Source: a virus. Taken from it: a DNA stretch of 44,202 bases. Both the position numbers and the translations under genes were made by a program. The notes beneath the pieces are model-generated. The model saw only the letters and a list, made by a program, of their open reading frames with translations, was not told the origin of the DNA and did not search any database. Numbering within the stretch: the first letter of the stretch is position 1; every line of letters begins with the position of its first letter. Location: positions 1 through 44,202 of IMG/VR virus record IMGVR_UViG_3300033233_000065, one strand, 5' to 3'. Positions 1 to 44,202 of this stretch are shown one piece after another.

Positions 1-60
1 ACCGTCGTTCCCTGTGTTCACTGCGGTACCAGATGCACAGTCACCCCATCGGAGGGATAA
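1..60 (+). CDS. 3' end of small zinc-ribbon protein (duplicate of 43944-44135)
   Basis: This is the C-terminal part (CxxC motif, ending TPSEG) of the 63-residue protein that is complete at 43944-44135. It appears twice only because the window overlaps itself by 127 bp. It should be counted once. Confidence 0.9.
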   Translation, partial: TVVPCVHCGTRCTVTPSEG

Positions 61-127
61 CACGATGCCTGACGAACGGATCACCATTACGTTTGAGCAA
101 GGAGAGTTCGATCTCTTCGTTGCTCTC
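1..127. repeat. Terminal direct repeat, left copy
   Basis: Bases 1-127 are identical to 44076-44202. The repeat lies inside ordinary coding sequence, the end of one small gene and the beginning of the next. Its length equals a common maximal assembler k-mer, so it most likely marks a circular or circularly permuted molecule rather than a biological terminal repeat. Unit genome length is then 44,075 bp. Confidence 0.95.
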
Positions 128-316
128 GTGTTTCAAACATTCGCTGTCGATCCTGTAGTAAGAGCCATATCCTCGCTTGTAATCGAGGATAACCTCGATT
201 CCATAGAATCTCTCGCCAGAAAGATGTCGGAACAAGCCAGGAAGCTGGTCGCAGAGTGGGACCAAGAGCCCCTGAGACACCTCAAACTTGTCAAGGATGA
301 ACCTCATGTCTCGTAA
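65..316 (+). CDS. Hypothetical early protein (83 aa)
   Basis: Starts at ATG 65 behind a good ribosome-binding site (CGGAGGG, 7-8 nt upstream), which overlaps the end of the preceding zinc-ribbon gene. The acidic, probably all-helical product (MPDERITITFEQGEFDLF..., then a long amphipathic helix with EDNLDSIESLARKMSEQARKL) has no motif I recognise. It overlaps the next start by 11 nt, so it is translated as part of the early small-gene operon. Its first 63 nt are duplicated at the window end. Confidence 0.75.
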   Translation: MPDERITITFEQGEFDLFVALVFQTFAVDPVVRAISSLVIEDNLDSIESLARKMSEQARKLVAEWDQEPLRHLKLVKDEPHVS

Positions 317-599
317 AGGCCCAAGAGAACTATTCACTGGCCGCGAAGGTGGCATTGGGGAAAGGATCAAGGGTAGGCACTCCTTCAAAGTCAATGCACC
401 TATCGAGGCTCAGCAAAAGCAACTGCGCGCGGCGGAAGAAAAACGATCCAGGAAAGGTGCCGCTCGCATCGAAGCATCTACGCGGGGACAGATCGCACAG
501 TCGCCATCTCTCTCACACCTCCTATTTATCGGGGAGGAGATTCGAGAAGAGCTAGCAAGGGCAGAACAAGAGACAATCCATCAAGGACCTGACCAGTGA
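306..599 (+). CDS. Hypothetical basic protein containing GC-rich repeat copy A
   Basis: ATG 306 lies in an overlap with the previous gene, with AAGGA about 8 nt upstream; an in-frame GTG/ATG further upstream is less well placed. The 97-residue product is rich in Lys, Arg, Gln and Glu. Its middle (KQLRAAEEKRSRKGAARIEAS) is encoded by a copy of a dispersed GC-rich repeat that is non-coding elsewhere (29.4 and 39.4 kb). That segment may therefore be an in-frame insertion rather than an original domain. Function unknown. Confidence 0.6.
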   Translation: MSRKGPRELFTGREGGIGERIKGRHSFKVNAPIEAQQKQLRAAEEKRSRKGAARIEASTRGQIAQSPSLSHLLFIGEEIREELARAEQETIHQGPDQ

Positions 600-764
600 C
601 TAAGGCAATCAAGGGAACTACCTACAAAGGGTGAACCGACATACGTACTAGGCATCGTGAGATACCTGCAGGACGCAGGATTCAAGTTCGAGTTGGTAGA
701 GCAGACGGAAAAGCTCATCTCATTTCGGACGCTGAAGAACAGATCGAAGTCGGAGGAGAAATGA
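596..764 (+). pseudogene. Small gene split by a +1 frameshift (about 55 aa if joined)
   Basis: GTG 596, overlapping the previous stop, begins MTKAIKGTTYKG and meets UGA at 632-634. Reading one base forward continues without a stop as EPTYVLGIVRYLQDAGFKFELVEQ... to 764. There the stop forms an ATGA overlap with the next gene, the coupling seen throughout this operon. The joined sequence reads like one protein. The break could be an assembly error, a real mutation, or programmed +1 frameshifting at AAA GGG UGA. A GTG at 657 could start a 35-residue fragment. Confidence 0.5.
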
Positions 765-958
765 AGAAGCCACGGCGGAGACATATCATTACTCTAGATA
801 CCTGGAAACCAGAAAGTGCTCCTTATCACCATATGATCTACGACGCAAAGGAAAACGAGCTGATCGTTGAGTACAAGGCACCTGATGGTAGATGGACTAC
901 ATGCAGATATACATTGACTGATTGGAATGGCCACCTTCCAGTGCTAGAGGAGCTATGA
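761..958 (+). CDS. Hypothetical small protein (65 aa)
   Basis: ATG 761 has a strong site (GGAGGAG) 5-6 nt upstream and overlaps the preceding stop as ATGA. The product begins with a basic patch (MKKPRRRH) followed by beta-like alternating sequence (ELIVEYKAPDGRWTTCRYTL) ending in an acidic tail. No known family is recognised. It is coupled to the next gene by another ATGA overlap. Confidence 0.75.
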   Translation: MKKPRRRHIITLDTWKPESAPYHHMIYDAKENELIVEYKAPDGRWTTCRYTLTDWNGHLPVLEEL

Positions 959-1269
959 CCAGACAATGCTATCTTACATATCTCAAGGGCCATCAGTTCG
1001 TTGTGGAGGCTGAGGTCCTTGAGGTAGCAGGTTCTAGGATCGTCAAGAATATGGAAGTACAGATTCCTCTGTCGATTGATGAGCTCGATCCGACAGCGGA
1101 GTACTACATCCCAATGCCGGACGAGATCCTGGACAACTGCTACACAGCACCACATTCAGCAGCGCCAACTCTCCGAGATCACTTCCGCTCGGAGGTCATC
1201 AACCGGAACTTGTCCATTGGTGGACATCTTGACAATACTACTGAGACGCCGCACACAACAGCGGAATAA
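955..1269 (+). CDS. Hypothetical protein (104 aa) with dispersed palindrome in its 3' end
   Basis: Starts at ATG 955 in an ATGA overlap. The N-terminal 60 residues alternate in a beta-rich pattern (TYLKGHQFVVEAEVLEVAG...VQIPLSIDEL). The C-terminal 25 residues after RSEVINRN look non-conserved and are encoded across palindrome copy 1 (1211-1226), which gives NLSIGGHLD. The original gene may have ended earlier and been extended through the palindrome. No function can be assigned. Confidence 0.7.
   Translation: MTRQCYLTYLKGHQFVVEAEVLEVAGSRIVKNMEVQIPLSIDELDPTAEYYIPMPDEILDNCYTAPHSAAPTLRDHFRSEVINRNLSIGGHLDNTTETPHTTAE
1211..1226. repeat. Dispersed palindrome copy 1 (TGTCCATTGGTGGACA)
   Basis: One of 11 copies of the TGTCCAAYRTTGGACA family; the perfect arms are TGTCCA/TGGACA. 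It lies in the last 60 nt of the 955-1269 gene, one of only two copies inside a coding region. Confidence 0.88.
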
Positions 1270-1432
1270 GAACGACAATCAAGGTACTGTCAGAGTCAGG
1301 ATAGCTCTGGTAGAACCAAGAGCACACTCATGTCATATCAAAGGTAACATCACGAGAAGTTTCACTGTGAATGATTCAAAAGTAAGTATCGTGGCTGCTG
1401 CCTTTGAAACTCTTTTCGAGGAGAAGATGAAT

Positions 1433-1660
1433 ATGACAAATAAGCCTCGATCCTTTGAAGATGTAGCAAGAGACTGTGAGTTGCCTCCCAACATATCTCG
1501 GCGCTATATCCACTACATGCGTGCTCGTTGGGTGGATAAAGAGAATATGATGTGCGCTACTGGATATGCTGATAAGTGGGCAATGAAATTCAAGACAGGC
1601 AGGGAGTATGCTTCAAGTGATTATGAAGGACGGCTCATTTTGAGTAGGATACCTGTATGA
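1433..1660 (+). CDS. Hypothetical protein (75 aa)
   Basis: ATG 1433 is chosen because GAGGAG ends 9 nt before it; the ATG at 1427 would be too close. The same frame is open and protein-like upstream (SFTVNDSKVSIVAAAFETLFEEK), so a GTG start at 1367 with GAGAAG before it is a real alternative. The product (SFEDVARDCELPPNISRRYIHYMRARWVDKENM...) resembles a small helical, possibly nucleic-acid-binding protein, but no family is recognised. ATGA overlap with the next gene. Confidence 0.65.
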   Translation: MTNKPRSFEDVARDCELPPNISRRYIHYMRARWVDKENMMCATGYADKWAMKFKTGREYASSDYEGRLILSRIPV

Positions 1661-1854
1661 CCAAATCCCTCGCACGACTCAGAAGGCTTGCATCGAAGAA
1701 TAAGATTGAGGGCTTCATTTCCTTTGACCCTTATCAGGTAGAGCCGAATAGCAGGTATCGCCTGCTGGTAAGGGGTAGTGCTATTCCTCTTGGCAAGAAT
1801 GCACAGGCCGCACGGTTTGCTCTGAACCACATGACAGGAGGAAAGGATGCTTGA
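1657..1854 (+). CDS. Hypothetical basic protein (65 aa)
   Basis: ATG 1657 overlaps the previous stop (ATGA). The N-terminus is strongly basic (TKSLARLRRLASKNK), followed by a short beta-rich core with VEPNSRYRLLVRGSAIPLGKNAQAARFALNHM. The composition would suit a small nucleic-acid-binding protein, but that is inference only. It overlaps the next gene by 8 nt. Confidence 0.7.
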   Translation: MTKSLARLRRLASKNKIEGFISFDPYQVEPNSRYRLLVRGSAIPLGKNAQAARFALNHMTGGKDA

Positions 1855-2113
1855 GAACTGGGGAGACGAAGAAGAACGTCTTTCTGAAGACGAGAAGAGA
1901 TGGATGGAAGCAGTCAACAAACATAAGCCCAAGCCTGACAGAGAGTTCCTTGAAGTGATCGACCTTCGAGATCCTCTCAAGTACATCAAACCTGTGCCCT
2001 TAGATGAAGGAGCTCTCCGTACTTGGAAGTTCTTCATGGGGCATAGGAATCTTCGCCATTACTTCGCTTGGACACAAGATGGGAGGCCGTATGATCTCAC
2101 TCGAACTGACTGA
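1847..2113 (+). CDS. Hypothetical acidic protein (88 aa)
   Basis: ATG 1847 follows AGGAGGAAAGG, an excellent ribosome-binding site, and overlaps the previous gene by 8 nt. The N-terminal 30 residues are very acidic (ENWGDEEERLSEDEKRW). The rest holds several Trp and aromatic residues (RTWKFFMGHRNLRHYFAW). No domain is recognised. Its end overlaps the next gene by 23 nt. Confidence 0.75.
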   Translation: MLENWGDEEERLSEDEKRWMEAVNKHKPKPDREFLEVIDLRDPLKYIKPVPLDEGALRTWKFFMGHRNLRHYFAWTQDGRPYDLTRTD

Positions 2114-2564
2114 GAAAGCTGGCCTCCGATTGATTGGAGAGATTGCAAGGCTCTCTCGTACAAATGCGAGGATGGTCCTTGAGTCTAAAGGCATGTTCAC
2201 TCCAGAAGAAATCGAGGAACTGCTGACGGTATGTAAGGGTCAGCAGACCCATAAGACCCAGAAAGTAGATTACTTCTACCAACGTCGGAAAGCGATGGCT
2301 GCCTTCTGGGTACTCGGGTGTAGCTGGGCACAGATAGGAGAGCTCTTCCAAGTCTCCCGTCAAACTGTGATGGATGGTGCTCATAAAGTGATGGGAGGCA
2401 GGAGAGATAGGCTGGCAACGAAGTGCACTTATGAGAGGTTGTCAGAGTACAATAGCTACTACTGGCAAGTTCTTGCAAAGAGTGAGATCAACACGTTAGA
2501 CCTTGACGTATGGGAACTGGCAAACATCATCTCACAGGCTGAGACAGACCATGAAACTGACTAA
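2091..2564 (+). CDS. Helix-turn-helix protein, possible transcriptional regulator (157 aa)
   Basis: The start at ATG 2091 is set by GGGAGG 7 nt upstream. Residues about 68-100 (AMAAFWVLGCSWAQIGELFQVSRQTVMDGAHKV) fit a helix-turn-helix of the sigma-region-4 or terminase-small-subunit kind: a hydrophobic first helix, xxIGxxFxVSRQTV as the recognition part. The N-terminal 60 residues look helical (LTEKAGLRLIGEIARLSRTNARMVLESKG). It is the clearest DNA-binding protein of the early region and so one candidate for binding the dispersed palindromes, although nothing proves this. Confidence 0.7.
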   Translation: MISLELTEKAGLRLIGEIARLSRTNARMVLESKGMFTPEEIEELLTVCKGQQTHKTQKVDYFYQRRKAMAAFWVLGCSWAQIGELFQVSRQTVMDGAHKVMGGRRDRLATKCTYERLSEYNSYYWQVLAKSEINTLDLDVWELANIISQAETDHETD

Positions 2565-2781
2565 CCAAGAAGTAGTTGATCGCCTTGCTGACGCCATCAG
2601 GGATGTTCAGATGGTAGTAGACCCTGATGATACAGTGAGGATCTTCTGTGAGGACAAGCAGAATGAGTTGCCAGGAAAGAAGTATATATTTCTCCTCATA
2701 TGTCCCCTGTCTTATTGGAAGATGTTGTTTGAGGCAGAATCTCCCTTCAGAATCATAGGGCCCAGCAATGATCAGCCTTAG
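2551..2781 (+). CDS. Hypothetical protein (76 aa)
   Basis: ATG 2551 overlaps the previous gene by 14 nt; only a weak GAGAC-like site precedes it, so it probably depends on translational coupling. Product MKLTNQEVVDRLADAIRDVQMVVDPDDTVRIFCEDKQ... begins with an amphipathic helix followed by a beta-like segment (KKYIFLLICPLSYWKMLF). No family is recognised. Confidence 0.7.
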   Translation: MKLTNQEVVDRLADAIRDVQMVVDPDDTVRIFCEDKQNELPGKKYIFLLICPLSYWKMLFEAESPFRIIGPSNDQP

Positions 2782-3223
2782 ATCATTCACCCTCTGGGCA
2801 GGGTGGAGGAAGCCTGATGTTAGAGACATTCCTTCCGCTCGCCCATACGAGCCGCCAGTAATATGGGATGCCTACTGGCGGAATCTCTCAGCTCAGCTCA
2901 TCAATGCAGGACTGAAGCCAAAGAACTGTGATTACTCTATGGTGAAGTGGTACACCTGCGACGAGATCCCTGTCAAGGTGATGAACGCTGCAAGGCCACT
3001 GAATGGGCCAACCTACAATCCAAAGACTTATTTTGCTGGAGTCTGGTTGGAGAAGGGTAATGCAATCATCTTTGACAAGAGATACGTCAATGACAAGGCT
3101 ATCATCCTGCACGAGATGACTCATGCAATGATGCAAGACGGAAGGCATGATGCTGAACATTTCAATCCACTGTTTGGAAACTTCACAGGACTTCAACCTG
3201 AACAGTTGAGTAAAGGAGACTGA
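2768..3223 (+). CDS. Zincin-like metallopeptidase (HExxH) protein
   Basis: The 151-residue product contains H115-E-M-T-H119 in a hydrophobic setting (AIILHEMTHAMMQ), followed by H-rich DGRHDAEHF. That is the arrangement of HExxH zincins with a downstream histidine ligand, as in SprT-like phage proteins. The catalytic zinc would be held by H115 and H119 with E116 as general base. The N-terminal 60 residues (PYEPPVIWDAYWRNL) are not recognisable. Substrate unknown; a role in modifying a host protein or in DNA-protein metabolism is possible. Overlaps the previous gene by 14 nt. Confidence 0.65.
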   Translation: MISLRSFTLWAGWRKPDVRDIPSARPYEPPVIWDAYWRNLSAQLINAGLKPKNCDYSMVKWYTCDEIPVKVMNAARPLNGPTYNPKTYFAGVWLEKGNAIIFDKRYVNDKAIILHEMTHAMMQDGRHDAEHFNPLFGNFTGLQPEQLSKGD

Positions 3224-3224
3224 G

Positions 3225-3608
3225 ATGGGTAGAGTCAATCACTTTCACGCCGATGTTGTCTGTCCGAGGTGGGTAAGGACTGGAGAGACTAAGCAGTTCG
3301 AGACTGAGGACTGCAAGCAGCCTGAACACATCACGGAAGAACAGCTCGAAGCCCTCCCTGAGCATATTGCTCAGACGTATGATATGTGCTCTGGTGTAGT
3401 ACCTGTCAAGGGTTACGATGACCCTGGCAGGCTTTATGGAGATCCTTACGACTGCTATCCGCCAGAAAGTGAATGTGAAGTTGGAGATTGCGATGTTTTC
3501 CCTGACAAGTCCATATGGACGAAGGAGGAACTAGATGTCTTTGAGTCAATCGCCAGAAAAGATACCAGCGACGCCGATGAACCGCCAGAATGTAATGAGG
3601 ATTGGTAA
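3225..3608 (+). CDS. Hypothetical acidic, cysteine-containing protein (127 aa)
   Basis: ATG 3225 follows AAAGGAGA at a good distance and directly adjoins the metallopeptidase stop. The product has seven scattered cysteines (including VVCPRW, EDCKQP, YDMCSG, ESECEVGDCDVF) and a Pro/Asp/Glu-rich second half, which suggests metal-bound or disordered parts. No family recognised. The last 74 nt overlap the next gene in another frame. Confidence 0.65.
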   Translation: MGRVNHFHADVVCPRWVRTGETKQFETEDCKQPEHITEEQLEALPEHIAQTYDMCSGVVPVKGYDDPGRLYGDPYDCYPPESECEVGDCDVFPDKSIWTKEELDVFESIARKDTSDADEPPECNEDW

Positions 3609-3828
3609 CGCATGGGCTTGGGTAGGAATCGTTCTGATTGTGCGAAGCGTATTATTTCCCTCATCCGAGGCACCACCAATGGCTAGGCGATTGTTATCTG
3701 TATGCGCCATCCTTCTGGGCTTTCTTGCGATGGCGCTTTCGATGGTGAAGCACTATGACATAGCGACGGACTGCTTCGCGTGTGGTTGCTGGGCTCTACT
3801 TCTGAATCGTGAGCTTGACCATGTCTAA
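3535..3828 (+). CDS. Small membrane protein (97 aa)
   Basis: ATG 3535 has a near-perfect site (AAGGAGGAACT) although it lies 74 nt inside the previous gene. Two hydrophobic segments stand out: AWAWVGIVLIVRSVLF (about residues 27-42) and RLLSVCAILLGFLAMALSMV (about 52-71). A third weaker one (CFACGCWALLL) lies near the C-terminus. It could be a holin-like or superinfection-related membrane protein; the early position does not favour a holin. The alternative start ATG 3595 lacks a comparable site. Confidence 0.65.
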   Translation: MSLSQSPEKIPATPMNRQNVMRIGNAWAWVGIVLIVRSVLFPSSEAPPMARRLLSVCAILLGFLAMALSMVKHYDIATDCFACGCWALLLNRELDHV

Positions 3829-4576
3829 CTCCCCGCAGGAACAGGGCGCCGTGAGCATCGGCACCATGAGCGCCTTCACCACGCCGATGCAAGAAACCAA
3901 AGCCTACGCCCTCGTCATTAGCGACGGGGAGAGTGGAAAGCGGTTCTGCATCGGCTATGATGGCTCTACAGCTGATAGCACGATGACGCCAGACGAAGGC
4001 GCGATAGCGTTTGCGAAGAGCTTGGGGCCAGAGCTAGCGAAATACGTGCCTGCTGAGGTCGCCCTCCGTGCAGGACCGCAGGCGGACGAGCGCAGAGAGG
4101 CGCAGATCAACGATGCATGGAGCGAAGGGCATAGCGTCGGCTACTACGAAGCGTTGTCGCTCATCTTGGCCGAGGCTTCACGGCTTCGGGATGACGCTTA
4201 CTCCGTTTCCCCTGAGCGGAGTGCAGGAGCGCAGGGCGAGGGGCCAAGCGAGGGAGTGTGTGCAGAGTGCGGCGGCAAGCGGATTGGCAACGTGTCCTCG
4301 CACTATCCCGATTGCACTCGGAGTGTCGTGAAGCCCGTGACGAACGCTGGTAACGGCAGCTTTGCCGCCCTCTCCGTTCCCCCCGAGCGGGAGCGGACGG
4401 ACACGCGCGAGTGCGTGACAGTCTATGCGTGGGCGGCGGGGCAGATGAGCCTTGTCGCTGATCCTTCAATCCCGTATGGCGAAGTGCAGATACGCGATGA
4501 GAAAGGGAGCGTGCTGATGCGGATTGTCGGCTTCGACGCCGCGCGGCCTGCCACTCCACCGGAGGACACACCATGA
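3821..4576 (+). CDS. Hypothetical zinc-ribbon-containing protein, GC-rich (251 aa)
   Basis: Begins at ATG 3821 (GTG 3809 also in frame). The middle holds CAECGGKRIGNVSSHYPDC, a likely zinc site (CxxC...HxxxC). Two Pro/Glu linkers, SPERSAGAQGEG and SVPPERERTD, split it into three segments. The DNA under these linkers resembles the CCACCGGAGGA initiation motif of the three genes downstream, so the gene may be a fusion of formerly separate mini-genes. GC content is visibly above the neighbours, which suggests horizontal acquisition. Function unknown. Confidence 0.6.
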   Translation: MSNSPQEQGAVSIGTMSAFTTPMQETKAYALVISDGESGKRFCIGYDGSTADSTMTPDEGAIAFAKSLGPELAKYVPAEVALRAGPQADERREAQINDAWSEGHSVGYYEALSLILAEASRLRDDAYSVSPERSAGAQGEGPSEGVCAECGGKRIGNVSSHYPDCTRSVVKPVTNAGNGSFAALSVPPERERTDTRECVTVYAWAAGQMSLVADPSIPYGEVQIRDEKGSVLMRIVGFDAARPATPPEDTP

Positions 4577-4998
4577 GGATTTGTCCATCTCACTGGGACA
4601 AGCTGAAGGCAGCCATCGAGTCTCGCGGATTGATGCACCTCGTCGCGCGAGACGCACAGACGGCGATGCAGAACATCGTCCTCGAACTCGAAGGTCGCGC
4701 ACAAGAGGCGTACTTCGACCCTCTGATGCAAGCCAACTGCATGCTGATGAGTGCCGCACTCCGGCGCGGCGGCATCGAAATGCTGATGGGCGATCTCTGT
4801 CCGGTATGCGAGGGCATCAAGTGGAATCTCGCAAAACAAGCCGCAGACGGGCCAGACCCGAACTGGAACGGCGGCGTGGCGGCGACAGAGGCAGACGAAG
4901 AGCGGTATTGGATAGACGGGCCATCCGACGCAGTGCTGGCTATCGCAGTAGCAAAGGGATTGGTTGCCATTCCACCGGAGGAGCGGAACGATGCGTAA
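4573..4998 (+). CDS. Phage protein with RICPxHW N-terminus and CPVC motif (141 aa)
   Basis: ATG 4573 forms an ATGA overlap and is preceded by CCACCGGAGGA. The sequence MRICPSHWDKLKAAIESRGL...DPLMQANCMLMSAALRR...LCPVCEGIKWN resembles a family of uncharacterised phage proteins with an N-terminal C-x2-H and a central CxxC, probably binding one zinc. It sits in the GC-rich cassette of Cys-rich small proteins. Role unknown. Confidence 0.7.
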   Translation: MRICPSHWDKLKAAIESRGLMHLVARDAQTAMQNIVLELEGRAQEAYFDPLMQANCMLMSAALRRGGIEMLMGDLCPVCEGIKWNLAKQAADGPDPNWNGGVAATEADEERYWIDGPSDAVLAIAVAKGLVAIPPEERNDA

Positions 4999-5179
4999 GA
5001 CGAAACAGAAGCCGAAGTCTTGGCAAGTAACAGGCGTGTGGATGGAGTGTATCTCCTGCCATCAGCATTTGCCCTGTCATCCTGACCTCGAAATGTGTGG
5101 CACCTGCACGTTCGGAGAGGCCGACGCGCTGATGGAGTTTGATGGAACATGGACTGAGGAGGAAATCCCTAATGCCTAG
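4991..5179 (+). CDS. Zinc-ribbon mini-protein (62 aa)
   Basis: ATG 4991 is chosen over an upstream in-frame ATG because CCACCGGAGGA lies 8-9 nt before it. The basic start MRKTKQKPKSW is followed by cysteine pairs CISCHQHLPCHPDLEMCGTC, a probable zinc ribbon, and an acidic end. The gene overlaps the previous one by 8 nt. Likely a nucleic-acid- or protein-binding adaptor; no family recognised. Confidence 0.7.
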   Translation: MRKTKQKPKSWQVTGVWMECISCHQHLPCHPDLEMCGTCTFGEADALMEFDGTWTEEEIPNA

Positions 5180-5197
5180 CCCACCGGAGGAACGAAA

Positions 5198-5434
5198 ATG
5201 ACTGAAATCACCTATTGGCACGTCTGCCCGCAATGTGGCATAGCGTACTCCGGGCTCCATATCTGCTATGTCACGCCGTCCACGCCGTATGACGCGCCAT
5301 ACTATCGTCCGCCTATGGCTCCACCGATAGGTTGGATTTGTCCGAAGTGTGGCCGCGGGAATGCACCGTGGGCCTCAACTTGTCCCTGTGTGGATAAAGA
5401 CCCACCGTCCCCGAGCGACAAGGAGAATACGTGA
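5198..5434 (+). CDS. Double zinc-ribbon mini-protein (78 aa)
   Basis: ATG 5198 follows CCACCGGAGGA. CPQCG at the N-terminus and CPKCGRGNAPWASTCPC further on look like zinc ribbons joined by a Pro/Tyr-rich linker (TPSTPYDAPYYRPPMAPP). The second resembles RanBP2-type or ribbon fingers (C-x2-C-GRGN-x-x-W...C-x-C). It is the last of the GC-rich Cys-rich cassette. Function unknown. Confidence 0.7.
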   Translation: MTEITYWHVCPQCGIAYSGLHICYVTPSTPYDAPYYRPPMAPPIGWICPKCGRGNAPWASTCPCVDKDPPSPSDKENT

Positions 5435-5553
5435 GTTCTCGTAAAACTGACTGGATCGAGCTTGGTACGCTTCTGACTATTTTTGGATTCTTTTGCTTAG
5501 TCATCTGGACATTTGCCAGATATTGTTTCAATCCTGGATCACACGCCCATTGA
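5431..5553 (+). CDS. Single-span membrane peptide (40 aa)
   Basis: GTG 5431 overlaps the previous stop as GTGA, with AAGGAG 6 nt upstream. The peptide MSSRKTDWIELG then LLTIFGFFCLVIWTFA has one clear membrane helix (about residues 13-29) and a short C-terminal tail with Cys and His. It ends inside the -35 box of the next promoter. A role in the envelope is likely; nothing more can be said. Confidence 0.65.
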   Translation: MSSRKTDWIELGTLLTIFGFFCLVIWTFARYCFNPGSHAH

Positions 5554-5578
5554 CAAGTTACGACCCTAACCATATATT
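5550..5578 (+). promoter_or_regulatory. Strong sigma70-type promoter before the replication block
   Basis: TTGACA (5550-5555), exactly 17 nt, then TATATT (5573-5578). The start point would be near 5585. The leader 5585-5644 contains a small hairpin (CCCAC/GTGGG). It drives the gene at 5645 and probably the genes to 15.5 kb. Confidence 0.8.
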
Positions 5579-5644
5579 GTATATACAGCATTCACCCCCA
5601 CAATCTCGTGGGTTGTTGTCTAACCATCATCATGGAGTTGCTGT

Positions 5645-6094
5645 ATGACGCTTACCGTTGCTGCACCGACTGGTGCTCACTTCGAGTTTGAGGAAGTCAA
5701 GACTGCGAAGGGTACCAAGTCGCTTGGCGAAGTCCCGATTCTCGTCTGGGACGACATCAATGCTCTTATCAACACGATCGGAGCAGAGGGAGTTTTGAAC
5801 ATGAGCGATGGTACCTCGCTGCGTGTGAGTTACCAGTCCATCGCTCGGCGCTTCCGTTCTGTTGATAAGGAAGGGAAGACGAAGACCGACGATCAGATTG
5901 CGCAGGCCCAGATCGACTTCCGTCCTGGCAAGCGTCAGGGTGGCGTCTCGACTCCTGTCAGCCGTGCCAAGCGTGCTGCTAGCAGCGCTGCTGAGAAGGT
6001 TGGTGGAGACGTCGTTGCTGCACTGCTTGAGCAGATTGCCTCTGGCAAGCTCACGGCGGAAGACGCGAAGGCCCTTGCTGGTCTGACTGGGTAG
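5645..6094 (+). CDS. Probably abundant early protein of unknown function (149 aa)
   Basis: First gene behind the strong promoter, with GGAG 8 nt before ATG 5645. Two parts are visible. An N-terminal 85-residue domain (LTVAAPTGAHFEFEEVKTAKGTKSLGE...VLNMSDGTSLRVSYQSIARRFR) is followed, after a basic linker (KRQGGVSTPVSRAKRAAS), by a helical C-terminal tail (AAEKVGGDVVAALLEQIASGKLTAEDAKALAGL). The lone position and strong signal suggest high expression, perhaps a DNA-binding or host-control protein. No family recognised. Confidence 0.75.
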   Translation: MTLTVAAPTGAHFEFEEVKTAKGTKSLGEVPILVWDDINALINTIGAEGVLNMSDGTSLRVSYQSIARRFRSVDKEGKTKTDDQIAQAQIDFRPGKRQGGVSTPVSRAKRAASSAAEKVGGDVVAALLEQIASGKLTAEDAKALAGLTG

Positions 6095-6103
6095 AGAAGT
6101 CCT

Positions 6104-6121
6104 CCCTCTCCGTGTCGAGGG
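6104..6121 (+). other. Small hairpin between the 5645 gene and the tRNA-like element
   Basis: CCCTC (6104-6108) pairs with GAGGG (6117-6121) over an 8-nt loop, 10 nt after the stop codon. There is no U-tract, so it is more likely an mRNA-stability or processing element than a terminator. Confidence 0.35.
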
Positions 6122-6123
6122 TA

Positions 6124-6191
6124 GTACGTGCAAGGTTAGGGGCCTGTCGATTTGACAGATATGCCGGAGGGTTCGATTCCCTCCACGTACT
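6124..6191 (+). tRNA. Degenerate tRNA-like gene, anticodon not assignable
   Basis: A perfect 7-bp acceptor stem GTACGTG/CACGTAC (extendable to 9 bp) encloses a textbook T-arm (GAGGG-TTCGATT-CCCTC) and a possible short D-arm (AGG-TTAGGGG-CCT). The region where the anticodon arm should be forms a 5-bp stem CTGTC/GACAG with only 5 nt in the loop. No U33 or normal 7-nt anticodon loop fits. Total length is 68 nt and no CCA is encoded. It could be a decayed tRNA, a tRNA-mimic RNA, or the imprint of a tRNA-borne attachment site, although no integrase was found. Confidence 0.5.
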
Positions 6192-6370
6192 ATAAAAGGG
6201 TGCATCGAGGGCGGAAGCGTGATAAGGACGTACTGTAGAGGACGACCAACTTATGGTCAGTTGGCATGGTACCTAGTCCAACAGTCATCTACATTCCGAG
6301 CGACCTGGACACCCTAACTATGTTCTGGCCAAGTTCCTACTTTCATCCTTCTGAGTCCGTGGAGGTTTTG

Positions 6371-6547
6371 ATGACAAAGCTTTCTGGAAATAGGCTAAGA
6401 ATGAGTGATGGTACGATCAAGCACTTCAAGTCCGCAAAGGCTCGTGATAGCTTTGAGCACGTAGCCGAGGCTTACAAGCACGGATGGAAAGGTCCGAATA
6501 GTGGAGGTAGAGGAGGTAACGCCTCCAGACGGACTGGTAAGAAATAA
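6371..6547 (+). CDS. Small conserved phage-type protein (58 aa)
   Basis: ATG 6371 is set by GGAGG 6 nt upstream. The segment NRLRMSDGTIKHFKSAKARDSFEHVAEAYKHGWK resembles a short protein seen in many phages (R-x-DGT-x-x-x-F-x-S-x-x-A-x-D-x-F-E-R/H-x-A-x-A-x-K-H-GW). It is followed by a Gly/Arg/Lys-rich tail (GGRGGNASRRTGKK) typical of nucleic-acid contact. Function unknown. Palindrome copy 2 starts 3 nt after the stop. Confidence 0.75.
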   Translation: MTKLSGNRLRMSDGTIKHFKSAKARDSFEHVAEAYKHGWKGPNSGGRGGNASRRTGKK

Positions 6548-6549
6548 CT

Positions 6550-6565
6550 TGTCCATTGTTGGACA
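6550..6565. repeat. Dispersed palindrome copy 2 (TGTCCATTGTTGGACA)
   Basis: Lies between the stop at 6547 and the start at 6603. The flanks AC-T/TCT extend the family symmetry. Confidence 0.92.
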
Positions 6566-6602
6566 TCTATTGTCGGCTGCAGGATTCCCCTCCTAACGAG
6601 CC

Positions 6603-6935
6603 ATGCTTCTCTCCATTGACATTCAAGATCCGGTCCTGCTCACTGAACAGCATTACCACGGCTCCTGGGCAGGCGAAGCGCAGACCAAACAGTCTGGCAC
6701 TGCAAATGTATGGCTTCCAATGCGAGATATCAACGGTATCTCCGAAGCCATCACCGCGCTCCACCGCCTGTCGGGGCGGCACCATGCTGAGTCCCTCTCT
6801 CCCGCCCAGCGCGCGGAGCGCACGCAGTTGTTGACCATCTGCATAAAACTTCTCACAGCAGAGCGAGAGTTGCTCCTTCGGGACTTCGCTAAACTTCTAG
6901 CCAATGCACTCAACCAAGCCTCCAAATCCGAATAA
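6603..6935 (+). CDS. Hypothetical helical protein (110 aa)
   Basis: ATG 6603 is preceded only by a weak GAG. The N-terminal third is beta-like (MLLSIDIQDPVLLTEQHYHGSW...NVWLPMRDINGI). The rest is helical with SPAQRAERTQLLTICIKLLTAERELLLRDFAKLLANALNQ, suggesting a coiled coil. No family recognised. The next gene starts inside it. Confidence 0.65.
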   Translation: MLLSIDIQDPVLLTEQHYHGSWAGEAQTKQSGTANVWLPMRDINGISEAITALHRLSGRHHAESLSPAQRAERTQLLTICIKLLTAERELLLRDFAKLLANALNQASKSE

Positions 6936-7077
6936 GAAAAGGGTCTCTGGTTGGTTCGTAGAGGTTCCGACTGAAATGAAACAGAAGTTCAAAGCGATGT
7001 ACCCTCGCCGCGTACAGATGAGGAAGCTTACCATCCTCGCTATCCAATGGGCAATCAGACAAAAGAGGCCACTGTGA
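6904..7077 (+). CDS. Small basic protein (57 aa)
   Basis: Open from ATG 6904, overlapping the previous gene by 32 nt, to the UGA that forms a GTGA overlap with the next start. The product (HSTKPPNPNKKRVSGWFVEVPTEM... then RRVQMRKLTILAIQWAIRQKRPL) has a strand-helix-helix look, like small ribbon-helix-helix DNA-binding proteins (VEVPTEMKQKFK). That is only a guess. No clear ribosome-binding site. Confidence 0.5.
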   Translation: MHSTKPPNPNKKRVSGWFVEVPTEMKQKFKAMYPRRVQMRKLTILAIQWAIRQKRPL

Positions 7078-7271
7078 GCATGACGAAAGAAGAACATCGA
7101 GAGCGCCATCGGCAGCTGCATAAAGCACTAGATGAACTAGTAGCAGACTGGATTGCTTGTACAAAAAACTATCCAAGTCAGTCTACTATTTTGTCTTTGA
7201 TGGAATGGTCATATCAGCAGACTGTGAACCCAGTTGCTCAAACTGTAATGGGAGGGCCAAGTGAAGGTTGA
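7074..7271 (+). CDS. Hypothetical small protein (65 aa)
   Basis: GTG 7074 is preferred to ATG 7080 because AAGAGG lies 6 nt before it and it makes a GTGA overlap. Product: MSMTKEEHRERHRQLHKALDELVADWIACT... with an amphipathic N-terminal helix and a C-terminal end GGPSEG that doubles as the next gene's ribosome-binding region. Unknown function. Confidence 0.65.
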   Translation: MSMTKEEHRERHRQLHKALDELVADWIACTKNYPSQSTILSLMEWSYQQTVNPVAQTVMGGPSEG

Positions 7272-8121
7272 CAACTTTGCCCTAACCAACTTCCAAACCT
7301 GTCCTGCAAAGTATGATCTCCGTATCAGACAGGGGATTACTACTCGTCGCCGTTCAAGTGCTCTCGCCTTCGGTGGTGGGTTTCATGAGGGACTTGCTAC
7401 TTGGTATAAGACTGGAGATCTTGCTGCTGCATTGACTGCCATTGCTACTAAATGGGATGATACAGTTTCAGCAGACGACTATCGGACTAAGGAGAAGGCT
7501 GTCCAAGTCATGATAGACTATGTCAAGCACTATCCTGCAGAAAACTTCAAGGTAGTAGGGATTGAAGATGGTGCTCCAATGATCGAGGTGCCATTCGTTC
7601 TAGACACTGGAATGGTTACTGACGATGGAGAGCCTATTGAGTACGGTGGTATCTTTGACGGTCTTGTAGACTTCAACGGTCAGCTATGGGTGCTTGAGCA
7701 CAAGACGACCAGTCAGCTTGGCTCGTACTATTTTGATCAGTTCAAGCCAAATAATCAAGTGACTGGGTATATCTGGGCGGCGGAACAGCTGTCTGGACGA
7801 AAGGTTCATGGTGCTATCATCAACGCTATTGGAGTCTACAAGACTGGCACGACGAAGTTCGAGCGAGGAATGACTGCACGTCATCCACAGGATCTAGTGG
7901 AATGGCTGGAGAATATCAGACTAGTATGTAATCAGATCAAGCGTGCAGAGAAAGAAGGTTTCTCTCAGTCCACGAACGCTTGTACACTTTATGGGAAGTG
8001 TGAGTATCATTCAATCCATGTCCTCTCCCATCCATCAGAGAGAGAAAAGCGGATTGAGTCTGATTACATTAGGGAAGCATGGGACTTCGAGCATAGAACA
8101 GGAACAGAGTTCAAAGAATGA
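7261..8121 (+). CDS. PD-(D/E)XK nuclease, Cas4/RecB-like
   Basis: GTG 7261 is fixed by GGGAGG 6 nt upstream. The 286-residue product has the family order: an N-terminal FQTCPAKYDLR with a cysteine, a FHEGLA helix (FGGGFHEGL), then FDGLVDFNGQLWVLEHKTT. The catalytic D137, E146 and K148 lie in that last segment, and a C-terminal CTLYGKC pair follows. The first and last cysteines may bind an iron-sulphur cluster as in Cas4/AddB-type nucleases. It heads the replication/recombination block and would be a DNA exonuclease acting with the P-loop ATPase and ssDNA-binding protein downstream. No CRISPR array is present. Confidence 0.88.
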   Translation: MKVDNFALTNFQTCPAKYDLRIRQGITTRRRSSALAFGGGFHEGLATWYKTGDLAAALTAIATKWDDTVSADDYRTKEKAVQVMIDYVKHYPAENFKVVGIEDGAPMIEVPFVLDTGMVTDDGEPIEYGGIFDGLVDFNGQLWVLEHKTTSQLGSYYFDQFKPNNQVTGYIWAAEQLSGRKVHGAIINAIGVYKTGTTKFERGMTARHPQDLVEWLENIRLVCNQIKRAEKEGFSQSTNACTLYGKCEYHSIHVLSHPSEREKRIESDYIREAWDFEHRTGTEFKE

Positions 8122-8315
8122 CTGAGCCTATCACTGATGACGACCTTGCAAAGTTCATTGCTTGGTGGTCTCGAATCATGGCTTACCATCATAAGATGCG
8201 TGGTACGATCTACAAAAATGTAAAGCGTCATAATGAGCTGTTAGAAGAAATCAGATGCCGCCTCTTCCAACCTGAACCTTCTCAAGGAGATTTGTTCAGT
8301 GACAGCAAACGATAA
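8118..8315 (+). CDS. Hypothetical protein (65 aa)
   Basis: ATGA overlap with the nuclease gene. A mostly helical product (ITDDDLAKFIAWWSRIMAYHHKMRGTIYKNVKRHNELLEEIRCRLF) ending in PEPSQGDLFSDSKR. The GDLF tail recalls clamp- or SSB-binding peptides, but this is not a verified motif. It overlaps the next gene by 17 nt. Unknown. Confidence 0.65.
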   Translation: MTEPITDDDLAKFIAWWSRIMAYHHKMRGTIYKNVKRHNELLEEIRCRLFQPEPSQGDLFSDSKR

Positions 8316-8700
8316 ACAGACTGATTTCGTTGCTACTATACGCTTGATGTACAAAGCGGAAGATGATGTAGAAGCTCAGTTGATTGCTGAGTTGGCAAGA
8401 GAGCGGGCGGAATCTGAACTCGATACAGAGGAGGACGGTGATGAAGCAATCCTAACACAAGTGACTAGTTTTGCAGTTGCAGTAGAACCAAGGGAGTTGC
8501 TGACACGGTTGGCCCTGACGAGGAACGATCTGATCCGAACAAGATACAGAGAGTGCTTCGAGCTGGCAAGGCAACTGGATCAACTCTCCGATGCACTACA
8601 GAAGCGCCTGATGCCGGATGAAGTTGCCGATTACGATTTTGGCCACTTCATAGAAGTAGCTGGTAAAGTCCTCAATGAAGGAGAGAATCCAAGTGACTAA
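8299..8700 (+). CDS. Hypothetical acidic helical protein (133 aa)
   Basis: GTG 8299 with AAGGAG about 9 nt upstream. The product is rich in Glu/Asp/Leu/Arg (DDVEAQLIAELARERAESELDTEEDGDE...; RYRECFELARQLDQLSDALQKRL) and probably coiled-coil. No family recognised. It sits between nuclease and ATPase, so a recombination accessory role is possible. Confidence 0.65.
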   Translation: MTANDKQTDFVATIRLMYKAEDDVEAQLIAELARERAESELDTEEDGDEAILTQVTSFAVAVEPRELLTRLALTRNDLIRTRYRECFELARQLDQLSDALQKRLMPDEVADYDFGHFIEVAGKVLNEGENPSD

Positions 8701-8860
8701 TCTTGAAGTTCCCGAAGAGCCAGATCTTTGCTCTGGCTGTGACCTTCCCCTTGATGAGTTTGGATGCTGTGACAATCCAGACTGCCCAATGTATGACTAT
8801 GGGGAAGAAGATGAAGAAGAAGTCGACTTTGGCGATGACACTTCTAGCGAAGAAGTCTAA
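8693..8860 (+). CDS. Zinc-ribbon mini-protein with acidic tail (55 aa)
   Basis: GTG 8693 follows AAGGAGAG and overlaps the previous stop. CSGCDLPLDEFGCCDNPDCPMY is a compact zinc-ribbon candidate, and the last 20 residues are nearly all Asp/Glu (GEEDEEEVDFGDD), mimicking nucleic acid charge. It could bind a partner protein or inhibit a host nucleic-acid enzyme; this is inference. It overlaps the ATPase start by 1 nt. Confidence 0.65.
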   Translation: MTNLEVPEEPDLCSGCDLPLDEFGCCDNPDCPMYDYGEEDEEEVDFGDDTSSEEV

Positions 8861-9657
8861 TGCCTAACATTCTCGATTGGAAGCCAGATACCCGTCGGGC
8901 TGTGCTAGTCTTTGGAGGGTTCAAGACTGGTAAGACAGCTGGGGCCTGCACGTTCCCGAGACCAAATGTTATTGACTTCGACGGGGGCCTCGCTACTGTA
9001 GCACAACCTTGGTGGCAGAACAAGTTTGGCAAAAAGCCAATCCTCTACCAGACTTTCAAGGAGACCGAGAAAACAGACAGAGGGGTAGTAAAGGTACCTA
9101 AGGCCTTTGACGCTGCGTGTAGGTATTTCGACGAGCAGATGAAGCCAGGTGCCGTGGAACAGTTTGATACTTGGATTATCGACTCAGGAACTACCCTCAC
9201 CGAGGCTGCCTCTAACAAGGGAATCTATCTCCTCGGGGGTTCGAGAACTCCAGGTGCCAAGTCGGAGACTCACGACGCTGCAATAAAAAGCGGCTTGATT
9301 GTTCTGAAGCAACAAGACTTCGGAGCCGAGCGTTCGATGAGTGAGCAGTTCGTCCAGATGGTTCTTGACTCTGGAAAGCATGTTGTCCTGATCTGTCATG
9401 AGAAGATGATCTATAACGATAGTGATGCTATCATCGGGATAGTACCTCTCCTGACAGGTCAATCAGCAGAAAGGATTCCTTTGAAGTTCGATGAAGTTTA
9501 TCGAATGAAGATGGTCAAGAAAGGCCTGGAGATGCAGCGTGTTCTTCAGACCCAGCCGGATGGAATCACTAGATGTGGTTCTCGCCTTGGTGTCCCAGAC
9601 GGTACAGAGTGGACATGGGATGCCCTCAACAAAGCTCTAACTTCACAGGAGAAGTAG
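8860..9657 (+). CDS. P-loop ATPase, RecA/Sak4-like recombination protein
   Basis: 265 residues with Walker A G19-GFKT-GKT26 close to the N-terminus and a Walker B-like WIIDSGTT near residue 108. The arrangement (short N-terminus, VFGGFKTGKT, VIDFDGGLATV) fits phage AAA_24/Sak4-type single-strand-annealing ATPases. These usually lie next to an SSB-like protein, as here. It would load on ssDNA during recombination or replication. It starts at ATG 8860, overlapping the previous stop (TAATG). Confidence 0.82.
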   Translation: MPNILDWKPDTRRAVLVFGGFKTGKTAGACTFPRPNVIDFDGGLATVAQPWWQNKFGKKPILYQTFKETEKTDRGVVKVPKAFDAACRYFDEQMKPGAVEQFDTWIIDSGTTLTEAASNKGIYLLGGSRTPGAKSETHDAAIKSGLIVLKQQDFGAERSMSEQFVQMVLDSGKHVVLICHEKMIYNDSDAIIGIVPLLTGQSAERIPLKFDEVYRMKMVKKGLEMQRVLQTQPDGITRCGSRLGVPDGTEWTWDALNKALTSQEK

Positions 9658-9659
9658 CA

Positions 9660-10043
9660 ATGCCGATGATTCAGCCAGACCTCAGTGATGTTGGCCCGAT
9701 TGAGCCAGGTACTTACAAAGCTCGAATCGACAAGGTTGACACTGGAGTTTCAAAGAGTGGGAATCCAAAGTTGGACATCCAGTTCAGTGTATTTGCTGGT
9801 GGAGAAAGGCCTAAGACTCGTAAAGTCAGTATGCCATATACTGGTGGTGGTGCCTTTGGCTTTGCTGGACTCCTTCGTGCCTGTCACTTCAATGAACTGG
9901 CAGATGCTTATACAAAGAAGGATGGAGCCAAGCCTCCATTCGACACAGACTCCCTCGTCTCTCAGGAGTTGATGGTTGTTGTCGAGGCCGATACCTACAA
10001 TGGCCAGATGACTGACAAGATCGTTAGCTACCTTCCTGCATAA
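9660..10043 (+). CDS. DUF669-like single-stranded DNA-binding protein
   Basis: AGGAGAAG precedes ATG 9660. The 127-residue product has the hallmarks of phage DUF669/SSB-like proteins: I-E-P-G-T-Y-K-A-R-I near the N-terminus, VSKSGNPKLDIQFSVF (a G-x-P-x-L beta segment), and a final beta strand. Its place right after the Sak4-like ATPase is the typical pairing. It would coat ssDNA during replication and recombination. A long hairpin follows. Confidence 0.75.
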   Translation: MPMIQPDLSDVGPIEPGTYKARIDKVDTGVSKSGNPKLDIQFSVFAGGERPKTRKVSMPYTGGGAFGFAGLLRACHFNELADAYTKKDGAKPPFDTDSLVSQELMVVVEADTYNGQMTDKIVSYLPA

Positions 10044-10051
10044 GGGAGTAT

Positions 10052-10107
10052 AGAAGGGCTAGGTAGCAGTTGTCCATTGTTGGACATCTATGCTATCTAG
10101 CCCTTCT
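10052..10107. terminator. 56-bp hairpin with the dispersed palindrome at its tip
   Basis: AGAAGGGCTAGGTAGCA (10052-10068) pairs with TGCTATCTAGCCCTTCT (10091-10107), 16 of 17 positions. Palindrome copy 3 sits exactly in the middle, so the whole 56 bp is one extended inverted repeat. The run after the stem (CTTCTTAC) is weakly U-rich. It could act as terminator, RNA-processing site or cruciform. Confidence 0.7.
10071..10086. repeat. Dispersed palindrome copy 3 (TGTCCATTGTTGGACA)
   Basis: Identical to copy 2, including the flanking TTG...ATCTAT. It forms the apex of the long hairpin between the ssDNA-binding protein and the 10118 gene. Confidence 0.92.
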
Positions 10108-10117
10108 TACATCTACC

Positions 10118-10417
10118 ATGACTGAGGAAGTCATCACTGGTGGGATGCTGAGAGTAGTATCTAATACAGGGAATACTACTGAAGTTTACGTAGTAAATGG
10201 ACAAGGAGCTTTTCAAGGGCTTCGAGATGCCGTCGAGCGTTTCTATGAAGCTGGGCATCCTCACATCTACTCCATCGTAGGAAGAAATGATGCAGGGATG
10301 GATATTCCTGTTGTGTTTATTCTAGAAGATATCTCCCTGATCTTTCTCCTTCCACCTCCCAGCAATATCGCTCGTCCTGGTATTGCTATCGTAGATCCTA
10401 ATAGAAAACTCTCATGA
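10118..10417 (+). CDS. Hypothetical protein (99 aa)
   Basis: ATG 10118 just beyond the hairpin has no clear ribosome-binding site; ATG 10145 (after GGTGGG) is an alternative. The product is beta-rich (TGGMLRVVSNTGNTTEVYVVNGQGAFQGLRDAVERFYEAGHPHIYSIVGRNDAG) with a hydrophobic stretch IPVVFILEDISLIFLL. No family recognised. It overlaps the methyltransferase start by 4 nt (ATGA). Confidence 0.6.
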   Translation: MTEEVITGGMLRVVSNTGNTTEVYVVNGQGAFQGLRDAVERFYEAGHPHIYSIVGRNDAGMDIPVVFILEDISLIFLLPPPSNIARPGIAIVDPNRKLS

Positions 10418-11646
10418 AAATCCCTATCTCAAGTATCAAAGTACCTCGTGAACGATTGAGGGAAGATAATGGAGATCTAGAATCTCTTGCAGCCTCCCTT
10501 GTGAAGTTTGGTCTCCTCCAGCCTATCATCATTGATCCAGATTACAATCTTGTTGCTGGCTACCGTCGACTGAATGCTGCTCAGATGAATGGGTGGACAG
10601 AGATTGAAGTTGCTATCAGAGATAACATGGACGAGCTGGATCAACGAGAAGTAGAATTAGAAGAAAACATCGCTCGGAAGGATATGACTTGGCAGGAAAG
10701 AGTCAAGAGCGTTGCAGAACTAGACAGGCTTCGTCGGTTCAAGGATCCTACTTGGACGCAGGAACAAACAGCAGCCGTCGCAGGCCTTCAGAGAACTAGA
10801 GTCACGGAAGCGCTTCAACTTGATAAGATGATGAGGCTATTCCCTGAACTATCCGAAGCTAAGGATATTAGTCAAGCAAAGAACTGGATGGCGGCGAAAG
10901 CTCAGATGGTAACGAGGAAGGTTGCTGTTAGCGCAAGTCCTGTGTATAGTGATATAGAAGATAAACTAGTCCTTGGAGACTCAACAGAGATCATCAAGTC
11001 TGTTCCTGATGAGTCATTCCATGCAGTCATCACTGATCCTCCGTTTGGAGTGGATTATGACAAGAGGTCTGAAGGCAATATTGGTCAGCTCAGTTCTTAC
11101 AGGGACGATGAAGATTCATATCTTCGTCTCCTCTCGATGGCTCCCGATCTATACCGAGTGGTCAAGCCGAACGGGTGGCTTATATGGTTTCTTGGCATCA
11201 CTTGGTATGAAAGAGCTAAAGGCGTCTTTAGAGACGCAGGATTCACAGTCGATGAGATCCCCATAATCTGGAATCGTTCAGGCGGCAGAACATTTACGTC
11301 ACGTCCTGATAGGTATTTTACTCGTGGTTACGATATTGCTTTACACTGTCTAAAGGGTGAACCACAGCTTGTGCAACGTAATAAATCTAATGTAATCACG
11401 ATTGATCCTGTATCTCAAAGTGAGCGAGAGCTACTGGTTGAACGCCCTGTTGAGTTGTATGCTGAGCTGATTCGACGTTTGACAGTTCCAGGTGAAACTA
11501 TAGCCGATTTCTTTGTTGGGTCAGGTTCTTGCTTGGCTGCTGCTGCTTCTCTTCAGCGGGATTTCTGGGGTTGCGAGCAGAATCCAGAACGTAGAGCTTA
11601 TGCTTTACAAAAAGTGAAATCGTATATTCCTACTGTGGAGAAATAA
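10414..11646 (+). CDS. ParB-like N-terminal domain fused to a DNA methyltransferase
   Basis: Residues 1-110 are a ParB/Spo0J-type domain (PISSIKVPRERLREDNGDLESLAASLVKFGLLQPIII...VAGYRRLNAAQMNGW..., then ENIARKDMTWQER), followed by a helical linker. The C-terminal part is an amino-methyltransferase: motif IV DPPF (208-211) comes before the AdoMet-binding motif I DFFVGSGS (365-372), the permuted beta-class order. It should methylate adenine-N6 or cytosine-N4 at an unknown site. No cognate restriction enzyme lies nearby, so a protective or regulatory modification is likelier. The ParB part gives DNA binding or ParB-type CTP/NTP binding. Confidence 0.88.
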   Translation: MKIPISSIKVPRERLREDNGDLESLAASLVKFGLLQPIIIDPDYNLVAGYRRLNAAQMNGWTEIEVAIRDNMDELDQREVELEENIARKDMTWQERVKSVAELDRLRRFKDPTWTQEQTAAVAGLQRTRVTEALQLDKMMRLFPELSEAKDISQAKNWMAAKAQMVTRKVAVSASPVYSDIEDKLVLGDSTEIIKSVPDESFHAVITDPPFGVDYDKRSEGNIGQLSSYRDDEDSYLRLLSMAPDLYRVVKPNGWLIWFLGITWYERAKGVFRDAGFTVDEIPIIWNRSGGRTFTSRPDRYFTRGYDIALHCLKGEPQLVQRNKSNVITIDPVSQSERELLVERPVELYAELIRRLTVPGETIADFFVGSGSCLAAAASLQRDFWGCEQNPERRAYALQKVKSYIPTVEK

Positions 11647-11647
11647 A

Positions 11648-12004
11648 ATGTCGGGCCACCATAAGTATTTACCAAAGATCAGTGATCTTGATCTTATGTG
11701 GCTTGCAGGACTTCTAGAAGGAGAAGGATGCTTTGACAATACTTCCAATGGAGTTCCAAGGATACGCCTTCGTATGGCAGATCCTGACGTAGTAGATAGG
11801 GCTGCTATGATCGTAGGACTATCTATTGACAAAGTCAAAGAGACTTCTCCCAGAGGTGTTGGTAAACTTGTAACGTATGATATAGCTATTCACGGAACAC
11901 CAGCAATACAACTCATGCAGCTTTTATATCTTCAAATGGGTGGACGTAGACGTGACAAGATAACAGAAATTCTACGAGCATCTCATGGAAGGTACAATGT
12001 CTGA
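11648..12004 (+). CDS. LAGLIDADG-type homing endonuclease
   Basis: 118 residues with the signature WLAGLLEGEGCF (residues about 18-29), in which the acidic E of EGEG would bind the catalytic metal. With one such motif it would work as a homodimer. It starts at ATG 11648 with GGAG upstream and overlaps the polymerase start by 8 nt, being inserted neatly between methyltransferase and polymerase. Free-standing homing endonucleases commonly lie beside the gene whose empty allele they cut, here probably the polymerase or methyltransferase. Confidence 0.8.
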   Translation: MSGHHKYLPKISDLDLMWLAGLLEGEGCFDNTSNGVPRIRLRMADPDVVDRAAMIVGLSIDKVKETSPRGVGKLVTYDIAIHGTPAIQLMQLLYLQMGGRRRDKITEILRASHGRYNV

Positions 12005-14384
12005 TCTAGTCCAAGCAGGTCCTCGGGACGCAAAGATTATGTTGGTAGGAGAAGCTCCTGGAGCTAACGAAGGTGCAGGTCGTCCATTTTGCGGCTATGC
12101 TGGCGACATGCTCACAAATATGTTAGGCCGCGCAGGAATACAAAGACATGAGTGTTTCATCACGAACCTCTGCCACATCAGGCCTCCAGGAAATGACTTC
12201 GAGTGGTTCTACAAAAAAGAGAACCAGATTCACTACATCCAAGGAGTCCTTCAACTCAAGAAGGACATTGAGGAGATCAAACCTAACCTCGTGGTTGCCC
12301 TTGGAGCCCATCCCCTCCGTGCTCTCACTAATCGAAAAGCTATCAGCGACTGGAGAGGAAGTATTCTGGAAAGTACACTGGTCAAAGGGCAGAAGGTTAT
12401 TGGTACATATCACCCTGCCGCTATCCTTCGTATCTGGGACTACAAAGCCATTGCAGAGTTCGACCTCAGGCGCTGTGCAGAAGAAGCCAAGACGCCAGCG
12501 ATCCTCCTCCCGATAAGAGAACTGATTCTCAATCCTACGGCTGATAAGGCCGAGCCTATCATTCGACAGATGGAGCAAGCAGACTGGCTCGCTGTTGATA
12601 TTGAAACTGCTCAGGATGATAATGGGAAGATACACATTACTTGCATTGGATTCTCAGACCGCTGGGATCGTGCGATAACACTGAGCTTCGATTCTCCACA
12701 GAATCAGCATTTCGCTCGATGCCTTCTCAGTTCCCCCGCAAAAAAGATCTTCCAAAATGGAAATATCTTCGACATCCCAGTACTTCGAGATGCTGGATAC
12801 GAGGTAAGAAACTATGCGTGGGATACGATGCTTGGGCACCATTCTCTCTTTCCTGAAAGTGCTGGCGGAGAAGATGAGATGTCTCGTATGGAAGGCAAGA
12901 AGAAGCAAGCTGCCTTACGAAAAGGTCTTGCTTTCCAAACGTCTATCTACACCCGAGAGCCTCGTTATAAAGATGATGGCAAAATGTGGCATCTCACTGG
13001 AGATATACAGATGTTCTGGCGCTACAATGCGCTGGACGCGGCTGTTACTAGAGAAATAAAAGATGCACAGGATCGAGAGCTTCATGACTTCGGAACGATT
13101 GGAGTTCTCGAACATGAGATGGCATTGACTGAGCCACTGATGGAGATGACTCGGACAGGGATCAAAGTAGATCTAACTGTCAGGGAACAGATGAAGAAGC
13201 AGATTCTTCTTGAGGTTGATCGTCTCCAGGCCTTCCTCAACGAAGGAGCAGGTTCCAGTATCAATGCCGCATCTTCTAAACAGGTTCAAGAGTTGATGTA
13301 TGGAAAGCTTGGACTGCCAGCCAAGCGGAATAAGAAAACTGGTAATCCTACGGCGAACAAGGACGCAATCAATGAACTTGCCGCCAAATACAATCACCCT
13401 CTTCTCCTGACCGTCCTAAAGATTCGTGAGCGTCGAAAGATGGTTGAGACATATCTCAACGCTCCAGTTGATGCAGACAGTCGTATGAGGTGCTCGTGGG
13501 ATGTCACAGGAACAAGAAGTGGGCGACTATCCAGTCGCGCGAGTCTCTCTGGATCTGGAACTAATCTGCAGAACATCCCGAAGGAAATGCGAAAAATGTT
13601 CGTCGCAGATGATGGATGTGTCTTTATCAATCGTGACTTCTCACAAGCGGAAGCGCGAGTCGTGGCTGCCCTCGCCGACGATCAATATCTGCTTGAACTG
13701 TTCGCAGACCCTAAACGGGACGTTCACAGAGAAACAGCTGCTGCAATCTTTGGGATTCCTGTTGGTGACGTTACTCCAGAGCAAAGATACACTGCGAAAC
13801 GAGTCCGTCATGCAGTCAACTACGGAATGGATGCTAAAAGATTTGTTGAAGTGGTCAACGAAGATGCAGAAGAAACGGGAATCAGGATTGATCTCACCCT
13901 TGCAAGAAAAGTAATAGATGGATTCTTCCTACTCCATCCAAACCATAAGACTGTCTATTGGGCAGGGATTGAGCGTGAACTTCGTGCGTCACGTACTCTC
14001 AATACACCATTTGGACGGAAGAGGACTTTCTATGGAAGGATGGATGACAAGCTTCTACGTGAAGCTTACTCTTATCCTCCACAATCCGCCATTGGAGATC
14101 TATGCTGCAAGGCACTAGTCTCTATATGGAAGGAGATACAGTTAGGGCGCCCTGATTGGAAAGTACAGCTTCTCCTCAATGTCCATGATAGCATCCTAGT
14201 ACAATGTCCTAGGGAGAGAGTTCATGAGGTTGCTAACGCTATGAAAGAGTGCATGGACATACCATTCTATGTCAATGGCCATACTGTTAGAGTCCCAACG
14301 GATTGCCAAGTAGGAGTCAACTGGAAGGACATGATAGACATTGAGAAGTGGGAGGCTCAAAATGTCAGAGCGGCTACTCCCTAA
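11997..14384 (+). CDS. Uracil-DNA-glycosylase / family-A DNA polymerase fusion
   Basis: 795 residues; ATG 11997 has GGAAGG 5 nt upstream. Domain 1 (about 1-185) is a family-4-like uracil-DNA glycosylase with GEAPGANE (18-25) and the YHPAA motif (H139). Domain 2 (about 195-370) is a 3'-5' exonuclease with D201-I-E203, GNIFDIP and YNALDAA. Domain 3 (about 385-795) is polymerase A: motif A RDFSQAE (D547), motif B KRVRHAVNYG (K601), motif C VHDS (D731). This is the replicative polymerase; the same fusion is known from SPO1-like phages. The glycosylase part may exclude uracil or be a structural remnant. Confidence 0.93.
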   Translation: MSDLVQAGPRDAKIMLVGEAPGANEGAGRPFCGYAGDMLTNMLGRAGIQRHECFITNLCHIRPPGNDFEWFYKKENQIHYIQGVLQLKKDIEEIKPNLVVALGAHPLRALTNRKAISDWRGSILESTLVKGQKVIGTYHPAAILRIWDYKAIAEFDLRRCAEEAKTPAILLPIRELILNPTADKAEPIIRQMEQADWLAVDIETAQDDNGKIHITCIGFSDRWDRAITLSFDSPQNQHFARCLLSSPAKKIFQNGNIFDIPVLRDAGYEVRNYAWDTMLGHHSLFPESAGGEDEMSRMEGKKKQAALRKGLAFQTSIYTREPRYKDDGKMWHLTGDIQMFWRYNALDAAVTREIKDAQDRELHDFGTIGVLEHEMALTEPLMEMTRTGIKVDLTVREQMKKQILLEVDRLQAFLNEGAGSSINAASSKQVQELMYGKLGLPAKRNKKTGNPTANKDAINELAAKYNHPLLLTVLKIRERRKMVETYLNAPVDADSRMRCSWDVTGTRSGRLSSRASLSGSGTNLQNIPKEMRKMFVADDGCVFINRDFSQAEARVVAALADDQYLLELFADPKRDVHRETAAAIFGIPVGDVTPEQRYTAKRVRHAVNYGMDAKRFVEVVNEDAEETGIRIDLTLARKVIDGFFLLHPNHKTVYWAGIERELRASRTLNTPFGRKRTFYGRMDDKLLREAYSYPPQSAIGDLCCKALVSIWKEIQLGRPDWKVQLLLNVHDSILVQCPRERVHEVANAMKECMDIPFYVNGHTVRVPTDCQVGVNWKDMIDIEKWEAQNVRAATP

Positions 14385-15507
14385 CTGGATCGAGGCATAC
14401 CTTGCATATACTGCCGAAAGTAGATCGCCAGAAGAGTACCATCTTTGGACAGGGATCAGTTCCATTGCTGCAGTTCTCCGAAGAAATGTACTCTTTGATA
14501 TGGGGTACTTTCTCTTGTACCCTAACTTGTATATCGTTCTTGTGGGACCTGCAGGTCGTTGTAAGAAGTCCACTGCTATGCGAATCGGAAAGTCTGTCTT
14601 TCGTGAGATCCCAGGAGTGGATTTTACTGCGGACAGTACCACCAGGGAGCGTCTCATCCAAGATTTGGCTACTTCCTATAAAGATGGGCAGTCGCCACTT
14701 ACAGCCCATAGTTCCGAGTTTGCGTCGCTTCTAACATCATCACAGATGGATATGGTAGTGTTCCTCACAGACATCTATGACTGTCCACTAGAGTGGTCTC
14801 ACAAGACCAAAACTGGAGGAACACAGAAGATCAAAGCTCCATACCTGAATCTACTTGGAGCTACTACACCAGAATGGATAGCAAGAGCAATGCCTCTTGA
14901 CACCATCGGGATTGGACTAACAAGTCGGATTATCTTTGTTTACCAAGATACTCCTCGGATCAAGAAGGCTATGCCAGAGCTATCACCAGCACAGAAGCAA
15001 CTCCATGAGATGCTCAAGCAAGACCTTACTCATATTTCAACTCTCCATCACGAATATAGATTTGACGATGATGCAAGGGAGTTCTATGAGGAGTGGGATA
15101 TGAAGAATCTCATGAAACCAAATCCTACGAATGATCCTAGATTGAATGGTTACTTCGAGCGCAAGCCAATGCACTTGATCAAACTAGCGATGATTCTAGC
15201 TGCGTCAAGCAGAGATGGTAATATCCTAACGGCGCAGGATCTTCAAAACGCGCTAGGGCTATTCGATAGAATCGAGCCGATGATGACAAGAGTGTTTGCT
15301 AACGTCGGAAAGAATCCTCTGGCAGTGGATATTGAGGATACTTTTGCAACACTACTGGCAGAAGAAAATGGCTGCTCGTTGGGAGAGTTGCTGGATAGGT
15401 TCAAGCACTCAGTCAGAAAGGAAGAACTGATCGAGGTGTTGGATACACTAGTGACGATCCAGAAGGTGCAACTGGTTGGCGGAAGGTATAAGGCTATAAG
15501 GAGGTGA
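14362..15507 (+). CDS. DUF3987-type P-loop protein, putative helicase/primase
   Basis: Start at ATG 14362 with GGGAGG 6 nt before it, overlapping the polymerase end by 23 nt. The 381-residue product begins WIEAYLAYTAESRSPEEYHLWTGISSIAAVLRRNV, the usual DUF3987 lead-in. It then has a variant Walker A GPAGRCKKST (62-71) and a Walker B region MVVFLTDIYD. Such proteins are thought to provide helicase or primase-helicase function next to the polymerase. A separate primase is not seen in this genome. It is the last plus-strand gene before the convergent terminator. Confidence 0.75.
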   Translation: MSERLLPNWIEAYLAYTAESRSPEEYHLWTGISSIAAVLRRNVLFDMGYFLLYPNLYIVLVGPAGRCKKSTAMRIGKSVFREIPGVDFTADSTTRERLIQDLATSYKDGQSPLTAHSSEFASLLTSSQMDMVVFLTDIYDCPLEWSHKTKTGGTQKIKAPYLNLLGATTPEWIARAMPLDTIGIGLTSRIIFVYQDTPRIKKAMPELSPAQKQLHEMLKQDLTHISTLHHEYRFDDDAREFYEEWDMKNLMKPNPTNDPRLNGYFERKPMHLIKLAMILAASSRDGNILTAQDLQNALGLFDRIEPMMTRVFANVGKNPLAVDIEDTFATLLAEENGCSLGELLDRFKHSVRKEELIEVLDTLVTIQKVQLVGGRYKAIRR

Positions 15508-15541
15508 TGCAACTGTATATCCCTAGTGGGGTACCATAACA

Positions 15542-15580
15542 AAGGGCCAGCCTCAAACCATCGGGGCTGGCCCTTCTTGT
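15542..15580. terminator. Bidirectional terminator between the convergent arms
   Basis: AAGGGCCAGCC (15542-15552) pairs perfectly with GGCTGGCCCTT (15565-15575) over a 12-nt loop. The plus strand continues CTTGT, the minus strand TTTGTTATGG. Its place between the two converging operons makes a two-way terminator the natural reading. Confidence 0.85.
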
Positions 15581-15583
15581 ACT

Positions 15584-15599
15584 TGTCCAATAATGGACA
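15584..15599. repeat. Dispersed palindrome copy 4 (TGTCCAATAATGGACA)
   Basis: With flanks it is an 18-bp palindrome (TTGTCCA-ATAA-TGGACAA). It abuts the stop codon of the minus-strand 34-residue gene and follows the convergent terminator. Confidence 0.92.
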
Positions 15600-15600
15600 A

Positions 15601-15705
15601 CTATTTGAACCAATATCTATACCAATCTCTCAACTCATCCCAGTCGAAGAAGATTGCTATGAGAAGTGGTTGTAAGATAATAGCACCAATCAGGAAGAGG
15701 ATCAT
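15601..15705 (-). CDS. Single-span membrane peptide (34 aa)
   Basis: On the minus strand, ATG at 15705-15703 overlaps the stop of the 1,820-residue gene (ATGA) and has AAGGAG 5 nt upstream. Peptide MILFLIGAIILQPLLIAIFFDWDELRD... is one membrane helix followed by an aromatic, charged tail (DWYRYWFK). Being last in the late operon it might assist lysis (small holin- or pinholin-like), but its size allows no firm call. Palindrome copy 4 starts immediately after it. Confidence 0.65.
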   Translation of the reverse strand: MILFLIGAIILQPLLIAIFFDWDELRDWYRYWFK

Positions 15706-18700
15706 CTGTTCTCCTTCATCTGTCTCGCCAGGTCGTTTGCAATCTTCATATGATCAATAATGAGCTGTGTGAACTGCTTGATAGTAGCATCTCGTACTTC
15801 CCTTTCTACCATCCCATCAGGCATGTGCTGAATATCGTCAATCGCTCGACGCAGATCAGCGACTTTCTGTCTAACTTCATCATGCACCTTGATTAGTTGG
15901 ATCCTATCCATGTTGTGAGTGTAGTAATCCAACAGGAGAGTAGGATCTGATGTGGCGAGCTCCTTCACGGTGCCAGCTGCCGCTTGGACCTTCTCATCTC
16001 GATTATAGAACTCTTGCACATCCTTCACATTCATCGAAGGATACTTGACAGCATATCGGCTAATCAATGGGAGTTCTTCCTTAGCAGGCAGGTATCCCTT
16101 GTCTCTATATACCAATGCAGCATCTAGAGCCTTCAGGGCATCCTGCCCCATCATACCTCCGATAGTCCCAATGGCATAGTCAAGACCTGCAGGAGACATA
16201 GCTCTACGAAGTGCTTCGAGATCAGTATTCTGACTGATCGGAGATACAGCATCTGCAATAATCCGACTGGGGAGAGATGCATTGTCAGCTCCCTGCATAT
16301 TCGGATCGAGGTTCTTATCTGAGCTTGGAGTAATAGGCGATCCCCAACCAATCTTATAGTTCGTCATGAGAGACAGAGGTACAACGCCAATCTGAGGAAT
16401 GACATTCAGAGCTACGTCATCCCAGAGAGCTCCCGCCATCTTCATTGTACCTTCAGGATCTTTGTCGTACATCTTATCAAGGACAGCTTCTGCTGACGCT
16501 CCAAAGATCTCCCCAACAACCTGAGGACGTCGAACTCGAATGATACTATTATCTCCGGCTCTGAAGAACCAATACCGCTGGCCAATCGTTGTCTTACGAA
16601 CATCCTCAATCTCCTTATCTCCATGATTGAAATACCAAAGCATCATGGAGGGAAGAGTCAATCCAACGAACGCCTTAGTAAGAAACTCTGCAGAAGCCGC
16701 TACTCTCGGACTGGCTCCCATCTCTTTGAGAGCTCCTCCCATAAAATCTTGGCTATATCGAGGCTCTCTATAAGGATGCCAACCAATCCTCTCCAAAGTC
16801 TTATCCATCGCTGCAATAGCAGGACGGGAGAACATGGTGAGATAGTTGAATACCCTCATAGCTTGAAAACCACCCTGCATACGATAGTTGCCAATCAGAT
16901 TCTGTGCAGCATATGCAGCTTCAATCGTACTTGCTCCATGATCGAGCGCACGGAGGTACTCACCAACACGTGCGGAGTTAGCAAAAGGAAGAACAATAGT
17001 CTTATATGCATCCCAGAGCTTCATTTCCTTCATCTGCTTCCATGCCAGCTTGTACGGTGCATCAGCAGAAAGACGAAGAGCTTCAGCCCTTGTTTCACTT
17101 GCAAGGTATGGAAGAGACTGGAGGGATGTAGGACCACCAGCAGCTAGCAGATCTTGATACTTCTTTGAACCTCTAAACTCATGCCACCAACCTCTAAAAC
17201 TATCAATCCCTGGACGGAAGCCATACTCGGAAAGCAAGTATGCATGGAAACTGTCCATAATGAACTGATTAGCCACAAATGCTGGGCTATAAATAACACC
17301 TTTCGATGCAAAGCGAGCAGGCAGCCCCAGCATCCTCCATGTCATCTCCATCTCAGCTGGAGATAGAGCTTTTACCGCACGGAAGATATCTGCGTTCACA
17401 CGATATGATTGAATCTCACCATTCCTGAAGTAGCTAATCACTCCAGGCTTGCCATTGATTGCTTCAGGATCCATATAAGCAAGCATAGCCTTTGCATCAG
17501 CCATAGAGATATTAGCCCACTTTCGCATTTCGGCTTCTAAGCCATCCACATTCAGAGCATGTTTATTGAGTTGCTTACCTACTGGCTGGAGAATAGCCGT
17601 CTGAATGTCCTTTGGAAGTTCATAGACTCTATCTACTAGTTGAGTCAGGATGTTGTTATACTCAGCCGATCGAAGAATACGAGCAGTCATACTCATCGTG
17701 ACATCTACAGGATTCAGAACAGGCTTGTTACTACCTCCCTTACGCATATAGAGGCCACGCTTTGCAGCAACTTTATCAGTACGAGTCTTAGCTATTCCTT
17801 CTAGTTGCTCTACAATCCGATGGAAGGGAGTATACCAATCTTCTTCTGCAAACTTATTGAAGGTATCTTGAGAGATCAAGCCGTTCTTCATCTGAACATA
17901 TGCACCTGCCAGATTGAACCGACGGAGTTCTTTAGCTGCTTCCATTAGCCAATCTGGAGAGTTAGCTATGATATGCTCAGCCTGAGCAATCGTCATAGGA
18001 AGTTTATCTGGATGCCAACCTTTTCCAGCAAGTTCCATTGTAGAGAGAGCAGTTGCTAGATTACCAAGAGCTTCCTTGTTTCCCCTAGCCTTCTTCTCTA
18101 CAATCTCTCCAAGAGGCAAGACAGGCTTATCATCAATCAAGATTGGCTCAGGATTACCAGTCTCTGGATTGATATAGTCAACCTTCGTGGTCATCCAACG
18201 TTCATTCTGTGCAGCGTAACTTCCACTCATCTCTGCCAACTTTGCAGGATTCTTCTGTGTTGGTAGATCCTTTCTAAATGGAATACGCTCGATTCCATCA
18301 ATAGCTCGAATGAGACCAGCATAGAACTCTCTCGTCCGAGCTTGGATACTAACCTTCCCACCTTCTAGATCTTCTGCAGAATATACAGCTTTCTTGAACT
18401 GATTTATTCCAGGGATAGCTTCAGACGCTTTCGGTCCTGGAGCAGCCATTGCTGCACGACGAGCAAGAAGGTACTTCGCGCCCATCCATCCAACAGACGT
18501 GCCAAGTCCCCACATAAACATACGAGATGCACGCTTATGCTCATCCTCTGGAGGAAGAGGTTCAAAGTACCCATATGACGCACCAACTGCAAAACTAGTT
18601 ACAGAAGGATGTGTATAGAGATTTTTGAACTCACTTCCAATAGGAGGAGCACCATCAGGGCCAGAAGGTTTAGACTTCCGAAGAGCTTTCTCCTCTACTA

Positions 18701-21164
18701 GCTTAGCCAGACGTTCACTCCAAGGACCCGACTCATGCGGGTCGAGGTTAGAGATTCGCTCAGGAATCTCCGCAATCTGCCGCTCAAGCATAGCATCACT
18801 AAGCTTGCTCGGAGGAATACGAAAGTCTTTCGCCGTCAAGGGCTTGACAGTAACTTCGATAGGCACAGGAGCAACAGTTTTCCTAGGAGCTTGTTGCCTA
18901 GCTTGTTCCGCTAATATCTTCCTTGTATTGATTTCCTTTTTCATCTCAGTCAGACGAGACTGAGCATCTCTTCTATCTACCTTCGATAGAGATTCATCTT
19001 GTAGCTTTAGCTCTAACGCATCTCTCTGAGACTGAAGTTCTTCAGGAGTTAGATTCTTATATGGACGTTCAGATTCAGTTGTCTTAGCTTTCTCCCGACG
19101 AGCCATCTCAGCCTTGATTGGTTCAAGCTCTTTCAGGAGAGCCTCTCGCTCTGCATCCGTCTTAGCGAAAGTTACCTTATCTACAACTGCTGTCTCCATT
19201 TTATCTAGATCACTATCAGATATCTTCGCCAGCGGGCTCTCTACCACTGGTTTTTCAGGTACGGCAGGAGGAATATCTGTTGTGATGTTAGAGGGCTTCT
19301 GCTCAGCAGCCCTTGACTGCGCTGCAATCAGATCATCTTCATAAGGCTTCAATGTTCCAGCAATCTTTGCTGATACCGGCTGCTCAGCAACTGCAACTAC
19401 GCGGGGCGGGGAAGAAGCGGTGCCGCCCGAGGGTTCCGTGAGGGCCGAAGCTTCGCTTGGGGCGGGAGGCGCTACCGTTGACGGAGGAATGTCCTCCTGT
19501 CCGAACTGTGCTTCTGGTGCTAGCTTCCCTTCGTCAGATAGTTGCTTCGTAATGCCAAGCAGCTCAGCCTGTAGTGCCTTATGACGAGGCGACCCAATCT
19601 CCTCATATGGCATATGATCTAGCTCATAAACAACTGCCTGCCCACGTTTCCATAGAACATCCTGAGCAGGGGTTCTGCTAGTTGCAGCTTCCTCAGCCAT
19701 AGTCTCAGCACGACTCTTCGCTGGACCTTCTCTTGGCTTGAGGATAGCCGAGCGTTCAGTCAGGGACTGGAGCTGAGCTTCGAGCGTAGGTATCGGAGCG
19801 TTCGGATCAAACTTTTCTCCGAGTGCAGTCAAGGCCTGTCTCAGCTCCATCCGGCGAGCAACTTCTGCTACAACTGGAGACATTCCTGGACGGACTGGTG
19901 CCTTGTCCAACGTTGGACTAGTTGGAGGCTGCGGGGGAACTTCTGGCGTTTGTGGAAGCTGACTGACTGCTTCCGCAGTCTTCACCTTCTCCTCTGCTGC
20001 TTTTGTCGCAACAGGACCTCCACTTGCTTCCGCCTTTGCTAGCTCTGCCTGAGCTGCCTCCATCGCCTGCTGTTGGATAGGAACAGGAGTCTCAGTTAGT
20101 GGCTCAGCCGGAGCCCCTTCCGCCTTCGCTTTCCGTGCAGCAGTGAACTGTGCTACATAAGCATCCCTCTCTTCCTTCGCCAGATCCTTCCATCTCTTTC
20201 CTTCATTGTCTAGAGTCCACCGTGCTTTGGCTAGCTCCCTATTCAGGCTTCGTTCTGCAGCCTTCGCCGCAGATTCTTCGGCCTTTGCTTTCAGCTCTGC
20301 AGAGACCTGCGCCCCCACAGATCCCTCCTTGGGAGCGGCACCTTCGGTGGGCACTGTTTCACCCGCCTCCGCCGTGGCAGTTGCAGTTGCTTTTGCTACC
20401 TTCGTAGCCTTAGCAGGGTCAAGAGTACCAAAGATGGCAGCACCTGTCTCAGAGAGAAGGAACTGTTTGATCTTATCTTCTGTCGGTGCTCCAGTCATGC
20501 CAGCTGCTTGGAGGATGCTGATAGGAAGCATGGCGACTGCAGACCTTCCCCCGCCTATAGCCATACGCTTAGCAAGGTTTCCTTCAACCGATTCTGTCAA
20601 GAGCTTCGCTGCGCCTTCTGCTCCAAGCTTTTTCAGACCTGTGGCGGTGATAGCAAGAGTCCCCCCAGCAACTGGCCCTATTCCAAGAGTCTGAGCAGGT
20701 AGTTCTCCAATAAACTCTCCAGCAGCTCCAGTAAAACCTTGAGGGTTGATGGTTTCAGAAATGGTCTGCCCACGTTCAGCAAGGCTCTGACGCAGTTGTT
20801 CTGCTCTATCTGATCCCATTAGAGCTGGAACAGTTGCTGCTAGTTCTGCGATAGAGAGTGGTCCTCTAGCTACGCCTGCGACTGCGCCACGAATGATGTC
20901 AGAGAATGGATTATGCTCATCTCCTGGACGAGTAAATCCCTCCTTCTGATCTTCTAGATTCTTGATAAGCTTGTCTATATGTGTTTGCTGTGCAGGACTA
21001 GCACGTAGGCGGATATTTTTCAGTGTATCAATGTTATTCTGAATACTGACTGTATCCATCTGCCGACGACCAAGAGCAGTATCTGGACTACTAATCAGAT
21101 CTGCAAAAGGATTAGCAGAACTGATGCCACTACTTGGGATCAGATCAGTGAATGGATTAGTCAT
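15702..21164 (-). CDS. Giant internal virion/ejection protein (1,820 aa)
   Basis: Starts at 21164 with AGGGA 8 nt upstream. N-terminal region: three copies of NPFxDLI-type motifs (residues 3-9, 18-24, 85-91), known from many large phage polyvalent proteins. Then a hydrophobic Gly/Ala stretch near 150-230 and a long disordered, Ala/Pro/Glu/Lys-rich part to about 900. From about 900 to 1,820 follows a globular region (NQFIMDSFHAYLLSEYGFRPG, typical of large-polyvalent-protein-associated domains). Probably packaged in the capsid and ejected with DNA. Repeat B and palindrome copy 5 lie in the disordered part. No lysozyme or protease motif was recognised. Confidence 0.75.
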   Translation of the reverse strand: MTNPFTDLIPSSGISSANPFADLISSPDTALGRRQMDTVSIQNNIDTLKNIRLRASPAQQTHIDKLIKNLEDQKEGFTRPGDEHNPFSDIIRGAVAGVARGPLSIAELAATVPALMGSDRAEQLRQSLAERGQTISETINPQGFTGAAGEFIGELPAQTLGIGPVAGGTLAITATGLKKLGAEGAAKLLTESVEGNLAKRMAIGGGRSAVAMLPISILQAAGMTGAPTEDKIKQFLLSETGAAIFGTLDPAKATKVAKATATATAEAGETVPTEGAAPKEGSVGAQVSAELKAKAEESAAKAAERSLNRELAKARWTLDNEGKRWKDLAKEERDAYVAQFTAARKAKAEGAPAEPLTETPVPIQQQAMEAAQAELAKAEASGGPVATKAAEEKVKTAEAVSQLPQTPEVPPQPPTSPTLDKAPVRPGMSPVVAEVARRMELRQALTALGEKFDPNAPIPTLEAQLQSLTERSAILKPREGPAKSRAETMAEEAATSRTPAQDVLWKRGQAVVYELDHMPYEEIGSPRHKALQAELLGITKQLSDEGKLAPEAQFGQEDIPPSTVAPPAPSEASALTEPSGGTASSPPRVVAVAEQPVSAKIAGTLKPYEDDLIAAQSRAAEQKPSNITTDIPPAVPEKPVVESPLAKISDSDLDKMETAVVDKVTFAKTDAEREALLKELEPIKAEMARREKAKTTESERPYKNLTPEELQSQRDALELKLQDESLSKVDRRDAQSRLTEMKKEINTRKILAEQARQQAPRKTVAPVPIEVTVKPLTAKDFRIPPSKLSDAMLERQIAEIPERISNLDPHESGPWSERLAKLVEEKALRKSKPSGPDGAPPIGSEFKNLYTHPSVTSFAVGASYGYFEPLPPEDEHKRASRMFMWGLGTSVGWMGAKYLLARRAAMAAPGPKASEAIPGINQFKKAVYSAEDLEGGKVSIQARTREFYAGLIRAIDGIERIPFRKDLPTQKNPAKLAEMSGSYAAQNERWMTTKVDYINPETGNPEPILIDDKPVLPLGEIVEKKARGNKEALGNLATALSTMELAGKGWHPDKLPMTIAQAEHIIANSPDWLMEAAKELRRFNLAGAYVQMKNGLISQDTFNKFAEEDWYTPFHRIVEQLEGIAKTRTDKVAAKRGLYMRKGGSNKPVLNPVDVTMSMTARILRSAEYNNILTQLVDRVYELPKDIQTAILQPVGKQLNKHALNVDGLEAEMRKWANISMADAKAMLAYMDPEAINGKPGVISYFRNGEIQSYRVNADIFRAVKALSPAEMEMTWRMLGLPARFASKGVIYSPAFVANQFIMDSFHAYLLSEYGFRPGIDSFRGWWHEFRGSKKYQDLLAAGGPTSLQSLPYLASETRAEALRLSADAPYKLAWKQMKEMKLWDAYKTIVLPFANSARVGEYLRALDHGASTIEAAYAAQNLIGNYRMQGGFQAMRVFNYLTMFSRPAIAAMDKTLERIGWHPYREPRYSQDFMGGALKEMGASPRVAASAEFLTKAFVGLTLPSMMLWYFNHGDKEIEDVRKTTIGQRYWFFRAGDNSIIRVRRPQVVGEIFGASAEAVLDKMYDKDPEGTMKMAGALWDDVALNVIPQIGVVPLSLMTNYKIGWGSPITPSSDKNLDPNMQGADNASLPSRIIADAVSPISQNTDLEALRRAMSPAGLDYAIGTIGGMMGQDALKALDAALVYRDKGYLPAKEELPLISRYAVKYPSMNVKDVQEFYNRDEKVQAAAGTVKELATSDPTLLLDYYTHNMDRIQLIKVHDEVRQKVADLRRAIDDIQHMPDGMVEREVRDATIKQFTQLIIDHMKIANDLARQMKENR
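19393..19469. repeat. GC-rich dispersed repeat, copy B (in frame inside virion gene)
   Basis: GCAACTACGCGGGGCGGGG, then GGTGCCG and CGAAGCTTCG, align with copies A, C and D. On the minus strand it encodes a Pro/Ser/Ala-rich stretch (PAPSEASALTEPSGGTASSP) of the giant virion protein, GC-richer than the surrounding gene. Confidence 0.65.
19904..19919. repeat. Dispersed palindrome copy 5 (TGTCCAACGTTGGACT)
   Basis: Inside the disordered section of the giant virion protein (encoding SPTLDK). The core TCCAACGTTGGA is a perfect palindrome; one outer base deviates. Second of the two intragenic copies. Confidence 0.85.
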
Positions 21165-21165
21165 A

Positions 21166-22476
21166 TTAGATTCCCTGAGCCTTACGCCTAAGCGCCTGTT
21201 CCACAGCAGCTTTCAACATATTATACTGTTCTTGTGTGATTAGGCCAGCATCAAGAAGATACTTCTTTGCATCGTCTAGTGTTGCTCCCCCTTCGATAAT
21301 CCGCTTACGGACTTCTTCAATATTCGGCGTACCCGTTGGAGAAGGCTTTCCTGGAGTAGTTGTCGTAACTGCTGGCAATGTTCCTGGAGCCGCATTGAAC
21401 TTAGTAGGATCTACCTTTCCAATCAGCACCCCGAGAGCGTTCTGACGGTATGTACTGGCCTGTGCTCTAAGGCCTTCGATCGCCCTTCTCTCCTGGAGCA
21501 TTTCTGGAGACATTTTACTAGGATCGCCCATCATAGCCATTGTGCCTAGAGTTCCAGATGTTCTCTCTTTTGCTTGGCGATCAAAGTCATCTGCCACATT
21601 CGTCAAAGCGCTGTAGACAGCTACACTCTTGTCATTCTGTCCCCCACGACCAGCCATGATCTCATCCATTCTTTGCTTGGCTGCCTGAGCTTCCTTCACC
21701 TTCTCTGTCATTGCAGTTGAGAAGTAAGACTTCGCATATGCACGATCTTCAGGAGTCATTGAGGATAGACTACCATTTTGCTGTGCTTCAGCCAACCAGT
21801 TCTGATATGCACGCTCTGTCAATGCTGCAGCTTTTGAGCGAAGCTGCTTTACGTCAAATGGATTTATGTTGCTATCCAACGTAATCTGATCTACATGCCT
21901 GGTAGCAGCTTCCGTCAAGAGAGGTTGAAGCTGTTTTTGTCGATCTGCCTGAATATCTGCAGGTGTCTTTAGTTTAGCAGCTATTGCTTCTGCCTGTGTC
22001 ACACTACTAGGACCCTTGGCAAGATATCTATTTGTGATGTCTTCTAGTCTAACAGCAGACTCTGGTGATAGCCCAGCATATGATCTCTCGTCAGCTGTAT
22101 AAGGTTTATAAGTTGTAACAGGCGTGATCGGAGTAGGCATAGCCCCGATCCCAGTTGGTGCTACATACTTACTTATATCTGGAACTTGGACAGGAGTGCC
22201 CATAGGGTTCTTCATAATGTTCCTAGCAACTTCATGAGGAGATGGAGCAAACCTATACCCCAGTGCTTTCACATCTGGATCATTATTAGCTGTAACAGAA
22301 TCCATCGAACCATCCTTTACCATCTGTGCGATCTGAAGAACTTTCTGTCTCTTTCGTTCTTCTTCATATCTTGCATCGGCCTTATCCGTTGCACGATTAC
22401 GCTCAATGGCTGTAGATACATTCCCGAAGGCTTGTCCGAGATAGTCCCAGATTCCTGGTACATATTCGATTGACAT
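21166..22476 (-). CDS. Internal virion protein, function unknown (436 aa)
   Basis: GAGGA 8 nt before the start at 22476; it ends 1 nt before the giant protein gene. The first 70 residues are charged and coiled-coil-like (AIERNRATDKADARYEEERKRQKVLQIAQMVKDG). The middle is Pro/Thr-rich (VPDISKYVAPTGIGAMPTPITPVT), followed by long helices with frequent Ala/Gln/Lys. The order portal-adaptor-tail-three internal proteins is usual in podoviruses, so it may be one of the ejection proteins. No family is recognised. Confidence 0.7.
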   Translation of the reverse strand: MSIEYVPGIWDYLGQAFGNVSTAIERNRATDKADARYEEERKRQKVLQIAQMVKDGSMDSVTANNDPDVKALGYRFAPSPHEVARNIMKNPMGTPVQVPDISKYVAPTGIGAMPTPITPVTTYKPYTADERSYAGLSPESAVRLEDITNRYLAKGPSSVTQAEAIAAKLKTPADIQADRQKQLQPLLTEAATRHVDQITLDSNINPFDVKQLRSKAAALTERAYQNWLAEAQQNGSLSSMTPEDRAYAKSYFSTAMTEKVKEAQAAKQRMDEIMAGRGGQNDKSVAVYSALTNVADDFDRQAKERTSGTLGTMAMMGDPSKMSPEMLQERRAIEGLRAQASTYRQNALGVLIGKVDPTKFNAAPGTLPAVTTTTPGKPSPTGTPNIEEVRKRIIEGGATLDDAKKYLLDAGLITQEQYNMLKAAVEQALRRKAQGI

Positions 22477-22490
22477 AGATTATTCCTCAA

Positions 22491-24161
22491 CTAAGCATGG
22501 GTAAGAATAGTAGTCAGAAGAGTAGCAAGCCCTGGTATAGCAGAACTTATTCCGCCAGACGTCTGAGTGTCATATCCACCAGTCCGCCCAAAGAGCATTT
22601 GGATAAGTGCAAGCATTTGCTGTGCATTTTGCATACTCATTCCATTTGCTGCAGCAAACTGAGCAAGTTGTCTCTGTTGGTCGAGAGCAGTCTGTTGCTG
22701 ATTTCTATTCACCCCAGCATTGAAGTACTCACTGTTAGCAGCGTTCTCTGCCCCTGCGTTATACAGATTCGCCTGCTGTTCCATCTGAGCATTTGTCAGA
22801 TTTGCCTGCTGTTCAAGAGCCGCCTGCTGTTCAGCCTTCTGCAAGAGTGAGTTTGCAGCAGCCATCATATCAGTACGGCCAGAAGCGATTGCTTGCTGCC
22901 TGAGAGCCTCTGCCTGCTGTCTCAACTGAGCTGCTGTAGTCTGCCCTTGTAGAGCAAGCTGTGCATTAGTCGTACCAGCCTGCAAGGCCATCTGGCCTTC
23001 CGCTGTATTCAAACCACTTGCCAACTGTGCAGCAGTAGTCTGCCTTCCAATCTCTTGACTTACTAGTTGATTGAGCGTGTTTGCGAGAAGAGCCTGTTGA
23101 GTAGCCGTGTTTCTATTCAAGGCTGTAGCCATCGTATTAGCATAGCCACTTCCAGTTAGATTTCCAGACTGTTCCTTTGCCGTTGCAGCTGCTAGAGCGT
23201 TTTGGGTGTTGAAGAGATTATTATATGCTGGTAAGATATTACGAGTAAACATACTATCATTACCAGTTAGGTCTCTAATAATCTCATCAGCAGACTGTGT
23301 AGTAGTTCCTTCTCTTGAGATGGTAGGAGCATTTATAGTAGGAATGTCAAACTTTTCTGGCCCTTTGCCAAAGACTGATCCAGCAGAGCTTCCAGATTCC
23401 ATGATCTGTTTTATGATCTCGTTGTAACGAGGATCTACATTGATGTTAGCACTACCCATACGTGCTGTATTAGATAGCGCAACATCATAGGTAGGTAGAT
23501 CAGGAATAGACACACCCAGACCTGATGTATCAGGAGGATTTACAAAGACCCTCTGTAGCATATCTACAATGGCCTGAATACCTTGATTATCCCCTCCAGG
23601 ATTTGCAGACCCTCTAGGGATTGCTGTTAGAGGAGTTCCATCAGGGTTAGTATACGGATGATCGTTAGGGCCTGCAGTATATCCACCGTTATTTGGAATG
23701 ATTGTACCATTTGGTAGTGTTATCGTTCCAGATCCTCGTGCAACGGCCTGAGCATTCATTCTTCTGCCAGTAAACAAAGTAGCCCCATCTCCTCTAGTTC
23801 CTGGTGGAGTTGGTGTTCCTGGTGGAGTTGGCGCTGGAGTTCCCGCAGGCCTTGGAAGAGGCTTCCATGGAACATACTCAGGCGATCCAGGTATCTTGGT
23901 ATAATCAATAGGAAAACCAAGAGGATCATTCAAAGGTCTTCCATATTCATCTAATGGCGAGCGGCCAGTAAATGGTGTATATGAGATACCTCCAGCCATT
24001 CTCCGACCTTGTGTAGTAGGAGTAAAAGCTGTAGCACCCTGATTTGCAAAGTTTGGTGTAATAGACGGATTCTGAACATTCAGAATAGCTTGATATAGCA
24101 TATTCTGAAAAGCATCTGTCGCACTAGAGTTAGAACTATATGTTTTCGTTGAGCCGCCCAT
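22491..24161 (-). CDS. Ala/Gln-rich virion protein, probable ejection protein (556 aa)
   Basis: Excellent ribosome-binding site (GAGGTGAT) before the start at 24161, which overlaps the GNAT stop (TAATG). N-terminal 200 residues: Pro/Gly/Thr-rich and disordered (APTPPGTPTPPG). C-terminal 250 residues: long helices built of Ala, Gln, Asn (QALLANTLNQLVSQEIGRQTTAAQLASGLNTAEGQM; QQANLTNAQMEQQANLYNAG), repeated in heptad-like fashion. The ending has a hydrophobic tail (IPGLATLLTTIL). Composition and position suit an internal protein that forms a DNA-ejection conduit. Confidence 0.7.
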   Translation of the reverse strand: MGGSTKTYSSNSSATDAFQNMLYQAILNVQNPSITPNFANQGATAFTPTTQGRRMAGGISYTPFTGRSPLDEYGRPLNDPLGFPIDYTKIPGSPEYVPWKPLPRPAGTPAPTPPGTPTPPGTRGDGATLFTGRRMNAQAVARGSGTITLPNGTIIPNNGGYTAGPNDHPYTNPDGTPLTAIPRGSANPGGDNQGIQAIVDMLQRVFVNPPDTSGLGVSIPDLPTYDVALSNTARMGSANINVDPRYNEIIKQIMESGSSAGSVFGKGPEKFDIPTINAPTISREGTTTQSADEIIRDLTGNDSMFTRNILPAYNNLFNTQNALAAATAKEQSGNLTGSGYANTMATALNRNTATQQALLANTLNQLVSQEIGRQTTAAQLASGLNTAEGQMALQAGTTNAQLALQGQTTAAQLRQQAEALRQQAIASGRTDMMAAANSLLQKAEQQAALEQQANLTNAQMEQQANLYNAGAENAANSEYFNAGVNRNQQQTALDQQRQLAQFAAANGMSMQNAQQMLALIQMLFGRTGGYDTQTSGGISSAIPGLATLLTTILTHA

Positions 24162-24724
24162 TAGATCACCTCACGTCGAAGGATACCTAGAATCACTTCA
24201 TCTACCCATTTGTTGCCGAGAAGGGCGGATTCACGTTTTCTACCTTCTTCCTTGAATCCTATGTTCTTAGCAAGCTTGATTGTTCGATAGTATATTGACG
24301 GTACAATAGCTGTCATCCTACGGAGAGGGTACCTCTGAAATACCCAAGCAACTGCTTGTTTACAGAGAAGAACCTTCTCCGCAGGCTTTCTATCAAAGAA
24401 CAATATATGAACCTCACAATCAATCACTTCATGCATGTTCAATGCATACAAGATTCCAACTATATCCTCATTCTCATCTAATACTTCAAACCAAAGAGAA
24501 TCTGTCTGTGAAAGCATTCTGGTAAAGTTCGCTAGATCACCCTTAGTGATGTCACTAAATAGCGAACGATACTTATTCATCTCTTCCCAGATCCATGCAG
24601 CTTTCTCTGGTGTGATGATAAGCTCTTGTATCTTCCAGCGGTCAAACTCAGCGATTAGAAGATTCGGATCGTAATGGCTGCGTTGGCCACGGAACACTTC
24701 ACTGTGATTTCTGAGGATGTCCAT
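24161..24724 (-). CDS. GNAT-family acetyltransferase in the virion gene block
   Basis: 187 residues. The C-terminal 110 show the GNAT fold order: WFEVLDENEDIVGILYAL (strands 2-4), HILFFDRKPAEKVLLCKQAVAWVFQ (acetyl-CoA loop/helix region, with a weak Q/RxxGxG), then RMTAIVPSIYYRTIKLAKNIGFKEEGRKRES as the last motif. The first 70 nt overlap the upstream gene. GNAT proteins amid structural genes occur in other phages and may modify a virion or host protein; substrate unknown. Confidence 0.72.
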   Translation of the reverse strand: MDILRNHSEVFRGQRSHYDPNLLIAEFDRWKIQELIITPEKAAWIWEEMNKYRSLFSDITKGDLANFTRMLSQTDSLWFEVLDENEDIVGILYALNMHEVIDCEVHILFFDRKPAEKVLLCKQAVAWVFQRYPLRRMTAIVPSIYYRTIKLAKNIGFKEEGRKRESALLGNKWVDEVILGILRREVI

Positions 24725-24960
24725 GACGCCTTGTTGAAATCATAGACAGTTCCAGCTCTGTCTATAGTGTAAATATACCCTGTCGGAACAAACTGAAGAT
24801 TGTGAGGAATAGTAATCGTTGTATTAGCAGGTCCTGAATCCGGAATATCCACTACCGATGTGAAGATATTTTCTTCAAATGTCAACTTTCCCATCAAGGC
24901 GTCGATTATCTGCCGAATGGTAAAGATAACATCAACGACGGTTCTACTAATCTGTGCCAT
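24655..24960 (-). CDS. Small beta-rich virion-block protein (101 aa)
   Basis: Start at 24960 has no Shine-Dalgarno. Instead palindrome copy 6 ends 4 nt before the ATG. The product has a short N-terminal helix (AQISRTVVDVIFTIRQIIDALMGKL) and a beta-rich rest (SVVDIPDSGPANTTITIPHNLQFVPTGYIYTIDRAG...). Likely a small tail or fibre-attachment component. It overlaps the GNAT gene by 70 nt. No family recognised. Confidence 0.65.
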   Translation of the reverse strand: MAQISRTVVDVIFTIRQIIDALMGKLTFEENIFTSVVDIPDSGPANTTITIPHNLQFVPTGYIYTIDRAGTVYDFNKASWTSSEITVKCSVANAAITIRIF

Positions 24961-24963
24961 AGA

Positions 24964-24979
24964 TGTCCAATGTTGGACT
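24964..24979. repeat. Dispersed palindrome copy 6 (TGTCCAATGTTGGACT)
   Basis: Fills the 17-bp gap between the stop of the 24978-26636 gene and the start of the 24655-24960 gene, occupying the place of a ribosome-binding site. Confidence 0.9.
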
Positions 24980-26636
24980 ACTGATTGATTGCAGAACCCT
25001 TCACAACCTTGATGAAGAGACTATGGAGACGAAGCGTACTTCCATCGTCAGACCTCATCCTAATCTGGATCTTATGCCTATTGATAGTATATCTGTACGG
25101 CTGAACAGTAGGTCCAGAGGTGACTGGAAGATCGACCTGACCATATGTCTGCCAAGTTTGACCACCATTTGTTGAGTACTCAAAAATAGCTGTAATGATC
25201 TGGTCTGCCTCATACAGCAACTCAAGCATAATGACAGTTAGATCTTCTAGTGGAGATGCTGGTAGAATCATACCAGTTTGGATCTCAATAGGAATACCTA
25301 CCGGAGAACCAAAACTATCTACATCTTCAATCACTCCTTCCTTCTCTCTAAGAACTCTGTTTTGATTAGAGCATACCAACACAGGGCCTGGTGTTCTCGC
25401 ACCAATACCTAGATCATCAAAGGATCCTGCTAACGAGTCGATTGTTCCTGTTAGTTCATCAAAAGTCGCAGCGTACAAGATATCCTTGAACGCCATTCTT
25501 TCCAGCTTGAATGGATACAGGCTATGGTACCACACTCCATCATCTAATCTATACTTCCAAACAACACTAGTAGTGTTATTGTTTGCTAGCGGTGGCACAT
25601 GAATCCAGTACTCTCTATTCCGAGGCTCGAATCCAGCAATCGCCTTACGAGTATTCAATGTGCTACCAAGTAGCTGATCTCTGATTGGGAACCCAATAGG
25701 AGTGATTCCTTCAGGTCTGACTACTACCACATCATCTGTAGATAGCATGATGATCTGTGCAAACAACCTCATACTCGTTTGTCCTCTCGGACTTGGAGTA
25801 CGCACGATTGAACCTGGAGCATCTGTACCTTGATCAAAGCGATAGGTAAACTGGAAAGGCGTATCCACGAAGCCAGTAATATTCATTACCCAAATAGAAC
25901 TTGCACGAATAATGAAGGCTTCCACATCAGTTACAGGAATCACACCATGCTGAACATCTACCGTACCACCTGGAGAAGACAATAGATCTTCGTATCCTGA
26001 GCCTAAGCCAAGCCAATCTTCGTTATTATTCTTCGCACACCACTCAATACGAGTAGTAAACGTCCCATTGAGAGATGGATCAGCGTCTTTCACTACATAT
26101 GAAACAATCACTCTTCCACCAAAGGTAGTGATATGCTTTCCAACAGCCGCCCCAGGAATAGCGCTATATGTACCATCACCAAGATTGATAGAGTACAATC
26201 CTGTTGATCCATCAGTGAAGAGCAACTTATCATTCCAGACAGTAAACTCCACCGTGGTATCTTGTGCAATCGAAAGGGTAGGACCTACTAGAGAGTACCA
26301 AGCTGTCCCACCCCAATAGTCTACTCCAGTTCCAGTGACTCTAATGATATAATCACTACCTGTTCTGGAGCTGAATACAACTACTCCACAGATAGGATCA
26401 CTTACATTGCTCCCAACTCCTTCAACTCCTGGCCTCGTCACATACATAGAGTCTGGCGAGAACACCAGATTTTGAACAAAAGGACTCTCATCAGGAGATA
26501 GATCAGTCAATGCCTTGATGTGATTTTCACCTTTTGGAGCGTGAAAGAACATCATAGGCGCTTCAACAATCTGTCCCGGAAGAAGATTTTGTCGAAGGAA
26601 GTTTTGAACCTTCCTACTAGTGATTGATCTGGCCAT
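24978..26636 (-). CDS. Beta-propeller-like tail stabilisation/nozzle protein (552 aa)
   Basis: Long, almost purely beta product with short N-terminal helix (SRKVQNFLRQNLLPGQIVEAP). It has many W/Y-x-T-x-x repeats such as TVWNDKLLFTDGSTGLYSINLGDGTYSAIPGA and GGRVIVSYVVKD. Length, position (after head-tail adaptor and fibre genes) and the start RPGVEGVGS...GVVVFSS fit the P22 gp10-like DNA stabilisation / T7 gp12-like nozzle group of podovirus tails. It would plug or extend the short tail. The exact family is not proven. Confidence 0.7.
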   Translation of the reverse strand: MARSITSRKVQNFLRQNLLPGQIVEAPMMFFHAPKGENHIKALTDLSPDESPFVQNLVFSPDSMYVTRPGVEGVGSNVSDPICGVVVFSSRTGSDYIIRVTGTGVDYWGGTAWYSLVGPTLSIAQDTTVEFTVWNDKLLFTDGSTGLYSINLGDGTYSAIPGAAVGKHITTFGGRVIVSYVVKDADPSLNGTFTTRIEWCAKNNNEDWLGLGSGYEDLLSSPGGTVDVQHGVIPVTDVEAFIIRASSIWVMNITGFVDTPFQFTYRFDQGTDAPGSIVRTPSPRGQTSMRLFAQIIMLSTDDVVVVRPEGITPIGFPIRDQLLGSTLNTRKAIAGFEPRNREYWIHVPPLANNNTTSVVWKYRLDDGVWYHSLYPFKLERMAFKDILYAATFDELTGTIDSLAGSFDDLGIGARTPGPVLVCSNQNRVLREKEGVIEDVDSFGSPVGIPIEIQTGMILPASPLEDLTVIMLELLYEADQIITAIFEYSTNGGQTWQTYGQVDLPVTSGPTVQPYRYTINRHKIQIRMRSDDGSTLRLHSLFIKVVKGSAINQ

Positions 26637-27286
26637 TAGAACCTAACACGAATGTCAGGAGAGTTGTATCGAATCTTCACACCATATACTGTACAAGTCG
26701 TACCAGCTGATGGAGTGACATAGAAGCCTAAGCTATAGTATGTGTCAGCTAGGATTGTGTAGTCAGTAGCTGGCCCAAAGCCTAGATTCTGATTTCCAGT
26801 TATTGCTCCTGAACCTGCACCTGTGAAGACCGTAGTGTTTACGTCACTTCCCTTTGGCCTTGCATACCCTTTGATGTCATACACAATCGTACCACCAGAC
26901 TGGTAAAAGCTCAACTCACAAGAACTTGCTGGTACAATAGCACCTACTGGTAGTACAATAGAACACCAGAAATACCCAGTCGTATGAGAAGCTTGTACTA
27001 CAGGCAATCCAACTGCTGTATTATTCGCGGGAGGTAAAAGTGTACCTGCTGCTGAAACCCACTGCATATCCCAGACAGAGATGTACTTTGCAAGATTCTG
27101 TGTCTGCATAAGTCCAGCTTCTACTGGAATAACTGGATCAGCCAAAGGTGTACTTGGGGAATATCCCATGATAGTATTGAGACGTTCCCTAAGATCCAGT
27201 TTCTCTTGCCTCAGCCAGTCATCTGCTGTATTCGCAGGCGCCCCACCAACAGGGACTGACTCATTCCAAGTGTTAGTGTAGGTCAT
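26636..27286 (-). CDS. Tail appendage/fibre-type protein (216 aa)
   Basis: N-terminus TYTNTWNESVPVGGAPANTADDWLRQEKLDLRERLNTIMG is a pattern common at the start of virion-anchored fibres. After it comes a beta-sandwich-like C-terminal part (GYFWCSIVLPVGAIVPASSCELSFYQSGGTIVYDIKGYA...YSLGFYVTPSAGTTCTVYGVKIRY). It overlaps the nozzle-like gene by 1 nt. Probably a tail appendage or anchoring protein. Confidence 0.65.
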   Translation of the reverse strand: MTYTNTWNESVPVGGAPANTADDWLRQEKLDLRERLNTIMGYSPSTPLADPVIPVEAGLMQTQNLAKYISVWDMQWVSAAGTLLPPANNTAVGLPVVQASHTTGYFWCSIVLPVGAIVPASSCELSFYQSGGTIVYDIKGYARPKGSDVNTTVFTGAGSGAITGNQNLGFGPATDYTILADTYYSLGFYVTPSAGTTCTVYGVKIRYNSPDIRVRF

Positions 27287-27679
27287 TTAGACCTCTACGA
27301 TCGTCAAAGTGAACTGCTGAAGTCCAGACAATCTACGAAGGAACTCTGTAAAACCCTCAGCACTTGCAACAATCCCATTCTTCCCAAGCACAGGATTGAA
27401 CTGCTCTCCTACGAGAATACAGCCATGTGAGTCATCATTGATGTTACCTTTGTGAAACAAGATTGCTGAACGTCCAGGAACTCCCGTAACCTCAAAGGTA
27501 TCACCAAACTTTGGAGACTGTACTCTCTTACAAATATATGTCCCTTTTGGGATACATGACTTGCCAACTTCGTTGTTCTTCCAAGCACGCTCAAGAGATA
27601 GCGCAAATGGCAAGCCGTCATCTAAGAGCACACCATAAGTTGCATCCTCGATCTGTGCTATCCTCTTGAGAGTAATCAT
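27287..27679 (-). CDS. DUF5675-like protein, putative cell-wall enzyme
   Basis: Start at 27679 is preferred (ATGA overlap with the spanin-like gene); an in-frame ATG at 27703 exists. 130 residues: MITLKRIAQIEDATYGVLLDDG...LSLERAW...IPKGTYICKRVQSPKFG...FHKGNINDDSHGCILVG. This matches the DUF5675 pattern, including H76 and the S84-HGC87 motif. That motif recalls the catalytic S-x-GC of L,D-transpeptidases. Its pairing with a membrane-anchored coiled-coil protein suggests a lysis cassette and an endolysin-like role; no other lysozyme or amidase is found in the window. Confidence 0.7.
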   Translation of the reverse strand: MITLKRIAQIEDATYGVLLDDGLPFALSLERAWKNNEVGKSCIPKGTYICKRVQSPKFGDTFEVTGVPGRSAILFHKGNINDDSHGCILVGEQFNPVLGKNGIVASAEGFTEFLRRLSGLQQFTLTIVEV

Positions 27680-27951
27680 TTCTTTGTTTCCTTTCCACGA
27701 CAAGCTGAGTCGAGAGGATGATCTTTACAGATTAGATATAAGATAGTCTCCTGAGTTTGCATTACTCCTTTTCCGATATTAGCCAACTCTGTATTTATTA
27801 GTGCATGAGCAGAGTCGTTCTTCTGTTTGAGAATCATCAGCTCTGTCTTGTCTGCTTTCTGTTGTAATGCAGCATATGCCATACCTGACAGAAAAAGCAA
27901 AGTTGCTATCTGCCAAGCATAGGCACTGATGAACTCACGAGCAGCCCTCAT
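27676..27951 (-). CDS. Membrane-anchored coiled-coil protein, spanin-like (91 aa)
   Basis: N-terminal membrane helix AYAWQIATLLFLSGMAYAAL (about residues 10-29), then a charged helical periplasmic-type part (QQKADKTELMILKQKNDSAHALINTELANIGKGV) ending in two cysteines. Topology and coupling (ATGA on both sides) to the DUF5675 gene suggest an inner-membrane spanin or holin accessory. It could equally be a small tail-anchored virion protein. Confidence 0.55.
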   Translation of the reverse strand: MRAAREFISAYAWQIATLLFLSGMAYAALQQKADKTELMILKQKNDSAHALINTELANIGKGVMQTQETILYLICKDHPLDSACRGKETKK

Positions 27952-28628
27952 TCTCTATCCCACCTATTTTGACTGTTGGAAGGAGTCAGTCCAGAAGAAC
28001 TAGTCAAAAATGGTAGAATCACACCTTCAGTATTATCCATCATATCTTCTTCCTCCATTTCGTTAGGCTTATCTGAAACCCACTGAGTCCAAACTGCCTG
28101 AGCCCACTGAGCCTTAGCCAGATCACCTTTCTCATCCCAATAGAGAAATCTTGCCAATCTCCAGATGCCTTGATGCCAGGGGAGGGGTAGAACTGGTTCA
28201 TCCATATCATCTACCATCTTAGTATAACTTACTTTATACATAAGACGGATAGTGTACACTGCATCTGGCGTTGGAACAAGCTGTACCCAACCTCTCTGAC
28301 GAACATAGTCAGTCGGCGGGCCATTCTGAAGATCTTGCTGAGTTGACAGCCAGTTCTCATCCCGTTTAGTAAGCTTTCCTCGATTTCCAGCTGAGGTATT
28401 CCACAAGCTGAATGCTGACACACAGTCAGAAGGAAGCATGTAGAGAGCACTTCCTGAAACCGTTGGGAAAGTTGTAACCTTACGAGCTTTCAAGAACTTA
28501 TACTTATCCTGAATCTCTTCTGTTGCATTATTGATGAGACGACCCAACACAAGATCGTCAACTTCTGCTGTGGATGGATTGCCTACCTTCACACGCAGAG
28601 TATCAATCAACTCCTTATAGCTAGCCAT
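27948..28628 (-). CDS. Head-tail adaptor (gp4/gp11-like) protein
   Basis: 226 residues starting SYKELIDTLRVKVGNPSTAEVDDLVLGRLINNATEEIQDKYKFLKARKV, the usual opening of podovirus adaptor/tail-completion proteins (helix, then L-x-x-x-I-N-x-A-x-x-E-I). A beta-rich middle (YMLPSDCVSAFSLWNT...GWVQLVPTPDAVYTIRLMYKVSY) and a helical tail follow. It would form the ring below the portal. Sits between capsid/fibre genes and the tail genes. Confidence 0.72.
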   Translation of the reverse strand: MASYKELIDTLRVKVGNPSTAEVDDLVLGRLINNATEEIQDKYKFLKARKVTTFPTVSGSALYMLPSDCVSAFSLWNTSAGNRGKLTKRDENWLSTQQDLQNGPPTDYVRQRGWVQLVPTPDAVYTIRLMYKVSYTKMVDDMDEPVLPLPWHQGIWRLARFLYWDEKGDLAKAQWAQAVWTQWVSDKPNEMEEEDMMDNTEGVILPFLTSSSGLTPSNSQNRWDRE

Positions 28629-28810
28629 CAGTCGGAGCCCTCAAGAAGCAGTTGGGCACTATCTTCAGTCGTAAGATCTTCTAGGAGTTCAGTGAGAAGC
28701 TCTTTCAGTTCTGTTACCGCATCTGGGATACAAGGCGGAGGATCAGAAGAGAAGATCTCATATGATGCCTCTATATCTGTATACGTAGGTGTGATACATA
28801 CAGTACTCAC
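28628..28810 (-). CDS. Hypothetical acidic protein (60 aa)
   Basis: GTG start at 28810 with GGAGG 4-5 nt upstream; the stop overlaps the adaptor start. Product: MSTVCITPTYTDIEASYEIFSSDPPPCIPDAVTELKELLTELLEDLTTEDSAQLL, with a C-terminal acidic amphipathic helix. Probably a minor morphogenesis protein. The 92 bp upstream hold nothing convincing. Confidence 0.65.
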   Translation of the reverse strand: MSTVCITPTYTDIEASYEIFSSDPPPCIPDAVTELKELLTELLEDLTTEDSAQLLLEGSD

Positions 28811-28902
28811 GACGCCTCCAACCTTGTAGCATATAAAAGTTTACCTGCCGCATCCGTGTCGAGGGACTACTTATTAGATAGAGCTATGTCCAGGATTGCA
28901 GA

Positions 28903-29361
28903 TTACTCCAGTTCGAGCCAGGGAGCCAACAGGAAGAGGATCTCAGGATCAATCTCTCCATCTTCCTCCTTACCATCAGCACCCTTGACTTTCTTCAACT
29001 TGAACTGCTCCCACTTCATGGGCTTCAGTCGGTCGATCTCTTCTTCCCTCATGAGAAGCTCAGTAACAGCTTTCTTCCAGTCTTCTTCATGTCCACCGAG
29101 ATCCCACTGTTCCATCTGGATTACATTGCCCTGAGCATCCTTCTTCTCAGGAATCTTCATCTTCTGGCCATTCTCATCCTTCCTACAGAACTGATCGAGG
29201 AGATCATCTCTCGTCTCGGTGTACGCTTCATAGACTGGCATGAGTTGCTTCTTTGCTACAGCAACGAGGAAGGCTGTTCCAACTTCAAGACGAATCTTGT
29301 TGCTGGAAATCATGTTCATACCAGTCAGAATGTTTTGGATCTGCTTGTTACTGAGCTTCAT
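28903..29361 (-). CDS. Minor virion or morphogenesis protein (152 aa)
   Basis: The start at 29361 (MKLSNKQIQNILTGMNMI) is favoured by GAGGG upstream; a longer frame reaches 29418 across palindrome copy 7. The opening resembles DUF1617-type small phage proteins (M-K-L-x-N-K-Q-I). The rest is highly charged (RKDENGQKMKIPEKKDAQGN, EEDWKKAVTELLMREEEIDRLKPMKWEQFKLKKVKG). Exact role unknown. Confidence 0.65.
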   Translation of the reverse strand: MKLSNKQIQNILTGMNMISSNKIRLEVGTAFLVAVAKKQLMPVYEAYTETRDDLLDQFCRKDENGQKMKIPEKKDAQGNVIQMEQWDLGGHEEDWKKAVTELLMREEEIDRLKPMKWEQFKLKKVKGADGKEEDGEIDPEILFLLAPWLELE

Positions 29362-29385
29362 GGGAACCCTCATGAGATTGAAAGT

Positions 29386-29401
29386 TGTACAACATTGGAC
29401 A
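29386..29401. repeat. Dispersed palindrome copy 7 (TGTACAACATTGGACA)
   Basis: One mismatch to the consensus. It lies 25 nt upstream of the minus-strand start at 29361 and 9 nt from GC-rich repeat C. Confidence 0.85.
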
Positions 29402-29409
29402 AGTGGCAA

Positions 29410-29490
29410 CAACTGCAACTGCGTGGAGCGGGAAAACAGGTCCCGCCCGCCCCGAGAGACCTGCCGGGGCGGGAAGGATCTGCGCGCAGA
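29410..29490. repeat. GC-rich dispersed repeat, copy C
   Basis: CAACTGCAACTGCGTGGAGCGGG, continued by GGTCCCGCCCG, aligns with copies B and D. It fills most of the gap between the long fibre gene and the 28903-29361 gene, next to palindrome copy 7. Confidence 0.65.
29446..29473. terminator. GC-rich hairpin after the long fibre gene
   Basis: CCCGCCCCG (29446-29454) pairs perfectly with CGGGGCGGG (29465-29473) over a 10-nt loop. On the minus strand a short T-run (TGTTTTCCC) follows. It could end or attenuate late transcription after the fibre gene. Confidence 0.6.
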
Positions 29491-31317
29491 TTAGGCTAGC
29501 GCAGCCGTCGCGCGCCATGCACCACCAGAACGAACATAGATCTTATTGTTCGTGGAGTCATATACGATTGCAACAGACCCCGTTGGAGGAGTAACTGCAC
29601 CAGTCGGAGCACCAGCACAGGAGCTGAACGTCAGGAAGCCAACAGTAGCAGTTGTAGCAAGTGCAGCGCCGTTGTTATAGGTAGCATGGTGGTCAGCAGC
29701 TGCAGTCAGGCCAAAGACACTCGTGCCGCCAGTCGTGACGATGGCGTAGTTGATAGTACCACCATCGGTAGGAGCTTCGACATAAACTCCATAGCGATTG
29801 GTGATGGTAGAGCCAGCACCCTTAGGAGCACTGGCAGTGCCAGCAACATACAGACCATAGAGGTTTGTCAGAGTGAAAGCAGCCGCTGTAGTCGTAGGTG
29901 CTAGGTAAGCGCCATACAGGCTCGTCATCGTCGCACCTGCTGTCGCTGCCACATTTACGCCATGAGCAGCGACTGAAGTACCACTATCAAAAGCAGTGTC
30001 AAGCAGGATGCCATACTTCGTCGTCGCAGCACTAACAGAAGCGCCAGTGATCCTGATACCGCTTGTCCCAACTGCCAGACGAATGGCTTCGTTCACAGTA
30101 CTACCATTACTTGGCGCTACAATGAACAGACCATAATCATTCGTGATTGTGCTACCAGCACCCTTCGTCACGTTGTCAACATAGACGCCATAACGATTGG
30201 TGAGAGTAAATGCGGCTGCTGACGTGGTATTAGCGCTATAGAAGCCATACAGACTAGTCATCGTGCCTGTAACAGTACCAATCGCTACAAAGCTACGATA
30301 GCTGTTACTTGTACCTGTATCCACACTAGCATCATTGTAGAAACCATACTTAGTCGTAGCCGCACCAACAGATGTACCAGTGATTCTCACACCGAAAGTA
30401 CCCTGAGACAATCCAATGGAAGCATCCAAACCACCAGCTCCCCCAGAAGCAGCCTCTACATAGATACCCCAGTTCGTTGTCGTCCCCTGAGTCTGCGCCT
30501 TCACCACGATGCCATATGCAGTCGTGATCGCTGAGCCGCCTCCCTTAGATGGAGTGTCAACATACAGGCCATATGCATTTGTCACTGTGAAAGCAGCAGC
30601 TGCCGTGATGATTTGAGTAAGAATCCCATACGCCGCTGATGTCGTATTGCTATCATGCGTTGGAGTGCACTCAATACCTCTTGATGTATTAGCAGCAGAT
30701 ACAAGTGAGGTACCAGAGATGAGAATCCCTCGATATGCTGACACAGCAGTACCAACACCAATATTGCCAGCTGTCACTTCCAACCCACCAGCTGCAATCT
30801 TCGCACCACCTCCAGCAATATGCAGTGCTCGATTGATTGTGGAAGCACCCGTCGGAGTATTGATATAGATTCCGTACTGATTGGTGATAGCCGACCCTAC
30901 ACCAATCGTAGCAGTATCAATATAGATACCGTATGTATTCGTCTGCGTGAAAGCAGCGGTAGCTGTCGTTGGTACAATGTAGATACCATATCCAGCTGTC
31001 GTTGCTGCAGACGTCATCGTTGGGCCGATGTAAGCACCATACTGACTTGTGCCTGCAGTCAACACAGTCGTACCAGTCACATTGATTGCTCGGCTGGTAC
31101 TTGCAGCAACACCAACACCAACACCAAGAGTCGTCGTCAGCGTACTCACCTTCGTCAGAGGAGTCGCTGTCAGCCCACCACCGCTATCTCCAAAGAACGA
31201 GATGCGGAAGTTATCCATCGTGATCTGGTTTGTAGTCGGCCCTGCACTCGTCACCAATGGGAGGAGATCAGCAGCGACTACAGTTGTTACAGCAGGTAGA
31301 GCAGAAATCTTCGGCAT
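29491..31317 (-). CDS. Repetitive tail fibre protein (608 aa)
   Basis: GAGG before the start at 31317. N-terminal 60 residues (PKISALPAVTTVVAADLLPLVTSAGPTTNQITMDNFRISFFG) are a typical fibre/virion anchor. The body holds about 16 repeats around YG(I/V/L)Y(V/I), each with TITNxYGxYV..AP or AAFTLTNLYGLYV, giving a long beta-helical or beta-prism rod. The C-terminus (PPTGSVAIVYDSTNNKIYVRSGGAWRATAAL) is the common fibre tip. Likely a host-recognition fibre with repeats open to length change. Confidence 0.8.
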   Translation of the reverse strand: MPKISALPAVTTVVAADLLPLVTSAGPTTNQITMDNFRISFFGDSGGGLTATPLTKVSTLTTTLGVGVGVAASTSRAINVTGTTVLTAGTSQYGAYIGPTMTSAATTAGYGIYIVPTTATAAFTQTNTYGIYIDTATIGVGSAITNQYGIYINTPTGASTINRALHIAGGGAKIAAGGLEVTAGNIGVGTAVSAYRGILISGTSLVSAANTSRGIECTPTHDSNTTSAAYGILTQIITAAAAFTVTNAYGLYVDTPSKGGGSAITTAYGIVVKAQTQGTTTNWGIYVEAASGGAGGLDASIGLSQGTFGVRITGTSVGAATTKYGFYNDASVDTGTSNSYRSFVAIGTVTGTMTSLYGFYSANTTSAAAFTLTNRYGVYVDNVTKGAGSTITNDYGLFIVAPSNGSTVNEAIRLAVGTSGIRITGASVSAATTKYGILLDTAFDSGTSVAAHGVNVAATAGATMTSLYGAYLAPTTTAAAFTLTNLYGLYVAGTASAPKGAGSTITNRYGVYVEAPTDGGTINYAIVTTGGTSVFGLTAAADHHATYNNGAALATTATVGFLTFSSCAGAPTGAVTPPTGSVAIVYDSTNNKIYVRSGGAWRATAALA

Positions 31318-31399
31318 TTAGAACCTCGTGAATAGGTTAGTTTTTCAGCCATCAACAATCTGGTCGGTCGAAACCCTAACCGCAATCAGACGGTCGAAC

Positions 31400-31424
31400 A
31401 AGAGCTCATGACGATTGAGCTCTT
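31400..31424. terminator. Hairpin between the two fibre genes
   Basis: AAGAGCTC (31400-31407) pairs with GAGCTCTT (31417-31424). The T-run (TTTTTC) is on the plus strand, so on the transcribed minus strand the hairpin has only GTTCG after it. It may protect mRNA ends or terminate weakly. The 117-bp gap also holds a GGTTAG/CTAACC pair and two CGGTCGAA repeats. Confidence 0.5.
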
Positions 31425-31434
31425 TTTCATACGA

Positions 31435-32979
31435 TTATGTCAGCGTGACCGTCTTTGTCACGCCGTTGATACGAACGAACAGACCAGCAGTCGTTGTCCA
31501 CATATCACCGTCAACTGGCGACGTAGGTGCAGCGCCGTGCGCAAGGCGGAGTGAGGAAAGTGCGGTTGTTGCGGCGGGGAGATTCAGCGCCGTGCTCGCC
31601 GAGATCGCCGCGCCAGCAACCGCCAGTCCATTCGTGATAACCACTGGACGTGCAATAGTTAGGGCTCCACCCGCTGCCCGTATTAGCCCAATCGGAGTGT
31701 CGATGCCCACGCCAGCATCGTTATAAGCGTCAAGTTGAAAGTCCGACCCGGTATTCCCTCCGCCCTCCGGCGTGCTGTTCGCATGTAGGTTCCATCGCAG
31801 CGAACCCGCCGAGAACCACTTGATCTGTCGTTGGTAGCCAGCGTCACCATTTATTGAGAGTCCGAGCGATGTCGTGCCAGGTGTATAGCTATAGAAGCCG
31901 CCACTCACACGAAGCTGACCGTTGGCGGTCAGCGCCATTCGGTACTCACTGTTCCCGTACCAGTAGAAGTTCGTATTGGCATTCTTCACATTCGACGTGG
32001 CATCCGTATCAATGCCAAACTGCCAGATCTCAGCGCCATTACGCCAAAGCTTCACCCCACTCGACCCGACGAAACTCCCAGAATGGGCTGAGTTCAGCGT
32101 CAAGATCGCCGAACGAGTGGCGCTCGGTGCCGCACCACCAGTCCCAATCGTAAACGTCGTACTTGCATCCGTCCCCGCGCTGAACACGGAGCCAGTGGCG
32201 TTGACGGTGAGGGCGGCACTCATAGTCACCGCCCCAATCAGCGTCGTCGTCCCTTCGTTGTATAGGCCGATGTTCGTCGAAGCTGCACCGCTCTGAGCGG
32301 AGATATAGACACCGTAGGCATTGGTGCTTTTCGCTTGGCCCTGATTCGCCACATATAAGCCACAGATCGTAGTAACTGCTGTATTACCAAGACTCGGCGC
32401 TCCTACACTCACAGCATGCCCCTGTGTCATGGTGTATGCAGATGCTGCTGTGTGTACGGCAGCATACAGTGCATATCCAGATGCTGTAGCAGTACTTGCA
32501 AACACAGGCGTAACATAAATCCCACGCTGATCCGTTGTCAGAAGGCCTGAACCAAGGATGTACAAACTCACCGATGTAACAGGCGCACCACCAAGTCCAA
32601 CAGGACTATCATACCTGATTCCTGGAGCACTCGCAGTCCAGTACGTGTCAGTACTAGTACTAACATCCACTCCATTGATCTTGAGTCCCTGTGCATTGAT
32701 GACACCAGCTGCTGGCATACCACCTGTGGGCGTACCTACAGTCATAGCCCCTGTGAAAGCAGCCGTCGCTGAAATCGTCTGCCCATTGATAGTAGTTACA
32801 CCAGTCAATGCCCCAGTCAGGATGTTGCTAGTGCTACCAGTAACATTGATACCGACACCAGAGAACGTACTAGCATCTACTCTCAGTGCACCAGATGCTG
32901 GTGGGCTACTACCCCAGGCACTGTATGTAGTCGAGGGTATAGCTGGACTTGCAGATGGCGGAGTGACTGTCCAAGTCAT
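31435..32979 (-). CDS. Second fibre protein with GC-rich C-terminal domain (514 aa)
   Basis: Start at 32979 is set by GGAGG upstream; an in-frame ATG at 32994 is less likely. N-terminal anchor TWTVTPPSASPAIPSTTYSAWGSS, four repeats of the YGVYI type as in the neighbouring fibre, then a distinct C-terminal half (INGDAGYQRQIKWFSAGSLRWNLHANSTPEGGGNTGSDFQLDAYNDAG). The tip is APTSPVDGDMWTTTAGLFVRINGV. The C-terminal half (about 31440-32330) is visibly GC-richer, suggesting an exchanged receptor-binding module. Confidence 0.78.
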   Translation of the reverse strand: MTWTVTPPSASPAIPSTTYSAWGSSPPASGALRVDASTFSGVGINVTGSTSNILTGALTGVTTINGQTISATAAFTGAMTVGTPTGGMPAAGVINAQGLKINGVDVSTSTDTYWTASAPGIRYDSPVGLGGAPVTSVSLYILGSGLLTTDQRGIYVTPVFASTATASGYALYAAVHTAASAYTMTQGHAVSVGAPSLGNTAVTTICGLYVANQGQAKSTNAYGVYISAQSGAASTNIGLYNEGTTTLIGAVTMSAALTVNATGSVFSAGTDASTTFTIGTGGAAPSATRSAILTLNSAHSGSFVGSSGVKLWRNGAEIWQFGIDTDATSNVKNANTNFYWYGNSEYRMALTANGQLRVSGGFYSYTPGTTSLGLSINGDAGYQRQIKWFSAGSLRWNLHANSTPEGGGNTGSDFQLDAYNDAGVGIDTPIGLIRAAGGALTIARPVVITNGLAVAGAAISASTALNLPAATTALSSLRLAHGAAPTSPVDGDMWTTTAGLFVRINGVTKTVTLT

Positions 32980-32980
32980 C

Positions 32981-33427
32981 TTACGCACCTCCACTTACAA
33001 GCAAGCTAATGCTACAATAGAACAACCGCTGAGCGTCTGCAGGATCTGAAAGCACAATCCTCAAGTCCCAGAAAGACTCCCCAATGGAGACTGCTGACGC
33101 ACCTGAGCCCATACCTTCCGTGAGGAGAGGCAAGAGCGATGCAGATGCATCAGTAATCACCACACCCCACTCATCTAGAATATCAGCACCAGGTAGGAGT
33201 TCAATGGAAGTCGTTGTGATCCAGTCACTTGCAGATGGATTCCTCTTCCTTGCGACTTGGATATTCGCAGTTTCAGTCAGATTCTGTGGCGCACGGATCG
33301 TCATAGCATCCATGAAATGCAGCGCCGTCCGAAGCTGACCAGAAGAAAGAATGTCACTCAGGGAGTTCGAGACTGTCGCACCAGCTGCTACGGTCAGATA
33401 ACCGAGTTGCTCGTTGAGCTGTCCCAT
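32981..33427 (-). CDS. Virion protein of unknown function (148 aa)
   Basis: AGGAG 6 nt before the start at 33427, which overlaps the upstream stop (TAATG). Beta-rich with several Ser/Ala/Leu strands (GYLTVAAGATVSNSLSDIL; IQVARKRNPSASDWITTTSIELLPGADILDEWGVVITDA). Possibly a head-fibre or baseplate-like component placed before the fibre genes. No family recognised. Confidence 0.65.
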   Translation of the reverse strand: MGQLNEQLGYLTVAAGATVSNSLSDILSSGQLRTALHFMDAMTIRAPQNLTETANIQVARKRNPSASDWITTTSIELLPGADILDEWGVVITDASASLLPLLTEGMGSGASAVSIGESFWDLRIVLSDPADAQRLFYCSISLLVSGGA

Positions 33428-33699
33428 TATGAACTCCTATGAATCTCGATGGAAGTTGGTCTCGGTTCTGAGCCAGCAACCTTACGGAATCTAATGGCTT
33501 CAGGCCGAGGCGAAGGGAATGGGGAGAGGCCAGAAGGCAGTACGAACTCAGTGGATGTTGAGTCGTCCAGCATACGCACCTCGTCCCCAGTCCCGAGACC
33601 TGATACTAACACAGCCGAGAAATCATCTCTCACCCGAACTCTCGGAGTTGTGTGACTCTCTACACAAGCCATCATTGCTATTTGCCTATGCGTTGCCAT
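33427..33699 (-). CDS. Small virion-block protein (90 aa)
   Basis: The ATG at 33699 has no Shine-Dalgarno; palindrome copy 8 ends 6 nt before it. In-frame ATGs at 33675 and 33672 (AGG about 10 nt upstream of the first) are alternatives. Product: THTRQ-like basic start, then TPRVRVRDDFSAVLVSGLGTGDEVRMLDDSTSTEFVLPSG, beta-rich, with a basic, Pro-rich end. Unknown. Confidence 0.6.
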   Translation of the reverse strand: MATHRQIAMMACVESHTTPRVRVRDDFSAVLVSGLGTGDEVRMLDDSTSTEFVLPSGLSPFPSPRPEAIRFRKVAGSEPRPTSIEIHRSS

Positions 33700-33705
33700 G
33701 TTAGT

Positions 33706-33721
33706 TGTCCAACATTGGACA
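33706..33721. repeat. Dispersed palindrome copy 8 (TGTCCAACATTGGACA)
   Basis: Perfect arms; with flanks AGT...TCT it fits the 22-bp extended form. It fills the 24-bp gap between the genes 33724-34485 and 33427-33699, in the ribosome-binding-site position of the latter. Confidence 0.93.
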
Positions 33722-33723
33722 TC

Positions 33724-34485
33724 TTAGAGAAGTGAAGGATCGTCTGAGATATACCAGACGGTGTAGTCATTCGAAGAGTTAGGAGGTGTGTTAGGGGCAT
33801 ACGTCCCCCGCTTGTCTGCATTAGCAGCAGTGCTACGTGCAACGAATACTCCATTCGTCACAACACTGCCAGCAGCAACCTCCTTCACAGCGGAAGCAAC
33901 TGAGCAAGGCATGGAAAGGCCGAGCACCGCGCCGAATCCAAGCTTCAACGTATTAGCAGTTGCATCACTCGCAGAGATGACAGTAATCTCGTCCACCTGA
34001 TAGAACGATGTTACGCTAGTATACGTCTTGGACGTTCCAGTAGCCGTGACACTCCATGTCTCTGTAATCTGACGACCATAACGATCTTTGCCAGTAATGA
34101 CACCATTACAAGCAACTACCGACGAGGCATGGGTAACTGTTACAACGACGTTGCGAGGATAGTCTGGCTTACCTGTTGCTCCGTAAGTACCATTCCACTC
34201 TGCAGTAAGCGAGCCAGATGTTCGATTGCAGGTAATAGTACTGTTGTTTGGCATTTCACCTGCGCCAGTTAGACCAGTACTAATATATGCAGTCGTGCTA
34301 GCAGTTACTGGAGCAGTCCAAGAGTCCTTTACAAGGAGACTCAGAGCTACTCCCACTGGATTTCCATCTAGTACTCCTGGCTCGAACCCACGAGCAGGAG
34401 CACCAAGCGTGCCATTATATCTTCCAAATACCCCACGGAGGGGCAGTGGAATCGCTCCACCAATATTGGCATTTTTGAGCGTCAT
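33724..34485 (-). CDS. Beta-rich head/virion protein (253 aa)
   Basis: GGGAGGG about 9 nt before the start at 34485. The product MTLKNANIGGAIPLPLRGVFGRYNGTLGAPARGFEPGVLDG... is almost all strands and turns (YISTGLTGAGEMPNNSTITCNRTSGSLTAEWNGTYG; NVVVTVTHASSVVACNGVITGKDRYGRQITETWSV). It follows the major capsid gene, so a capsid decoration or head-completion role is likely. The family is not recognised. Confidence 0.65.
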   Translation of the reverse strand: MTLKNANIGGAIPLPLRGVFGRYNGTLGAPARGFEPGVLDGNPVGVALSLLVKDSWTAPVTASTTAYISTGLTGAGEMPNNSTITCNRTSGSLTAEWNGTYGATGKPDYPRNVVVTVTHASSVVACNGVITGKDRYGRQITETWSVTATGTSKTYTSVTSFYQVDEITVISASDATANTLKLGFGAVLGLSMPCSVASAVKEVAAGSVVTNGVFVARSTAANADKRGTYAPNTPPNSSNDYTVWYISDDPSLL

Positions 34486-34512
34486 AGCAATACCCTCCCA
34501 GGTATGTTAGGG

Positions 34513-35412
34513 TTAGGCACCACTTGAGCCATAGATGCCACGCCAGTCACCAAAGCCTGAGCCATTACGACGTGTACCCTTGAACTTAGCATCCCCAGTG
34601 TCAAAGTCATCAAAGTTCGAGAAGCTAAATGGGCGACGGTCATAGTAGTTCACATCATGCTGGTCGCACTGCAAGAACCAAGCATCTGAATCCGTCAGAT
34701 AGTGGCTCTGATGGCCAACGATGCTTTCCTGTGCTACCTGATTGACATCATTCAGATTCCCACCAGGCAGGAACTGGCTCTTGAGCACCTGATTCACAAT
34801 CCAGTGGTCACCTGGGTTGTAGATCACACGCTTCGGAATGAACAAGGCAGGAATACCCGACTCATCCGTGAGCGTAGCAAAATGCTCGATTGCAGCCTGA
34901 AGCGGAATCAGGCCGAAGTCGACATCAGTCGCTGGCCGATTGGCTAGCGTCGCTCCACGAAGAGTCGTGTGTGACGTGCTGCAAAGTGAAACGCCTGCCT
35001 CAAAGCCGTTGAAGTTCGCGTCAAAAGCGTTATTGAACGGAGCATGACGAATGATCTCTTCATTATTACGGGCAGAACGGCCAAGCGCCTTTGCAAAGCG
35101 GCCACCCATAACTCCGTAGAGATCGTCATCATACATTTCCTGCGTAATACGATACGCTAGACCATAGGTCGTCCAGGTATAGCGCTTCTTCGTACCCTGA
35201 ATACCGTCCTGATAGATGATTGAACCACCTTCAGGCTTGGCCTGCAGAGTACCGAACCCAGCAATCGGGAAATCTTCTTCATACGCACGCTTTGAGGTGC
35301 CACTATTCGTGATTACAGCACCCTCAATCGGGCGTTCCTTGTATGTCTCAAATACGATCTTCCTAAACCCAGGAACGATCAAGTGGGAGAACCCGCCACG
35401 ATTCATAGTCAT
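34513..35412 (-). CDS. Major capsid protein (HK97-fold, Mu gpT-like)
   Basis: AAAGGAG 8 nt before 35412. 299 residues, with the P-domain/A-domain order of Mu gpT-like HK97-fold capsids: VPGFRKIVFETYKERP, then KKRYTWTTYGLAYRITQEMYDDDLYGVMGGRFAKALGRSARNNEE (the long spine helix region) and NNAFDANFNGFEAGVSLCSTSH. A IPKRVIYNPGDHWIVNQVLKSQ segment and a D-rich C-terminus follow. Located between head accessory genes and fibres. It is the main shell subunit. Confidence 0.85.
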   Translation of the reverse strand: MTMNRGGFSHLIVPGFRKIVFETYKERPIEGAVITNSGTSKRAYEEDFPIAGFGTLQAKPEGGSIIYQDGIQGTKKRYTWTTYGLAYRITQEMYDDDLYGVMGGRFAKALGRSARNNEEIIRHAPFNNAFDANFNGFEAGVSLCSTSHTTLRGATLANRPATDVDFGLIPLQAAIEHFATLTDESGIPALFIPKRVIYNPGDHWIVNQVLKSQFLPGGNLNDVNQVAQESIVGHQSHYLTDSDAWFLQCDQHDVNYYDRRPFSFSNFDDFDTGDAKFKGTRRNGSGFGDWRGIYGSSGA

Positions 35413-35424
35413 AGTTGGTCTCCT

Positions 35425-35898
35425 TTACGAGGCAAACTGAAGGTTAGCAGCAAGGAAGCGAACAAGGAAGCCTTCCTGTTGCGGGGAGTTGAAGATGTCG
35501 ATAACACTAACACGAGTATTGACAACATCAGTAGTATCTACACGCCAAACGCCGGAGTTATTAGCAATGCCATAAGACACGCCAATATTCGTAGTCGCAG
35601 GCGTCGTAGCACTAGCCATGAACACTTCCGTCCCACTCTTCAGAAGTGCCACAGGGATCTGAGTACTACCAAAGATATTACCAGGCCACTCCGTCCCGAG
35701 GCCAAAAGCTGCCGAGGCAAGAGCAACACCAGCAATCAGAGCAGGGTCTGCACCGCACCCCTTGAGAGTCTGTGTAGCAGTGTCAAAGTACACAAGCTCT
35801 CCAACCTTGAAAGTAGCAGCACCATCTACAGTAAAGTATCTAACCTCCGGATACCCACTGAGATTGCCGCTGACAACCGGCTTGAAGTTGGAACTCAT
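35425..35898 (-). CDS. Capsid decoration/cement-type protein (157 aa)
   Basis: GGAG before the start at 35898, which overlaps the upstream stop. Beta-rich with SGYPEVRYFTVDGAATFKVGELVYFDTATQTLKGCG...ALIAGVALASA, a pattern shared by DUF2190-like and head-decoration proteins (K-x-G-x-x-V-x-F/W-D). It lies directly upstream of the major capsid gene in the operon, the usual place for such proteins. Confidence 0.65.
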   Translation of the reverse strand: MSSNFKPVVSGNLSGYPEVRYFTVDGAATFKVGELVYFDTATQTLKGCGADPALIAGVALASAAFGLGTEWPGNIFGSTQIPVALLKSGTEVFMASATTPATTNIGVSYGIANNSGVWRVDTTDVVNTRVSVIDIFNSPQQEGFLVRFLAANLQFAS

Positions 35899-36336
35899 TT
35901 ACTCTCCTTCATCACTAAAGAGTCGTTTTGGATCAACGCGAATATCGTACTTGTCACGGAGAGTTCTAGCAGTGTTCTCTGCAAGGACCTCCATGTCAGT
36001 CTTGTGAGAAGTAAGCCTACGCTTATTCTCAGCTTTTTGCGCCGCGACTCTGGCTTCATGTGTCTTGCGAGAGATAGCAAAAGTTGCCATCTCGTCGCCG
36101 ATTCTCTTTCCCCCTTCCGACTCTGGAACGAGGACATACCCTTCAGCTTGGCGTGCAGCGACCTTATCTGGATTCTTAGTATTCAGCCAGCGGACGTGTA
36201 CTTCTGGGCCAAGCTTTTCCTGCGTACTTCTAGCGTCAAGCAACTGTTCCTTCGGCGTCCGAACAGGAGCACCTGGAATAGTCTTAGCTTCTTCTGCGGC
36301 TAGTTTAGCCTTGATGATTTCGATAGCTGTAGGCAT
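35899..36336 (-). CDS. Head morphogenesis protein, unknown (145 aa)
   Basis: GGAGG about 9 nt before 36336. Charged, Lys/Glu/Arg-rich (IKAKLAAEEAKTIPGAPVRTPKEQLLDARSTQ, HVRWLNTKNPDKVAARQAEGYVLVPESEGGKR...). The HVRWLNTKNPDKVAARQAEGY stretch is seen in small phage head proteins between scaffold and capsid genes. It may assist assembly; no clear family. Confidence 0.65.
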   Translation of the reverse strand: MPTAIEIIKAKLAAEEAKTIPGAPVRTPKEQLLDARSTQEKLGPEVHVRWLNTKNPDKVAARQAEGYVLVPESEGGKRIGDEMATFAISRKTHEARVAAQKAENKRRLTSHKTDMEVLAENTARTLRDKYDIRVDPKRLFSDEGE

Positions 36337-36340
36337 TTTA

Positions 36341-37174
36341 TTATCCTCCGATCTTCTTCCAGTGGGCGTAATCCTTATAACTCATTCCCATAACATCAGC
36401 AGCATGACGCTCTTCGGCATCCAATCCAAAGTTACCTGTATCACCACCACCAGCCTTTGGAGCAGATGAAGGAGTACGAACTGTGGAGGACGAGAAAGAT
36501 GCTCCAACCGAAGCAGCCTCCATCTCACGAGCAGCATTAGCAGCAGCTTCAGCAGCCTTCTTTGTACGAGCCTCAAGCAACTTCTCAAAGTTACCAGGCT
36601 TTCCACGAACAAAGGAAACTAGATGTGCCCAACCTTCTGGGTTAGCAAGAACAGACTTATCAGCAACAGTATCAGCCAGTTGCTTGATCTCTGCACCAAA
36701 CAGCTCAAACTCATCCTTGAACTGTGCCTTCGCAACATTCTCAGCCTGTGCAGAAGCTCCAACAGCCAGTGACCCAAATCTCCGCTCAAACTGAGCAGCA
36801 GCATCCTGAATGGCAATCTCATTCATGTAGGCGATTGCCTGCATTGGATTGGTCTCATAAAGCGCATCCCACTCTTCTTTTGTTAGACGCTTTTGAGGTT
36901 CAGGAGGTGGAGCCATTACTACTGGAGCCACAGGAGTAGCAGAACCTGCTTTTGCCTCAGCTGCAAGACGAGCAGCATTAGCAATATTTACAGACTGAGC
37001 AAGAACCTCACGGTCCCGGATGAGTTCGGCGACAGTCTTTCCACGGAGTTCTTCAGGAACATTGTCGCCTTCGAGTTTGATTGATGCCAAGTCAGCAGCT
37101 TTTCCTTCAGCTGAAGCTGCAGCTAGCTGTTCACCAATCTCTTCCATTGTTACGGAACTACCTGGCATTGTCAT
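36341..37174 (-). CDS. Scaffolding protein (277 aa)
   Basis: ATGA overlap with the preceding gene. Typical scaffold composition: Ala/Glu/Lys-rich, mostly helical (IGEQLAAASAEGKAADLASI, VPEELRGKTVAELIRDREVLAQSVNIANAARLAAEAKAG). A Pro-rich linker (APVVMAPPPEPQKRL) and a basic/aromatic C-terminal helix (ERHAADVMGMSYKDYAHWKKIGG) that could bind the capsid protein are also present. Position between portal and major capsid protein agrees. No protease domain is visible. Confidence 0.78.
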   Translation of the reverse strand: MTMPGSSVTMEEIGEQLAAASAEGKAADLASIKLEGDNVPEELRGKTVAELIRDREVLAQSVNIANAARLAAEAKAGSATPVAPVVMAPPPEPQKRLTKEEWDALYETNPMQAIAYMNEIAIQDAAAQFERRFGSLAVGASAQAENVAKAQFKDEFELFGAEIKQLADTVADKSVLANPEGWAHLVSFVRGKPGNFEKLLEARTKKAAEAAANAAREMEAASVGASFSSSTVRTPSSAPKAGGGDTGNFGLDAEERHAADVMGMSYKDYAHWKKIGG

Positions 37175-37431
37175 TTGGGAGACTCTCCAAGAAGGGTTTT
37201 GATCTCATTGATAGATGTATCAATAAGTTCGAGCACATACTTAGCCGCTGATACCTTGCCCTGCCATCGGAGGCATAGGACTGGGTTGTCCTCCCGTAGC
37301 AGAGCCAGGTTGGCTTGGGACTGGTACTGCTGGACCTCTTTGATCAGGAACCGAAAGCCCACGCTGTCCTGTAATACTTCCAATGAGTCCTTCAAGGCCT
37401 CCAGGTCCTGCCTGTCCGTTGGCAGTTTCAT
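37171..37431 (-). CDS. Small coiled-coil protein overlapping the portal gene (86 aa)
   Basis: GGAGAAG lies 7 nt before ATG 37431. The frame runs through the last 191 nt of the portal gene and 70 nt beyond, ending with an ATGA overlap with the scaffold gene. Product MKLPTDRQDLEALKDSLEVLQDSVGFRFLIKEVQQYQ...KVSAAKYVLELIDTSINEIKTLLG is strongly helical. The coupling to the scaffold and the protein-like C-terminus beyond the overlap make it credible. Confidence 0.65.
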   Translation of the reverse strand: MKLPTDRQDLEALKDSLEVLQDSVGFRFLIKEVQQYQSQANLALLREDNPVLCLRWQGKVSAAKYVLELIDTSINEIKTLLGESPK

Positions 37432-39349
37432 CGAAAATCTTCTCCAAATCTGGTAGGTATGTGTCAGGATTACGAATATCGTATTTCTGGAGGAGATCAA
37501 GGAACATCTTACGAGCAGCGTCCATGATTTCCTTGAGCATTTCAGTCAGCTGAGGAATAGTCTGCTGTGCCTGAATCGCCATCTGACCTACCTGCACAAG
37601 CTTCTCATAGTATCCCATGAGAACTTGGATGATCGCAAGTTGCATCTGCTGTTGGGCAACACGAGAGTTAGAGGCATCCGTGGCACTCAGATCAATCCCT
37701 AGAGATCCATTGATGTTCTCAATGCCAACCCCATTGAAGAAAGCTCTAACATCTTCGGCGACATTATCATCACCAAAAGCGATATCCTCAATCCCATCTA
37801 GACCATACTGAACCCAAATGGCAAAGCAGTTCTCAACCACCTCAGCCAGTCCAGCACGGACATTAGCAAGAACCTCTTCCACACGACCCTTGCCTTCGGC
37901 AATGAGGGCCATCGTGGAAGTCGCAGTTGCACGAGAACCTAGAATAGGAGACTCACGACCAGTTAGATAGTCGGAAACACCAGTCCTCTTCTCAATCAAA
38001 CCGAAAGTATTCTGACGTTCGGAGAGAGTACTGTTATAGATATCTGCAGCCGCGAATGGGATAAGATCCTTTGCTGGTTCATCTACCCGGAATACACGAC
38101 CAGAGTACAACTTCGGGCGATTCTCGATAGTCGCGTCCTTCCTAGCAATGAACATCCTGATATTTGCTAGATACGCATTATCCGTAGCTATCCTATGCCA
38201 GTTAGTCAACTGAACCTGGAATGGATAAATCATCTCACACAATCCAAGCCCCTGAACTGTCGAGTTGGCGACAGTGTAAGGAATAGCTGTGTATGGATAA
38301 CGCTGACTGAAATACCAGTTGTATCGAATCTGTAGGAACTTCCGATGTAGATAGTCATAGGTAATAACAAGGTTCTCTGGAACCCCGTCACCATCTATAT
38401 CAAACTTACACCAAATCTCCCACAGTTCAAAGTAGAGTTTACGCTGCTGGATGTTCTCTTGCTGCCCAGCAGACTGCTGCTGTTGCATCTCCAGCATATC
38501 ACGAGAGATTGTCTCCTTTCCAGCCAAATCTGATGGATCGTCAATCTTTCCTGACTTATAGGCAATCATCAGATCGTTGTAGGTAACAATCTGCCTCTCC
38601 ATGATAAATGGAGACTTCTGAATATCCTGATACATTGCTGGACAGAAGAAGTAGTTGATAGGAATACCAACTACTCTCGGCCCACGGAAGCGGGTTACTT
38701 CTTTCTTGACCACTGACCAATCTTGATCGTATGTCTTGACAGAGTAAGTCTCACGATCATAGATAGTCTTCAAGTACATCGTACCATGCTTACAGAACTC
38801 AAACAACCGAGGACCACAAACTTCTCTCAGATGGAGTTTATTCTTCTGATAGTAGTCTAGAAACTTCTCAAGAGAGTCTGTCTTATCTACCCACTGCTTT
38901 CGGAGTGGTTTGAGTCGGAATACCGGATCGGCCTTGAAGATTGCCTGCGAAATACGTGCTTGTATAGGATCGACAGCCATCGCAATCGCAGGGACAACGT
39001 CGGTACAGGCACCTTCAAAAGGAGGCGTGTAGCCACTGCCTTGATCAGTGAGTGCACGGTAGGATTTCTCCTCAGTAGCCCACTTAGAGATATTCTCCTG
39101 CTGCGAAGCCAAGGTCTCAACTAGCCATTTATCAATCCACTGCCAGAAGTTATTGTAAGTCTCTTCATCCTTGAAACCACCTTCTCCTACTTTCAATAGA
39201 GGCTTCGGGAATGGCTTTTCTTTATCTGGTGGAGGAAGCGTACCATCTGTCACAGACTGCACGACAGCTTCTCCTACTCTCCTCGTCCCCTGGAAGATCA
39301 TTCCTTCTAGTTCCGTAGGAGGATTCATCTCATACTGAGGATTAGTCAT
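37241..39349 (-). CDS. Portal protein (702 aa)
   Basis: GGAGG about 9 nt before 39349. Long podovirus portal: YRALTDQGSGYTPPFEGACTDVVPAIAMAVDPIQARISQAIF (wing/clip), then IPINYFFCPAMYQDIQKSPFIMERQIVTYNDLMIAYKSG, GLGLCEMIYPFQVQLTNWHRIATDNAYLAN and the helical stem, VVENCFAIWVQYGLDGIEDIAFGDDN. The C-terminal 60 residues are Gly/Pro/Gln-rich (GPGGLEGLIGSITGQRGLSVPDQ) and share DNA with the overlapping small gene. It forms the dodecameric DNA-entry ring and binds the terminase. Confidence 0.87.
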   Translation of the reverse strand: MTNPQYEMNPPTELEGMIFQGTRRVGEAVVQSVTDGTLPPPDKEKPFPKPLLKVGEGGFKDEETYNNFWQWIDKWLVETLASQQENISKWATEEKSYRALTDQGSGYTPPFEGACTDVVPAIAMAVDPIQARISQAIFKADPVFRLKPLRKQWVDKTDSLEKFLDYYQKNKLHLREVCGPRLFEFCKHGTMYLKTIYDRETYSVKTYDQDWSVVKKEVTRFRGPRVVGIPINYFFCPAMYQDIQKSPFIMERQIVTYNDLMIAYKSGKIDDPSDLAGKETISRDMLEMQQQQSAGQQENIQQRKLYFELWEIWCKFDIDGDGVPENLVITYDYLHRKFLQIRYNWYFSQRYPYTAIPYTVANSTVQGLGLCEMIYPFQVQLTNWHRIATDNAYLANIRMFIARKDATIENRPKLYSGRVFRVDEPAKDLIPFAAADIYNSTLSERQNTFGLIEKRTGVSDYLTGRESPILGSRATATSTMALIAEGKGRVEEVLANVRAGLAEVVENCFAIWVQYGLDGIEDIAFGDDNVAEDVRAFFNGVGIENINGSLGIDLSATDASNSRVAQQQMQLAIIQVLMGYYEKLVQVGQMAIQAQQTIPQLTEMLKEIMDAARKMFLDLLQKYDIRNPDTYLPDLEKIFDETANGQAGPGGLEGLIGSITGQRGLSVPDQRGPAVPVPSQPGSATGGQPSPMPPMAGQGISG

Positions 39350-39386
39350 TAGTTAGGTCCTCCCCACGTTGCGCGCACTGCGCGCT

Positions 39387-39470
39387 AAAAGCAACTGCGC
39401 AGAGCGGGAAGAAAAGGTGCCGTGCGGGGCGCTGGGTGCTGCGCGCCACGAAGCATCTGTGCCAGGCGGG
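39387..39470. repeat. GC-rich dispersed repeat, copy D
   Basis: AAAAGCAACTGCGC (shared exactly with copy A), AGCGGGAAGAAAAGGTGCCG and CGAAGCATCT (both largely shared with A and B). It lies with palindrome copy 9 in the 149-bp gap between large terminase and portal genes; a GCGCGC-ACT-GCGCGC hairpin (39370-39384) is adjacent. Confidence 0.7.
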
Positions 39471-39477
39471 ATCGAGA

Positions 39478-39493
39478 TGTCCAACATTGGACA
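39478..39493. repeat. Dispersed palindrome copy 9 (TGTCCAACATTGGACA)
   Basis: Same core as copy 8. Six bases beyond the end of the large-terminase gene, 8 nt from repeat D. Confidence 0.93.
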
Positions 39494-39498
39494 AGCGA

Positions 39499-41118
39499 TC
39501 ATGATATTTGAGTCTCGCAAATCTGACCACCGAAGATGGAGTATGCCAACTCAGGATCAATCTCTTCATCCGGATCAAGGTTCAGAGCCTTCCGAATGAT
39601 CTCAGTGTCTGTCCCTCGGATGGATGAGATGATTCGGCGTTCTTCCTTCCGCATCCGTTCTTGAAACTCAGGAGAGAGCTGACCCTTCACAAGCTGAAGC
39701 TGAAGAGCCAAGCAGTCCACTGCATCGTCATGTTCCCCTAGGGGATAGTCTGCCATCTCTTGACGCAAGATCATCTGCGTCGAGCGAATGAACAGACGGC
39801 CTGTCGCCATGATAGGCTGCAACCCCCGAACGTGAGGCTTGCCCTTCCCACCTGGCTTCAGAGGTTCGATCCTGCTATACAACCCTTCTGCATCTGTCCG
39901 CTGTTTTAGGAAGAACTGGAGAGACATCTGATAGGTGGCCTTCTCAATACCGATCTTTCGAGGGCCGTATCGCTTGGTGAACATCACTAGCTTCTCGATC
40001 AGTTCGAGAGGCGTACACCTTGCTGCGAAGCTCTCCAATACCACCATCTGATTACGTGGTGAGATGCCTACCACCGAGATGCTGTTTCGATCACTGGTCA
40101 GGGTCTCCGCTGGGGCTGGATCAACTGTGATCGTTACATCCAGCTGATCCAACCTCCAGCTGTCTTGCACCGTCCCATCGTGGTTGAAGAGCTCTACCCG
40201 ATCCCCTGCCTCATTCCATTCCCAGAACTTTAGATCCTCTACATTCAGGTCCTGAACATCTGGGTTCCTCGGATTGTTCATGTAGTTGCATGACCATCTG
40301 TACTCCAGCACCACATCCCGAATCTCAGCAAGCTTCTTCAAGCTGAACCGCTCTGGGAAGATTGGCTGTCCGTCCTCGATCGCCCCTCTGATGAAGCGGG
40401 ACATCCTCGGACGGAAGGTCTTCTCGTACCATGAGTACACATCCGCGAATGTCCATCTCGTCCCTACCAGCCAATGTGTATCTTTTTCTGGATCAATCAT
40501 CAGGGCATCTACACCCTTGATTCTATTGATTGCTTCCTGCATGACCAGCTCGGACCTGACAGCTTCTTCCGAGATCGGGTCGTCATCTGTGATATGATTG
40601 AAGTGCTGAGATGTGCTGGTGCTGGTAATGCCAGCTGCACTAATCGTCGGTTCAGGGTATTGTCCCTGCCTAACGAAGTCTAGCTCACTATCATTCCACC
40701 GGACCTTCTTCATATCTTTAGGGATCACCTCCGGATACAGGGCTCTGAAGATCCGGTTGCCTTCAGCATGCTGTCGGATGGTACGGAGGAACCTCTGTGC
40801 GTTTGTTGCTACCTCATTCCGAATGAGATTTCTCTTCTCTGGATTCTGAACCACCTTCTGCATTGTCCCACCGATAGTTAGGACAGATGACTTGAAATGG
40901 TCACGAGGCCAGAGGATCAACTTGAACTGTGAAGGGTTCACCTGGATGAATCTGCAGGCTGGCCCGTGGCAGCCCATCGCCATGTCTCTGTATCCCAGAA
41001 CCCCCTTCGCAAAGAAGTAAAGGTCGGTTCGCCCTCGCAGTGCGAGTTCTTCTCGCATATCGGTGGGGAGGGATGCGACTTTCTCGTCTACGAAGGGGAT
41101 ATCTGGGGTATCAACCAT
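39499..41118 (-). CDS. Terminase large subunit
   Basis: 539 residues. ATPase: WPRDHFKSS (70-78) as deviant Walker A, Walker B with ITDDDP (D178-D180) and a coupling region (VGTRWTFADVYSW). Nuclease: TVDPAPAE (D333), IEKATY (E392) and EHDDAVDCLAL (D464, D465, D468). It starts at 41118 overlapping the previous gene; AAGGA is about 10 nt upstream. It cuts concatemers and pumps DNA through the portal. A headful mechanism would fit the circular, permuted-looking assembly. Confidence 0.93.
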   Translation of the reverse strand: MVDTPDIPFVDEKVASLPTDMREELALRGRTDLYFFAKGVLGYRDMAMGCHGPACRFIQVNPSQFKLILWPRDHFKSSVLTIGGTMQKVVQNPEKRNLIRNEVATNAQRFLRTIRQHAEGNRIFRALYPEVIPKDMKKVRWNDSELDFVRQGQYPEPTISAAGITSTSTSQHFNHITDDDPISEEAVRSELVMQEAINRIKGVDALMIDPEKDTHWLVGTRWTFADVYSWYEKTFRPRMSRFIRGAIEDGQPIFPERFSLKKLAEIRDVVLEYRWSCNYMNNPRNPDVQDLNVEDLKFWEWNEAGDRVELFNHDGTVQDSWRLDQLDVTITVDPAPAETLTSDRNSISVVGISPRNQMVVLESFAARCTPLELIEKLVMFTKRYGPRKIGIEKATYQMSLQFFLKQRTDAEGLYSRIEPLKPGGKGKPHVRGLQPIMATGRLFIRSTQMILRQEMADYPLGEHDDAVDCLALQLQLVKGQLSPEFQERMRKEERRIISSIRGTDTEIIRKALNLDPDEEIDPELAYSIFGGQICETQIS

Positions 41119-41341
41119 GAGCCATAGTCCTTAGACTGTGCATAGCAGCGTCTGCCGCCAACCATGCAGAGTTCCAAGCCTGCGTCCTCCATTCCCTTTT
41201 ACTGATGGGCTGTGTCTTTGGATGTGTCAGCACAGATTGATTCTCCTTCAATGTGAAGAACATCTCATTGAAGATGAGCCTTGCTAACTCACTCCACTTA
41301 CGCCATTGGCGCACTGGTACTTTGTATATGTTCCTAGCCAT
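41111..41341 (-). CDS. Hypothetical basic protein (76 aa)
   Basis: AGAAGG before 41341. Product MARNIYKVPVRQWRKWSELARLIFNEMFFTLKENQSVLTHPKTQPISKREWRTQAWNSAWLAADAAMHSLRTMAHG is basic and helical with many Trp; it recalls small proteins found near terminases but no name can be given. Overlaps both neighbours by 8 nt. Confidence 0.7.
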   Translation of the reverse strand: MARNIYKVPVRQWRKWSELARLIFNEMFFTLKENQSVLTHPKTQPISKREWRTQAWNSAWLAADAAMHSLRTMAHG

Positions 41342-41660
41342 TCGGATTAGCCTTCTTCAGTTTGAACGAGACGACCGCTGCTCCTTGCACGATGAGACCT
41401 TTCAAGATCGCAGGGGTCAACTGGCTGAGACAGTCTGATGCACTCATATCTACCGAGCATGAAATATTCGTCCCGATGACACTTGCTCCCACTGCAAACG
41501 CCTGTGTCAGCACAAACATCCAAGCATGTTTTGCCCATGCTGGCTGACTGTCAATCCAACCTCCGAGCTTCTTGATATACTGGAAGGCAAACATCGCCAG
41601 GGGCCCTGCAACTGCTCCGATCAGGAACGACGTAGGAACTAGCTTCAACAGTACATTCAT
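41334..41660 (-). CDS. Holin-like membrane protein (108 aa)
   Basis: GGAGGAACAG before 41660. Three hydrophobic segments: LVPTSFLIGAVAGPLAMFAFQYI (about 7-29), HAWMFVLTQAFAVGASVIG (about 45-63) and LKGLIVQGAAVVSF (about 86-99), with Lys-rich end (KLKKANPNG). The size and three-span topology match class I holins. Lying between the terminase subunits, away from the putative lysis pair, is unusual but seen in some phages. Confidence 0.6.
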   Translation of the reverse strand: MNVLLKLVPTSFLIGAVAGPLAMFAFQYIKKLGGWIDSQPAWAKHAWMFVLTQAFAVGASVIGTNISCSVDMSASDCLSQLTPAILKGLIVQGAAVVSFKLKKANPNG

Positions 41661-42199
41661 TCTGTTCCTCCAGTGATTGATGGCCGCTGAGGAACTTCAT
41701 CTACTTTGACGAAGTCTCCTTCTGCGACCTCTGCATCCATCGCCTGCAGCAACCTTCCTTCTGTCAGGGCTGCAGCAATCTCCTTCGCATCCCTCCCTGA
41801 AAGAGTGAAAGCTTCCATCTGAATCTTGTTCGTCTTGCTCGTCTCTGGGTTCCGATCGAGGATATCCTTTGCAGCCTTGAACTTGACCTCCTCCGTCGAG
41901 CCGTTGGTGATCTGTTCTTCCATCACATTCAGTGCCTTCTCTGATAGCTTCGCTATGACGGCTGACAAGCTCATGGCTCTCTCTGTAACCCCAGAATCAA
42001 AGGATTCCTCAAACTTCCTGCCTGCCACCGAGCGTCTGGCATTACTCACTGTCGACGCTGTGACTCCCGCAATCTGCCCTGCTTCCCTTTGTGTCCTGAC
42101 AGCACCCGACACATATAGCTTCAATGCCATCTTCGTCCTTGGAGGGACGTTTGGATGGTCTTTCTGTCTCCATGCCCTGTTATATTCCGGTGAAGTCAT
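41657..42199 (-). CDS. Terminase small subunit-like protein
   Basis: 180 residues. N-terminal HTH (TQREAGQIAGVTASTVSNARRSVAG, about 34-60) preceded by a basic start, a central helical region (SLSAVIAKLSEKALNVMEEQITNGSTEEVKFKAAKDILDRNPETSKTNKIQ) and a disordered tail. That order is typical of small terminases that recognise the packaging site. First gene behind the minus-strand promoter at 42257-42285; GGTGAA-type context but a weak ribosome-binding site. Confidence 0.78.
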   Translation of the reverse strand: MTSPEYNRAWRQKDHPNVPPRTKMALKLYVSGAVRTQREAGQIAGVTASTVSNARRSVAGRKFEESFDSGVTERAMSLSAVIAKLSEKALNVMEEQITNGSTEEVKFKAAKDILDRNPETSKTNKIQMEAFTLSGRDAKEIAAALTEGRLLQAMDAEVAEGDFVKVDEVPQRPSITGGTE

Positions 42200-42256
42200 T
42201 TCCAGCCCATTCCGATGTCAGGCCTCGTCAGGCCATGTTCTCCATCTCTCCATCAC

Positions 42257-42285
42257 ATCATAATATCAGAACCATACCTTGTCAA
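42257..42285 (-). promoter_or_regulatory. Late promoter for the packaging and virion operon
   Basis: On the minus strand: TTGACA (42285-42280), 17 nt, TATGAT (42262-42257); expected start near 42250. The only strong promoter seen ahead of the 26-kb minus-strand arm. Confidence 0.82.
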
Positions 42286-42301
42286 TAGCCTATGTCGAAG
42301 A

Positions 42302-42317
42302 TGTCCAATATTAGACA
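42302..42317. repeat. Dispersed palindrome copy 10 (TGTCCAATATTAGACA)
   Basis: One deviating base. Its centre (42309.5) lies about 60 bp upstream of the predicted start of the late promoter, a place used by activators. Confidence 0.87.
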
Positions 42318-42444
42318 AGTGGGCATCCGAGAAGTCCCTGCTAGAATGTTTGTCAGTATGACCCTAAAAAGTTGCTCGCGTTTTGTAGGAAGTCACCTCC
42401 GCGCGGGCTACTCACGGTTGGGGGGCTACCCCCCGTCCGTCGCT

Positions 42445-42459
42445 GTGTCGCATCGACAC
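42445..42459. promoter_or_regulatory. Palindromic operator candidate GTGTCG-CAT-CGACAC
   Basis: Perfect 6-bp arms with a 3-bp centre, ending 3 bp before the -35 box of the plus-strand promoter. The GTGTCG half-site recurs in the leader (42575, 42605 inverted) and after the gene (43097 inverted), which would suit autoregulation. Confidence 0.5.
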
Positions 42460-42462
42460 GTC

Positions 42463-42491
42463 TTGACATTTCACATCATCGGTTGTATCAT
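42463..42491 (+). promoter_or_regulatory. Promoter of the GC-rich accessory gene
   Basis: TTGACA (42463-42468), 17 nt, TATCAT (42486-42491); start point near 42498. Same -10 sequence as the promoter at 43682. Confidence 0.8.
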
Positions 42492-42563
42492 TCATACGTA
42501 GCGAAACGACACGCACGACGGCGGTTGGCCGCGTGTTGGTGTCACCGATGTTTGACAACTGAT

Positions 42564-42581
42564 TGTATGTGTATGTGTCGG
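42564..42581. repeat. Left 18-bp inverted repeat of the accessory gene
   Basis: TGTATGTGTATGTGTCGG; exact reverse complement of 43096-43113. It brackets one gene and its leader, about 530 bp apart. Confidence 0.85.
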
Positions 42582-42619
42582 ATCGAAACAACAACCGATT
42601 CATCCGACACGGAGAAACG

Positions 42620-43081
42620 ATGGACATCAATCAAGCCATTACCGACAACGGTTGTCAGGAATACGGTTTCAAATGGAGCGCCGAAACCGTCAGCCGCGAC
42701 CACGGGCCAAATGCGAGCGATCGGCGCCCGGTAAACAACAAGGCGCAGATCGTGGTCATTTTTGACGTGGCGAAGTTCGAGGCCGCGTTCCCCGGGTATT
42801 TGCTCAAGTGTGCCAATGGCACGTCTCCCCGCGTGGAATGCCAACGCATCGGGCGGAAGTTCACGGGAAATGACATTCCCGGAAACCGCCGTGCGGTTGT
42901 GTCGCACATGATGGGATCGCGCGTGAAGTTGGCGCGCATCGTCAGCCGCCCGTTGCCGGACGGTAAGACGTACACCGGAACGGACGAAACCGAATACCGC
43001 CAGATGTACGCGGCGGCGCTTGTGGACGCCGGAGTTGACGGCCCACTCGCGGTTGAGATCGCACGTAGAACGGCGTGGTAA
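42620..43081 (+). CDS. Accessory (moron-like) protein of unknown function (153 aa)
   Basis: GGAGA 6 nt before ATG 42620. GC-richer than its surroundings, with its own promoter, operator-like palindrome, flanking 18-bp inverted repeats and terminator: the marks of an independently acquired unit. The product (MDINQAITDNGCQEYGFKWSAETVSRDHGPNAS...VVIFDVAKFEAAFPGYLLKCANGTSPRVEC...GSRVKLARIVSRPLPDGKTYTGTDETEYRQMYAAALVDAGVDG) looks globular alpha/beta with a basic middle (RIGRKF, GNRRAV). No family is recognised. Confidence 0.75.
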   Translation: MDINQAITDNGCQEYGFKWSAETVSRDHGPNASDRRPVNNKAQIVVIFDVAKFEAAFPGYLLKCANGTSPRVECQRIGRKFTGNDIPGNRRAVVSHMMGSRVKLARIVSRPLPDGKTYTGTDETEYRQMYAAALVDAGVDGPLAVEIARRTAW

Positions 43082-43095
43082 CGTAGGGTAAACCC

Positions 43096-43113
43096 CCGAC
43101 ACATACACATACA
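43096..43113. repeat. Right 18-bp inverted repeat of the accessory gene
   Basis: CCGACACATACACATACA, exact reverse complement of 42564-42581, starting 15 nt after the gene. Confidence 0.85.
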
Positions 43114-43122
43114 TTACCTCAC

Positions 43123-43158
43123 AACCCCGTAGGTGTTTCGCTTACGGGGTTATTTTTC
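43123..43158 (+). terminator. Rho-independent terminator of the accessory gene
   Basis: AACCCCGTA (43123-43131) pairs perfectly with TACGGGGTT (43143-43151), 11-nt loop, followed by ATTTTT. Confidence 0.9.
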
Positions 43159-43198
43159 GTCGCTGATATGCCGATGTTAGGATGATGTGTCAGGTCCC

Positions 43199-43350
43199 GG
43201 TAGGAATCGTAGGTCCTTACACCCGGGTTTCATGGGGTGGTAGGTGTTGTAGGGGTTTCCCTGGTGTTTAAAAATATATGTAAGGGAAAACCTTAGGGCA
43301 TACACCTACTACCATACAAAACCCACCCGTCAGGACCTACTACTCCTACC
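43199..43350. other. 152-bp nested palindrome with AT-rich centre: candidate replication origin
   Basis: Three pairs of arms share one centre near 43274: GGTAGGAATCGTAGGTCC (43199-43216) with GGACCTACTACTCCTACC (43333-43350), 16/18; GGTGGTAGGTGT (43236-43247) with ACACCTACTACC (43302-43313), 11/12; GGTTTCCCT with AGGGAAAACC. The core 43266-43283 is nearly all A/T. GTAGG occurs at 43200, 43209, 43240, 43249 and inverted at 43305, 43336, 43345, in pairs 9 bp apart repeated at 40-bp steps, like iterons. Confidence 0.55.
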
Positions 43351-43393
43351 ATGTCCCATTTATGGTTGATCGAATATTACATTGACAGAACCA

Positions 43394-43422
43394 TTGCGGA
43401 GTTGAACACCTGATGGTATCGT
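43394..43422 (+). promoter_or_regulatory. Weak promoter candidate before the 47-residue gene
   Basis: TTGCGG (43394-43399), 17 nt, TATCGT (43417-43422). The -10 surroundings (CTGATGGTATCRTT) match those of the strong promoter at 43682. Confidence 0.4.
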
Positions 43423-43491
43423 TCATTCAATGGGAACGTGGATGGGATTGACAACCGATGGAATGGACATTCACTCATTCGGAGGTGGATA

Positions 43492-43635
43492 ATGGCTAAT
43501 CCCACAAGGATTCCACCGGGAAGTAAAATCTTGATCATTGCCAGCCAGGTGACGTTTGAGGAGATTCTCTCCCATACGTTCGTCGTGTTGCTGGAGACGG
43601 AAGATGGTTGGATTCTCACAACGACAAAGGTGTGA
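43492..43635 (+). CDS. Small hypothetical protein (47 aa)
   Basis: ATG 43492 has GGAGGTGG 6 nt upstream. Product MANPTRIPPGSKILIIASQVTFEEILSHTFVVLLETEDGWILTTTKV looks like a compact beta-barrel (alternating hydrophobics). Function unknown. Palindrome copy 11 begins 3 nt after the stop. Confidence 0.65.
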   Translation: MANPTRIPPGSKILIIASQVTFEEILSHTFVVLLETEDGWILTTTKV

Positions 43636-43637
43636 GT

Positions 43638-43653
43638 TGTCCAATGTTGGACA
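43638..43653. repeat. Dispersed palindrome copy 11 (TGTCCAATGTTGGACA)
   Basis: Full 22-bp extended form with AGT...TCT flanks. Its centre lies about 72 bp upstream of the predicted start of the early promoter at 43682-43710. Confidence 0.93.
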
Positions 43654-43681
43654 TCTGCAACGTGTCAGGTGGCAACTAAAC

Positions 43682-43710
43682 TTGACAAGTTGTGGATCTG
43701 ATGGTATCAT
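43682..43710 (+). promoter_or_regulatory. Early promoter for the small-gene operon
   Basis: TTGACA (43682-43687), 17 nt, TATCAT (43705-43710); start near 43717. It should drive 43786 onward, through the junction, to about 5.4 kb. Confidence 0.82.
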
Positions 43711-43785
43711 TGTTACATGGGGTCGGATGAACCGATCCCAATCGTAGGATAACCTGAGATGCCGCATAGCGGCGGAGGTAGGAAA

Positions 43786-43944
43786 ATGTATCAGAAGCTC
43801 ACTCCCAAAAAGCCCAAGCCTCGGGCAGTCCATCGTGAAGTTACCGATGAAGACGTTGAGGCACTCCTCAGACTGGTCGAGAAGTGGCATGCCCGTCTCA
43901 CGATCAAGCGTGGCGGGGAGATCATCATTCGCTCGGAGAGATAA
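43786..43944 (+). CDS. Small basic protein (52 aa)
   Basis: ATG 43786 is chosen because GGAGGTAGG precedes it; an ATG at 43759 is in frame but lacks a site. Product MYQKLTPKKPKPRAVHREVTDEDVEALLRLVEKWHARLTIKRGGEIIIRSER: basic tail, then a helix and a beta hairpin. First gene of the early operon. Overlaps the next start (TAATG). Confidence 0.7.
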   Translation: MYQKLTPKKPKPRAVHREVTDEDVEALLRLVEKWHARLTIKRGGEIIIRSER

Positions 43945-44135
43945 TGAGCAAACTCAAATCTCCCTACACCATCATTGATGGTAGGGTAACGTATAACTTC
44001 GCACAGTTGTACGTTCTCGAATGTCCTTTGGGACATAGCAAGTTCGGGTACAAGACACGGCTTCCAGTGGAAGATACCGTCGTTCCCTGTGTTCACTGCG
44101 GTACCAGATGCACAGTCACCCCATCGGAGGGATAA
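43944..44135 (+). CDS. Zinc-ribbon mini-protein (63 aa)
   Basis: Starts at ATG 43944 in a TAATG overlap, with GGAGAG before it. MSKLKSPYTIIDGRVTYNFAQLYVLECPLGHSKFGYKTRLPVEDTVVPCVHCGTRCTVTPSEG has C-P-L-G-H and C-V-H-C...C, a probable zinc ribbon. The last 60 nt are also present at positions 1-60 because the window overlaps itself. Confidence 0.75.
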   Translation: MSKLKSPYTIIDGRVTYNFAQLYVLECPLGHSKFGYKTRLPVEDTVVPCVHCGTRCTVTPSEG

Positions 44136-44202
44136 CACGATGCCTGACGAACGGATCACCATTACGTTTGAGCAAGGAGAGTTCGATCTCTTCGTTGCTC
44201 TC
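44076..44202. repeat. Terminal direct repeat, right copy
   Basis: Exact copy of 1-127. See the left copy. Confidence 0.95.
44140..44202 (+). CDS. 5' part of the 65-316 gene (duplicate)
   Basis: First 21 codons of the 83-residue protein, cut by the window end; the complete gene is at 65-316. Confidence 0.9.
   Translation, partial: MPDERITITFEQGEFDLFVAL

Follow-up and report, generated by a model that had tools for sequence, protein, structure and literature searches.

Where a phage gene lies between two perfect inverted repeats, the question arises of whether the repeats are the ends of a DNA element or the parts of a folded RNA. We addressed this question in a single 44,202-base virus record, which was analysed over its whole length and is referred to here as the window. 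Its leftward late block carries the genes for the small and large terminase subunits, portal, capsid and tail; its rightward early block encodes an exonuclease, a Sak4-like protein, a ParB-methyltransferase fusion, DNA polymerase A and a primase/helicase, and the repeat-flanked gene is located where the two blocks diverge. Our analysis indicates that the repeat is very probably made of the two halves of a 5′UTR-3′UTR helix, which closes a phage mRNA into a loop around the gene.

The repeat-flanked gene and its surroundings

A preliminary description of the locus had reported a self-contained unit in which perfect 18-bp inverted repeats, a promoter and a terminator surround an unrecognised gene. 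The repeats are present at 42564-42581 and 43096-43113, with 18/18 complementary positions and a separation of 514 nt, and a consensus scan recovered both the promoter and the terminator; a transcription unit of its own for the gene, with its own leader, is supported. The features of the locus are listed below.

42463..42491, + strand: putative promoter TTGACA-17-TATCAT (consensus scan, 11/12)
42552..42562, + strand: motif TTGACAAYYGA at the opening of the 5′ arm (exact pattern; −35-like, without a −10 box)
42564..42581, + strand: 5′ arm of the proposed mRNA-closing helix (pairing kept in 20/21 lineages)
42604..42610, + strand: local strand CCGACAC, just before the Shine-Dalgarno sequence GGAG at 42611-42614 (modest statistical support across the family)
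42620..43081, + strand: gene of 153 aa with the family core DGTSxRVxxQxxxR (open reading frame; third-position bias against L005)
43096..43113, + strand: 3′ arm of the proposed mRNA-closing helix, 15-32 nt past the stop codon
43123..43151, + strand: intrinsic terminator downstream of the 3′ arm (consensus scan)
43199..43350, no strand: large imperfect inverted repeat, AT-rich in its middle part, a candidate replication origin, apart from the mRNA device
5645..6094, + strand: paralogue (149 aa), which lacks the UTR helix (profile search)

The two arms form the sole perfect inverted 18-mer pair within 1 kb anywhere in the window, and no further match to the 18-nt repeat with up to three mismatches was found there (0.06 expected by chance). 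An Rfam scan of the window returned 0 matches at the gathering score, the sub-threshold matches being of the kind expected by chance, and a search for tRNAs in the window found none.

The preliminary description had also pointed to an operator-like palindrome, a repeated half-site and a foreign base composition. The palindrome GTGTCG-CAT-CGACAC is indeed present at 42445-42459, but it is not unusual enough to mark an operator: the window has 17 perfect 6+3+6 palindromes in all, and inspection by eye showed none at the corresponding position of L005, the closest relative. CGACAC does recur, with 7 copies clustered inside 42445-43158 among 14 in the whole window (16.8 expected), but the two arms, both halves of the palindrome and one strand of a local hairpin (42604-42610) account for 5 of the 7. 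The gene is likewise GC-rich as described (0.60, against a median of 0.488 over 49 window genes), but other early genes are equally so, and its homologues have a GC content of 0.535-0.61 in 23/23 contigs measured, above that of their own locus in 19 of the 23. Because the homologues are GC-rich in all contigs measured, this composition belongs to the gene as such and does not point to recent import.

Elsewhere in the window, a dispersed palindrome, TGTCCAANNTTGGACA, has 14 matches at up to three mismatches against 1.9 expected, a number reached by 0/100 shuffles. Its sites lie at 1211, 6550, 10071, 15584, 19904, 24964, 29386, 33706, 39478, 42302 and 43638, several of them in intergenic gaps. 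By sequence this family looks like dispersed repressor sites, which we take to be of the stoperator type. In addition, the gene at 11985-14384 encodes a family A DNA polymerase with a uracil-DNA glycosylase domain fused at its N terminus, and for the small terminase subunit (41657-42199) a match resembling sigma-70 region 4 stayed below threshold (E 0.002).

The protein itself remained unrecognised, as the preliminary description had it. The window protein matched nothing in Pfam, PHROGs or NCBIfam; its best match in a phage collection was nonsignificant (E 0.5), as was that in a sequence search of solved structures (ribosomal protein L25, E 0.87). Two AlphaFold models were confident, with mean pLDDT values of 89.1 and 86.7, but Foldseek found no match at E 0.001 in PDB (both models) or BFVD (first model), and the best VIA-align Z scores, 3.0 and 2.4 for the two models, did not amount to a fold match. 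The predicted fold is therefore unassigned and is not shown to be new. The family products have 126-218 aa and a mixed alpha/beta model; in their core, where a beta hairpin leads into helices, S69 and R79 are invariant and V72 and Q75 nearly so (window numbering). The paralogue among the early genes was found at a profile E of 8e-11 and shares the DGTS core, and L002 carries an early-block paralogue with the same core at 9231-9701. The position of the gene near the candidate origin hints that its product may have a role in replication. The suggested defence or anti-defence function found no support: besides the family searches, which were empty for the window protein and gave other members no more than isolated matches at chance level, PADLOC gave no match for the window protein and 1 chance-level match among 17 family members.

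Complementarity of the flanks across lineages

Relatives were collected by scanning IMG/VR with the protein and with the large terminase, followed by profile searches. Homologues with both flanks readable were found in 21 distinct lineages, the window included; the near-identical L003 (to L002) and L087 (to L086) were dropped from lineage counts, and L011 and L056, whose contigs stop before the 3′UTR, were left unscored. In 21/21 lineages the gene is found upstream of the terminase genes and in divergent orientation to them, at 776-3663 nt from the terminase in 22 contigs, the window not among them. L005 shares 70% protein identity with the window, and the remaining 15 sequences of the alignment share 24-38%. 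Window and L005 differ at 34/37/91 sites by codon position, and this third-position excess is expected of a translated gene. In the contig of L059/L095 another gene occupies the slot, and profile searches found no family match in L093 and L050. The nearest named phage terminase shows 33% identity, and scans of bacterial genomes for a host assignment came back empty.

In 20/21 lineages, a complementary pair of 12-41 nt occupies the same two places: the 5′ arm precedes the start codon by about 25-90 nt, and the 3′ arm begins 1-21 nt past the stop. The arm sequences themselves are unrelated between most lineages. Pairing was quantified by an ungapped helix score that sets the 120 nt leading up to the start codon against the 60 nt that follow the stop. 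All of the 17 first-found lineages showed pairing (scores, 30.8-66.2; spans, 12-41 nt), with 5′ arms that fall within −82 to −29 and 3′ arms that start at +1 to +15. When 5′ and 3′ flanks were swapped among lineages, leaving out the combination of window and L005, the 270 combinations had a mean of 20.3 (standard deviation, 4.0; maximum, 43.8), and each of the 17 lineages was beaten by 0-4 of them; shuffled flanks matched the observed score in 0-4 of 500 cases per lineage. Three positional controls had no value above 25.8, namely, the start against the end of the open reading frame (median, 19.0), far-upstream sequence against the 3′ flank (18.6) and the 5′ flank against +141 to +200 (18.2). 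Within the window the gene scores 44 and the next best of 49 genes 24.4, and 652 other open reading frames of the same loci have a mean of 19.7, with 8 that reach 30.8, including the two nonfamily cases described below.

Loci that were fetched after the idea had formed gave the same picture in 3/4 distinct lineages (L072, L084, and L086 with the near-identical L087); in the fourth, L127, the gene is present and the helix absent, and a wider search at that locus was also negative. The L005 pair is again 18/18 and differs from that of the window by a two-sided change from A-U to G-C, and both mismatches in the 17-nt arm of L004 are G.U in the mRNA. Whole-flank duplex energies proved a poor test, in which L002 and L003 were not above shuffles because GC-rich flanks pair anyway, and were replaced by the helix score. 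In 9/21 lineages (L087 uncounted), the exact pattern TTGACAAYYGA overlaps the point where the 5′ arm begins or is at most 13 nt away from it, and near-variants accompany both of the nonfamily genes.

RNA-level and DNA-level repeats

A helix in mRNA tolerates G.U and not A.C, whereas in the arms of duplex DNA the two are equivalent. We therefore counted pairs in the arms of 20 lineages, scoring G.U and A.C equally and leaving out L127, which has no helix. The arms contain 348 Watson-Crick pairs, 30 G.U, 6 A.C and 25 others (P = 3.5e-5). The adjacent large DNA repeat served as an internal control and gave 129 G.U against 125 A.C in its arms; L012, which has no such repeat, was left out of this count. 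Compared with this control, the excess of G.U over A.C in the gene-flanking pair indicates that it acts in gene-strand mRNA. Thus, the ratio of G.U to A.C separates RNA repeats from DNA repeats.

The large imperfect inverted repeat is an element in its own right. It was seen downstream of the gene in 18/19 loci tested, all but L012, with ungapped arms of 34-78 nt; its centre is mostly AT-rich with A/T runs, and its sequence is not shared among loci. The lack of strand bias in its arms points to a DNA-level element. As judged by its sequence, the repeat at 43199-43350 is, with its counterparts, a DNA-level dyad and a candidate replication origin.

Furthermore, the helix is found around other proteins. 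We scanned all open reading frames of at least 50 residues in 27 loci, and two nonfamily frames alone scored above 36. One, at 1359-1685 of L095 in the L059/L095 contig, encodes a 108-aa protein in the same slot beside the terminase genes and has an 18-nt helix (score, 46.8; maximum of 1000 shuffles, 38.0; fold probability, 0.99). The other is a second gene of L039, 130 aa, which lies past the large DNA repeat (score, 53.6; maximum of 1000 shuffles, 35.0; fold probability, 0.82). By profile, neither protein is a family member. As far as sequence comparison can tell, then, the device is modular and not tied to the protein.

Predicted folding, alternative readings and known systems

We computed partition-function folds of leader, gene and trailer for 17 lineages. 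The helix had a mean pairing probability of 0.66-0.99 in 16/17 full-length folds (0.98 in the window); L002 has the arms, yet its full-length fold does not favour the helix (0.03). The ribosome region, from −20 to +3, was predicted to be more open with the 3′UTR than without it in 12/17 lineages (means, 0.55 versus 0.43; Wilcoxon P = 0.003). Openness was unchanged within 0.01 in the window (0.32 against 0.33), L002 and L016 and decreased in L020 and L032, so that in the predicted folds of the window the 3′UTR does not open the ribosome site. The CCGACAC strand at 42604-42610 of the window is able to pair with 42574-42581, which make up the 3′ half of the 5′ arm. Across 20 loci, again excluding L127, which lacks the helix, native 5′ arms folded without the 3′UTR formed more pairs with the ribosome region than borrowed arms did (means, 6.2 versus 2.6; P = 0.011). 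The native arm exceeded every swap in 6/20 loci, 11% of swaps were equally high in the window, and the local hairpin lay beyond 95% of shuffles in 5/17 loci only. These predictions lend real but partial, and in all modest, support, and none in the window itself, to a two-state switch, with a local hairpin at the ribosome site in one state and the long-range helix in the other.

One arm of the helix precedes the ribosome binding site and the other directly follows the stop codon, a placement that points to posttranscriptional control of the gene itself. Taking sequence and models together, we consider it probable that this is a closed-loop mRNA whose 5′UTR-3′UTR pairing controls its own gene, with refolding of the ribosome site as the leading mechanism. 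As long as the 3′ end has yet to be transcribed, the 5′ arm would pair locally near the ribosome binding site and keep initiation low. Once the transcript is complete, the 3′ arm would capture the 5′ arm, the ribosome site would open and the mRNA would be shielded, with the outcome that only complete messages are translated efficiently. Since the 3′ arm starts so close to the stop codon, a terminating ribosome would melt it, which could add feedback. This scheme is built on sequence and thermodynamic prediction from metagenomic contigs, and coupled translation could forestall the switch. More tentatively, and with rather more doubt than belief, we suggest a gene-independent RNA module of a double-stranded-DNA phage lineage, in which the matched arms would act as a check on transcript completion and could move between unrelated coding sequences, complementarity alone being inherited.

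The same closed-loop mRNA might instead serve mainly to set mRNA lifetime, the leader being shielded from endonuclease and translation switching being minor. We hold this to be a serious possibility, if somewhat unlikely: the helix is kept without a conserved contact to the Shine-Dalgarno sequence, the 5′ arms of 20 lineages ending 25-71 nt before the start, and the cited portion of PMC7821165 offers a precedent in Bacillus subtilis hbs, where a 14-nt 5′-3′UTR interaction acts against RNase Y. It is harder to reconcile with the pairing of native 5′ arms with the ribosome region, which exceeds that of swapped arms, and with the promoter, from which transcription would start tens of nucleotides upstream of the arm and leave the 5′ end uncovered. 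Trimming of the mRNA by RNase III, for which the helix would be a processing stem of the kind that flanks ribosomal RNA precursors, is unlikely; long duplexes of 12-41 nt in mRNA sense would suit it, but 16/20 arms are 12-23 nt, which is short for a dedicated RNase III stem. It does draw on icaR, whose 5′-3′UTR duplex is cut by RNase III according to the cited portion of PMC3868564. It seems very unlikely to us that the 3′UTR is released and, as a small RNA, targets the 5′UTR of other mRNA copies in trans. A terminator follows the 3′ arm in the window and several relatives, and autoregulation by 3′UTR-derived small RNAs, which has been reported in bacteria, counts for this reading; against it, the complementarity avoids the Shine-Dalgarno sequence, and L004, L016, L018 and L032 seem to carry a second gene, not a terminator, soon past the 3′ arm.

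Readings at the DNA level fare worse. Paired operators of a DNA-looping, DNA-binding protein would account for one sequence present twice in inverted orientation and for the clustering of CGACAC, but the wobble bias is strand specific and the arms extend up to 41 nt without a shared motif, which leaves this reading highly improbable. To a mobile cassette bounded by terminal inverted repeats, or to a DNA segment that inverts, we assign a practically negligible chance. A perfect 18-nt pair around a GC-rich gene, and an unrelated gene in the slot of the L059/L095 contig, are what such a cassette might leave, and the preliminary description had accordingly proposed a moron layout with the possible ends of a mobile unit. 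In the relatives, however, the gene keeps one slot and orientation and its paired arms stay with it (gene in 21/21 lineages, arms in 20/21, with similar composition), the same ends did not turn up at other places, and no similar DNA was found in phage and plasmid collections; moreover, arm sequences change between lineages while complementarity stays, and the arms show the 30:6 bias for G.U over A.C. A gene and repeats fixed at this locus in relatives are, in essence, the very outcome that the preliminary description had named as refuting its reading. We therefore reject mobility and inversion, and an accessory insertion of the moron type is not supported. Inverted repeats that flank a phage gene need not be the ends of a mobile element.

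The closed-loop mRNA, in contrast, bears on a wider matter. Pairing of bacterial mRNA ends is known from a handful of single genes, and a review asks whether such end-to-end pairing applies to other genes (PMC7821165). The phage group offers 20 natural versions of one device and two more around unrelated genes, and the turnover of sequence with complementarity kept makes the question directly testable with short reporters. As read from its sequences, this lineage of uncultivated double-stranded-DNA phages carries a closed-loop mRNA with covarying 5′UTR-3′UTR pairing; the open-access literature searched yielded no lineage-wide double-stranded-DNA-phage version with unrelated coding sequences.

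Among known systems, phage morons share with this gene their own promoter and terminator and a GC content apart from most of the genome; unlike them, it is fixed at one place in all lineages seen. By analogy, icaR, hbs, aapA and hok are single bacterial mRNAs that work similarly. The hok mRNA is inert when closed, encodes a small toxin and is paired with an antisense RNA. The aapA type I toxin mRNAs of Helicobacter are likewise described, in the cited portion of PMC6733600, as inert when closed, with small toxins and antisense RNA. In the phage mRNAs, unlike these, closure is predicted to open the ribosome site, and the products are mixed alpha/beta proteins by their models, 126-218 aa long, and not small hydrophobic toxin peptides. 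In hbs of B. subtilis, the interaction of the 5′ and 3′UTRs within one mRNA, as in the phages, keeps the mRNA stable and protects it from RNase Y (PMC7821165, cited portion), but hbs is a host gene and a single case, whereas the phage device spans 12-41 nt and is used with unrelated proteins. In icaR of Staphylococcus aureus, 5′ and 3′UTRs of one mRNA are also complementary; there the 3′UTR covers the Shine-Dalgarno sequence and represses, and its authors discuss a leader fold displaced by the 3′UTR (PMC3868564, cited portion). Unlike in icaR, the partner in the phage mRNA lies 25-90 nt before the start and leaves the Shine-Dalgarno sequence free, and the pairing is kept across 20 lineages.

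Follow-up and report, generated by a model that had tools for sequence, protein, structure and literature searches.

A long palindrome ahead of the early genes is a candidate replication origin in phages with a DUF3987 primase and a family A DNA polymerase

What is the role of a long palindrome that lies beside the early genes of a phage? We analyzed this question in a viral record 44,202 bp long (the window), which is a complete circular map. The same 127 bp stand at both of its ends, most likely as an assembler overlap. A sequence-only reading had noticed the palindrome and had offered three options for it: a replication origin, a packaging site, or a large structured RNA. The palindrome has these parts:

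43199..43350, no strand: imperfect palindrome of 152 bp, candidate origin
43199..43247, no strand: left arm, with GTAGG at 43200, 43209 and 43240 (and at 43249, just inside)
43302..43350, no strand: right arm, with CCTAC at 43305, 43336 and 43345
43250..43295, no strand: inner arms (43250-43262 and 43283-43295) with the loop between them
43267..43279, no strand: A/T-only core TTTAAAAATATAT of 13 nt, candidate unwinding element

The outer arms are 49 nt each, are 76% complementary, and share their centre with the inner pair. The nesting depth of the fold was often matched by shuffled sequences, so we replaced this statistic with inverted-repeat dynamic programming. By that measure, 43199-43350 is the strongest long inverted repeat of the 44-kb record. 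It scores 25.2, whereas 10 shuffles of the whole genome gave 18.6 at best, and none of 132 shuffled 8-kb regions reached its score. Concentric arm pairs around an A/T-only core, as originally described, are confirmed. Compared with dinucleotide shuffles, the fold of the strand has z = -5.4 when treated as RNA and z = -3.7 when treated as DNA. Next in rank among the long inverted repeats is 10032-10130, with a score of 19.0.

The palindrome had been placed in a divergent region where early transcription begins. The features around it are:

41657..42199, minus strand: terminase small subunit (TerS), phrog_2538
42463..42491, plus strand: promoter of the upstream gene, divergent from TerS, TTGACA-17-TATCAT (11 of 12); the real divergence point
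42620..43081, plus strand: conserved upstream early gene, 153 aa, without a known domain, homologous and syntenic in relatives
43123..43151, plus strand: intrinsic terminator closing the upstream gene
43382..43422, plus strand: promoter-like stretch past the palindrome, with TTGACA at 43382 and, separately, a weak extended -10 type TTGCGG-17-TATCGT at 43394-43422
43464..43493, plus strand: promoter-like TGGACA-18-GATAAT (10 of 12)
43682..43710, plus strand: early promoter-like TTGACA-17-TATCAT (11 of 12), with TG before the -10

The leftward late genes start at 42199, with TerS, and the rightward early genes start from the promoter at 42463, so the point of divergence is at about 42200-42460. 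From there it is about 0.7 kb to the palindrome, which stands between the terminator and the early promoters. Because a plus-strand promoter, a plus-strand gene and its terminator all precede the palindrome, the genes that flank it are co-directional, and the divergent placement was mistaken. The promoters at 42463-42491 and 43682-43710 are nearly identical, and both are upstream of early genes.

GC skew had been suggested as a check on the origin, and it did not support the palindrome in that role. The cumulative skew of the record has its minimum at 42516. In a set of 12 genomes, the terminase side and the early side differ in skew (p = 0.0005), and the two sides of the palindrome do not (p = 0.79), which places the switch at the divergence of TerS and the early genes. 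Since the skew reports transcription, it argues neither for nor against an origin.

The genes for replication and packaging that bear on the question are:

39499..41118, minus strand: terminase large subunit (TerL), phrog_38
14341..15507, plus strand: DUF3987 primase/helicase-like ATPase, candidate replication partner
11985..14384, plus strand: family A DNA polymerase (PolA) with an N-terminal uracil-DNA-glycosylase domain

The N-terminal domain of PolA matches Pfam UDG, of the uracil-DNA-glycosylase superfamily (E=2.7e-25). The virus also encodes an SU10-type portal and, at 10414-11646, a fusion of a ParB N-terminal domain with an N6/N4 DNA methylase. On the circle, some 15 kb separate the primase from the palindrome. 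We found no initiator gene beside the palindrome, where the neighbouring genes are without known domains. A comparison of TerL with solved structures, from which we hoped to infer the packaging mode, gave no match, and we found no close DNA relatives in GenBank.

We gathered relatives by searching with TerL (one locus, and then 80 loci). In nearly all of the closer relatives, the equivalent slot also holds a palindrome, which measures about 150-350 bp. In tests on the region, the palindromes of L002, L004, L006, L007, L012, L014/L015, L017, L019, L021 and L022 scored above every shuffle; in L005, the palindrome was noticed on visual inspection of the fold. L016 is positive on its whole genome (G008 16988-17335), at a site that is 8 kb from TerL and adjoins TerS. 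Ten relatives contain a homolog of the upstream gene, and the order TerS, upstream gene, palindrome, early genes is kept.

We also compared 19 further long genomes to whole-genome shuffles, and a similar palindrome was the top inverted repeat in 13 of them. (For G004, the palindrome equals the shuffle maximum in the whole-genome test and exceeds it in the regional test.) The exceptions were Tiera, PaMx41, G014, G017, G019 and G022. No palindrome stands out in the whole-genome test in Tiera or in the four G-numbered genomes, which are more distant and have DUF3987. PaMx41 has a weaker, repeat-built version that runs across the ends of its record and is below the palindrome score that we used. 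The palindrome is also found in isolates or named records with very different hosts: Mel-JY34, MW202489, MW202554, OP947158, VS-ABTNL-3 and BK063670. In OP947158, Mel-JY34, MW202489 and BK063670, the primase and PolA are similar, and tblastn detected no similarity in TerL, which leaves room for distant homology. BK063670 (L127), which is assigned to Methanomicrobiales, has a 398-bp inverted repeat at 385-782, on the early side of the terminase genes and with TATA-rich DNA nearby.

Because a search with TerL could favour packaging sites, we drew a second sample of 18 long contigs, which were chosen only by their matches to the DUF3987 primase. Ten of these 18 contain the palindrome, with scores of 23-48 (the shuffle maximum was 18.0). 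All ten have an A/T or poly-T stretch at the centre, and none of the ten palindromes is inside a long reading frame. The match to TerL is very weak or absent in most of the ten. Of the eight contigs without it, several are incomplete (G028 starts beside TerL and G027 ends in TerL), yet G039 has matching contig ends and is also negative. The palindrome is real and is found across the family, and it accompanies the module of DUF3987 primase and PolA across phages whose terminases are often not detectably similar.

What these elements share is their architecture. An A/T stretch (at least 17 of 20 positions) lies at the centre of 25 of 30 palindromes, as compared to 4.9% of random 80-mers. TTGACA is found within 170 bp past the palindrome in the early direction, firing away from it, in 11 of 22 cases (null 7.3%); a promoter score of at least 10 of 12 is found there in 10 of 22 (null 4.0%); and a terminator lies within 350 bp before the palindrome in 11 of 20 (null 5.9%), where the nulls for the flanks take in coding DNA, so that part of the enrichment of promoters and terminators is merely intergenic.

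The arms vary among relatives in their sequence, in their length (132-398 bp), and in their repeats, which include the GTAGG iterons. In a single pairwise comparison, with the closest relative (L004), 26 pairs are unchanged, none are compensated, and 24 are broken, yet L004 carries a long palindrome of its own. This implies that the arms are rebuilt rather than kept pair by pair, which argues against an RNA structure and in favour of either recognition of the DNA's shape or renewal by template switching.

GTAGG or CCTAC occurs 7 times within the 152 bp, or 25 times the genome density, and the only three GTAGG-N4-GTAGG pairs in the genome are all inside the palindrome (at 43200, at 43240, and at 43336 on the other strand). 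The four GTAGG copies of the left arm were reached in 0 of 200 shuffles. The 40-bp periodicity noticed earlier is exact in its spacings (43200/43240, 43209/43249 and 43305/43345); as for the pairs, 43305 and 43345 are CCTAC, that is, inverted, and 43305 has no N4 partner. The description as iteron-like suits this phage and a few others, with repeats that are also significant in G035, G031 and G038, and does not extend to the family: directly repeated motifs in the arms were not significant in most of the 30 palindromes checked. GTAGG is ruled out as a family-wide iteron, as it is absent from 6 of 12 relatives. GTAGG/CCTAC repeats are also present in the palindromes of G035 (18929-19230; loci L247-L249), L015 (647-846) and L022 (4536-4755). 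Phage-specific motifs such as GTAGG are perhaps docking sites.

A palindrome with a different spelling recurs in many distant relatives, again with a terminator before it and an early promoter after it, which suggests that it is probably a start site for DNA copying. Of the three options offered at the outset, the origin is the best supported: the palindrome tracks the primase and PolA module, contains an A/T core, and has the terminator and promoter flanks. From the sequence comparisons, and with doubt and confidence in about equal measure, we propose that this phage starts its replication mainly at the palindrome, and that podoviruses with the DUF3987 primase and PolA have this type of origin in common. 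What counts against the proposal is that most relatives have no iterons, that no initiator gene adjoins the palindrome, and that some genomes with DUF3987 have no clear palindrome.

How might such an origin work? In the twin-domain model of transcription, negative supercoiling is predicted behind a promoter that fires away, after a terminator. We infer that the early sigma-70 promoter just past the palindrome would fire away from it while the terminator just before it would exclude other transcription. Negative supercoiling behind the polymerase could then melt the A/T core and allow the long arms to extrude as hairpins. Replication proteins, most likely the DUF3987 ATPase/primase and then PolA, would load onto the open core or the hairpins, and they may recognise the architecture (arms around an A/T core) instead of a sequence. 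Shea, a Jamesmcgillvirus phage of a related genus, persists as an episome without integration (PMC13348215), so phages of a related group can replicate autonomously.

Our literature searches found no published description of this type of palindrome. We tentatively suggest, and with rather more doubt than we attach to the origin in this phage, that it marks an undescribed class of origin in many bacterial phages with DUF3987 and PolA and in one virus assigned to methanogenic archaea. Such origins would be recognised by shape and opened by early transcription, and their sequence would be free to turn over. Where replication starts is unknown for most environmental lytic phages, and the palindrome is a recognisable mark that makes the question directly testable. 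The mark can be found from sequence in dozens of unrelated-looking genomes, including those of the cultured Microcystis phage Mel-JY34, of the cultured phage VS-ABTNL-3 and, in a weaker form, of PaMx41/PaP2. If it is an origin, then DUF3987, a domain of unknown function, would gain a site of action.

Instead of an origin, the palindrome could be a genome end or the site where packaging initiates, with the terminase cutting concatemers at or near it, as at the concatemer junction of T7. At the T7 junction, the terminal repeat is flanked by short repeats in arrays, a proposal exists that the end is a hairpin, and the next elements are early promoters of the host type. The slot of the palindrome, between a terminated upstream gene and early promoters and upstream of TerS and TerL, resembles the left end of T7, whose junction likewise has the last gene on one side and the early promoters on the other. 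(The primary origin of T7, an A/T element beside promoters, is similar too.) T7 is not known to have a palindrome of 150-400 bp with an A/T core at those sites. The GenBank records of PaP2, 119X and PaMx41 start within the equivalent element, and for Shea, a related phage, PhageTerm reported ends with terminal redundancy (PMC13348215). However, the palindrome is kept where TerL is not detectably similar, and in the cases measured it stands anywhere from about 1.2 to 8 kb away from TerL, so the replication module is the better fit. Furthermore, the end repeats of 99-127 bp in these assemblies resemble k-mer overlaps of the assembler and therefore show no physical end, and the join in Jamesmcgillvirus is continuous in other records of the genus. 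We consider a genome end or packaging site unlikely, though it is the strongest alternative to an origin; if it were one, the palindrome would explain packaging in the same group of phages.

Another explanation is that the palindrome regulates the early promoter: as an insulator that responds to supercoiling or is bound by a protein, it would adjust the level of early transcription without starting replication. The enrichment of promoters and terminators fits this, and the GTAGG repeats are possible binding sites in this phage. However, inverted complementarity over 150-400 bp is seldom required for such an element, and this explanation does not account for the association with the primase and polymerase. 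We find it distinctly improbable.

A quasi-palindrome might also have no function: template switching at a mutational hot spot, such as a replication start, would generate and renew it, and it would be tolerated. The turnover of the arms relative to L004, without pairwise compensation, is what this predicts. Against it, the place, the A/T core and the flanks are the same in very distant phages, and bacteria usually counter-select long palindromes, so we give it only a slim chance. Least probable is a large structured RNA. Either strand folds very stably, as such an RNA would, but equal stability of the two strands is expected for any DNA palindrome, the terminator before and the promoters after largely shield the palindrome from transcription, no compensated pairs were seen relative to L004, and a search of Rfam with the palindrome gave no match.

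Large palindromes are also known from the telomere sites of phages of the N15 type. A protelomerase site is ruled out, as there was no match to PF16684, the arms are 76% complementary, and the core is asymmetric.

Among known origins, the oriL of herpes simplex is likewise a long palindrome near promoters. HSV origins have inverted boxes around an AT spacer and a hairpin intermediate (PMC12543377). As in OriS and oriL, our element has inverted copies of a motif that flank an A/T spacer, and its arms could form hairpins; in contrast, it belongs to a tailed phage, and its arms are far more variable among relatives. No origin-binding helicase of the UL9 type was found among the proteins scanned, which were part of the genome's set. 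Iteron-type origins of phages and plasmids have a short repeat beside an A/T element, as this phage does with GTAGG, and the ACCTTGA-like arrays of Jamesmcgillvirus are comparable, but the arms of most relatives have no detectable repeats and no initiator gene adjoins.

In the Jamesmcgillvirus phages PaMx41, PaP2 and 119X, the element in the equivalent place consists of a terminator, arms of inverted short repeats, an A/T core and then the early genes; it differs from ours in being built of repeat arrays with weaker complementarity. Across 11 Jamesmcgillvirus genomes, the right arm consists of ACCTTGA-like repeats in an array whose copy number varies (in L124, the junction of 43130-43490 and 1-380). 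PaMx41 (L124) also has a separate 104-bp palindrome at 42480-42583, between gp55 and gp54 and past a promoter-like sequence, which is probably in the 5' leader of gp54.
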